From: Actinomycetota bacterium
GTDB lineage: Bacteria; Actinomycetota; Actinomycetes; Streptosporangiales; Streptosporangiaceae
DNA length: 34,615 bases
Direction of reading: 5' to 3'
Assembly: GCA_027314515.1 (NCBI GenBank)
Contig: DAHVAR010000142.1
Location: 1-34,615, forward strand
The notes under the pieces were generated by a model. The model had not been told where the DNA came from, ran no database searches, and saw only the letters and a program-made list of their open reading frames with translations. Numbering within the stretch: the first letter of the stretch is position 1; the number at the start of each line of letters is the position of its first letter. Position numbers and translations under genes: made by a program. Positions 1-34,615 of this stretch are shown piece by piece.

Positions 1-275
1 GCATCGAACGCGGCCAGCACCCTGCAGGCTGCGGCCAGCTGCACCGACTCGGCCGCCGCCAGGCCGCGCAGGCAGTCCGCCTGCTCGGCGCCGGTCAGCC
101 CGGCCGGGTCCGCGGCGGCCAGGTAATCCAGCCCCGCCCGCACCGCGGCCAGCGCCTGCGCCACCCCGGCGAACCCGCCAGCCGCGCCGTCACTGCTGCC
201 AGCGCCGGAAGTCCCGGAAGTGCCGCCAGCGGCCGAAGCGCGCCGGGCGGTGCCTGGCTGGTCCTGCTGGTCCAC
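1..275 (-). CDS. DUF222 / 13E12-repeat family protein (probable HNH endonuclease), 5' end only
   Basis: The first 91 codons of a gene that runs off the left edge. The GTG start at 275 is preceded by a strong ribosome binding site (GGGAGG, about 9 nt upstream). After a Gly/Ser/Ala-rich N-terminus of some 35 residues comes a helical stretch with a Trp-less 'AGLDYLAAADPAGLTG' and 'ECL/DCLRGL' pattern typical of the DUF222 domain of actinobacterial 13E12-repeat proteins, which usually end in an HNH nuclease motif. That C-terminal part is outside the window, so nuclease function cannot be confirmed. These proteins occur in many copies per actinomycete genome and their role is largely unknown. Family assignment is from pattern memory. 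Confidence 0.72.
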   Translation of the reverse strand, partial: MDQQDQPGTARRASAAGGTSGTSGAGSSDGAAGGFAGVAQALAAVRAGLDYLAAADPAGLTGAEQADCLRGLAAAESVQLAAACRVLAAFD

Positions 276-302
276 GACGGCTCACCTCCCCGGACCGGGT
301 CG

Positions 303-662
303 CGTCATCGAATCTGAGTTCGATGATACCGGCCCCCACCGACAATTCCCGGCCCGCGACCGCGCCGGCACGGCCGGGACAGGCAGTTCCGCCGGGCACA
401 CCCAACCTAGGACCTGGCAGCCGTCCTCGGGGTCAACGCCAATACCGTGTTCCGCGCGCTGAGGACACTGCGCGCTGAGGAAACACTGCGCGCTGAGGGC
501 CTGGTCGAGTTCCGCTGCGGTCGCGGCGTCTCCGTCACTGGCATCGCGCCGCGCCGTAGCCAGGTCGTCGCCAAAGCGCGCGAACTAGTCGCGCTAGCCC
601 GCCAGTACGGTTTCCGGCCGGACGAGCTTGCCGAGATCATCCAGCAGGCACAGCAACCGTGA
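303..662 (+). pseudogene. Decayed GntR-family (YtrA-like short) transcriptional regulator
   Basis: Reading three frames in turn recovers most of a short GntR regulator. An N-terminal 'VIESEFDD' start is followed by a degraded linker whose bases still resemble the family's 'PPGTQLPS' stretch. Then comes the winged-helix core DLAAVLGVNANTVFRALR from 411, and a C-terminal helix reading 'VVAKARELVALARQYG' to the stop at 660-662. The core frame is blocked by a TAG at 408-410 and is out of frame with the N-terminus. A duplication of about 18 bp (459-474 and 475-492) repeats 'TLRAE' inside the recognition domain. An intact relative would be around 125 residues. No functional product is expected, although a short GTG-started frame at 447-662 remains open. 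Confidence 0.75.
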
Positions 663-987
663 CGACGCTCCAGCCGCGCTCGCTGCCCGGCTGCCCGCCG
701 GATCGCTCAGCATCGCCACTGGGTACGGCAACGTCTGAGTGACCGGGATCGGCGTCACCTAAGGGGTCAGCGAGCAGACCGGCCGGATAGTAACGCGGGT
801 TGCCACTCCCGGCACGTTCCCTGCGGGATGTGGCAGCGGGATCGCCGTCGGCGCGGGTGAGGTGTGGGTCACCTACGGCTGCCGCGGCGTCTACCGTATC
901 GATCCGCGCGGCGGCACTGTCACGGCGTCACTACGGGTCGCCCGCGCCGGGAATGCCATCGCGGTGGCTGGCGGGCTGGGCCGGTGA
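661..987 (+). pseudogene. Remnant of a beta-propeller (YVTN/NHL-like repeat) protein with internal stops
   Basis: In one frame the bases read as propeller blades: 'SLSIATGYGNV*VTGIGVT*' followed by 'GRIVTRVATPGTF', 'GSGIAVGAGEVWVTYG' and 'VYRIDPRGGTVTASLRV'. Repeats of the form GIAVGAGAVWVA..RIDPRTGRVVATI are common in extracellular parts of actinobacterial Ser/Thr kinases and solute-binding proteins. Two in-frame stops, TGA at 736-738 and TAA at 760-762, sit where Trp would be expected; the first is a one-base change from TGG. The remnant ends at a TGA at 985-987 and shows about two blades of a larger protein. It lies directly behind the decayed GntR gene, so the whole stretch of about 700 bp looks like a degrading locus. 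Confidence 0.6.
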
Positions 988-989
988 CG

Positions 990-1697
990 CTACTGGCCGC
1001 TGACGCACTCCGGCATCGGCGGCCGGGCCGTGGCCGCCCTCCGGTAACGGTCGATGACAAGACCCGCCAGCGCCGGATGGCTGCCGAGCGGCTCGGTGAC
1101 CCAGTCGGCGCCGCTGCGGCGGAGCTGATCCTGGAAGTGGCCGGGCGCGAGCAGGTAACTAGCCACCGCGACCGGCCCGCCGGTCCGATTCCGCAGCTCG
1201 GCGACCGCCGCGGGCACTGTCGGCTCGGCGCCTGTCGCGAACGCGCCGAGTACCGGCACGCCGAGCTCGGCGGCCAGCAGGTCGGCCTGCCGCCGCACCT
1301 GGCCGGCGGCTGCCGGGTCGGACGAGCCAGCCGCCGCGAGTACCACCGGCGTTCCCGCGGGAACGCCGGCTTCGGCCAGCCGGGCGGTGAGCACCGTCAG
1401 CAGCAGGTCGTCGGGGCCGAGCGGGCCGGCGACCAGGGCACCAGCCGAGGTAGCCGCGTACGCGATGCCGGCTGACAGGTGATAGCCGGAGGACAGCAGC
1501 AACGGCACGATCACCGCGTTCGGGCCAGCCGCGCCGAGCTCGTCCGGCAGCGACGGCTCGGCATGCCCGATGAACGCGACGCGGACATCGAGCATCGGCG
1601 CCAGCCGGCGTACCTGCCGGGCCAGCGCGCTGATCACCTCGGCCGCCGCCGGGTCCCGGCTGCCGTGCGCGACCGCGACCAGCGCCGGCCGGCTCAC
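990..1697 (-). CDS. Sirohydrochlorin chelatase (CbiX/SirB-type)
   Basis: A 235-residue protein of the CbiX family, which inserts metal (Fe2+ for siroheme, Co2+ in cobalamin synthesis) into sirohydrochlorin. The N-terminal motif 'VAVAHGSRDP' carries the metal-binding His (about residue 11). A second conserved 'FIGHAEPSLPD' follows at about 42, and the C-terminal half has 'SYLLAPGHFQDQL'. The length fits the two-domain form seen in actinomycetes. The start ATG overlaps the stop of the upstream cysG by 4 bp (ATGA), so translation is coupled. Because the CysG protein next to it seems to lack an obvious chelatase of its own in this lineage, and because the operon encodes a siroheme enzyme, ferrochelation for siroheme is the likely role. 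Confidence 0.88.
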   Translation of the reverse strand: MSRPALVAVAHGSRDPAAAEVISALARQVRRLAPMLDVRVAFIGHAEPSLPDELGAAGPNAVIVPLLLSSGYHLSAGIAYAATSAGALVAGPLGPDDLLLTVLTARLAEAGVPAGTPVVLAAAGSSDPAAAGQVRRQADLLAAELGVPVLGAFATGAEPTVPAAVAELRNRTGGPVAVASYLLAPGHFQDQLRRSGADWVTEPLGSHPALAGLVIDRYRRAATARPPMPECVSGQ

Positions 1698-3043
1698 GCC
1701 GCCGCTCCGGGCATTGTCGGCCGCAGCAGCTCGCGCAGCCGGACGACCTCGCCGATGACCACGACCGCGGGCGGCCGCACCCCGGCGGCATGCGCATCAG
1801 CCGTTACCCGTTCCAGGGTCGAGGTCAGCACCTGCTGGTCCGCCGTCGTGCCGTCGCAGATCACCGCGACGGGCGTGGCTGCCGCCCGGCCGCGCTTGAT
1901 CAGCTCGGCCGCCACCGGGCCGAGGTGCCCGACCGCCATCAGCACCACGAGCGTGCCGGTGCCGCGCGCCAGCGCTTCCCAGTCCACGGTCGCGCCCGGC
2001 TGCGACGGGTCGAGGTGCGCGGATACCACGGCGAAGTCCTGTGTCACGCCGCGATGGGTGACCGGGATCCCGGCGCAGGCCGGTACCGCGATCGCACTCG
2101 TTACACCGGGAACGACGTGCACGGGCACACCCGCTTGGACACAGGCCAGCGCTTCCTCGCCACCCCGGCCGAACACGAACGGGTCGCCGCCTTTGAGCCT
2201 GGCGACCCGTTGCCCGGCCTGCGCCCTGGCCACGATCAGCTCGTTGATCTGGGCTTGCGTCAGGTTGTGCGCGTGCGGTTGCTTGCCCGCGTCGATGATC
2301 TCCACGTCCGGGTCAAGTTCGGCCAGCAAGGAGCGCGGTGCCAGCTTGTCCGTGACAACGACGTCGGCCTCCGCCAGCAGCCGGCGCCCGCGTACGGTGA
2401 TCAAGCCGGCATCACCCGGCCCGCCGCCGATCAGCGCGACGCTGCCGACGCCCCGCTGGCCGGCCAGGCCGGGGCCTGTCCGTCGCGGCCGGACCGGCAG
2501 TGTGCCCTCGGCCAGGGCGCTGGCGATAGCCGCGCGGAGCCGCTGTGACCGGCCAGGGTCGCCCCCGGCGGTGACCGCGACGGTGACCTCGCCGTGCCGT
2601 GTCAGGGCTGGCGTCCAGGCCGCCGACGCCGCGGCGTCGTCGGCTCGCACGCACCAGATCCGGCGGCGCTCGGCCTCGGCCGCCACCCGGGCGTTGACGG
2701 CCGGGTCGCTGGTGGCGGCGTGCGCGAGCCAGGCAGCCGACAGGTCACCGTCGCGGTACTCCCTGACCAGCACAGTGACCGGCAGCCCGGCAAGTTCCGG
2801 CAGCACGGCCGGGGCGACGACGATGACATTCGCGCCCGCCTCGAGCAGAGCGCGGGTACGACGCAGACCGACCGTGCCGCCGCCGACGACGACCGCGCGC
2901 CGCCCGGCTAGCGACAGCATCAGCGGATATCGAGCCTCGCCAGCCGCAGCTCGCGGAGCGGCTCGGCCCGGCTGGGCGCTGTCCCCAGCTAGGTTCGCGC
3001 CACTCTCGCGGCCGGCCTCGGAGCGCACCTGACCGACCGTCAT
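1694..3043 (-). CDS. cysG: Siroheme synthase: precorrin-2 dehydrogenase / uroporphyrinogen-III C-methyltransferase
   Basis: A 449-residue two-domain enzyme converting uroporphyrinogen III to sirohydrochlorin. The N-terminal half has a Rossmann dinucleotide-binding motif, 'RRAVVVGGGTVGLRRTRALL' (about residues 52-71), typical of Met8p/CysG dehydrogenase domains. The C-terminal half from about residue 200 is a SUMT methyltransferase with 'VALIGGGPGDAGLITVRG', 'RLKGGDPFVFGRGGEEA' and 'VPVHVVPGVTSA'. I chose the ATG at 3043 over the more upstream in-frame start because it overlaps the stop of the zinc-ribbon gene (ATGA) and has GGAG 6 nt upstream. The first 45 or so residues are a low-complexity extension. 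It sits between the reductase that uses siroheme and the chelatase that finishes it. Confidence 0.93.
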   Translation of the reverse strand: MTVGQVRSEAGRESGANLAGDSAQPGRAAPRAAAGEARYPLMLSLAGRRAVVVGGGTVGLRRTRALLEAGANVIVVAPAVLPELAGLPVTVLVREYRDGDLSAAWLAHAATSDPAVNARVAAEAERRRIWCVRADDAAASAAWTPALTRHGEVTVAVTAGGDPGRSQRLRAAIASALAEGTLPVRPRRTGPGLAGQRGVGSVALIGGGPGDAGLITVRGRRLLAEADVVVTDKLAPRSLLAELDPDVEIIDAGKQPHAHNLTQAQINELIVARAQAGQRVARLKGGDPFVFGRGGEEALACVQAGVPVHVVPGVTSAIAVPACAGIPVTHRGVTQDFAVVSAHLDPSQPGATVDWEALARGTGTLVVLMAVGHLGPVAAELIKRGRAAATPVAVICDGTTADQQVLTSTLERVTADAHAAGVRPPAVVVIGEVVRLRELLRPTMPGAAA

Positions 3044-3219
3044 GACGTGCTCCGCGCTGCCGGGTGGTGCCGCTGAGGCCGCGTCACGCCGACGAACGTG
3101 AGGCTGAAGCCGCGGGCGCAGGCGCGGCACTCCCAGGTGCCGGCCTCGGCGCTTGCGGGCCGGAGGTTCTCCTCGCCGCAGTACGGGCAGAAGAACGGCA
3201 CCTGCCGCTCGCTGTTCAT
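3040..3219 (-). CDS. Small zinc-ribbon protein (59 aa) in the sulfite reductase operon
   Basis: A 59-residue gene between the reductase and cysG. It starts at an ATG that overlaps the reductase stop by 4 bp and ends at a TGA that overlaps the cysG ATG by 4 bp, so all three are translationally coupled. The protein shows 'FFCPYCGEENLRP' and 'WECRACARGFSLTFVG', two CxxC pairs (Cys11/14 and Cys31/34) spaced like a rubredoxin-type zinc ribbon. The C-terminal 15 residues are basic. Small proteins of this kind are found next to nitrite/sulfite reductase genes in actinomycetes; no biochemical function is known to me. Binding of zinc or a role in reductase maturation is inference. Confidence 0.85.
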   Translation of the reverse strand: MNSERQVPFFCPYCGEENLRPASAEAGTWECRACARGFSLTFVGVTRPQRHHPAARSTS

Positions 3220-4949
3220 CGGAGTCCGCCTGCCTGCGCCGGTCCGCCTGCCTGCGCCGGTCCGCCTGCCCGCTCCGGTCCGCCCGCCCCGGCCAGCTCG
3301 GCCGGCCTGATCAGCAGCTGCGCATCAGCGCGCCGTACCCAGGCGGCGAACTGCTCGCCGTCACCGCGGTCGGACTGATAATTGCGCAGCAGGCCCTCGA
3401 CGAAATCAGGCAGCGCGTCGGCGGTGACCTTCAGGCCGCGCAGCTTGCGGCCGAAGCCGGGGTCGGTACCGAGCGACCCGCCGAGGTGCACCTGGAAGCC
3501 TTCGACGCCGTCCACGATCGAGCCCTTCAGCCCGATGTCGGCAAGCTGGAAGCGGGCGCATGAGTTGGGGCAGCCGTTCACGTTGATCGTGATCGGGCTG
3601 TCGAAGCCGGGCAACCGTCGGCCTAGCTCGGCATACAGGTCACGGGCCCGGCCCTTGGTCTCGACGATGGCCAGCTTGCAGAATTCGATGCCGGTGCAGG
3701 CCATCGTGCCGCGCCGGAACACGTCCGGGCTGGCTTGCAGGTCGACCGACTCTAGTTCTGCGACCAGCTCCGTCACGGCGCGTTCCGGCACGTCGAGGAT
3801 TAGCAGCTTCTGCTCGATCGTGGTAGCGACGCGGCCCGAGCCGTAGGCCTCCGCCAGGTCAGCCACCTGCCACAGCTGCGAACCGGACGTCCGGCCGGTG
3901 TGCGGGGCGACGCCCACGTAATACAGGCCGTCGCGCTGGCGGTGCACGCCTATGTGGTCGCGCGAACCCGGCGCGGGTGCGGGCGGCGCCGGCCCGTCTG
4001 CAAGCCCGTTCCCGCCGAGGTACTCGCGCTCCAGGACCTCGCGGAATCGGTCGGTACCCCAGTCGGCGACCAGGAACTTCAGCCGGGCGCGGCTGCGCAG
4101 CCTGCGGTAGCCATAGTCGCGGAACAGCCGCGCCACAGCCAGCCACACCTCGGCGACGCGGTCCGGCGGGACGAACGCGCGCAGGCGCTCAGCCAGCATC
4201 GGGTTAGTGGACAGCCCGCCGCCCACCCACAGGTCGAAACCGGGCCTGCCGTCCGGGCCGGTCACGCCGACGAAGGAGACGTCGTTGACCTCATGCGCGG
4301 TGCACTGCCTGGCGCACCCGGAGATCGCGGTCTTGAACTTGCGCGGCAGGTTGGTGAGATCAGGGCTGCTGGTCGCCGCATCTTCGGTCGCCCGCAGGGC
4401 GCCGCTGGCGTCCAGCACCTCGGCCGCGTCGATCCCGGCCACCGGGCAGCCGAGAATGTTGCGCGGCACGTCACCGCATGCCTGCTGGCTGGACAGGCCG
4501 ACCTCGTCGAGGCGCGCCCAGATGGCCGGGACGTCCTCGATCGAGATCCAGTGGAACTGCACGTTCTGGCGGTCGGTGACATCGGCCAGGTCACGGCCGT
4601 ATTCCTTGGCAACCCCGGCGATCGCGCGCAACTGGCTGGCAGTCAGCTGCCCGCCGGGTATCCGGACGCGCATCATGAAGTACGGGTCCTCGATGTCGGC
4701 GTCGTCGAGAGCGCCGGTCCTGCCGCCGCCGATGCCGGGCTTGCGCTGCGTGTACAGGCCCCACCAGCGGAACCGTCCGCGCAGGTCAGACGGGTCGATC
4801 GAGTCGAAGCCCAGATGGGCGTACCGGTTCAGGATGCGGTCGCGGACGTGCAGTCCGTCGTCATCCTTCTTGAATCTCTCGGCGGGATTGAGCGGCTCAC
4901 AGTGGCCGAGGGCCCACTGACCCTGGCCGCGAAGCGGTTGAGATGGCAT
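3216..4949 (-). CDS. Siroheme-dependent sulfite/nitrite reductase (ferredoxin type)
   Basis: A 577-residue assimilatory reductase for the six-electron reduction of sulfite to sulfide (or nitrite to ammonia). Ferredoxin-like half-domains (an example motif is 'RFRWWGLYTQRKPGIGG') alternate with two siroheme/4Fe-4S domains. The cluster ligands are visible: Cys418-x5-Cys424 in 'ACTGIEFC' and Cys460-x3-Cys464 in 'GCPNSC'. The ATG at 4949 is preceded by AGAAGGA at about 8 nt; further upstream in-frame starts would run into the leader-peptide region. The C-terminus ends in an AGGPAQ-type repeat. Substrate cannot be settled from sequence alone, but the cysteine leader peptide upstream and the absence of nitrate genes favour sulfite. 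The gene heads an operon with the zinc ribbon, cysG and the chelatase. Confidence 0.9.
   Translation of the reverse strand: MPSQPLRGQGQWALGHCEPLNPAERFKKDDDGLHVRDRILNRYAHLGFDSIDPSDLRGRFRWWGLYTQRKPGIGGGRTGALDDADIEDPYFMMRVRIPGGQLTASQLRAIAGVAKEYGRDLADVTDRQNVQFHWISIEDVPAIWARLDEVGLSSQQACGDVPRNILGCPVAGIDAAEVLDASGALRATEDAATSSPDLTNLPRKFKTAISGCARQCTAHEVNDVSFVGVTGPDGRPGFDLWVGGGLSTNPMLAERLRAFVPPDRVAEVWLAVARLFRDYGYRRLRSRARLKFLVADWGTDRFREVLEREYLGGNGLADGPAPPAPAPGSRDHIGVHRQRDGLYYVGVAPHTGRTSGSQLWQVADLAEAYGSGRVATTIEQKLLILDVPERAVTELVAELESVDLQASPDVFRRGTMACTGIEFCKLAIVETKGRARDLYAELGRRLPGFDSPITINVNGCPNSCARFQLADIGLKGSIVDGVEGFQVHLGGSLGTDPGFGRKLRGLKVTADALPDFVEGLLRNYQSDRGDGEQFAAWVRRADAQLLIRPAELAGAGGPERAGGPAQAGGPAQAGGLR
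3224..3277 (-). repeat. 18-bp in-frame repeat at the 3' end of the reductase gene
   Basis: Two perfect and one slightly diverged copy of an 18-bp unit (plus-strand gtccgcctgcctgcgccg), followed by a fourth partial copy. It encodes the Gly/Pro/Ala tail (AGGPAQ repeats) of the reductase. The unit is a multiple of three, so copy-number changes would keep the frame. The tail lies outside the conserved fold. Confidence 0.85.
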
Positions 4950-5055
4950 CGCGAAGGTCCTTCTGCTGGAATGTCGCGGGCAGGCGGCAGTTGCCGCCGC
5001 GGCGAGACACCGCGGCGAGACACCGCGGCGTTGCGGGCTGCCGGGGAATCCTTGG
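4950..5055 (-). promoter_or_regulatory. Possible attenuator region between leader peptide and reductase gene
   Basis: The stretch between the leader-peptide stop and the reductase start holds a GC hairpin (GGCGGC agtt GCCGCC at 4983-4998). Next to it is a 13-bp tandem repeat (gcggcgagacacc at 4999-5011 and 5012-5024, plus six more bases), which could pair with the hairpin arms in alternative ways. There is no clear U-tract, so a Rho-independent attenuator is not proven; control of translation initiation is equally possible. Confidence 0.4.
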
Positions 5056-5154
5056 TCAGCAGAAGGCGGGACAGATCGCGCTGGATACGCGCAGCAGGTC
5101 GATGTGACGGCGGCAGACAAGCCACGGGCCGCGGCTGGCGGTCGGGCGGATCAC
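5056..5154 (-). CDS. Cysteine-containing leader peptide upstream of sulfite reductase
   Basis: A 32-codon frame starting at GTG 5154, with AGGAGG 5 nt upstream. It contains the motif CRRHIDLLRVSSAICPA, which I recognise from short peptides annotated as putative leader peptides in front of sulfur-assimilation operons of Streptomyces and relatives. Three Cys codons lie at positions 14, 29 and 32, the last directly before the stop. Cysteine-rich short upstream frames in mycobacteria act as cysteine-responsive attenuators, and this peptide most likely does the same: slow translation at Cys codons when cysteine is scarce would raise expression of the reductase about 106 bp downstream. The mechanism here is inferred; the frame, ribosome site and motif are seen directly. 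Confidence 0.85.
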   Translation of the reverse strand: MIRPTASRGPWLVCRRHIDLLRVSSAICPAFC

Positions 5155-5229
5155 AGCTGCCTCCTGGCGGGCTAGGCCTGGACTGAACTTGACCGTAACA
5201 TCCGCCACTGGCGGTAGCGCAAGGGCAAT

Positions 5230-5283
5230 TATTTCTGCGGCCGGGCGCGCGGCAGGTATTTCTGCGGCCGGGCGCGCGGCAGG
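5230..5283. repeat. Perfect 27-bp tandem duplication
   Basis: Two identical adjacent 27-bp copies (5230-5256 and 5257-5283), starting TATTTCTGCGGCCGGGCGCG. They lie between the 3' end of amn and the upstream region of the cysteine leader peptide. No ORF or hairpin explains them; their perfect identity suggests a recent duplication. Confidence 0.9.
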
Positions 5284-5292
5284 CGAGTCGGG

Positions 5293-6462
5293 CTAAGTCT
5301 GACCGAGCAGCGGCTCGTCGGTCGAGCGAATGTCGCCGGTCGGCAGCCCGCCCGGGTACAGTTCCCTGACCTTAGCCACGACCGAGATGGCGATCTCAAC
5401 ATGCTGGCGCCGGGTATCCCGGTAGAACTGCTGTGCATCGGCGCTGAGTTTCGGGCGGGCATGCAGCGGCTTGTCGCTGACGGCGAGCAGCGTTGCCGTC
5501 GGTACCCGGTACCGGAACCCGTTGGCCGCTACAGTCGCCGACTCCATGTCCACAGCGAGAGCGCGGGACAGCCGCAGCCGGTCGGTGACCATGGATAGCT
5601 GCAGCTCCCAGTTCCTGTTGGCGGTGGTGAACACGATTCCCATCCTGCTTCGCAGGCCGCGTGCAGTCACCTCGTCGAGCAGCAGCCTGTTCAGCGTGTA
5701 GTTCGAGATGATCGGCACGCTCAGCGGGAGAACGTCATCGAGCACGCGATCATCGCGCATGAACCCGGTGGCCAGGACCAGGTCGCCGAGGTCCTGGTGA
5801 TTGCGGAGCCCGCCGCAATGCCCGATCATCAGCACTAGGTCAGGGCGGAGTACCGCCAGGTGATCTGTGATCGTCTTGGCGTTGGACGGCCCGACGCCGA
5901 TGTTGATCACGGTAAGGCCCGCCCGGCCGGGCAGCTGGTGGTGCCAGGCCGGCATCTGCCTGCCCGTCGAGTCAGGGCCGGTGCAATCCGGCAGCGCTGC
6001 CCGGAACTCATCGACATGCCAGGCGTAGTTGGTCAGCAGCACGTAGCGCTGGAAGCACTCGGCCGTGGTGCCGGTGTAATGCTGCAGGCGGTCGATGGAC
6101 AGTGCCATCCGCTCCGGACCGAACAGGAAGAGCTTCTTGCGCCGCAGGTCTGACCGGGTTTCGTCGAGGGCTTGCGCGAACGCCGGGTCGTGCACGTCGA
6201 GCGCGGCGCGGCCGGGGCTGACCGCGATCCGCGCGCCTGCCGCCGCCAGCCGCCCGAGTTCGCGTTCCAGGTACCAGCGGATCGCGCCGGGGGAGGCGAA
6301 GTCACCGTCCAGCCTCGGGTTGTGCGCCGACCAGGGCCGCTCCACGGTCAGCCGGGCGTACCGGCCATCGGAGTCCGCCTGCTCCATGGCATCGCAAAGG
6401 CGCGTCACCTCCGCAGCGCGCCGCTCGGCCGGAACGCCGGAGAAGTCCAGCGACACGATCAT
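5293..6462 (-). CDS. amn: AMP nucleosidase
   Basis: A 389-residue enzyme that cleaves AMP to adenine and ribose 5-phosphate, adjusting adenylate pools in the cytoplasm. The C-terminal catalytic half is of the purine-nucleoside-phosphorylase fold. It has 'VINIGVGPSNAKTITDHLAVLRP', 'MIGHCGGLRNHQDLGDLVLATGFMRDD', 'LAVDMESATVAANG' and 'AVSDKPLHARPKL', all close to the bacterial Amn signature. The N-terminal region (about 1-160) matches the regulatory domain of Amn but is shorter than in the E. coli protein (484 aa). The ATG at 6462 fits the conserved start; the ribosome site (GGCGGG) is modest. It is divergent from the methyltransferase gene across 147 bp and stands alone as a transcription unit. 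Confidence 0.9.
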   Translation of the reverse strand: MIVSLDFSGVPAERRAAEVTRLCDAMEQADSDGRYARLTVERPWSAHNPRLDGDFASPGAIRWYLERELGRLAAAGARIAVSPGRAALDVHDPAFAQALDETRSDLRRKKLFLFGPERMALSIDRLQHYTGTTAECFQRYVLLTNYAWHVDEFRAALPDCTGPDSTGRQMPAWHHQLPGRAGLTVINIGVGPSNAKTITDHLAVLRPDLVLMIGHCGGLRNHQDLGDLVLATGFMRDDRVLDDVLPLSVPIISNYTLNRLLLDEVTARGLRSRMGIVFTTANRNWELQLSMVTDRLRLSRALAVDMESATVAANGFRYRVPTATLLAVSDKPLHARPKLSADAQQFYRDTRRQHVEIAISVVAKVRELYPGGLPTGDIRSTDEPLLGQT

Positions 6463-6609
6463 CCCGCCATCATCGCAGCACCGGGTAGCCGCGACCGGCT
6501 AGGCCGCCCGCCCTCGGTTGGTCGGCGGCTGTGTGGCTCGGCGGCTCGGTGGCGAGCCGGGCGAGATAAGTCGGGCTGCGAGCATGAGGGCCGGCCGGCA
6601 TCCTGAACT

Positions 6610-7431
6610 ATGACCGCGGACCTGGAGCGTGCCGCTTTGCGCGCGTACCACGAGCGCGGTGAGGAAGCTGACCGGCTCACGCGCACTGGTGCGGGCCGGC
6701 TCGAGTTCGATCGGACTCAGGAAATAGTGCTGCGTCACCTGCCGCCACCGCCCGCGACCATCGCCGACGTCGGCGGCGGACCTGGCCGGTATGCCATCTG
6801 GCTGGCCGGGCTGGGCTACCGGGTCGTGCACCGGGACATCGTGCCGATGCACGTCGATCAGGCGCGAGCGGCCGCGGCCGCGGCCGGCGTGGCGGTGGAA
6901 GCCGCCGTCGGTGACGCGCGCAGCCTTGACCTGGATGACCAGACCGTGGACGCCGTGCTGCTGCTCGGCCCGCCGTACCACCTGCCGCTGCGGGCCGACC
7001 GGGTACGGGCGCTGCGCGAGGCCCGCCGGATCCTGCGGCCGGGCGGGCCGGTCTTCGGTGCGGTGATCTCGCGGTGGGCCGCGCGGCTCGATGAATTGTT
7101 GCGGAAGCGGATCTACGCCAGCAATCCGGCGGCTGTGCCGATGATCGACGAAGTCGAGCGCGGCCGGCTGCTGCCGGCGCTCGGGCCAGGCGGGTTCTTC
7201 GGCGTTGCGCACCGGCCGGCGCAGGTCCGGGGAGAGTTCACCGCGGCCGGGCTTACCGTCGCCGACCTGGTGTGCGTCGAAGGCGCCGGCTACCTGCTTG
7301 GCGATCTTGATGACCGGATGGCCGATCAGCGCGACTGGCGGGTGGTGCTTGATGCCGCCAGGGCGGTTGAGCGCGTCCCGGAGCTGCTGGGGATCGGCTC
7401 ACACCTGATCGCGACCGGAATGCGGCGCTGA
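6610..7431 (+). CDS. Class I SAM-dependent methyltransferase
   Basis: A 273-residue Rossmann-fold methyltransferase. Motif I is clear ('IADVGGGPGRYAIWLAGLG', about residues 55-73). It is followed by an acidic residue ending strand 2 ('VVHRDIVPMHVDQA'), motif II/III ('VGDARSLDLDDQTVDAVLLLGPPYHL') and the 'EARRILRPGG' helix common to type 11/25 methyltransferases. The C-terminal 100 residues (with 'GAGYLLGDLDDRM') probably form the substrate cap. The substrate cannot be told. The ribosome binding site before the ATG is weak. No partner genes: amn lies divergently and a small membrane-protein gene convergently. Confidence 0.85.
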   Translation: MTADLERAALRAYHERGEEADRLTRTGAGRLEFDRTQEIVLRHLPPPPATIADVGGGPGRYAIWLAGLGYRVVHRDIVPMHVDQARAAAAAAGVAVEAAVGDARSLDLDDQTVDAVLLLGPPYHLPLRADRVRALREARRILRPGGPVFGAVISRWAARLDELLRKRIYASNPAAVPMIDEVERGRLLPALGPGGFFGVAHRPAQVRGEFTAAGLTVADLVCVEGAGYLLGDLDDRMADQRDWRVVLDAARAVERVPELLGIGSHLIATGMRR

Positions 7432-7449
7432 ACAGTCGGCTTCGTGCCC

Positions 7450-7498
7450 GCCTGCCGATCGGCTATCTCGCCGCTCTGCGCTGAGCCGACCGGCAGGC
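7450..7498. terminator. Bidirectional hairpin terminator between convergent genes
   Basis: A 15-bp stem with a single mismatch (arms 7450-7464 and 7484-7498, arm sequence GCCTGCCGATCGGCT, 19-nt loop) fills the gap between the convergent methyltransferase and small membrane-protein genes. There is no long T-run, which is normal for actinobacterial I-shaped terminators. Confidence 0.7.
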
Positions 7499-7504
7499 TT
7501 CTCG

Positions 7505-7690
7505 TCAGACGGTTATGTGGTGCATGTTCTGGTAGAGCACGATCGCCCCGTAGCCGATCGCCGCGATGATCGCAGTGACTACCAGGATCAGGATTAGCCG
7601 GATCGCCGTCCGCCAGAACGCGACGATCGCGGTCGCGCCTAGCAGCACCAGGACCCGGATGCCTTCCGCATTCTGAGCCGCAGCCTGCAT
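7505..7690 (-). CDS. Small membrane protein (61 aa), unknown function
   Basis: A 61-residue protein starting at ATG 7690 behind an excellent ribosome site (GGAGGGAGG, about 6 nt upstream). A longer in-frame extension upstream is possible but has no such site. After a short polar N-terminus ('MQAAAQNAEG') there are two hydrophobic stretches, 'IRVLVLLGATAIVAFW' and 'AIRLILILVVTAIIAAIGYGAIVLY', separated by an Arg, so probably two membrane passes or one long helix. It ends 'QNMHHITV'. I do not recognise a family. No operon partners. Confidence 0.6.
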   Translation of the reverse strand: MQAAAQNAEGIRVLVLLGATAIVAFWRTAIRLILILVVTAIIAAIGYGAIVLYQNMHHITV

Positions 7691-8209
7691 GCCCGCACCT
7701 CCCTCCGGCTGCTCCTGCGCGGAGGGCCTGGCCGGGCGGCGAACCGCATGGCCGGACGGGCATCTTGCATTCGGCTCTGGGCCGAGTAGCATCATCCCCA
7801 TCACTAGACCCATCCTGCTGTGGACCCGGTCAGGTGACCTGGCACGGTCGATGCCCTAACATCGGCCGTGCTTTGTGTTTATCGCCCGTGCCTGTCGGCG
7901 TCCTCACGTCACCAGGTGAGGCGCCAGGCAATCGCCCCCTCTCCGCCGTTGGCGGTGGTCCCCCTGGGGCCGTCCCGCATCGGCTCCTGCTATCACGGTC
8001 TCACAGCAAATGGCATTTGCCAATGGCGTTCGCCACCAGGATGGGCCAGTAGGCGTGCGCTAGCATTCGCCGCAGCCCGCGAGGTCTCGGGTCATGCCCT
8101 GGTCATGCCCTAGCTTTCGGGTGACTGGCCAGGTCAAAGGATTGCAAATAATCTTGCTGGCGCTGCCGGTAACATCGCGTGTGCGTTATGAGGACTGGCC
8201 TGTTCGGTG
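7691..8209. other. Intergenic region with short palindromes and repeats
   Basis: About 520 bp without a supportable gene. It holds a perfect inverted repeat GCAAATG-G-CATTTGC at 8006-8020, followed by the near-repeat 'CCAATGGCGTTCGCC'; a hairpin CCTCAC/GTGAGG at 7902-7921; and an 11-bp tandem repeat (ggtcatgccct) at 8090-8111. An AT-richer patch (8137-8157) lies before the XRE gene. Parts of this may be operators for the XRE regulator, but nothing here proves it. Confidence 0.5.
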
Positions 8210-8215
8210 TATCTT
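8210..8215 (+). promoter_or_regulatory. Candidate -10 box for a leaderless XRE transcript
   Basis: TATCTT lies 6 nt before the GTG at 8222. The spacing fits transcription starting at the start codon itself. No good -35 element is visible. Confidence 0.45.
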
Positions 8216-8221
8216 CTTCTG

Positions 8222-9139
8222 GTGGCAAGTGCCAGCGGCGATGGTGAGAGGCCATTTCGCGCACGGCCGGGACCTGAGCAGCGGTCCGGTCCCGCCGACG
8301 ATGCCAACCCGACCGTGCGGCAACGCGAACTCGGGATCCGGCTGCGGGAACTGCGTATCGGACTCGGGCTGACGGTCGACCAGGTCGGTGCTGAACTGCT
8401 CTGCTCGGCGACCAAGATCAGCCGCATCGAGACTGGGGCCAGGCGGACTAGCCTGCGCGACGTCAGGGATCTTTGCCGGATTTACGGTGTCGATGACCCG
8501 GCACCGCTCATGGACCTGGCCCGGCAGGCCCGTGAGCCTGGCTGGTGGTCACGATTTGGCGATCTCGGCCTCAACCCGTACATCGGCCTCGAGCAAGAGG
8601 CGATCGCCATTACCTCCTACAGCATGTATTACGTGCCGCCGCTGCTGCAGACGGCAGACTATGCCCGCTCCGTTATCAGAGGCATTGGGCGAAAAATGGA
8701 TTTGAGCGTACTCAACGACCGGGTTGAGGCTAGGCTGATGCGACAGCGGCGACTCGATGCTCCGAGCCGTCTCCGGTATCGCGCATTGGCCGACGAGGCA
8801 GTCTTCCGGCGGCAGGTGGGCGGTCTTGCGGTAATGAAAGCTCAGCTGGACAAGATTTTGACATGGGCAGCTCAGGACCGAGGTTCGATCCAGGTGGTTC
8901 CGTTCAGCGCTGGAGCGCACGCGAGCGCGGATAGCAATTTTGACCTGCTGGAATTCGGGGAGAACTCCAGGCAGGCGCCGATTGTGTACGTCGAGGGCTT
9001 GGTAACCAGGCAGATTCTTGAGCGCCCGGTAGAGGTCGCGCGCTACCGGGAGGCGATCGAGTACCTGCGGGACTCAGCCCTGAGCACGGCTCACTCTGCT
9101 GAGCTGATCGCGGCGATCCGCGATGAGTATCTGAACTAG
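8222..9139 (+). CDS. XRE-family regulator with DUF5753 domain
   Basis: A 305-residue DNA-binding protein. Residues about 35-90 form an XRE helix-turn-helix ('LGIRLRELRIGLGLTVDQVGAELLCSATKISRIETGAR'). The remainder (about 110-295) is a DUF5753 domain with 'GWWSRFGDL', 'LLQTADYARSVI' and 'VVPFSAGAHASADSNFDLLEFG'. I prefer the GTG at 8222 because a TATCTT -10 box lies 6 nt ahead; an in-frame GTG at 8207 is the alternative. The gene is followed 61 bp on by a DUF397 gene. Such pairs are numerous in actinomycetes and resemble the WhiJ/BldB-associated and AbaA-type modules that act in development and antibiotic control, sometimes described as toxin-antitoxin-like. The target of this copy is unknown. 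Confidence 0.9.
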   Translation: MASASGDGERPFRARPGPEQRSGPADDANPTVRQRELGIRLRELRIGLGLTVDQVGAELLCSATKISRIETGARRTSLRDVRDLCRIYGVDDPAPLMDLARQAREPGWWSRFGDLGLNPYIGLEQEAIAITSYSMYYVPPLLQTADYARSVIRGIGRKMDLSVLNDRVEARLMRQRRLDAPSRLRYRALADEAVFRRQVGGLAVMKAQLDKILTWAAQDRGSIQVVPFSAGAHASADSNFDLLEFGENSRQAPIVYVEGLVTRQILERPVEVARYREAIEYLRDSALSTAHSAELIAAIRDEYLN

Positions 9140-9200
9140 CGAACCAAGACTTTCCCCGCACCGAGATCATCACATTAACGAAGAGGTCAAAGGAGGTAAG

Positions 9201-9413
9201 ATGCTGCACATGCCCCAGAGCCTGGGCGAACTGTCCTGGCACGTGGCACGGAAGTGCAATGGCGGCGAATGTGTGAGAGTGGCCGCTCATGGCGACGAAG
9301 TAGTAATCGGATCGTCAAAGCATCTCGACGGTCCGGTTATTGTTTACAGCCGGGAAGAGTGGGCGGCGTTTGTCGAAGGAATCCGCCAGGGGGATTTTGA
9401 CGGTCTCCTTTAG
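9201..9413 (+). CDS. DUF397 small protein, partner of the XRE-DUF5753 regulator
   Basis: A 70-residue DUF397 protein. Typical family features are seen: 'LSWHVARKCNGGECVRVAAHGDEVVIGSSKH' and a C-terminal 'VYSREEWAAFVEGIRQGDFD'. The usual DUF397 beginning 'W.KSS.S' is here 'WHVARKC', a slight departure. The ribosome binding site AAAGGAGG is near perfect and 5-6 nt before the ATG, so the small protein is probably made in excess of the regulator. In studied pairs the DUF397 member is thought to bind or antagonise the XRE partner; that role is inferred here from the neighbourhood. Confidence 0.92.
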   Translation: MLHMPQSLGELSWHVARKCNGGECVRVAAHGDEVVIGSSKHLDGPVIVYSREEWAAFVEGIRQGDFDGLL

Positions 9414-9740
9414 CGCAGCCGACCGCAGTGGGGGGCCTCTGCGCTCGATGCACGTCCCCCGGTCCGGCTCGAAGGGTAACGTTAACGACTCCACCGGCGC
9501 TCGCGGCACCGGCCGGGAGTGCCGGTGTCATCGGGTGTCATCGGGGGCACGAATTCGTGATACCCATGCCGGGTGGCCAGCGCGCGGCAGCTGACCACTC
9601 GCCTGCCCCGTGGGCGCGACGCGCTGGCGGCGCGCGGCCAGTGTTGGTGTGCGCGGCCCAGGTGCTGGCCTTGCCGCGCCTGTCGGCGGCCCGGCGCTGT
9701 CCGGTTGTGCCGCTCAGCCGGGCGGGCTAGCCTGGCGCGA
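9414..9740. other. Gene-free spacer between DUF397 and DUF3046 genes
   Basis: About 330 bp without a convincing gene. It contains a perfect 12-bp palindrome (CACGAATTCGTG, 9548-9559), a direct repeat of 'GTGTCATCGGG' around 9526-9546, and an AACGTT-centred palindrome near 9480. Function unknown. Confidence 0.4.
9728..9733 (+). promoter_or_regulatory. -10 box of a probable leaderless DUF3046 transcript
   Basis: TAGCCT is followed by 7 nt and then the ATG at 9741, with no ribosome site between them. This is the layout of actinobacterial leaderless genes. Confidence 0.6.
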
Positions 9741-9935
9741 ATGCGGCTGACCGAGTTCTGGGAGCGAATGCGAGCGCACTTCGGTGACGTTTATGCCGAG
9801 AGCGTCGCCAAAGACTATGTCTTGTCTGCCCTGGGCAACCGGACGGTCAACCAGGCACTGGCCGACGGTGCGGACGCCAAGACCGTCTGGCAGGCCGTGT
9901 GCGATGCCTTCAAAGTGCCGGAGCGGCAACGTTGA
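9741..9935 (+). CDS. DUF3046 family protein
   Basis: A 64-residue protein, 'MRLTEFWERMRAHFG' to the C-terminal 'VWQAVCDAFKVPERQR', with the family's 'ESVAKDYVLSALGNRTVNQALADG' in between. DUF3046 proteins are small, all-helical, restricted to actinobacteria and often found just upstream of recA, as here. Their function is unknown. The ATG at 9741 is chosen because the family begins at this Met and a TAGCCT box lies 7 nt before it. Confidence 0.9.
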   Translation: MRLTEFWERMRAHFGDVYAESVAKDYVLSALGNRTVNQALADGADAKTVWQAVCDAFKVPERQR

Positions 9936-10044
9936 CCTGCGACCCGGCGATTATGCCGCAACTGCGCGCGCCCGGCTGTCCGGTATCGTGCGCGCTCGAT
10001 AGCGCGGCGCCCGGCCAGGCCTGCAGATGCTGATCGGCCCTGCC

Positions 10045-10273
10045 ATGCGGCAGGTCGTGCTCGTCTCCTGGCCGTCGGCCGCGGGCAAGTCGACGATTGC
10101 CGGGCCGCTTGCGGCTGAACTCGGTTTCCCGCTGGGTCGCCAAGGACCGGCTCAAGGAAGCGCTGCACGACGCCCTCGGATCGGCCGTGGACCTGGCGTG
10201 GTCACGGCGTCTCGGCGCTGCCGCGATGGAACTGCTCTGGGTCGTCCTGCGGCGGCGAGCCGTTCCGGCTTAA
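10045..10273 (+). pseudogene. Frameshifted, truncated P-loop kinase
   Basis: The beginning of a small AAA/zeta-toxin-like ATP-binding kinase: 'MRQVVLVSWPSAAGKSTIAGPLAAELGFPL' with an imperfect Walker A motif (WPSAAGKS, where relatives have GPPGAGKS). After 'FPL' the coding continues in another frame ('VAKDRLKEALHDALGS', 'WSRRLGAAAMELLW'), so one extra base lies near 10133-10138. The frame then stops at a TAA at 10271-10273 after fewer than 80 codons, whereas relatives have about 170-200. Substrate is unknown even for intact relatives. It sits just ahead of the LexA box of recA. Confidence 0.7.
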
Positions 10274-10298
10274 CTTAACCGGCGTGTCCGCTTCATGA

Positions 10299-10314
10299 TC
10301 GAACAATTGTTCGT
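10299..10314. promoter_or_regulatory. LexA (SOS) box upstream of recA
   Basis: TCGAACAATTGTTCGT matches the actinobacterial SOS box TCGAAC-N4-GTTCGA at every position but the last, with a 14-bp perfect palindromic core. A TAGAGT -10-like box follows at once (10315-10320), so LexA bound here would cover the -35 region. It lies about 340 bp before the recA start. Confidence 0.88.
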
Positions 10315-10460
10315 TAGAGTGAACTCGCTGGCGCCCGCCTGCGCTGCCGAGACCGGGAACGGCCGGGCGGGGGCGGGCGACAGGCGACGAAGGCGGTTTC
10401 ACCAGGCGGGCAGTGTCAGGCCTGGCAGTGTCGGACAGGCACGGCAGTGTCGGACCGAAA

Positions 10461-10483
10461 CTGTCGGAGGGGCCGCGTAGCGT
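10461..10483 (+). promoter_or_regulatory. RecA-NDp (PafBC-dependent) promoter of recA
   Basis: CTGTCGGAG, 8 nt, then TAGCGT agrees with the mycobacterial RecA-NDp consensus TTGTCRGTG-N8-TAGNNT except for two bases in the first half; the spacing is exact. In mycobacteria this motif is the target of PafBC, which drives the LexA-independent DNA-damage response. The predicted transcript start is near 10490, about 165 nt before recA. Confidence 0.7.
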
Positions 10484-10505
10484 CGCTGCCAGCACAGTGA
10501 ACTAC

Positions 10506-10556
10506 AGGCCAGCAGGTGAACAAGGCCAGCAGGTGAACAAGGCCAGCAGGTGAACA
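10506..10556. repeat. Three perfect tandem copies of a 17-bp unit in the recA leader
   Basis: Unit aggccagcaggtgaaca repeated exactly three times. It lies in the presumed 5' untranslated region of recA, between the RecA-NDp promoter and the ribosome site. No spacers separate the copies, so it is not a CRISPR. Each unit contains AGCAGGTGAAC, which on the RNA could act as repeated decoy ribosome sites. Confidence 0.92.
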
Positions 10557-10656
10557 AGGCTGCGAGTCCGGCTGCCCGGGTCACGCGGCGAGGTCAGGTC
10601 ACGCGTACGCGAGCGGCTCGGCAAGGCCCTCGGTCCTTCCCCAACAGGAGCTTCAG

Positions 10657-12867
10657 ATGGCACCGAATGACAAGGCGGGTAGCGGCAAGGGCGTTGGCGG
10701 TGACAGGGAGAAGTCCCTGGAGACCGCGCTCGCGCAGATCGAGCGGCAGTTCGGCCGTGGCGCCATCATGCGACTCGGCGATGATGCCCGCACGCCAGTC
10801 GAGGTGATCCCGACCGGGTCGATCGCGCTGGATGTCGCGCTCGGGATCGGCGGATTCCCCAAAGGCCGCATAGTGGAAATATACGGACCGGAGAGTAGCG
10901 GCAAGACGTCGCTCGCGCTGCATGCTATTGCTAACGCGCAGAAGGCAGGCGGCATCGCGGCATTCATAGACGCGGAGCACGCACTCGACCCGGATTATGC
11001 CAAGAATCTCGGCGTCGACACCGACGCGCTGCTGGTGTCCCAGCCCGACACCGGTGAGCAGGCCCTGGAGATCGCGGACATGCTGATCCGCTCCGGCGCC
11101 ATCGATGTCATCGTCATCGACTCGGTCGCCGCGCTGGTCCCGAAGGCCGAGATCGAGGGCGAGATGGGGGACAGCCACGTCGGCCTGCAGGCCCGGCTGA
11201 TGTCCCAGGCCCTTCGCAAGATCGCCGGCGCGCTGAACCAGACAAAGACCACCGCGATCTTCATTAACCAGCTGCGGGAAAAGATCGGCGTCATGTTCGG
11301 ATGTATGTCCTATAATACCCGAATTACCCTAGCTGATGGCAGCCAGGAAAAGATCGGGAAAATCGTCAACCAGCGCATGGATGTGGAAGTCTTGTCCTAC
11401 GATCCGGTGACCTGCCAGATCGTCCCGCGCAAGATCGTTAGCTGGTTCAACAACGGGCCAGCCGAACGGTTTCTGCAGTTCACCGTCACTAAGTCCGGCG
11501 GTAATGGCAGGTCTCAGTTCGCGGCGACCGAGAATCATCTGGTGCGCACGCCGGGCGGCTGGCGTGCTGCGGGCGAACTGATCGCGGGGGACAGGCTCCT
11601 AGTCAGTGAGCCGCACCGGCTGAGCGATCAGCAGATGCAGGTCGTGCTCGGCTCGCTGATGGGCGATGGGAATCTTTCACCTAACCGTCACGGCAGGTCC
11701 GGGGTCCGGTTCCGACTCGGCCATAGCGCGAAGCAAGCTGCGTACCTGGACTGGAAGGTGTCCCTGCTCGGCAACATCAAGTGCGCCCGCTCGGTCAATG
11801 CGAAGGGCGCTGTTTTTGCCGACTTCACCCCGCTGGCAGAACTCGCCGAGCTGCATGACGTCGTCTACTTTGGTGCTGGCAAGAAGCACCTGACCTGGGA
11901 CTACCTGAAGGCTCTCACGCCGCTCGCACTGGCGATCTGGTACATGGACGATGGCAGCTTCACTCTTCGCTCTAAAGGGCTGCAGGAGCGGACGCAAGGC
12001 GGTTCAGGCCGGATCGAGATCTGTGTCGAGGCGATGAGCGAGGGCTCGCGGGAACGACTTGTGCAGTACCTGCGGGACACTCACGGGTTGGATGTCAGGC
12101 TGCGTGCCGCTGGTGCGCTCAAGAAGGCAGTCTTGGTCTTCAGCACAGCCGGGACGGAGAAGTTCCAGAAGCTCGTCGCGCCGTTCGTGCATCCCTCGAT
12201 GGAGTACAAGCTCTTGCCGCGGTTCCGGCAGCAGTTCAGCGTCCAGCCCGAGTACGCGGAGCCCGAACTGCGACTTCAGCCTGCACGGATCTTGGACATC
12301 CACGTCAAGCCACGTACGCGATCCATGAACCGGTTCGATATCGAGGTGGAAGGCAACCACAACTACTTCGTTGATGGCGTCATGGTCCACAACAGCCCCG
12401 AGACGACGTCTGGCGGGAAGGCGCTGAAGTTCTATGCGTCGATCAGGCTGGACATCCGCCGGATCGAGACGCTGAAAGACGGCACTGAGGCGGTCGGCAA
12501 CAGGACTCGCGTCAAGGTAGTGAAGAACAAGGTCAGCCCGCCGTTCAAAGTGGCCGAAATGGACATCCTGTACGGGCAGGGCATTAGCCGTGAAGGCGGC
12601 CTTATTGACCTTGGCGTCGAGCAGGGCATAGTACGCAAGGCCGGCGCCTGGTACACCTACGACGGGGACCAGCTCGGTCAGGGGAAGGAGAACGCCAGGA
12701 ACTTCCTGCGCGACAATCCGGACCTGGGCAACGAGATCGAGAAGAAGATCAAGGAGAAGCTCGGCGTCGGGCCCAGGCTCGATACTGATGCTGCGGCAGC
12801 TGGCGGAGGCGCAGGGCCGACGGCAGCGCCAGGGCTGGCCTCAGTGACGAACCTGCGCGGCCAGTAG
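10657..12867 (+). CDS. recA: Recombinase RecA, interrupted by an intein
   Basis: A 736-codon frame encoding a 372-residue RecA split by a 364-residue intein. RecA forms ATP-dependent filaments on single-stranded DNA, drives strand exchange, and triggers LexA self-cleavage. N-extein (residues 1-215): Walker A 'GPESSGKT' at 77-84, Walker B region '[11 protein letters not shown]', and '[16 protein letters not shown]' just before the insertion. C-extein (157 residues): '[16 protein letters not shown]', 'GAWYTYDG' and a Gly/Ala-rich tail. All canonical motifs are present, so splicing should give active protein. The ATG follows AACAGGAG at 6 nt. recX starts 7 bp after the stop, giving a recA-recX operon. 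Control is by a LexA box and a RecA-NDp promoter. Confidence 0.98.
11302..12393 (+). mobile_element. RecA intein with LAGLIDADG homing endonuclease (RecA-b insertion site)
   Basis: A 364-residue intein. Splicing residues are intact: Cys1 ('[14 protein letters not shown]'), the block B 'TENH' with His79, a C-terminal '[13 protein letters not shown]' ending His363-Asn364, and Ser as the first C-extein residue. Two DOD/LAGLIDADG motifs, '[10 protein letters not shown]' (Asp122) and '[10 protein letters not shown]' (Asp216/217), indicate a possibly active homing endonuclease. Insertion after 'KIGVMFG' is the site used by the Mycobacterium leprae RecA intein, not the downstream site of M. tuberculosis. 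The sequence ('EKIGKIVN', 'VLSYDPVT', 'NNGPAE', 'LSDQQ') also resembles M. leprae closely. Its DNA looks somewhat less GC-rich than the exteins. Transfer from another actinomycete is likely. Confidence 0.97.
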
Positions 12868-12874
12868 GCAGTCG

Positions 12875-13534
12875 GTGGCCGGGCGGCGCGGCGGGCGCGA
12901 GGGCGGTCGGCGCGGCAGCGCTGAGCTCGCCGGCAGTCCTGGGCCCGGCGCCACCGGAGTCAGCGGCAGCGGGTCCGGCGGCGCGGCAGAAGCCGATCCG
13001 GAGGCGGTTGCCCGGCAGATCTGCCTGCGCATGCTGACGACCGCGCCGCGGACCAGGGCGCAGCTCGCGACTGCGCTGCGGCGCCGCGGCGTCCCGGAGG
13101 AGGCCGCAGCAGCCGTTCTTGCGCGGTTCACCGAGGTGAATCTCATCGATGACGCGATGTTCGCCAGGGCATGGGTGGATTCCAGGCATCATGGCCGCGG
13201 CCTGGCCGGCCGCGCGCTTGGCGCCGAGCTGCGTCAGCGCGGCGTGGCGAACGATGACATCCAGGCAGCCCTGAGCGAGCTAGGTCCGGAACAGGAACTC
13301 ACGACCGCCCGTGAGCTAGTCGCGCGCCGCCTCGCGGCAACTGCGGGCTTGCCCGGTCCGGCCCGGATCCGGCGGCTCACCGGCGTCCTGGCCCGGAAGG
13401 GCTACCCAGCAGGGCTCGCGTACCGGGTAGTCCGCGAGGCGCTCGAGCGGGCGGCCGGGGAAGGCGGCGTTTCCTTTGATGATCTTGAAGTTCTGGCCGA
13501 GCCGGACGACGATCCGGGGGCCGCTGGAGCATAG
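12875..13534 (+). CDS. recX: Regulatory protein RecX
   Basis: A 219-residue RecX, which binds and caps RecA filaments and limits their activity. The three-helix repeats are visible: 'CLRMLTTAPRTRAQLATALRRRGVPEEAAAAVLARF', 'LIDDAMFARAWVDSRHHGRGLAGRALGAELRQRGV' and 'LARKGYPAGLAYRVVREAL'. The first 40 residues are a Gly/Arg/Ser-rich extension without homology. The GTG at 12875, 7 bp after recA, is chosen because it is the only start that allows tight coupling; a later internal start cannot be ruled out. A terminator follows about 65 bp downstream. Confidence 0.95.
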   Translation: MAGRRGGREGGRRGSAELAGSPGPGATGVSGSGSGGAAEADPEAVARQICLRMLTTAPRTRAQLATALRRRGVPEEAAAAVLARFTEVNLIDDAMFARAWVDSRHHGRGLAGRALGAELRQRGVANDDIQAALSELGPEQELTTARELVARRLAATAGLPGPARIRRLTGVLARKGYPAGLAYRVVREALERAAGEGGVSFDDLEVLAEPDDDPGAAGA

Positions 13535-13597
13535 GCGGCCGGAGCGTTCGCATCGAAGATCATCTGCAGGTGCTTGCTCAAATCGTTATAAGCGCTT

Positions 13598-13621
13598 AGC
13601 CTCACGGCAGCGAGGTTTTTT
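13598..13621 (+). terminator. Rho-independent terminator after recX
   Basis: A short stem (CCTC at 13600-13603 with GAGG at 13612-13615, 8-nt loop) is followed at once by six T residues. A true T-run is rare in this GC-rich window, which supports the call although the stem is only 4 bp. Confidence 0.6.
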
Positions 13622-14129
13622 GTTCCGTGCAACGAAGTTCGGTACGTGAAGGCGTTCTAGATACCAATGGCATGACGGCAGCCGGGCCAGGCGGGCTGCT
13701 GGAGGGTCCTGACAGTGGCGAACGAGCAAGCTAGCCGGGCACCGGCCCGGCTCGGCGGAAGGAGAGCGGCACCGGGCTAGCGCGCCAGTCGCGTGCGGCT
13801 ATCGGCAGGCACCGAAGCGGTCTGCGGGCCCGAACGGCCCCGCAGGCCGGTGGGTGGCGAAGCCGGAAATCGCCGCACGCCGCGACCTGGCCTGCGGGCG
13901 GCGATGGCGAGCTTGCGGTATCGGGGCTGCACGGTGCCGGGTTTGTGCAGTGCCGGGTCTGCACACTGCCGGTATTCCCGAACCGGGTGCAGGGTACCGG
14001 GATCCGCTGCTGTGCAGCTCACGGCACGTGCTGCGCGGCGCCGGCCGTTGCACGCGCAGAACTCCTCGCTGCGGGCAGATATGCGCGCGATCGGCTACAG
14101 ACGCGGGCCAAGTGCGGAGAGGGGCGGTC
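13622..14129. other. Long gene-free region upstream of rny
   Basis: About 500 bp with no supportable gene between the recX terminator and RNase Y. The repeated word GTGCCGGGT/ACTGCCGGT occurs several times around 13932-13975, including a hairpin TGTGCAG/CTGCACA with 8-nt loop (13944-13965). A GC hairpin lies near 13818-13842. The rny promoter must lie here; no clear -10/-35 pair stands out. An open frame that extends rny upstream to 13854 lacks a start context and homology. Confidence 0.4.
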
Positions 14130-15740
14130 GTGAGTAGCGGCGGGGCTGTGCTTGCGGTAGTGATAGTCGGCTGCCTGGCCGCGCTGGGTGCTCTGGGCGT
14201 CTTGGTTGTCCTGCTGCGCCGCGGTAGCGGCGTGCCGTCGGCGCCTTCCGGACGGCCGGAGGCCGCCGGGCTGACCGAAGCGGACACCGCGCGCCTGCAG
14301 GCTGAAGCCGACGCTCATGCAGCTCAGCTGACGGCCAAGGCGGAGCGCGAGGCGGCTGAGATTCTCGGGAAGGCCGCTGCGGCGGCTGCCACGGCGGCCG
14401 AGACGAGGCGGGACGCCGAGGCCGCGGCCAAGGCGGCAATGGACGAGGTCAGGCGGCTGCGCACGGACCTTGAACGGCGCGAGGACCGGCTCGGGCAGCG
14501 CGAGCAGCGGATCGACGAGCTCGCCAGGAAGGCCGACGAGCGCTCGGCTGACCTGGACGCCCGCAAGGCCGAGCTGGACCGCCTCGATGCTGATCGCCGG
14601 GCAGAGCTGGAACGAGTCGCTGGCCTGACCGCCGAGGCCGCGAAGGCCGAGCTGGTCGCCGCCATCGAGAACCAGGCCAAGCGGGATGCCGTGCGCCTCG
14701 TCAGGGATATCGAGGCCGATGCGCAGAAGGAAGGCGGCAAGCGGGCCCGCAAGATCGTGACGCTCGCGATCCAGCGAATCGCCAGTGAGCAGACAAGCGA
14801 GTCGGTCGTGTCGGTGCTGCATTTGCCCGGTGATGAGATGAAGGGGCGGATTATCGGGCGTGAGGGCCGCAACATCCGCGCCTTCGAGTCGGTGACCGGC
14901 GTGAACCTGATTATCGACGACACCCCTGAGGCCGTGCTGCTGTCCTGCTTCGATCCGGTCCGGCGTGAGGTTGGCCGGCTGACCCTGGAGCGGCTCGTGC
15001 TGGACGGCCGGATCCACCCGCAGCGGATCGAGGAGGCCTACGAGCGCAGCAGAGCGGAGATCGAGGCGCTGTGCGTGCGCGCGGGCGAGGACGCGCTGGT
15101 GGATGTCGGGATCACGGATATGCACCCGGAGCTCACGAACTTGCTCGGCCGGCTGCGCTACCGCACGTCCTACGGCCAGAACGTGCTCAGGCACCTGATC
15201 GAGTCGGCGCACATCGCCGGGATGATGGGCAGCGAGCTCGGCATGGACCCGGCGCTGATGAAGCGCTGCACGCTGCTGCATGACATCGGCAAGGCGCTCA
15301 CCCACGAGGTACAGGGCAGCCACGCACTGATCGGCGCAGAGATCGCCCGCAAGTACGGCGAGCCGGAAGACGTCGTGCACGCGATCGAAGCGCACCACAA
15401 CGAGGTCGAGGTCCGCACCGTCGAGGCGGTTCTCACCCAGGCGGCCGACGCGATCAGCGGCAGCAGGCCCGGTGCCCGCCGGGAGTCGCTCGAGGCGTAC
15501 GTGAAGCGCCTCGAGCGGCTGGAGCAGATCGCGCTGGCGCAGGACGGGGTCGAGAAGGTGTTCGCGATGCAGGCCGGCCGGGAGATCAGGGTTATGGTCA
15601 AGCCCGGCGAGGTCGACGACATCCAGGCCCAGGTCATTGCCCGCGACGTAGCCAAGCGGGTCGAGGACGAGCTCACCTACCCTGGCCAGATCCGGGTCAC
15701 GGTGATCCGCGAGTCGCGAGCCATCGAGTTCGCCCGCTAG
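14130..15740 (+). CDS. rny: Ribonuclease Y
   Basis: A 536-residue membrane-anchored endoribonuclease that starts mRNA decay. Order of parts: N-terminal transmembrane helix ('AVLAVVIVGCLAALGALGVL', about 6-30), long Ala/Glu/Arg-rich coiled coil (about 45-200), KH RNA-binding domain ('GRIIGREGRNIRAFESVTG', from about 239), and HD phosphohydrolase domain with the metal-binding His384-Asp385 in 'LLHDIGKALTHE' and 'HAIEAHHNE'. The usual length is about 500-520. The GTG at 14130, behind GAGAGG, is chosen so that the membrane helix begins the protein. It is separated from the S9 peptidase gene by 18 bp, convergently. Genes of this family lie between recX and miaB in other actinomycetes. Confidence 0.95.
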   Translation: MSSGGAVLAVVIVGCLAALGALGVLVVLLRRGSGVPSAPSGRPEAAGLTEADTARLQAEADAHAAQLTAKAEREAAEILGKAAAAAATAAETRRDAEAAAKAAMDEVRRLRTDLERREDRLGQREQRIDELARKADERSADLDARKAELDRLDADRRAELERVAGLTAEAAKAELVAAIENQAKRDAVRLVRDIEADAQKEGGKRARKIVTLAIQRIASEQTSESVVSVLHLPGDEMKGRIIGREGRNIRAFESVTGVNLIIDDTPEAVLLSCFDPVRREVGRLTLERLVLDGRIHPQRIEEAYERSRAEIEALCVRAGEDALVDVGITDMHPELTNLLGRLRYRTSYGQNVLRHLIESAHIAGMMGSELGMDPALMKRCTLLHDIGKALTHEVQGSHALIGAEIARKYGEPEDVVHAIEAHHNEVEVRTVEAVLTQAADAISGSRPGARRESLEAYVKRLERLEQIALAQDGVEKVFAMQAGREIRVMVKPGEVDDIQAQVIARDVAKRVEDELTYPGQIRVTVIRESRAIEFAR

Positions 15741-15758
15741 CCGGTCGGCTCGCGCTCG

Positions 15759-17906
15759 CTACCGATCCCGGCGGTCCCGGTCGGCCTTGCCTGCAGTGAT
15801 CTCGAGCTGAGGCACGCCGGGCGGGTTGAAGCCGAGGATCTGGCCGTAGAAGGAGAGCTCAGCCTCGAGCGCGGCGATGACCGTCTCCGCCTTGCGGAAG
15901 CCATGCGACTCACCCTCGAAGGCGAGGTAAGCGTAGCTCGTGCCGTGTGCCGCCAGATCGGCAGCGATGCTCTCGGCCTGAGCGGGCGGCACCACCGGGT
16001 CATCGAGACCCTGTAGCAGCAGGATCGGGCATGTCGCCGCGGTCACGTGCCCGACCGGCGCTCGCTCGGCGTAGGTGACCTCGAAACCGGGCAGCGGGCC
16101 GATCAGCCCGTCGAGGTAGCGCGATTCGAAGTCGTGCGTCGTGGCGGCAAGGCTGCGCAGGTCGGAGACGCCAAAGTAAGATGCGGCCGCACTGAACACC
16201 CGGCCGCGGCTCGTGCCCGTGGTGACAGCGGCCAGCGTCGTCCATCCCCCGGCCGAGCCGCCGCGGATGGCTAGCCTGGCCGGGTCGGCGCCCGCCGACT
16301 CGGCCACCCAGCGCGCGGCCGCGATGGCGTCCTGCACATCGACGACTCCCCAGGCACGGCGGAGCCGCTCACGGTACTGGCGGCCGTAGCCCGATGAGCC
16401 CCCGTAGTTCACGTCGATGACGCCGATGCCGCGGCTGGTGAAGTACGCCTTGCCGAGGTCGAGGACCGCGGAGGAGATCCCGGTCGGCCCGCCGTGCACC
16501 CACACCACATACGGGGGCCGCTCCCCGGCGGGCCCGGTCACGTCGGGGTTAGCCGGCGGATAGAGGAATGCGTGGACCACCTGGCCGTACGGCCCTTCGA
16601 AGTCCACTTCCTGCGGGACCGGCAGGTAAGCCGCCTCGGGCTGGCGGGCCGGGCCGGCACTCACCACGGAGGCTGTGCTGGTCCGGGTGTCGAAGAGGAC
16701 GACGGCAGCCGACGTGGCCGGCCCGCCGCCGATCGCGGCGACCGAGTCGCCGTCCGTCGACAGGTCGAAGGTGACCTCCGCGACTGGCAGGTCGGGATCG
16801 GTCAGCTCAAACGACTCCGGGTCCAGGATGCCCAGGCGAGCCGGGCCCGCGCCGTGCACGACAGCCAGCCTGCCGTCGCGCAGCATCGCGAACGGCCGCG
16901 CGCCGAGCTGCCAGAGCGGCGCGGCGAACTCCTCGGCCGCGGGGAACAGGGCCAGCGGTGGCTCGCCGGCCAGCCCGACCTGGTAGATGTTCCACCATCC
17001 GGGCCAGTCGGTCGCCACGTAGAGGCTGGCGTTGTCGCGCCACACTGGTGCCAGCACGGACTCACGCTGGCCGCCCATCAGCGGCCTGCCCTTGCCCGGC
17101 AGGCCGTCATTGACCGGCGCGACCCGCAATTCAGTGCCGTCCCATGGCATGTGCGGGTGATTCCAGCAGATCCAGGCCAGCCACTTCCCGTCGGGAGACG
17201 GTGTCGGGAATGCGAAGAAATCGAAGCCCTCGACAAGAACGCGGATCGCCTCTGTCTTGGCAGCCGCAGAGCCGTCAAGCGGCACGGCCACGATCGCGCG
17301 GCTGACCTTGCCGCCGTCGTGCCGTTCCTGCACGCACCAGACCTCGGTCCGGTCCGGCGAGAGGACGAAGTCGGCGAAGCGCAGCGCCGCGCTGCCGAGC
17401 GGGCCCCCGCCGCTGCCCGCCAGCACCTCGGCCGGGTCCGGCGTCAGCGGCGCGGGCTCCGCTCCGCCAGGCCCGGCCAGGTACAGACGCTGGTCGGCAT
17501 AGTTGGCGAACAACATCGAATAGCCGCCCGGAGCCGTCGTAGTGCCCTGCCCCGACTCGGTACCGGGGATGGGCAGGTACGCCCGGCCGCCGTACTCGTG
17601 CACGCGAGTCCTGGCGTTCCAGGGCGCAGGCAGGAGCATGGTCGGCTCGCCGCCGCGGCTGTGCATCACCGTGATGCGCCCGCCCTGGCTAGGCAGCCCT
17701 TGCTGCCACCACACGTCGCTGCCGAGCACGGTCGGGGCACTGACCCTGACCTGGCCGGTCGCGGCCTGCTCGGCCGTGATGGGTGACGGCCATTCGCCAA
17801 ACGGGACAGCGGGAACGCTGGCCTGCGCACCGACGGAATCTGCTGACGGGCTGTCCGGCCTGGTCGGGCCGACGGCGACCTCGTTACCGCTGTCTGTCAT
17901 ACGCAT
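15759..17906 (-). CDS. S9-family prolyl oligopeptidase-like peptidase
   Basis: A 715-residue serine peptidase. The N-terminal 430 residues form a beta-propeller (for example 'FAFPTPSPDGKWLAWICWNHPHMPWDGTEL'); the C-terminal alpha/beta-hydrolase has 'YVVWVHGGPTG' (oxyanion region), the nucleophile elbow 'GGSAGGWT' (Ser551), the acid in 'GLDDPVVPP' (Asp636) and the base in 'GESHGFRK' (His668). This fits the dipeptidyl aminopeptidase/acylaminoacyl-peptidase branch, which trims short peptides in the cytoplasm. No signal peptide is seen. The ATG at 17906 has AGGG 7 nt upstream; another ATG lies two codons on. The gene interrupts the rny-miaB neighbourhood and is on the other strand. Confidence 0.9.
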   Translation of the reverse strand: MRMTDSGNEVAVGPTRPDSPSADSVGAQASVPAVPFGEWPSPITAEQAATGQVRVSAPTVLGSDVWWQQGLPSQGGRITVMHSRGGEPTMLLPAPWNARTRVHEYGGRAYLPIPGTESGQGTTTAPGGYSMLFANYADQRLYLAGPGGAEPAPLTPDPAEVLAGSGGGPLGSAALRFADFVLSPDRTEVWCVQERHDGGKVSRAIVAVPLDGSAAAKTEAIRVLVEGFDFFAFPTPSPDGKWLAWICWNHPHMPWDGTELRVAPVNDGLPGKGRPLMGGQRESVLAPVWRDNASLYVATDWPGWWNIYQVGLAGEPPLALFPAAEEFAAPLWQLGARPFAMLRDGRLAVVHGAGPARLGILDPESFELTDPDLPVAEVTFDLSTDGDSVAAIGGGPATSAAVVLFDTRTSTASVVSAGPARQPEAAYLPVPQEVDFEGPYGQVVHAFLYPPANPDVTGPAGERPPYVVWVHGGPTGISSAVLDLGKAYFTSRGIGVIDVNYGGSSGYGRQYRERLRRAWGVVDVQDAIAAARWVAESAGADPARLAIRGGSAGGWTTLAAVTTGTSRGRVFSAAASYFGVSDLRSLAATTHDFESRYLDGLIGPLPGFEVTYAERAPVGHVTAATCPILLLQGLDDPVVPPAQAESIAADLAAHGTSYAYLAFEGESHGFRKAETVIAALEAELSFYGQILGFNPPGVPQLEITAGKADRDRRDR

Positions 17907-18049
17907 ATGGTGCCCTATCGGCCAGCCGCCGGTAGCGCCGAATGAGCACTCTCGCCCCAATCCGTGCGGCCGCCGGTAAACCGCCGGGCCCGGTCATCCG
18001 TCTTACAGGGTTAGCCAGTTGCCGGGCCACCGCCGCTCCTGCGGGCGTC

Positions 18050-18055
18050 TAACCT
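18050..18055 (+). promoter_or_regulatory. -10 box of a probable leaderless miaB transcript
   Basis: TAACCT, then 7 nt, then the ATG at 18063; no Shine-Dalgarno sequence precedes the start. Confidence 0.6.
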
Positions 18056-18062
18056 TGTCACC

Positions 18063-19550
18063 ATGGCCGGCGCAACCGCGGAGCGAAGCTTCGAGATCCG
18101 CACCTACGGGTGCCAGATGAACATGCATGACTCCGAGCGGCTGGCTGGCTTGCTGGAGGCGGCCGGCTACCGTCGCGCGGTCGCCGGGGCCGGGGCCGAT
18201 GTCGTCGTCTTCAACACCTGCGCGGTCCGGGAGAACGCCGACAACCGGCTCTACGGAAACCTCGGCCACCTGCTGCCGGTCAAGAACTCCCGGCCCGGAA
18301 TGCAGATCGCGGTCGGCGGATGCCTGGCGCAGAAGGACCGGGCCGCGATTACCGAGCGCGCGCCGTGGGTGGATGTCGTCTTCGGCACCCATAACATCGG
18401 GTCCCTGCCCGTCCTGCTGGAACGTGCCCGGGTGCGCCAGCAAGCGCAGGTCGAGATCCTGGAATCGCTTGAGCGCTTCCCCTCGGTACTGCCGGCCAGC
18501 CGCGAGTCGCCGTACTCGGCCTGGGTGGCCATCTCGGTCGGCTGCAACAACACCTGCACGTTCTGCATCGTGCCCAGCCTGCGCGGCCGGGAGGAGGACC
18601 GCCGTCCGGGCGAGGTGCTGGCCGAGATCGGGGCCCTGGCCGCCGAGGGCGTGCTCGAAATCACCCTGCTGGGGCAGAACGTCAACTCCTACGGGGCGGG
18701 GTTCGGGGACCGGCTCGCTTTCTCCAAGCTGCTGCGCGCGTGCGGGAACGTAGCTGGCCTGGAGCGGGTACGGTTCACCTCGCCGCATCCGCGCGATTTC
18801 ACCGATGACGTCATCTCCGCGATGGCCGAGACGCCGAACGTAATGCCGCAACTGCACATGCCCCTGCAATCTGGTTCGGACGCGGTACTCCGCTCGATGC
18901 GGCGCGCCTACCGGAGGGAAAAGTACCTTGCGATTCTCGACCGGGTCCGGTCGGCGATGCCGGAGGCCGCGATCACCACCGACATCATCGTCGGCTTTCC
19001 GGGCGAGACCGAGCAGGACTTCGCCGACACCCTGGACCTAGTCCGGCAGGCGCGGTTCGCCAGCGCCTTCACATTCCAGTACTCGATCCGGCCGGGCACG
19101 CCCGCAGCGGACATGCCCGGCCAGGTCCCCGCCGATGTCGTCGCCGACCGCTACCAACGGCTGGCCGCCCTCGTCACCGAGGTGGCGCTGCAGGAGAACC
19201 AGAAACTGATCGGGCGCGAGGTCGAGGTCCTGGTGGCTGACGGTGAGGGCCGGAAGGACAATGCCACGCACCGGATGTCCGGCCGGGCGCGAGACAACAG
19301 GCTCGTGCACTTCACTCCGGCCGAGCCCGAGCCGCGACCGGGTGACGTGATCACCACGGTGGTGACCGGGGCGGCACCGCACTACCTGCTCGCCGATGCC
19401 GGCCCGGTGAGCGTGCGGCGCACCCGCGGCGGGGACGCATGGGGTGCCCGGCCCGCGGGCGATGCGGACCCGGCAGGCGATCGTGAAACGGTCGCGGCAG
19501 CGGGGAACAGCCCGGTCCTGCTCGGCATGCCAGCCCGCCGGCCGACCTGA
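18063..19550 (+). CDS. miaB: tRNA-2-methylthio-N6-isopentenyladenosine synthase MiaB
   Basis: A 495-residue radical-SAM methylthiotransferase that adds a methylthio group to i6A37 of tRNAs, the step after MiaA. The N-terminal UPF0004 domain holds the first cluster ligands Cys17 ('YGCQMN'), Cys53 ('NTCAVRE') and Cys87 ('GGCLAQ'). The radical-SAM triad is Cys161-x3-Cys165-x2-Cys168 ('GCNNTCTFC'). A TRAM domain lies around residues 375-440, followed by an unconserved C-terminal tail of about 50 residues. The start at 18063 fits the family, and the TAACCT box 7 nt before suggests leaderless translation. miaA lies 320 bp downstream, separated by an oppositely oriented gene. Confidence 0.97.
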
Positions 19551-19555
19551 CCGCT

Positions 19556-19587
19556 GCGGCTTACGCACCCTGCCGGGCATAAGCCGC
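19556..19587. terminator. Hairpin terminator between miaB and the acidic-protein gene
   Basis: Perfect 8-bp arms GCGGCTTA (19556-19563) and TAAGCCGC (19580-19587) with a 16-nt loop fill the gap between convergent genes. It probably serves both strands. Confidence 0.65.
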
Positions 19588-19592
19588 CGTGA

Positions 19593-19790
19593 TCACGACA
19601 CGACTTCATCCTCGTCGTCGCTGTCGTCGCTGTCGTCCTCGTCCTCATCCTCATCATCGTCATCGTCGAAGTCGTACTCGTCGTCGTCCTCGTCCTCATC
19701 GTCGAGGTCGAGTTCGTCCTCGTCCAGCTCATCGTCAAGGCTGAGGTCGTCCTCTTCGGTGGGCATGTCGAGGTCATCGGCGTACGTCAT
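19593..19790 (-). CDS. Highly acidic low-complexity protein (65 aa), unknown function
   Basis: A 65-residue protein in which well over half the residues are Asp or Glu: 'MTYADDLDMPTEEDDLSLDD', then almost unbroken acidic runs with scattered Ser, Tyr and Phe, ending 'EDEVVS'. The ATG at 19790 has a good ribosome site (GGGGGAA, about 2-6 nt upstream). No domain, signal or membrane segment; likely disordered. I recall small acidic ORFs near miaB/miaA in other actinomycetes but cannot name a family. A DNA-mimic, chaperone-tail-like or metal-binding role is possible but unsupported. Codon repeats of GAC/GAT/GAG make the opposite strand read as a poly-Ser frame, which is an artefact. Confidence 0.7.
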   Translation of the reverse strand: MTYADDLDMPTEEDDLSLDDELDEDELDLDDEDEDDDEYDFDDDDDEDEDEDDSDDSDDEDEVVS

Positions 19791-19868
19791 ATTTCCCCCA
19801 AGCGCTGGGTGGCCATCCAGCCACCTCGCCTGTGCAGGGACCTACCCTGCGCCTGCCAGAATGAAGCA

Positions 19869-20774
19869 ATGCTACGGCCAGTCATCGCTGTCGTGGGGCC
19901 GACGGCCGCAGGTAAGTCGGAACTCTCGCTGACCCTGGCGCGTACGCTCGGCGGCGAGATCGTGAACGCCGACTCGATGCAGCTGTACCAGGGCATGAAC
20001 ATCGGCACCGCGAAGCTGACCGAAGCCGAGCGGGCCGGAATCCCGCATCATCTGCTGGACATCTGGCCGGTTACTCAGCCCGCCAGCGTGTCGGCCTATC
20101 AGCGGCTCGCCCGGCAGGCCATCGACGACATCCGGGAACGCGGCCGGACCGCGATCCTGGTCGGCGGCTCCGGACTCTACGTCCGGGCCGCGATCGACAA
20201 GCTCCAGTTCCCCGGTACCGACGCCGGACTGCGCGCGAGCCTGGAACGTGAGCTTGAGCGGGCGGGCGCGGCAGTCCTGCACTCGCGGCTGGCGACGCTG
20301 GACCCGGCCGCCGCAGCGGCGATCCTGCCTGGCAACGGACGGCGCATCGTCCGTGCGCTGGAGGTCATCGAGCTGTCTGGCCGGCCATTCAGCGCCACGC
20401 TGCCGGCGTATGACTCGGTCTATCCGGTGACACAGATCGGCGTGGCCGTGCCGCGACCCGAACTCGACCAGCGGATCGCCGAGCGGGTTCGCCGGATGCG
20501 GCAGCTCGGCCTGGTGGCGGAGGTCCGGCGACTTGAGCTAGCCGGGCTGCGGGACGGATTCACCGCGAGCCGGGCGCTCGGCTACGCCCAGGTGCTCCGT
20601 TTCCTTGCTGGTGAATGCACCGAGGATGCGGCATTCGCGCAAACCATCACGGCGACGCGCCGGTTCGTCCGGCGCCAGGAGTCGTGGTTCCGGCGGGACC
20701 CAAGGATCACCTGGATCGCGGCCGGACCGGATAGCGCGGACCGGGCGCTGACCGTTGTCCGGGCCGCAGGCTAG
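19869..20774 (+). CDS. miaA: tRNA dimethylallyltransferase MiaA
   Basis: A 301-residue enzyme that transfers the dimethylallyl group to A37 of tRNAs reading UNN codons, making the substrate of MiaB. The P-loop 'GPTAAGKS' (10-17), 'NADSMQLYQGMNIGTAK', 'HHLLDIWPV', 'ILVGGSGLYVRA' and the C-terminal 'RRFVRRQESWFRRD' are all family hallmarks, and length is normal. The ATG at 19869 places the P-loop at the usual distance from the N-terminus; the upstream extension lacks homology. dapF follows 35 bp later. Confidence 0.97.
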   Translation: MLRPVIAVVGPTAAGKSELSLTLARTLGGEIVNADSMQLYQGMNIGTAKLTEAERAGIPHHLLDIWPVTQPASVSAYQRLARQAIDDIRERGRTAILVGGSGLYVRAAIDKLQFPGTDAGLRASLERELERAGAAVLHSRLATLDPAAAAAILPGNGRRIVRALEVIELSGRPFSATLPAYDSVYPVTQIGVAVPRPELDQRIAERVRRMRQLGLVAEVRRLELAGLRDGFTASRALGYAQVLRFLAGECTEDAAFAQTITATRRFVRRQESWFRRDPRITWIAAGPDSADRALTVVRAAG

Positions 20775-20796
20775 CCAGCCGGGCCGGCCGGGCGGC

Positions 20797-20802
20797 TAGC
20801 AT
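20797..20802 (+). promoter_or_regulatory. -10 box of a probable leaderless dapF transcript
   Basis: TAGCAT, then 7 nt, then the dapF ATG at 20810. Expression from miaA read-through is also likely. Confidence 0.6.
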
Positions 20803-20809
20803 CGGGCAC

Positions 20810-21667
20810 ATGCGGTTCGCCAAGGGGCACGGCACCGGCAACGATTTTGTGATCGTGCCCGACCCGCAAGGGCAGCTTGACCTGACGGCCGGGCTCGTCC
20901 GCGCCTTGTGCGACCGGCACTACGGCATCGGGGCGGACGGAGTGCTCCGTGTTGTCCGCTCGGCCATGGCCGGCGCCGACGCGGCAGGGCAGAGCGCCGA
21001 ATGGTTCATGGACTACCGGAATGCCGACGGCAGCCTCGCCGAGATGTGCGGCAACGGCGTGCGGGTGTTCGCCCGTTACCTGCTTGCTGAAGGGCTGGCT
21101 GTCGGACCGGAACTGGCCGTCGCCACCAGGGCAGGGACTAAGCCGGTCCGGGCTGAGGCAGACGGCCAGTTCACCGTGGACATGGGGGCCGCCGCTGTGC
21201 TAGGTGACGGCGAGGTGCAAGCGGGCGATCAGCGGATCGGCGGGCTGGCGATCTCGGTCGGGAACCCGCACCTGGCTTGCATCGTGGCCGAGCCGCTGGC
21301 GGCCATCGACTTGACCAGTCCCGCAGTGCTCCGCCCGGCTGCGCTGCGCGCGGGGGCGAACATCGAAGTCATCAGGGTGCTCGGCGACCGCGAGGTCGAG
21401 ATGCGCGTGCACGAGCGCGGATCGGGGCTGACGCTGTCCTGCGGCACCGGAGCGGTGGCCGCCGCGGTTGCGGCAGCGGTGTTCGCGGGGGAGTGGCCGG
21501 CGAAGACCACGCTGCCCTGGATCGTGCGGGTGCCGGGAGGCAAGCTCGCCGTGACACCGAGCATCACGGCCAGCTTGCTGACCGGCCCCGCGGAGATCGT
21601 CGCCTCGGGGGAGCTGGCGGAAGGATGGCTGGCCAGCCGCGTGCCCGCCGGGCTGCGCGCGGGCTGA
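20810..21667 (+). CDS. dapF: Diaminopimelate epimerase
   Basis: A 285-residue enzyme that interconverts LL- and meso-diaminopimelate in lysine and peptidoglycan synthesis. The two catalytic cysteines are present: Cys80 in 'AEMCGNGVRVFARYL' and Cys211 in 'GLTLSCGTGAVAAA'. The N-terminal 'FAKGHGTGNDFVIVPD' and 'VGNPHLACIV' also match. Length is typical. It follows miaA in the same direction, as in Streptomyces. In many relatives hflX comes soon after; here it is 11 kb away. Confidence 0.97.
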   Translation: MRFAKGHGTGNDFVIVPDPQGQLDLTAGLVRALCDRHYGIGADGVLRVVRSAMAGADAAGQSAEWFMDYRNADGSLAEMCGNGVRVFARYLLAEGLAVGPELAVATRAGTKPVRAEADGQFTVDMGAAAVLGDGEVQAGDQRIGGLAISVGNPHLACIVAEPLAAIDLTSPAVLRPAALRAGANIEVIRVLGDREVEMRVHERGSGLTLSCGTGAVAAAVAAAVFAGEWPAKTTLPWIVRVPGGKLAVTPSITASLLTGPAEIVASGELAEGWLASRVPAGLRAG

Positions 21668-21680
21668 GCCGGCTTCGATC

Positions 21681-21953
21681 TCACGACCGGGCCGGGCGAG
21701 CCGCGGCCGCGGCACGCGGGTCTGGCTGGACGGCGAGCTTGAGGCCCAGGTCGACGAGCTTCCAGCCGGTTCTCGTCCGAAGTGACTGGCGCGCCCGCAG
21801 CGCCTGCCCGGTGCCGACGCGCTGAGTTCCGGGCAGCCGCCCGTTCAAGTGGCCGCTGCTCAGCCGGCCGCCGCTGCTCAGCCGGCTGCCGCTCAAGCGG
21901 TGCATCTCGGCGTGGCGCTGGCGGGCTAGCTCCTCGAACATTCGCTGATTCAT
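21681..21953 (-). CDS. Conserved-looking small basic protein (90 aa), unknown function
   Basis: A 90-residue protein from ATG 21953 with GGAAGG about 9 nt upstream. The N-terminal 'MNQRMFEELARQRHAEMHRL' is an amphipathic helix like that of small actinobacterial proteins found downstream of DUF4097 genes. The middle is a Ser/Gly/Leu repeat ('RLSSGGRLSSGH'), and the end has 'GWKLVDLGLKLAVQ'. I do not know a function. It is probably the last gene of the operon with the DUF4097 protein (73 bp upstream) and is convergent with dapF across 13 bp. Confidence 0.6.
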   Translation of the reverse strand: MNQRMFEELARQRHAEMHRLSGSRLSSGGRLSSGHLNGRLPGTQRVGTGQALRARQSLRTRTGWKLVDLGLKLAVQPDPRAAAAARPARS

Positions 21954-22026
21954 CTGGCGTTGCCTTCCTGGTCGTCTCGTGGTCGTTGTGGTAGCCGCCG
22001 GGAGCGCGGAGATGCGGCTGGACTGC

Positions 22027-22875
22027 CTACGGAGCCGCCGGGCTCGCGGCATGGCCGGCCGGCGGGGCAGCGGCATCCGCCGCCTTGGTGACCCGGATGT
22101 CGCCGCTGAGTGACTGGCAGGTGATCCGCATCGCCGCGGCTGGCTCGGCCAGGTCCTCGTCGCTGCCCGGCTCCAGGTCGCTGCGGATGCTGCCGGACGT
22201 GCTGGCGAGATCGAGGTAGACGCCGATGCCCGGTACGACGGCGACGTGCAGGTCACCTGACACGCTGCGCAGCTCGACCTGGCCGGCCGCGACGGCCCCA
22301 AGGCCGATGTCCCCGCTGGCCGTCTGCGCGGTCACCGAACTGGCGCAGTAACCGATCGCGATGTCGCCGCTGGCGGTGGTGATGCGGGCGGGACCGTCGG
22401 CCCTCGCGAGCCGGACGTCACCTGATGCGGTGCGGATGGCGACGTCGCCGCCGGCCGTGTCGATGAGCACGTCTCCGCTGGCGGACTGCACGGTAATGGC
22501 ACCGCTAACCGTCGCGGCGGCGAGATCGCCGCTGGCGGTCTGCACGGCCAGGGCACTGAGGCTGCCGACGCAGGCCAGGTCCGCTGAGGCGGTCGTGGCC
22601 GCACAGGTGGATCCCTCCGGTGCCTTGATCGTCAGGTCCAGCCCTTGCCTGCGGCCGAATGCGCCCGTTCGCGGGCCGCGAATGTACAGCTGCCCGTCCT
22701 CGAAAGCCACCTTAACGTGCGCCAGCAGGTCGCTGACATCCGCGCCGGGGCGGCTGGAGACGACTTCGACGGCGACCGTGCTGGTCGGCTCGCCGGACAC
22801 CACGATGCTGCCGGAGATCCACGAATCGATGCTGATGTCGACCGGATCAGGGCATGCGAAATCCCACGTCGTCAT
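22027..22875 (-). CDS. DUF4097 beta-strand repeat protein
   Basis: A 282-residue protein of the DUF4097 (adhesin-like, beta-helix) family. From about residue 90 it consists of repeating strands with the word 'SASGD/TASGD' roughly every 16-20 residues ('VQTASGDLAAA', 'VQSASGDVLID', 'IRTASGDVRLA', 'ITTASGDIAIG', 'VQTASGDIGLG' in variants). There is no signal peptide or membrane helix, so it appears cytoplasmic. Start ATG 22875 has AAAGG about 9 nt upstream. It follows the ribbon-helix-helix gene by 66 bp and is very likely co-transcribed with it. The biochemical role of these proteins is unknown. Confidence 0.88.
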   Translation of the reverse strand: MTTWDFACPDPVDISIDSWISGSIVVSGEPTSTVAVEVVSSRPGADVSDLLAHVKVAFEDGQLYIRGPRTGAFGRRQGLDLTIKAPEGSTCAATTASADLACVGSLSALAVQTASGDLAAATVSGAITVQSASGDVLIDTAGGDVAIRTASGDVRLARADGPARITTASGDIAIGYCASSVTAQTASGDIGLGAVAAGQVELRSVSGDLHVAVVPGIGVYLDLASTSGSIRSDLEPGSDEDLAEPAAAMRITCQSLSGDIRVTKAADAAAPPAGHAASPAAP

Positions 22876-22941
22876 GCTGGTGCCTTTCTGCTGGAACGCT
22901 GGTGCCTGAATGCGTGCGGAAACTGCCGGGCAGGTCGGCCG

Positions 22942-23454
22942 CTAGCTGCGGGCGAACCCGGTGTACCGCTTTCCCGTTCCCGGCCTGCCCGGCGGCGCAG
23001 GCGGAAACGGGGAGCGCTTGCCCGGGCCGCCGGGGGGGCTCTCCAGGGCCCGGCTGATAGCCCGGACGAGCCAGGAGTTCACCGACTGGCCTGCCGACAG
23101 CGCCGCGGCCTCCACCCGGGCCTTCATGCCCTCCGAGATTCGCAGTGTTACCCGGCTGGTTCCCGCCTCGTCGCCGGCATCGGCCGCCTCCGGCATCGCG
23201 TCATCCTGCGCCCGCGTCGTGCTGACGACGAACTCTGGCTCGGTGCCGGTCAGCCGAACGTCGACGGTCGCGCCGTCGAGGCTGGCGGTGATCTCGTCGG
23301 CCGCGGCCGACAGGACGTCGAGCAAGGCGAGCCGCACCGTGGAATCCAGGGTCTCCGACAGCATCTCGGCGGCCCTGGCTATGTCCGCACTAGCGAACCT
23401 GGTGATGGCGGTCAGTTCCCGCCGGAGCGACTCGGCGTACTCGCTGAGATCCAT
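22942..23454 (-). CDS. HicB-like / ribbon-helix-helix DNA-binding protein
   Basis: A 170-residue protein. The first 90 residues are helical and beta ('YAESLRRELTAITRFASADIARAAEMLSETLDSTVRLALLDVLS'). Residues about 105-142 ('RVTLRISEGMKARVEAAALSAGQSVNSWLVRAISRAL') form a ribbon-helix-helix typical of HicB/Arc-type DNA-binding proteins, often annotated as HicB-family antitoxin. No HicA-like toxin lies nearby; the downstream partner is DUF4097 instead, a pairing I recall in other actinomycetes. The ATG at 23454 has no ribosome site but a CATGAT box 6 nt before it, so it may be leaderless. Four TGACGTCA-like sites just upstream suggest autoregulation. Confidence 0.85.
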   Translation of the reverse strand: MDLSEYAESLRRELTAITRFASADIARAAEMLSETLDSTVRLALLDVLSAAADEITASLDGATVDVRLTGTEPEFVVSTTRAQDDAMPEAADAGDEAGTSRVTLRISEGMKARVEAAALSAGQSVNSWLVRAISRALESPPGGPGKRSPFPPAPPGRPGTGKRYTGFARS

Positions 23455-23464
23455 GACGCCATCA

Positions 23465-23527
23465 TGACGTCAAAGCTGGCGTCAGTCAAGTCAGTGCTGA
23501 CGTCAAACTTGGCACGGCCTGACGTCG
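23465..23527. promoter_or_regulatory. Four TGACGTCA-like operator sites upstream of the RHH gene
   Basis: TGACGTCA at 23465 and 23498, TGGCGTCA at 23477 and TGACGTCG at 23520 (starts). The steps are 12, 21 and 22 bp, so the last three are about two helical turns apart. The first overlaps the probable -10 region. Ribbon-helix-helix proteins commonly bind such tandem palindromes, so the gene just downstream is the likely ligand. Confidence 0.7.
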
Positions 23528-23557
23528 TGAACTGCTAGGGCGTGTGCGGGCTCCACG

Positions 23558-25117
23558 TCAGCCCGGCAGCGACTCAAGCGGAACGCCACGGATCGAGGCG
23601 TCGAGGACCTCGGCGACATGCGCCACCCGCATCGGCCGGCCACTGCCGCCGTCGGCGTCCCCGTCGGCGTCCCCGTCGGCGTCCCCGTCGGCGTCCCCGG
23701 CAGCGGCGAGAGCCCGCGCGATCTGCAGTGAGCAACCAGGATTTGCGGAGACCAGCAGGTCGGCGCCGGTGGCCGCGACCGCCTTTGCCTTGCGCGAGCC
23801 GAGCTCGGCGGCGGCCTCCGGCTGCACGAGGTTGTAGATGCCCGCCGAGCCGCAGCAGGTCCCCGCGTCGGCGATCTCCGCCAGCACCAGGCCGGGAATG
23901 CCGCGCAGCAGCGCCCGCGGCTGCGCGGTAATCCGCTGCGCGTGGCCCAGATGGCAGGCATCGTGATAAGCGGCCGTGACCACAGCCCCTGCTCCGGACG
24001 GCAGCGGATGCCGGGGTGCTACCGGCCCGAGATCGGCCAGGAACTCGCTGAAGTCGCGGACGGTATGGCTGAAGGCAGCGGCTCGGCCTGCCCAGTCCGG
24101 GTCGCCGGCCAGCAGGTGCCCGTATTCCTTCATGGCCGAGCCGCAGCCCGCCGCATTGACGATCACCGCGTCAACGCCGGCCCGCTCGAACACTTCGATC
24201 GTCGCGCGGGCGAAGTCCGCCGCCTCGGCCCGGCGGCCGCCGTGCAGCGACAGCGCGCCGCAGCAGCCCTGCCGCGGCGGCACGATGACGTCGCAGCCCT
24301 CGGCTGCCAGCACTCTCGCCGTGGCAGCGTTGACCTGCGGGAACAGCACCTGCTGCACGCAGCCAGTGAGCATGCCGACAACGGCCCTGCGCCCGCCCTG
24401 AGCGGGGACGCGGGCGGGCAGGCGCCGGGCCGCAACTGGCGGCTTCCCGTCATGGCGGGAACGGGCTCTGACCACTCCGCCGCGGCCGGCAGCCGGCGGA
24501 GCGGGCGCGACGGTCAGCGCCGCAGCGGCCTCCGGGACGACCCGGCGCAGCAGCTTGCTGCCGGCGGCAAGGCGGTCAAGCCCGGTTCGCTGAGCGGCGC
24601 GCAGCGGCACGAGCGCCGCGCGGAGCCGGCTCGGATAGGGGAACGTCGCGAAGATGGCGGACCGGACTGCCCGGTCCCGCAGTGACCTCGGGGGCAGCGG
24701 AGCAGGCAGTTGCGGCTGCTGGCCCGGCGGCTGCTGGCCCGGCGCCCGTCGTCTCTGCCCGCGCTCGCCCTCGTCGGCCTCGGCCCAGCTCCTGGCTGCC
24801 TCGATGAGCTGGTCGTACTGCACGCCGGACGGGCACGCGGTCATGCAGGCCATGCAGCCGAGGCACCGGTCGAAATGGCCGGCCGTAGCCGCGCTGCCGT
24901 GACCGCTGTCCAGGACCTGGGTGATCAGGTGGATCCGGCCGCGTGGCGAGTCCATCTCCTCGCCCCACAACTGGTACGTCGGGCAAGCGGGCAGGCAGAA
25001 ACCGCAGTGCACGCAATCACCGGCCAGTTGGCGCAGCGATCCGTCCGGATCCAGCGCGCTGGCAACCGGGTCGCCGTGCGCGATGGCCGCCACGATGCCG
25101 GCGTCGTCAGCGGTCAT
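23558..25117 (-). CDS. glcF: Glycolate oxidase iron-sulfur subunit GlcF
   Basis: A 519-residue protein that carries electrons from the flavin subunits of glycolate oxidase. Two 4Fe-4S motifs are clear: Cys35/38/41/45 ('CVHCGFCLPACP') and Cys85/88/91/95 ('CLGCMACMTACP'). The C-terminal part has two CCG domains, with 'GCCGALSLHGGR' and 'GTCCGSAGIYN'. Its ATG overlaps the glcE stop by one base (TGATG) with GGAGGAA just upstream. E. coli GlcF has 407 residues; the extra length here is in a Pro/Gln/Ala/Arg-rich linker after the clusters and a DGDA repeat near the C-terminus. Lactate-type oxidases share these folds, so substrate is inferred from the complete D-E-F set. Confidence 0.9.
   Translation of the reverse strand: MTADDAGIVAAIAHGDPVASALDPDGSLRQLAGDCVHCGFCLPACPTYQLWGEEMDSPRGRIHLITQVLDSGHGSAATAGHFDRCLGCMACMTACPSGVQYDQLIEAARSWAEADEGERGQRRRAPGQQPPGQQPQLPAPLPPRSLRDRAVRSAIFATFPYPSRLRAALVPLRAAQRTGLDRLAAGSKLLRRVVPEAAAALTVAPAPPAAGRGGVVRARSRHDGKPPVAARRLPARVPAQGGRRAVVGMLTGCVQQVLFPQVNAATARVLAAEGCDVIVPPRQGCCGALSLHGGRRAEAADFARATIEVFERAGVDAVIVNAAGCGSAMKEYGHLLAGDPDWAGRAAAFSHTVRDFSEFLADLGPVAPRHPLPSGAGAVVTAAYHDACHLGHAQRITAQPRALLRGIPGLVLAEIADAGTCCGSAGIYNLVQPEAAAELGSRKAKAVAATGADLLVSANPGCSLQIARALAAAGDADGDADGDADGDADGGSGRPMRVAHVAEVLDASIRGVPLESLPG
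23651..23698. repeat. Four perfect 12-bp tandem repeats inside glcF
   Basis: GTCGGCGTCCCC repeated exactly four times, encoding Gly-Asp-Ala-Asp units near the C-terminus of GlcF. The 12-bp length keeps the frame when copies are gained or lost. It lies between the last conserved Cys motif and the C-terminal helix. Confidence 0.95.
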
Positions 25118-26463
25118 CAGATTCCTCCGGGCAACCGGCCGGGCGCCATCCGGCGCTGCGGATCGAACTGGTCCTTGACTGCTCGCATTAGCTCGAGCGA
25201 CTGCACTGGCCCCCACATGTCCACCGCAGCCCGGACGGCCGACGGCGCGTGCACGACCACGGCGCTGGCCGTCGCAGGCAGCAGACTGCCCGCACTCAGC
25301 GCTTTCAGGCCGGCCCGCAACGCCGCGACGAACTCAGCGACCGCGCTGGGGTCAGCAATCTCGGCAACGGCGACATCGAGTACTCCGGCGCCAGCCGACC
25401 CGCTGATGCCCGGGTCAAGCCCGTGCTGCCCGGCCGCCTCGCGGATGACCGCCAGGACCTGCGCGAGCTGCCCAGTCCAGAACGCGACGCGCAGCAGCGT
25501 CCCGGGGCTGCCGCGACCGCCGGACGACGGCTGGAGCACACGAAACGCTCCTGCCGCCGCTCCGCCGTCCGCGCCCGCTGCATCGTCGGGGGAGCCGTGG
25601 AGGTTTGGCTCTGCCCCGGAGCCGCCCAGCAGCGACCGCATCCGCTCGGAGCGCGCCGCCACGCTTTGCTCGTCGCCTTCGAGCAGAACCGACACACCGA
25701 TCGGGCGAGCGGCTGCCGGCCAGTCGAGTTCGATCGCGGCGGGAGCCAGCGCCGAGTCGGCGACTGCCTGTACCGCTGCGGCCGCTGCGGCCGGGTCCGG
25801 GCAGTTCAGCGTGATCCAGCCGGTGGTCTCCGGCAGCGGGTGCAGCCGGAAAGTCGCCTCGGCGATCAGGCCGAGCGTGCCGAACGAGCCGGCGAACAGC
25901 TTGCCGATGTCATATCCGGCCACGTTCTTCACGACTTTGCCGCCTGCCTTGGCGATAGTGCCGTCGGCCCTGATGACCGTGATGCCGATGAGCAGGTCGC
26001 GGGGCGAGCCGTACCGGTACCGAAGTGCGCCCGCGGCGCCCGCGGCGGTCAGGCCGCCGATCGTGCCGCCACCGTTGCCCGGCGCGGTCGCGGGCGGGTT
26101 GACCGCGAGCCGCTGGCCAGCCGGCGCGAGGACTTTGGCGAGGTCGTCGAGGCGTACCCCGGCCTGCACGCTGACCACCAGGTCACCAGCTGAGTGCTCG
26201 AGTATCCGGTCGAGGCGGCCGGTGTCGATGATGAGGTCGCAGCTGGCCGGCGCGGGACCCCAGTCCAGCCGGCTGCCGGTCCCGCGCGGCACGACCGTCA
26301 GCCCGAGGCTTGCCGCGGCGCGCAGCACCGCACCGGCCTCGCTGACCGAGCCCGGTGCCGCCACGTAGCGGGCAGGCTCGCCTGCCACCATGTCGGCCGG
26401 ACCGGCCGGCGTCACGTGCGCGCAGGCGCTGGCCAGTTCCGCCGGAACGCTCAGCACTGTCAT
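25117..26463 (-). CDS. glcE: Glycolate oxidase FAD-binding subunit GlcE
   Basis: A 448-residue FAD-binding (PCMH-type) protein. The flavin-binding stretch is seen: 'LTVVPRGTGSRLDWG', 'GNGGGTIGGLTAAGAAGALRYRYGSPRDLLIGITVI' and 'KVVKNVAGYDIGKLFAGSFGTLGLIAEATFRLHP'. Its usual length is about 350-420 residues; the additional part is an Ala/Gly/Ser-rich insertion around 300-325. The ATG at 26463 has GGAGGA about 5 nt upstream. It lies 48 bp after glcD and overlaps glcF, so the three are one transcription unit. Confidence 0.92.
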   Translation of the reverse strand: MTVLSVPAELASACAHVTPAGPADMVAGEPARYVAAPGSVSEAGAVLRAAASLGLTVVPRGTGSRLDWGPAPASCDLIIDTGRLDRILEHSAGDLVVSVQAGVRLDDLAKVLAPAGQRLAVNPPATAPGNGGGTIGGLTAAGAAGALRYRYGSPRDLLIGITVIRADGTIAKAGGKVVKNVAGYDIGKLFAGSFGTLGLIAEATFRLHPLPETTGWITLNCPDPAAAAAAVQAVADSALAPAAIELDWPAAARPIGVSVLLEGDEQSVAARSERMRSLLGGSGAEPNLHGSPDDAAGADGGAAAGAFRVLQPSSGGRGSPGTLLRVAFWTGQLAQVLAVIREAAGQHGLDPGISGSAGAGVLDVAVAEIADPSAVAEFVAALRAGLKALSAGSLLPATASAVVVHAPSAVRAAVDMWGPVQSLELMRAVKDQFDPQRRMAPGRLPGGI

Positions 26464-26511
26464 GGCTCCTCCGGCCTGCTCAAGGGATTAGCCCGTGGCT
26501 GCCCGTTCCCA

Positions 26512-28056
26512 TCAGAATTGATCGATCAGACCCGACGCCACCAGCGGGTGCGGGCCGTGGCGAACCCCAGGTACTTCCCCGCACAGCCGCGGGGTGGGGA
26601 ACACCTTGCCCGGATTGCACAGGCCGGCCGGATCGAAAGCGCAGCGCAACAGTTGCATGGTGTCCAGGTCGTCGGCGCCGAACATCCGGGGCATGTAGCG
26701 CGACTTGTCGACGCCAACGCCGTGCTCGCCGGTAATCGAGCCGCCGTGCTCGATGCACAAGTCCAGGATCTGGCCGGACAGTTTCTCGGCCTGCTCCTGC
26801 TCGCCGGGCACCGTGTCGTCGAACAGCACCAGCGGATGCAGGTTGCCGTCGCCGGCATGGAACACGTTGGCGACCCGGATGCCGTGCTCAGCCGACAGCT
26901 CGCCGATCCGGTCCAGCACTTCCGGCAGCGCGGTCCGCGGCACTACCCCGTCCTGGACGATGTACGCCGGGCTGATCCGGCCGACGGCGGCGAACGCGGA
27001 TCTGCGGCCGGTCCAGATCGCCGCCCGCTCGGCCGCGTCCTGTGCGGCCCGGATCTCGTAAGCGCCCTGCGCCGTGCAGATCGCCCTGACTGCCTCGGTC
27101 TGCGCTTGCACGTCCCCGGCCGGGCCGTCGAGCTCCACGATCAGGACTGCGCCGGCGCCCTCCGGGTAGCGGCAGTTCACCGCTGCCTCGGCCGCCTCGA
27201 TGGCAAGCGCGTCCATCATCTCGATCGCGCCGGGCAGGATGCCGGAGCCGATGATCGCCGACACCGCCGCGCCGCCCGCACCCATCGTGGTGAACGCGGC
27301 GAGCAGCGTGGTCACTGCTTCCGGGATGGGCGTCAGCTTCACCACGACCTTGGTGACGATGCCGAGGGTGCCTTCCGAACCGGTGAAGGCACCCACCAGG
27401 TCGTAGCCCGGCGAGGCCCCGGTCCCGTCGCCAAGCCACGTCAGATCGCCCTGCGGGGTGACGATCTCCAGGCCGGTCACGTGATGGACAGTGAACCCGT
27501 GTTTGAGGCAATGCGCGCCGCCGGAATTTTCCGCCACGTTCCCGCCAACCGAGCAGACGACCTGGCTGGACGGATCTGGCGCGTAGAACAGGCCGTACGG
27601 TTCGGCGGCCTTGCTGACGGCCAGGTTGGTGACACCCGGTTCGACGATGGCACGGCGGCTAACCGGGTCAATCGCGATGACGTTGCGCATCTTCGAGGTG
27701 ACGATGAGCACGCCGTCGGCGCGCGGAAGCGCTCCGCCGGACAGCCCGGTTCCGCTGCCGCGGGCCACGAATGGCACTCCGCTGGCCGCGCAAGTCCGGA
27801 CGATGGCGGCGACCTCGGCGGCCGATTGCGGCAGCACCACCAGACCGGGCGTGCTGCGATGCGAGGTCAGCCCGTCGCATTCGTAGGTGCGCAGCTGCTG
27901 CGGGTCGGTGATGACGTTCGCCGCTCCGCAGATTCCGGTCAGCTCGGCCGCCAGTCCAGGGCCAACTGGCCGGGACCCAGTCGGCTCCGGTTCGGCCGGC
28001 CCTGGTCCGGCCGGCGCCGCGTCAGGCGGCCCTGAGTCGATCCGTCCGCTTGTCAT
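26512..28056 (-). CDS. glcD: Glycolate oxidase catalytic FAD subunit GlcD
   Basis: A 514-residue FAD-linked oxidase, the catalytic subunit that turns glycolate into glyoxylate. PCMH domain: 'PFVARGSGTGLSGGALP', 'YAPDPSSQVVCSVGGNVAENSGG' and 'GSEGTLGIVTKVVVKLTPIPE'. C-terminal domain: 'FHAGDGNLHPLVLFD', 'HGGSITGEHGVGVDKSRYM' and 'AFDPAGLCNPGKVFP', all close to GlcD. An N-terminal Pro/Gly/Ala-rich extension of about 35 residues precedes the fold. The ATG at 28056 has GGGGGA at 1-6 nt; a longer upstream frame exists but overlaps the preceding gene. First gene of glcDEF, 82 bp after the MerR-PP2C gene on the same strand. Confidence 0.93.
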   Translation of the reverse strand: MTSGRIDSGPPDAAPAGPGPAEPEPTGSRPVGPGLAAELTGICGAANVITDPQQLRTYECDGLTSHRSTPGLVVLPQSAAEVAAIVRTCAASGVPFVARGSGTGLSGGALPRADGVLIVTSKMRNVIAIDPVSRRAIVEPGVTNLAVSKAAEPYGLFYAPDPSSQVVCSVGGNVAENSGGAHCLKHGFTVHHVTGLEIVTPQGDLTWLGDGTGASPGYDLVGAFTGSEGTLGIVTKVVVKLTPIPEAVTTLLAAFTTMGAGGAAVSAIIGSGILPGAIEMMDALAIEAAEAAVNCRYPEGAGAVLIVELDGPAGDVQAQTEAVRAICTAQGAYEIRAAQDAAERAAIWTGRRSAFAAVGRISPAYIVQDGVVPRTALPEVLDRIGELSAEHGIRVANVFHAGDGNLHPLVLFDDTVPGEQEQAEKLSGQILDLCIEHGGSITGEHGVGVDKSRYMPRMFGADDLDTMQLLRCAFDPAGLCNPGKVFPTPRLCGEVPGVRHGPHPLVASGLIDQF

Positions 28057-28138
28057 TCCCCCAGCATCCCCCGGTTGAGGCGCGCCCGCCACTGGCGAGT
28101 CGGCCCGCCGCCCGTCCGGAGGGCCCAGACTCGGTTGG

Positions 28139-29239
28139 CTACGCCTGTGCGGCGGCTGGCGCTGGCTGAGGAAGGACATCCGCGACGATGCAAGTGACGT
28201 TGTCCGGGGCCCCGCCATCGACGGCCAGCGCGATGAGATCCTTCGCAGCCTGGTCGGGATCGTCAACCGTGCGCAGCACCGCGGCGATGGACTGCGCGTC
28301 CACCACCTCGTGCAGGCCGTCTGAGCACAGCAGATAGCGGTCACCGGGCTCGGCATCGCGCAACTGCAGGTCCGGCTCGTAACCGCCTTGCTCGACCAGG
28401 GCCCGCAGGACCAGGCTGCGCTGCGGGTGCGAGGCGATCTCCGCGGCGGTGATCTTGCCGTCGTCGAGCAGGCTCTGCACCACAGTGTGGTCCTGCGTGA
28501 TCTGGAAGACCTCCCCGTCCCGGAGCAGGTAGGCACGCGAATCCCCGATGTGAACCAGGCCAAGCTGGGATCCCGACCAGAGCAGCGCGGTGAGCGTCGT
28601 GCCCATCCCGCGCAGTCCCGGGTCGGAGCGGGCCATGTCGGCCAGCGTCCTGCTGGCCTGCCGCACGGCGTGATCGAGCGCGTTCAGCAGTTCGCCCGCG
28701 GGAACGTCGGTGTCCAGCGGCTTCAGCGCCTCGATGACCGCCGCGCTCGCGACCTCGCCAGCGGCGTGGCCGCCCATGCCGTCGGCGACCGCTATCAGCC
28801 GGGCTCCGGCGTATGCGGAGTCCTCGTTGTCTTCACGGGCCAGGCCGACATCGGACCGCACTGCGCAGCGGATTGCGAGCGTCTTCTGAGCGTCATGCAT
28901 CGGGAAGTCCCTTCCGGACAGGTATCCGATGAGGAAGGTGGCAAGCTCGCGCCTGGCCCTAGTCTCTGCCTCGACCCCGTCCCAGTACTCCTGCACCAGG
29001 TCAGCCGCCTCCGCGAGCGGTGCGGTGCTAGCTAGCCGGATGCTGGCAAGCGGCATCCCCAGCCGCCGCAGCCAGACCACCAGCCTGGCCTGCTCGAGCT
29101 GGGCGGGATCGTAGCGCCGGTACTGCGATACCGGGTCGACGACGGCCGGGCGCAGCAGGTCGAGCTCGTCATACAGGCGCAGCGCCTTGCGTGACAGGCC
29201 TGACGCGCGGGCGAATTCCCCGCTGGTCATCAGCTCCAC
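28139..29239 (-). CDS. MerR-type DNA-binding domain fused to PP2C protein phosphatase
   Basis: A 366-residue fusion. Residues about 4-70 are a MerR winged helix ('MTSGEFARASGLSRKALRLYDELDLLRP', 'YRRYDPAQLEQARLVVWLRRLGMPL'), followed by the usual dimerisation helix to about 105. The rest (about 125-355) is a complete PP2C Ser/Thr phosphatase: 'SDVGLAREDNEDS', 'VADGMGGHAAGEVAS', 'GMGTTLTALLW', 'HIGDSRAYLLRDG', 'LLCSDGLHEVV' and 'APDNVTCIVADV', with the metal-binding Asp residues present. The GTG at 29239 is preceded by AGGAGG at 6-8 nt; an ATG at 29287 is possible. No effector domain of the usual MerR kind is left, so phosphatase activity or phospho-protein sensing replaces it. It probably leads the glcDEF unit. 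Confidence 0.9.
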   Translation of the reverse strand: MELMTSGEFARASGLSRKALRLYDELDLLRPAVVDPVSQYRRYDPAQLEQARLVVWLRRLGMPLASIRLASTAPLAEAADLVQEYWDGVEAETRARRELATFLIGYLSGRDFPMHDAQKTLAIRCAVRSDVGLAREDNEDSAYAGARLIAVADGMGGHAAGEVASAAVIEALKPLDTDVPAGELLNALDHAVRQASRTLADMARSDPGLRGMGTTLTALLWSGSQLGLVHIGDSRAYLLRDGEVFQITQDHTVVQSLLDDGKITAAEIASHPQRSLVLRALVEQGGYEPDLQLRDAEPGDRYLLCSDGLHEVVDAQSIAAVLRTVDDPDQAAKDLIALAVDGGAPDNVTCIVADVLPQPAPAAAQA

Positions 29240-29287
29240 CGTCGCCCTCCTCATGCCAGGCAGGTTGCCCGGCATGATCAGGCTCAC

Positions 29288-29532
29288 GCTGGCCCCAGGG
29301 GCTAAGTCAAACCGGGCATTCGCCTCACAGTACGTCGGAGGTGGACCCCGCGCTGACGCCCTCGACCCGCATCGACCAAGATGATCTTGAATGGATGTGA
29401 CTCTCTTGTCGCTATAGCAACAGTAGGTTCACATCCATTCAAGATCATCCGATAGCTGCTGAGCCCGGCTCGCCAGTCAACGGTCGGCCAACCTCGCTAC
29501 TGTCTCAGTATTCGAGAAGCTAATATCAGTAT
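29288..29532. promoter_or_regulatory. Divergent control region between merR-PP2C and MFS genes
   Basis: The 245-bp divergent region holds, from left to right: a palindrome GCCCC-A-GGGGC (29292-29302), the large 21-bp inverted repeat described separately, and two direct repeats TCAGTAT (29505-29511 and 29526-29532) 21 bp apart that flank the MFS -10 box TAATAT (29521-29526). The -10 box lies 6 nt before the ATG at 29533, so the MFS transcript is probably leaderless. Confidence 0.55.
29380..29449. repeat. Perfect 21-bp inverted repeat with 28-nt spacer
   Basis: Arms 29380-29400 and 29429-29449 are exactly complementary (left arm begins GATGATCTTGAATGG). The spacer holds a second palindrome, GCTATAGC, at 29411-29418. 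The segment is much more AT-rich than its surroundings. It could form a 21-bp cruciform or RNA hairpin. Because it sits between divergent genes it is not an ordinary terminator. Confidence 0.95.
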
Positions 29533-30879
29533 ATGGGCGCTTCCGACACTGGCCTGGTCAGCGGGCACGGCGCCGGAAGTGGCAGGCGCTGGCTCATTCT
29601 GGCAGCCGGCCTGATTGCGATGACGGCAGGCTGCACGTTCCAGTACGGGCTTGCGTACCTGATCCCGGCACTGCGCCACGAAGGACTCACGCTTGAGCTG
29701 GCTAGCGTCCTGGTGGCCTGCCCGACCGCCGGCCTGCTGCTCACCCTGATCGGGTGGGGTGCCGCCGCGGACCGCTGGGGCGAGCGCGTCGTCCTCGCGT
29801 CCGGGCTGGGGCTAGCCGGGCTCCTGCTGCTGATCGCGTCTGCGGCCCGCGGGCCGGCCGGGCTAGGCATCTGCCTGGCGGCGGCCGGGGCAGCGGGGGG
29901 ATCGGTTTTCGCCGCCAGCGGCCGGCTGATCCTCGGCTGGTTTGCCCGGCATGAGCGCGGCCTGGCGATGGGCATCCGGCAGAGCGCGCAGCCCCTCGGG
30001 GTCGCGCTCGCGGCGGTCACGCTGCCGTCGCTTGGCGCCGCTGGCACCGGGCTGCCGCTGCGGCTTCTCGGCGCATTCTGCCTGGTCGCTGCGGCCATCG
30101 TGGTAGCCGTGGTCCGCAATCCGGCCCGCGCGCAACGGTCGGCCGGGCAGGCGGGCACTCCCGCCGGTGCACCGGCCGGCCCGTCGGCAGCGCCGTTCCG
30201 CTCACCCTCTCCGTACCGCTCACCATCTCCGTACCGCCAGCCCATGCTGTGGCGCATCCACGCCGCCAGCGCTCTCCTGGTCGTGCCGCAGTTCACCGTC
30301 GCCACGTTCGCGCTGGTCTTTCTCGTCGACGCGCGCGGCTGGGATGTGACGGCGGCTGGCCGGCTGCTCGCGGTCGCTCAGCTATGCGGTGCGGCGTCGC
30401 GGCTCGGGGCGGGGTACTGGTCGGACCGGGCGGGCAGCCGGATGGGGCCCATGCGGATCCTCGCGGTGAGCACCGCCGTCGGCCTTGCGGCCCTGGCCTG
30501 CGCAACGGCGGCCGGGTCGTCGCTTGCGGTGCCGGCTCTGCTGGCCTGCGCGGTGGTAGCCGTGAGCACCAACGGGCTCGCCTTCACCGCCGTCGCGGAG
30601 TACGCAGGGCCAGCGTGGGCCGGCCGTGCGCTCGGCGTCCAGAACACCGGGCAGAACGCGCTGGGTGCGGCGACCCCGCCGGCGCTGGCACTGGCCATCG
30701 GCTCGATTGGCTTCGGTGCGTCATTCGCCGTCGTGGCCGCGTTCCCGGTGGTAGCGGCTGTACTGGTGCCGGTCGCCGCGGAGCGCACGCTGGCCGTCGG
30801 CAACCTTAGACGCCGCGATCCGGCAATGGACGCGCCGCCGGGCGTGCCGCGGCCGGACGCGCCGGCTGCCCCTGCCTAA
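29533..30879 (+). CDS. MFS transporter, possibly for a small carboxylic acid
   Basis: A 448-residue major-facilitator protein with about 12 hydrophobic helices in two halves. '[15 protein letters not shown]' after TM2 is the MFS A-loop motif, and '[17 protein letters not shown]' is its counterpart in the second half. Between TM6 and TM7 lies a loop with an 'RSPSPY' repeat, encoded by an 18-bp near-repeat around 30197-30240. The C-terminus is a Pro/Ala-rich tail. Start ATG 29533 is 6 nt after a TAATAT box, so it is probably leaderless. Substrate is unknown; its place between glcDEF and malate synthase suggests glycolate, lactate or a related acid. Its stop overlaps the convergent aceB stop. 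Confidence 0.85.
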
Positions 30880-32474
30880 GGCATGCGCTCGTAGGCCGGC
30901 AGGGTCAGGAATTCCGCGTACTCGTCGGCCAGCGCGACCTCGGTGAACAGGGACCTGGCCTCCTCATACTGCGCCGCGTCATAGGCGTCGCCGAGCTGTG
31001 CCCTGATCGCTGCGAGCTCCTCGCCGATGATCCGCTCGACGAGGTCCCTGGTCACTGTCGGGCCCTCGGCCAGCGTGACGCTGTTGTGCACCCACTGCCA
31101 GACCTGCGACCGGGAGATCTCGGCTGTTGCCGCGTCCTCCATCAGGTTGAAGATCGCCACTGCGCCATTGCCGCCCAGCCAGGTCGCCAGGTACTGCAAG
31201 CCAACGCTGATGTCGTTGCGCAGTCCGCCTTCTGTCACCTCGCCGGGCGTCTTGCTGATGGCCAGCAGGTCGGCGGCCGTGACGTGCACGTCGTCACGCT
31301 GCTTTGCGAGCTGGTTCGGCTTCTCGCCGAGCACGCTGTCGAACACCTCCCGGCACAGCGGCACCAGGTCAGGATGGGCGACCCAGGAGCCGTCAAAGCC
31401 GTCACCCGACTCCCTGGTCTTGTCCTCCCTGACCTTGGCCAGGGCACGCTCGGTGACCTCGGGATCACGCCGGTTCGGGATGAACGCCGCCATCCCGCCC
31501 ATCGCGTGCGCCCCGCGCGCATGGCAGGTCTTGACCAGCAGTTCGGTGTAAGCGCGCATGAACGGCGCGGTCATGGTCACCGCGTTGCGATCCGGCAGCA
31601 CGAAGTCGGCACCCCTGGTGCGGAACTCCTTGATGATGCTGAACTGGTAGTCCCACCGGCCCGCGTTCAGCCCCGCGCTGTGCTCGCGCAGCTCATACAG
31701 GATCTCGTCCATCTCGAACGCGGCCGGAAATGTCTCGATCAGAACGGTCGCCCGGATCGTCCCTTGCGGGATGCCGAGCGCGTCCTGGGCTAGCACGAAG
31801 GCGTCGTTCCAGAGCCGGGCCTCCAGATGGCTCTCGATCTTGGCGAGGTAGAAGTACGGTCCCTTCCCCTTCGCCAGCTGCCGCCGCGCGCAATGGGCGA
31901 AATAGAGCGCGAAATCCACCAGGCTCCCTGATGCCCGCTCCCCGTCGATGAGCAGGTGCTTCTCCGGCAGGTGCCAGCCGCGCGGCCGGACGACGATCGT
32001 GGCGAGCTCGGCATCCGGCCTCAGCTGGTAGGACTTGCCCTCGTCGCTGGTGAAATCGATGGTGCGGTCGAGAGCGTCCTTGAGATTGAGCTGGCCGGTG
32101 ATCATGTTGTCCCACAATGGTGTGTTGGCGTCCTCGAAATCGGCCAGCCACACCTTGGCGCCGGAGTTCAGCGCGTTGATCGTCATCTTCTTCTCGGTCG
32201 GGCCGGTGATCTCCACCCGCCGGTCGATCAGCCCTGGCGCGGGCGGGGCGACTCGCCAGGAGGTGTCTGACCTGATCGCCTCGGTGCTGGTGAGGAAATT
32301 CAGCGTGCCGCCGGCCGACAGTTCCACCTGCCGCCGTGCCCTGGCCTGCAGGAGATCACGGCGGCGCTGGCCGAGTTCCCGGTGCAGGAGCGCTACCAGG
32401 TCGAGTGCTTCGGGGGTCAGGATCTCGTCATACCGGCTGCCGGCCGGGCCGGCAATCTCAACGCCACTGGGCAT
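30876..32474 (-). CDS. aceB: Malate synthase A
   Basis: A 532-residue malate synthase, which condenses glyoxylate and acetyl-CoA to malate. The N-terminal half has '[21 protein letters not shown]' and '[19 protein letters not shown]'; the active-site region has '[40 protein letters not shown]' (shown in parts elsewhere in the family), '[16 protein letters not shown]', and '[12 protein letters not shown]' with the probable catalytic Asp. Length is that of isoform A. The ATG at 32474 follows AAGGAG at 6 nt; longer in-frame extensions are not supported. No isocitrate lyase lies in the window, so glyoxylate may come from glycolate oxidase, three genes away. Confidence 0.95.
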
Positions 32475-32767
32475 CGCATGCTCCTTCACCTTCACCGCGG
32501 GCTGGCACCGATACCCGAGAAGGTAACCCATGGGGTCTCGCCGTACACCGCCGGCGCTGGGCACATCTGAGGCGCGCCCGGTGTTAATGAGATGAGGATG
32601 CAACGTCACCGTGGCAGTATCAGCAAGAGTGCTTGCCGTCGGCAAGCGCATCAACGGACGAATGTGTTGCAGACTTTTATCCGGCTAATTCCGAGCATTC
32701 CGATCATTCCGGGCGGGCTGGGCAGGCGTTGTGCGTCAACCCGGCAGATCGCCCCGGCAGAGGTGGC
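32475..32767. promoter_or_regulatory. Divergent region between aceB and hflX with a perfect palindrome
   Basis: This 293-bp region must hold both promoters. A perfect inverted repeat GCTTGCC-GTC-GGCAAGC lies at 32631-32647; it could be an operator for either gene. A direct near-repeat 'ATTCCGAGC/ATTCCGATC/ATTCCGGGC' lies at 32688-32714. No firm -10/-35 pairs can be named. Confidence 0.5.
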
Positions 32768-34276
32768 ATGACCGCGCAATCGAACGCACTTTCAACCGGT
32801 AACTCAGACCACGGTCGGCCCGGCGGCCGATCCGCCGAGCGGCGCAACGGGCGGCCTGGCGCCGTGCCTGGCAACGGCGCGGACTGGGATGACCGCGCCG
32901 AAACTGACCAGCTTGATCTGCAGGACCGGCATGCGCTGCGCCGGGTGGCAGGTCTATCGACTGAGCTGCAAGACGTCAGCGAGGTCGAGTACCGGGCACT
33001 CCGGCTGGAGCGGGTCGTCCTGATGGGCGTGTGGACCGACGGGACGCTCGCCATGGCCGAGAACTCCCTGCGCGAGCTGTCCCTTCTTGCCGAGACCGCT
33101 GGATCGCAGGTGCTTGACGCCCTGGTGCAGCGCCGCAGTCGGCCCGACGCCGCGACGTACGTCGGCGCGGGCAAGGCAAGGGAACTGGCCGAGGTAGTGG
33201 CCGCGCATGGCGCCGACACGGTCATCTGCGACGGCGAGCTGACCCCAGGGCAGCTGCGCAGCCTGGAGGGCACGGTCCGGGTCAAGGTGGTCGATAGGAC
33301 CGCGCTGATCCTGGACATCTTCGCCCAGCACGCCCGCAGTAAGGAAGGCAAGGCGCAGGTAGAGCTGGCCCAGCTGCAGTACCTGCTGCCGCGGCTGCGC
33401 GGCTGGGGCGAGTCGCTGTCCCGGCAGGCAGGCGGCCGCGCCGGCGGGGCCGGCGGCATCGGTACCCGCGGGCCTGGCGAGACGAAGATCGAGACGGACC
33501 GGCGCCGGATCAGGTCGCGCATCTCCCGGCTGCGGCGGGAGATCGCGAACATGTCGGTCGGCCGGGACGTCCAGCGCGGCCAGCGGCGGCGGCGCGCGGT
33601 GCCGTCGGTGGCGATCGCGGGATACACCAACGCCGGCAAGTCGAGCCTGCTGAACCGGCTCACCGGCGCGCAGGTCCTGGTGGACGACTCGCTGTTCGCG
33701 ACGCTGGATCCGGCCGTGCGCAAAGCGAAGACTCCGGCTGGCTGGCCGTACACGCTGACCGACACAGTCGGCTTCGTCCGGCACCTGCCGCACCAGCTTG
33801 TCGACGCGTTCCGGTCCACCCTCGAGGAAGTGGCCGACGCTGACCTGATCCTGCACGTAGTGGACGGCTCGGACGCCGATCCGCAGTCGCAGCTTGCTGC
33901 CGTCAGGGAAGTGCTTGCCGAGATAGGCGCGGGTGATGTGCCGGAGCTCGTCGTGATCAACAAGGCGGATCGCGCGGACCCGATCGAGCTAGACGGCCTG
34001 CAGCTTACCGAACCGCAGTCGGTTGTGGTGTCGGCGCGCACCGGCCAGGGCATCGACACGCTGCTCGGTGAGATCGAGCGGCTGCTGCCCCGGCAGTTCC
34101 GGGAGGTCCGCGCCGTGATCCCGTATGAGCGGGGTGACTTGCTGTCCCGTGCTCATGACGAAGGAGAGGTGCTCGCGGTGGAGCACCGCAGCGACGGGAC
34201 CGAGCTCACGGCTCGCGTGCCGCTGGCCCTGGCAGCCGAGCTCGGCAAATTCGCCCCCGTGAATACCGTCCATTAG
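32768..34276 (+). CDS. hflX: Ribosome-associated GTPase HflX
   Basis: A 502-residue GTPase that splits stalled or hibernating ribosomes. The N-terminal HflX domain includes 'VGAGKARELAEVVAAHGADTVICDGELTPGQ' in its usual form, followed by the Gly-rich 'GGRAGGAGGIGTRGPGETKIE' linker. The G domain has G1 'GYTNAGKSS' (from residue 285), G2 'FATLDP', G3 'DTVGF', G4 'NKAD' and G5 'SARTG'. The ATG at 32768 has AGAGGTGG just upstream and gives a length like the Streptomyces protein; the open frame extends upstream to 32633 without homology. A short hairpin follows the stop. Confidence 0.96.
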   Translation: MTAQSNALSTGNSDHGRPGGRSAERRNGRPGAVPGNGADWDDRAETDQLDLQDRHALRRVAGLSTELQDVSEVEYRALRLERVVLMGVWTDGTLAMAENSLRELSLLAETAGSQVLDALVQRRSRPDAATYVGAGKARELAEVVAAHGADTVICDGELTPGQLRSLEGTVRVKVVDRTALILDIFAQHARSKEGKAQVELAQLQYLLPRLRGWGESLSRQAGGRAGGAGGIGTRGPGETKIETDRRRIRSRISRLRREIANMSVGRDVQRGQRRRRAVPSVAIAGYTNAGKSSLLNRLTGAQVLVDDSLFATLDPAVRKAKTPAGWPYTLTDTVGFVRHLPHQLVDAFRSTLEEVADADLILHVVDGSDADPQSQLAAVREVLAEIGAGDVPELVVINKADRADPIELDGLQLTEPQSVVVSARTGQGIDTLLGEIERLLPRQFREVRAVIPYERGDLLSRAHDEGEVLAVEHRSDGTELTARVPLALAAELGKFAPVNTVH

Positions 34277-34302
34277 GCCCGCTCCGGGGCGCTGCTATAT
34301 AT

Positions 34303-34348
34303 CGCGCAATTCGCTGTGCAATTGCGCGACGCAGCTGCGACGCAGCTG
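34303..34348 (+). terminator. Hairpin and short tandem repeat after hflX
   Basis: Perfect 9-bp arms CGCGCAATT (34303-34311) and AATTGCGCG (34320-34328), 8-nt loop, 27 bp after the hflX stop. An 11-bp tandem repeat (cgacgcagctg, 34327-34348) follows. There is no T-run, so termination is likely but unproven. Confidence 0.5.
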
Positions 34349-34615
34349 CGCCGCCGCCGGGCCGCGGGCTATTGCCGGCGGTTAAACCTGCAGCTAGCGC
34401 CTCATGGCCGGTGAGCCGGCGCGATGAGAGCGGGGGGCAGCCATTAAGCTGTCTGCGGCCGCGGGAAAGCAGTTCCGCCGCCCCTTGTTGATTAACGAGC
34501 CCTTTACACCAGTTCTGCCTGTGCAATACCGTGACTGAACCGATATATTGGTGCGTTACGACCACGCCGACCTCGCGGAGCATCGTCACGTTCCGGATCG
34601 GCTGGCTGGTGCCAG
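34349..34615. other. Unassigned right end, possible start of a gene
   Basis: No supportable complete gene. Two GTG codons (34531 and 34551) open plus-strand frames that run off the edge, one reading 'MRYDHADLAEHRHVPDRLAG', but neither has a ribosome site or a sequence I recognise. The stretch 34480-34550 is AT-richer (with TATATT at 34544-34549), so a promoter may lie here. Confidence 0.3.

Follow-up and report, generated by a model that had tools for sequence, protein, structure and literature searches.

The perfect inverted repeat that lies between two divergent genes of the window (the whole stretch of DNA analysed here, 34,615 nucleotides long) is probably a member of a family of short DNA palindromes that are scattered between genes throughout the genome, resemble REP or MITE elements and are moved or homogenised in trans. 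The copies are dispersed over the genome, lie between genes, keep a near-constant length of 48 bp, have arms that covary, prefer the 3' ends of genes, differ in part in their presence between close species, and have inner arms that change in concert.

In the window itself, the 21-bp perfect arms, the 28-nt spacer (29401–29428) and the 8-bp palindrome GCTATAGC inside it proved exact on rechecking. The AT-richness of the segment was confirmed as well, with 41% G+C in the 70-bp inverted repeat (29380–29449) against 69.6% in the window. No other perfect inverted repeat of the window is as long when spacers of up to 60 nt are allowed, the runners-up having arms of 12 bp, and under an independent-base model a 21-bp repeat of this kind would be expected about 0.0002 times per 5.86-Mb genome. 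The RNA fold of this copy has a predicted energy of −42 kcal/mol (mean of shuffles −17.5, z −8.4), and since the spacer also pairs, 30 of 35 positions are paired overall. The true repeat unit, however, is a 48-bp palindrome with hardly any loop that is contained within the longer repeat (Table 1). The outer 11 bp of the window arms are made up by a side motif, GATGATCTTGA, without which the arms would not reach 21 bp. At three copies in the nearest relative, G006 (L159, L165 and L173), the side motif GATGATCTT recurs about 20 nt farther out, 29–30 nt to the left of the core, forming spaced direct repeats.

Table 1. Coordinates of the palindrome, its parts and the neighbouring genes in the window
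Feature	Position	Strand	Basis or remark
MerR HTH and PP2C phosphatase fusion (neighbour, outside the element)	28139..29287	-	Pfam MerR_1, PP2C
Left 21-nt arm (composed of the side motif and the 10 outer nt of the core)	29380..29400	+	
Side motif GATGATCTTGA	29380..29390	+	This motif or a close variant stands beside 18 of 60 copies examined
48-bp palindrome, repeat unit	29391..29438	.	Covariance model R1 match, 68.7 bits; alignments
Central GCTATAGC, the commonest centre of the family	29411..29418	.	Copy alignments
Right 21-nt arm	29429..29449	+	Matches the reverse complement of the left arm exactly
Inverted side motif, second copy	29439..29449	-	2 of 60 copies have the motif at both ends
Major facilitator superfamily transporter (neighbour, outside the element)	29533..30879	+	Pfam MFS_1

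The arm recurs elsewhere in the window's own genome (G000), and relaxed pattern searches of this genome yielded a set of palindromes sharing their length and centre. The covariance model R1, built from 17 copies, matched the 5.86-Mb draft at no fewer than 31 distinct places (62 strand matches, E from 2.5e-17 to 0.036), and this number is a lower bound because 150 of the 329 first-look candidates were scored. Of the possibilities raised by the original prediction, it is thus the dispersed palindromic element that was borne out. Among the 60 genomes searched with the model, the window's own included, 17 gave matches. Within the genus, all genomes of which are drafts, the matches were concentrated in G006 and G002 (48 and 50 strand matches, respectively), the other genomes of the genus having few or none. 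Outside G000, the copies examined came from 21 places in G006 plus its contig C100, from 7 of about 25 places in G002 and from one place in G003 (17 strand matches). G006 corresponds to the public MAG JAJYUU01 (isolate FK1.bin32, Actinomycetes bacterium), a public contig of which is identical to its G006 stretch. In a different genus of the same family (G019) two palindromes were found that carry the outer arm ATGGATGTGAATCTAC but another centre. Of 394 genomes of the class, 6 contain the central pattern TGTYGCTATARCRACA, again counting the window's own, and 2 a reversed control pattern. The arms form genome-specific dialects: TGTGA prevails in G000, ATGGGTGTGCG is found in the examined G002 copies, and TGTTGG characterises about half of the G006 copies (11 of 21, as against 3 of 30 in G000).

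No blastn match at E up to 1 was obtained in the phage and plasmid collections, and the five exact 18-mer matches in viral contigs all lacked the second arm; a phage or plasmid origin was dropped on these grounds. The 16-bp centre is present in three viral contigs. By eye, an extension of roughly TTCACCGAnAGCGAAC...GGCAAA...ACAAA can be recognised after the palindrome at L132, L133, L135, L137, L144 and L146 of G000, and a similar one in the G006 copies L163, L166, L167 and L177, which suggests that a subset of the copies belongs to a longer variant of the element. Two further observations concern the G000 stretches. The sequence GATGATCT occurs 20 times outside the elements, against a first-order expectation of 3.2, and contigs C144 and C233 are both 34615 bases long, with one palindrome copy each.

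The original prediction had also considered the repeat as a cruciform-type operator of the adjacent MerR-PP2C protein. The description of the locus stands: the fusion is confirmed by Pfam, and the palindrome lies between this gene on the reverse strand and the MFS gene on the forward strand. To our knowledge, the joining of a MerR DNA-binding domain to a PP2C phosphatase is unusual; homologues of the fusion exist in several relatives. An operator of the MerR type would be restricted to the promoter that it regulates and kept together with the gene of the regulator. The position of a palindrome upstream of a MerR-type gene is what an operator would require, and in G006 the contig bearing the PP2C gene breaks off at the same spot, 8 nt into the side motif, which makes it probable, though not certain, that the element is present there too. 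Against this, the family occupies at least 31 places beside many different genes, the very outcome that the original prediction had named as refuting a local operator, and the model matched at none of nine loci searched (those of five PP2C and three MFS homologues, and the G006 contig that is cut short). The five PP2C homologues are the likely MerR-PP2C orthologues (L105, L109, L110, L113 and L114), and at these and the three MFS homologues the upstream sequence differs from that of the window. A scan of positions 28800–30000, which covered sigma-70-type promoters, found no promoter-like site of this type. The lack of model matches at the homologues and their different upstream sequences make an operator role unlikely, and with the copy number added we rejected the local operator, which we consider highly improbable. 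The copy in the window is best explained as an incidental insertion between divergent genes. Directly upstream of the MFS gene (29500–29535) there is an AT-rich block, approximately TAGTATCAATATATGG, which by eye looks alike at L111, L112 and L117 and in these four genomes is possibly the promoter or operator of the MFS gene.

The complementarity of the arms is maintained through changes of their sequence. In an alignment of 59 rows, one per place, 81% of the arm positions are Watson–Crick paired against 67% after shuffling of the 3' columns (maximum 70%), and 161 double-change cells were counted against 61 in the shuffles (maximum 82). Of the 60 rows, that of L137, whose core is 52 nt long, was omitted, and the copy L149, split by an insertion sequence (IS), was kept. 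The first 17 copies had given 23 double-change cells against 13.6, and 80.7% pairing against 26–44% for slid structures; the weak one of the five measures used on them, the count of pairs with both partners changed, reached 9 against 7.2 and was equalled in 45 of 500 shuffles. All these covariation figures are not probabilities because the shuffles ignore the relatedness of the copies. None of the counts was taken from RNAalifold, the alignment for which holds each place on both strands. The pairing is on average 18.2 of 24 pairs in G000, where none of 31 copies is perfect, and 20.4 of 24 in G006, where 6 of 21 are. About 200 stretches with at least 16 of 24 pairs would be expected in the genome by chance, so the pairing of the weaker copies is not rare in itself and it is the shared sequence that defines the family.

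On the sense strand of the 29 tandem copies the mismatches comprise 44 of the G.U type and 36 of the A.C type, with no clear strand preference. In the absence of a clear bias to G.U, the constraint seems to act on DNA or on both strands, and selection at the RNA level was set aside. The small structured RNA also proposed for this locus finds as little support, as the window contains no Rfam match at the gathering threshold.

With respect to genes, 15 of the G000 copies lie between tandem, 9 between convergent and 6 between divergent neighbours, and one is at a contig edge; none of the 30 copies classed among the 31 is inside a called gene. In G006 one copy, L166, fell within a called open frame. 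The gene calls come from our own codon-usage script rather than a standard gene finder. A stop codon is found within 60 nt of 17 of the 30 copies (null 5.4, sd 2.1), the convergent placements exceed their null of 4.2, and a 3' end is the nearest gene end for 21 of 30 (null 13.2), although the null is a rough one, based on random placement in 73 other spacers, which were taken from the window and the same stretches. The divergent spacer of the window copy is therefore a minority setting.

Intrinsic terminators that lack a tail and act in both directions occur in high-GC bacteria. It might be supposed that the palindromes are such terminators, or 3'-end RNA hairpins ending the flanking transcripts, and that the family is kept by selection. 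The proximity to stop codons, the excess of convergent placements, the nearness of 3' ends and the high stability of the RNA fold predicted for the window copy all agree with this, and the bias towards 3' ends could equally reflect a function. In the parts of a survey of perfect inverted repeats that were consulted, a strong peak is described 50–80 bp after bacterial stop codons (PMC13155455). T-tracts, which in intrinsic terminators directly follow the stem, are, however, few: at the edge of the 48-bp core four or more T in 8 nt are found on 4 of 120 junction sides, and five or more on 2 (the sides of the IS-split copy L149 being included). A fifth of the copies (6 of 30), that of the window among them, stand between divergent genes, the excess of G.U mismatches on the sense strand is small, and terminators need neither arms shared by 31 loci nor a concerted change of these arms. 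The window copy was not listed by a terminator scan. Termination as the basis of the family thus appears unlikely, though it is the most serious of the rival explanations.

The comparison of G000 with G006 shows how the copies evolve. Matching of flanks gave 16 orthologous pairs, of which 15 were counted after omission of the IS-split pair L149/L162; a 17th pair (L155) is in none of the counts. The cores of the 15 pairs differ at 104 of 720 positions (14.4%) against 5.5% in the aligned 1-kb flanks, and the DNA 10–70 nt from the core differs by 8.2% where it can be aligned, somewhat above these flanks. The whole excess of the core sits in the inner 36 bp (95 of 540 positions, 17.6%), while the outer 6+6 bp have diverged at the flank rate (9 of 180, 5%). 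Mirrored changes in both arms were found 26 times, against 10.8 expected and a maximum of 21 in 10,000 shuffles. Nine of the 15 G006 copies are closer to another G006 locus than to their own orthologue, as are 7 of 15 G000 copies to another locus of their genome, and at the G006 loci L160, L161 and L167 the inner 36 bp are identical. The orthologous copies thus show concerted evolution of their inner arms. The other 6 of the 15 G006 copies are not closer to a paralogue, and the pairs L132/L166, L140/L164 and L142/L170 are nearly unchanged (46 of 48 positions identical). As some loci have changed and others hardly at all, the inner part seems to have been overwritten at some loci only. The in-step change of copies in two close species hints at a copying or a selecting process.

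A selecting process could be provided by a single DNA-binding protein, such as a nucleoid organiser or global regulator, whose sites the palindromes would be over the whole chromosome; the arms would then change in concert because the specificity of the protein had changed. The shared sequence, near-constant length, palindromic symmetry and genome-specific dialects would suit such sites, and the likeness between loci would follow from selection by such a protein. This is hard to reconcile with genomes that have changed by half: roughly half the G006 copies retain another arm type, several orthologous pairs have remained nearly unchanged as described above, and copies have been gained or lost within a short divergence. 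We therefore regard this explanation as improbable, more so than termination.

The gain or loss is seen among 13 G000 copies without a listed partner in G006. Nine of them were aligned, the other four (L138, L141, L146 and L156) lacking a placement of both flanks. The element is missing from G006 cleanly at three of the nine, namely at L128, where it falls within a gap of about 174 bp, and at L143 and L154, with gaps of about 68 bp and 88 bp, respectively, and less cleanly at L151 and L153; three are undecided (L136, L137 and L147), and one, L155, is present. It is also missing from G006 at L157. Conversely, five copies are known from G006 only, and at L158, the one of them placed by both flanks, G000 has no palindrome. 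At the indels of L143 and L154 the boundaries are ambiguous and no clear target-site duplication can be read.

Taken as a mobile or homogenised DNA element, the palindrome may fold into a hairpin whenever it becomes single-stranded, either at the replication fork or in an extruded cruciform. A factor acting in trans may then move it or allow the inner part of one copy to be overwritten from another, as a result of which the arms would stay complementary and the copies within a genome would become alike. The copies would persist where they are least harmful, chiefly just after stop codons. Overwriting might proceed by transposition onto or into resident copies, or by gene conversion following structure-specific cutting of the palindrome. 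Correction of quasi-palindromes by template switching produces complementarity of the arms within a copy. It would explain this property of the family, but not the likeness between loci.

The search for a factor that moves the palindromes was directed at several candidates. The RAYT-type Y1 transposase (Pfam Y1_Tnp, PF01797) was detected in none of the nine genomes of the genus and in 5 of 14 control genomes; the nine are drafts, three of them at least 90% complete with no more than 5% contamination, and mobilisation by Y1/RAYT was rejected on this result. A transposon ended by the palindrome arms was dropped in turn, none being revealed among the arm matches with up to one mismatch in the draft G000. 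The ends of the G000 contigs C125 and C27 (L044:1-180 and L045:1-180) appear to be the halves of a single palindrome copy that was interrupted by an ISL3-like insertion sequence, the 8-bp sequence AGAAAACT being apparently duplicated at the target; the ISL3 label is based on similarity to the PF01610-bearing stretches L206 and L207, and the G006 orthologue of this copy, L162, is unsplit. ISL3 elements as a general mover were dropped because a single split copy was seen. The 288 predicted proteins encoded beside the copies, and in two of the three viral contigs that carry the 16-bp centre, were clustered, and by eye no recurrent transposase- or recombinase-like family was recognised among them; ten clusters span more than one locus, the largest with 8 proteins from 6 genomes, and they look by eye like ordinary metabolic families.

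A bolder reading, which we put forward only tentatively and think rather doubtful as it stands, is that these palindromes represent a new class of selfish or domesticated elements of actinobacteria, the inner arms of which an enzyme or repair route overwrites in place from another copy of that genome, without a Y1 transposase. In-place overwriting, as part of the same tentative reading, would keep the arms complementary and spare the outer six bases and the flanks. If this is true, fixed loci would see one genome-specific dialect of the palindrome family supplanted by another.

Other palindromes of actinobacteria with centres like TGTCGCTATAGCGACA (in G222, G039, G025, G027 and G005) share with the window family the same or a similar centre and long complementary arms, but their arm sequences differ, and they may be relatives of it or look-alikes. 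Four of the five copies examined in G222 are perfect 54-bp palindromes and the fifth pairs at 23 of 27 positions; in these copies (L191, L194, L197, L199 and L201) the outer and inner parts are constant and the middle of the arm is specific to the locus, yet this middle is palindromic in four of the five. In our own gene calls, each of the five is no more than some tens of bases away from the 3' end of a gene.

Tail-less terminators resemble the family in having hairpins close to the 3' ends of genes, and are set apart from it by its sequence common to many loci, its mostly missing T-tracts and its copies between divergent genes. MITEs are likewise small, non-coding, intergenic inverted repeats that are present or absent between relatives. 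The 48-bp palindrome, however, has no internal region between its arms, no target-site duplication was recognised at the indels, where boundaries are ambiguous, and no parent transposon with these ends was seen in the draft genome.

The nearest known kind is that of the REP and REPIN sequences, which, in the parts of the reports consulted, are described as short, palindromic, extragenic and dispersed, with genome-specific types and hairpins in single strands (PMC3116915; PMC3733652; see also PMC2817692, PMC8266576 and PMC6006769). Nothing recognised as the present 48-bp family was met in the literature searched, which comprised work on REP and RAYT and the inverted-repeat survey and included few subscription papers; none of the actinobacterial terms tried occurs in the consulted part of PMC3733652, and a term search of that of PMC6006769 gave no matches. 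The window family shares with the REP/REPIN systems the short dispersed extragenic palindromes, the sequence types peculiar to each genome and, presumably, the hairpin in single strands. It departs from them in the Y1 transposase undetected in nine genomes of the genus, in a palindrome of 48 bp with hardly any loop, where REPs have 20–40 bp, and in a number of about 30 copies found. The REP tetranucleotide tags are not enriched within 12 nt of the core (GTAG at 0, GGAG at 1 and CGTC at 4 of 60 copies, with 2, 5 and 8, respectively, in controls farther out).

Of the short palindromic repeats, those accounted for by a RAYT gene are the best understood. Here REP-like habits appear in a high-GC actinomycete genus without a detected Y1 transposase, and both inner arms of many orthologous copies in two close species have changed in step while the outer bases and the surroundings changed at the ordinary rate, which makes the question of copying or correction testable by the sequencing of strains.
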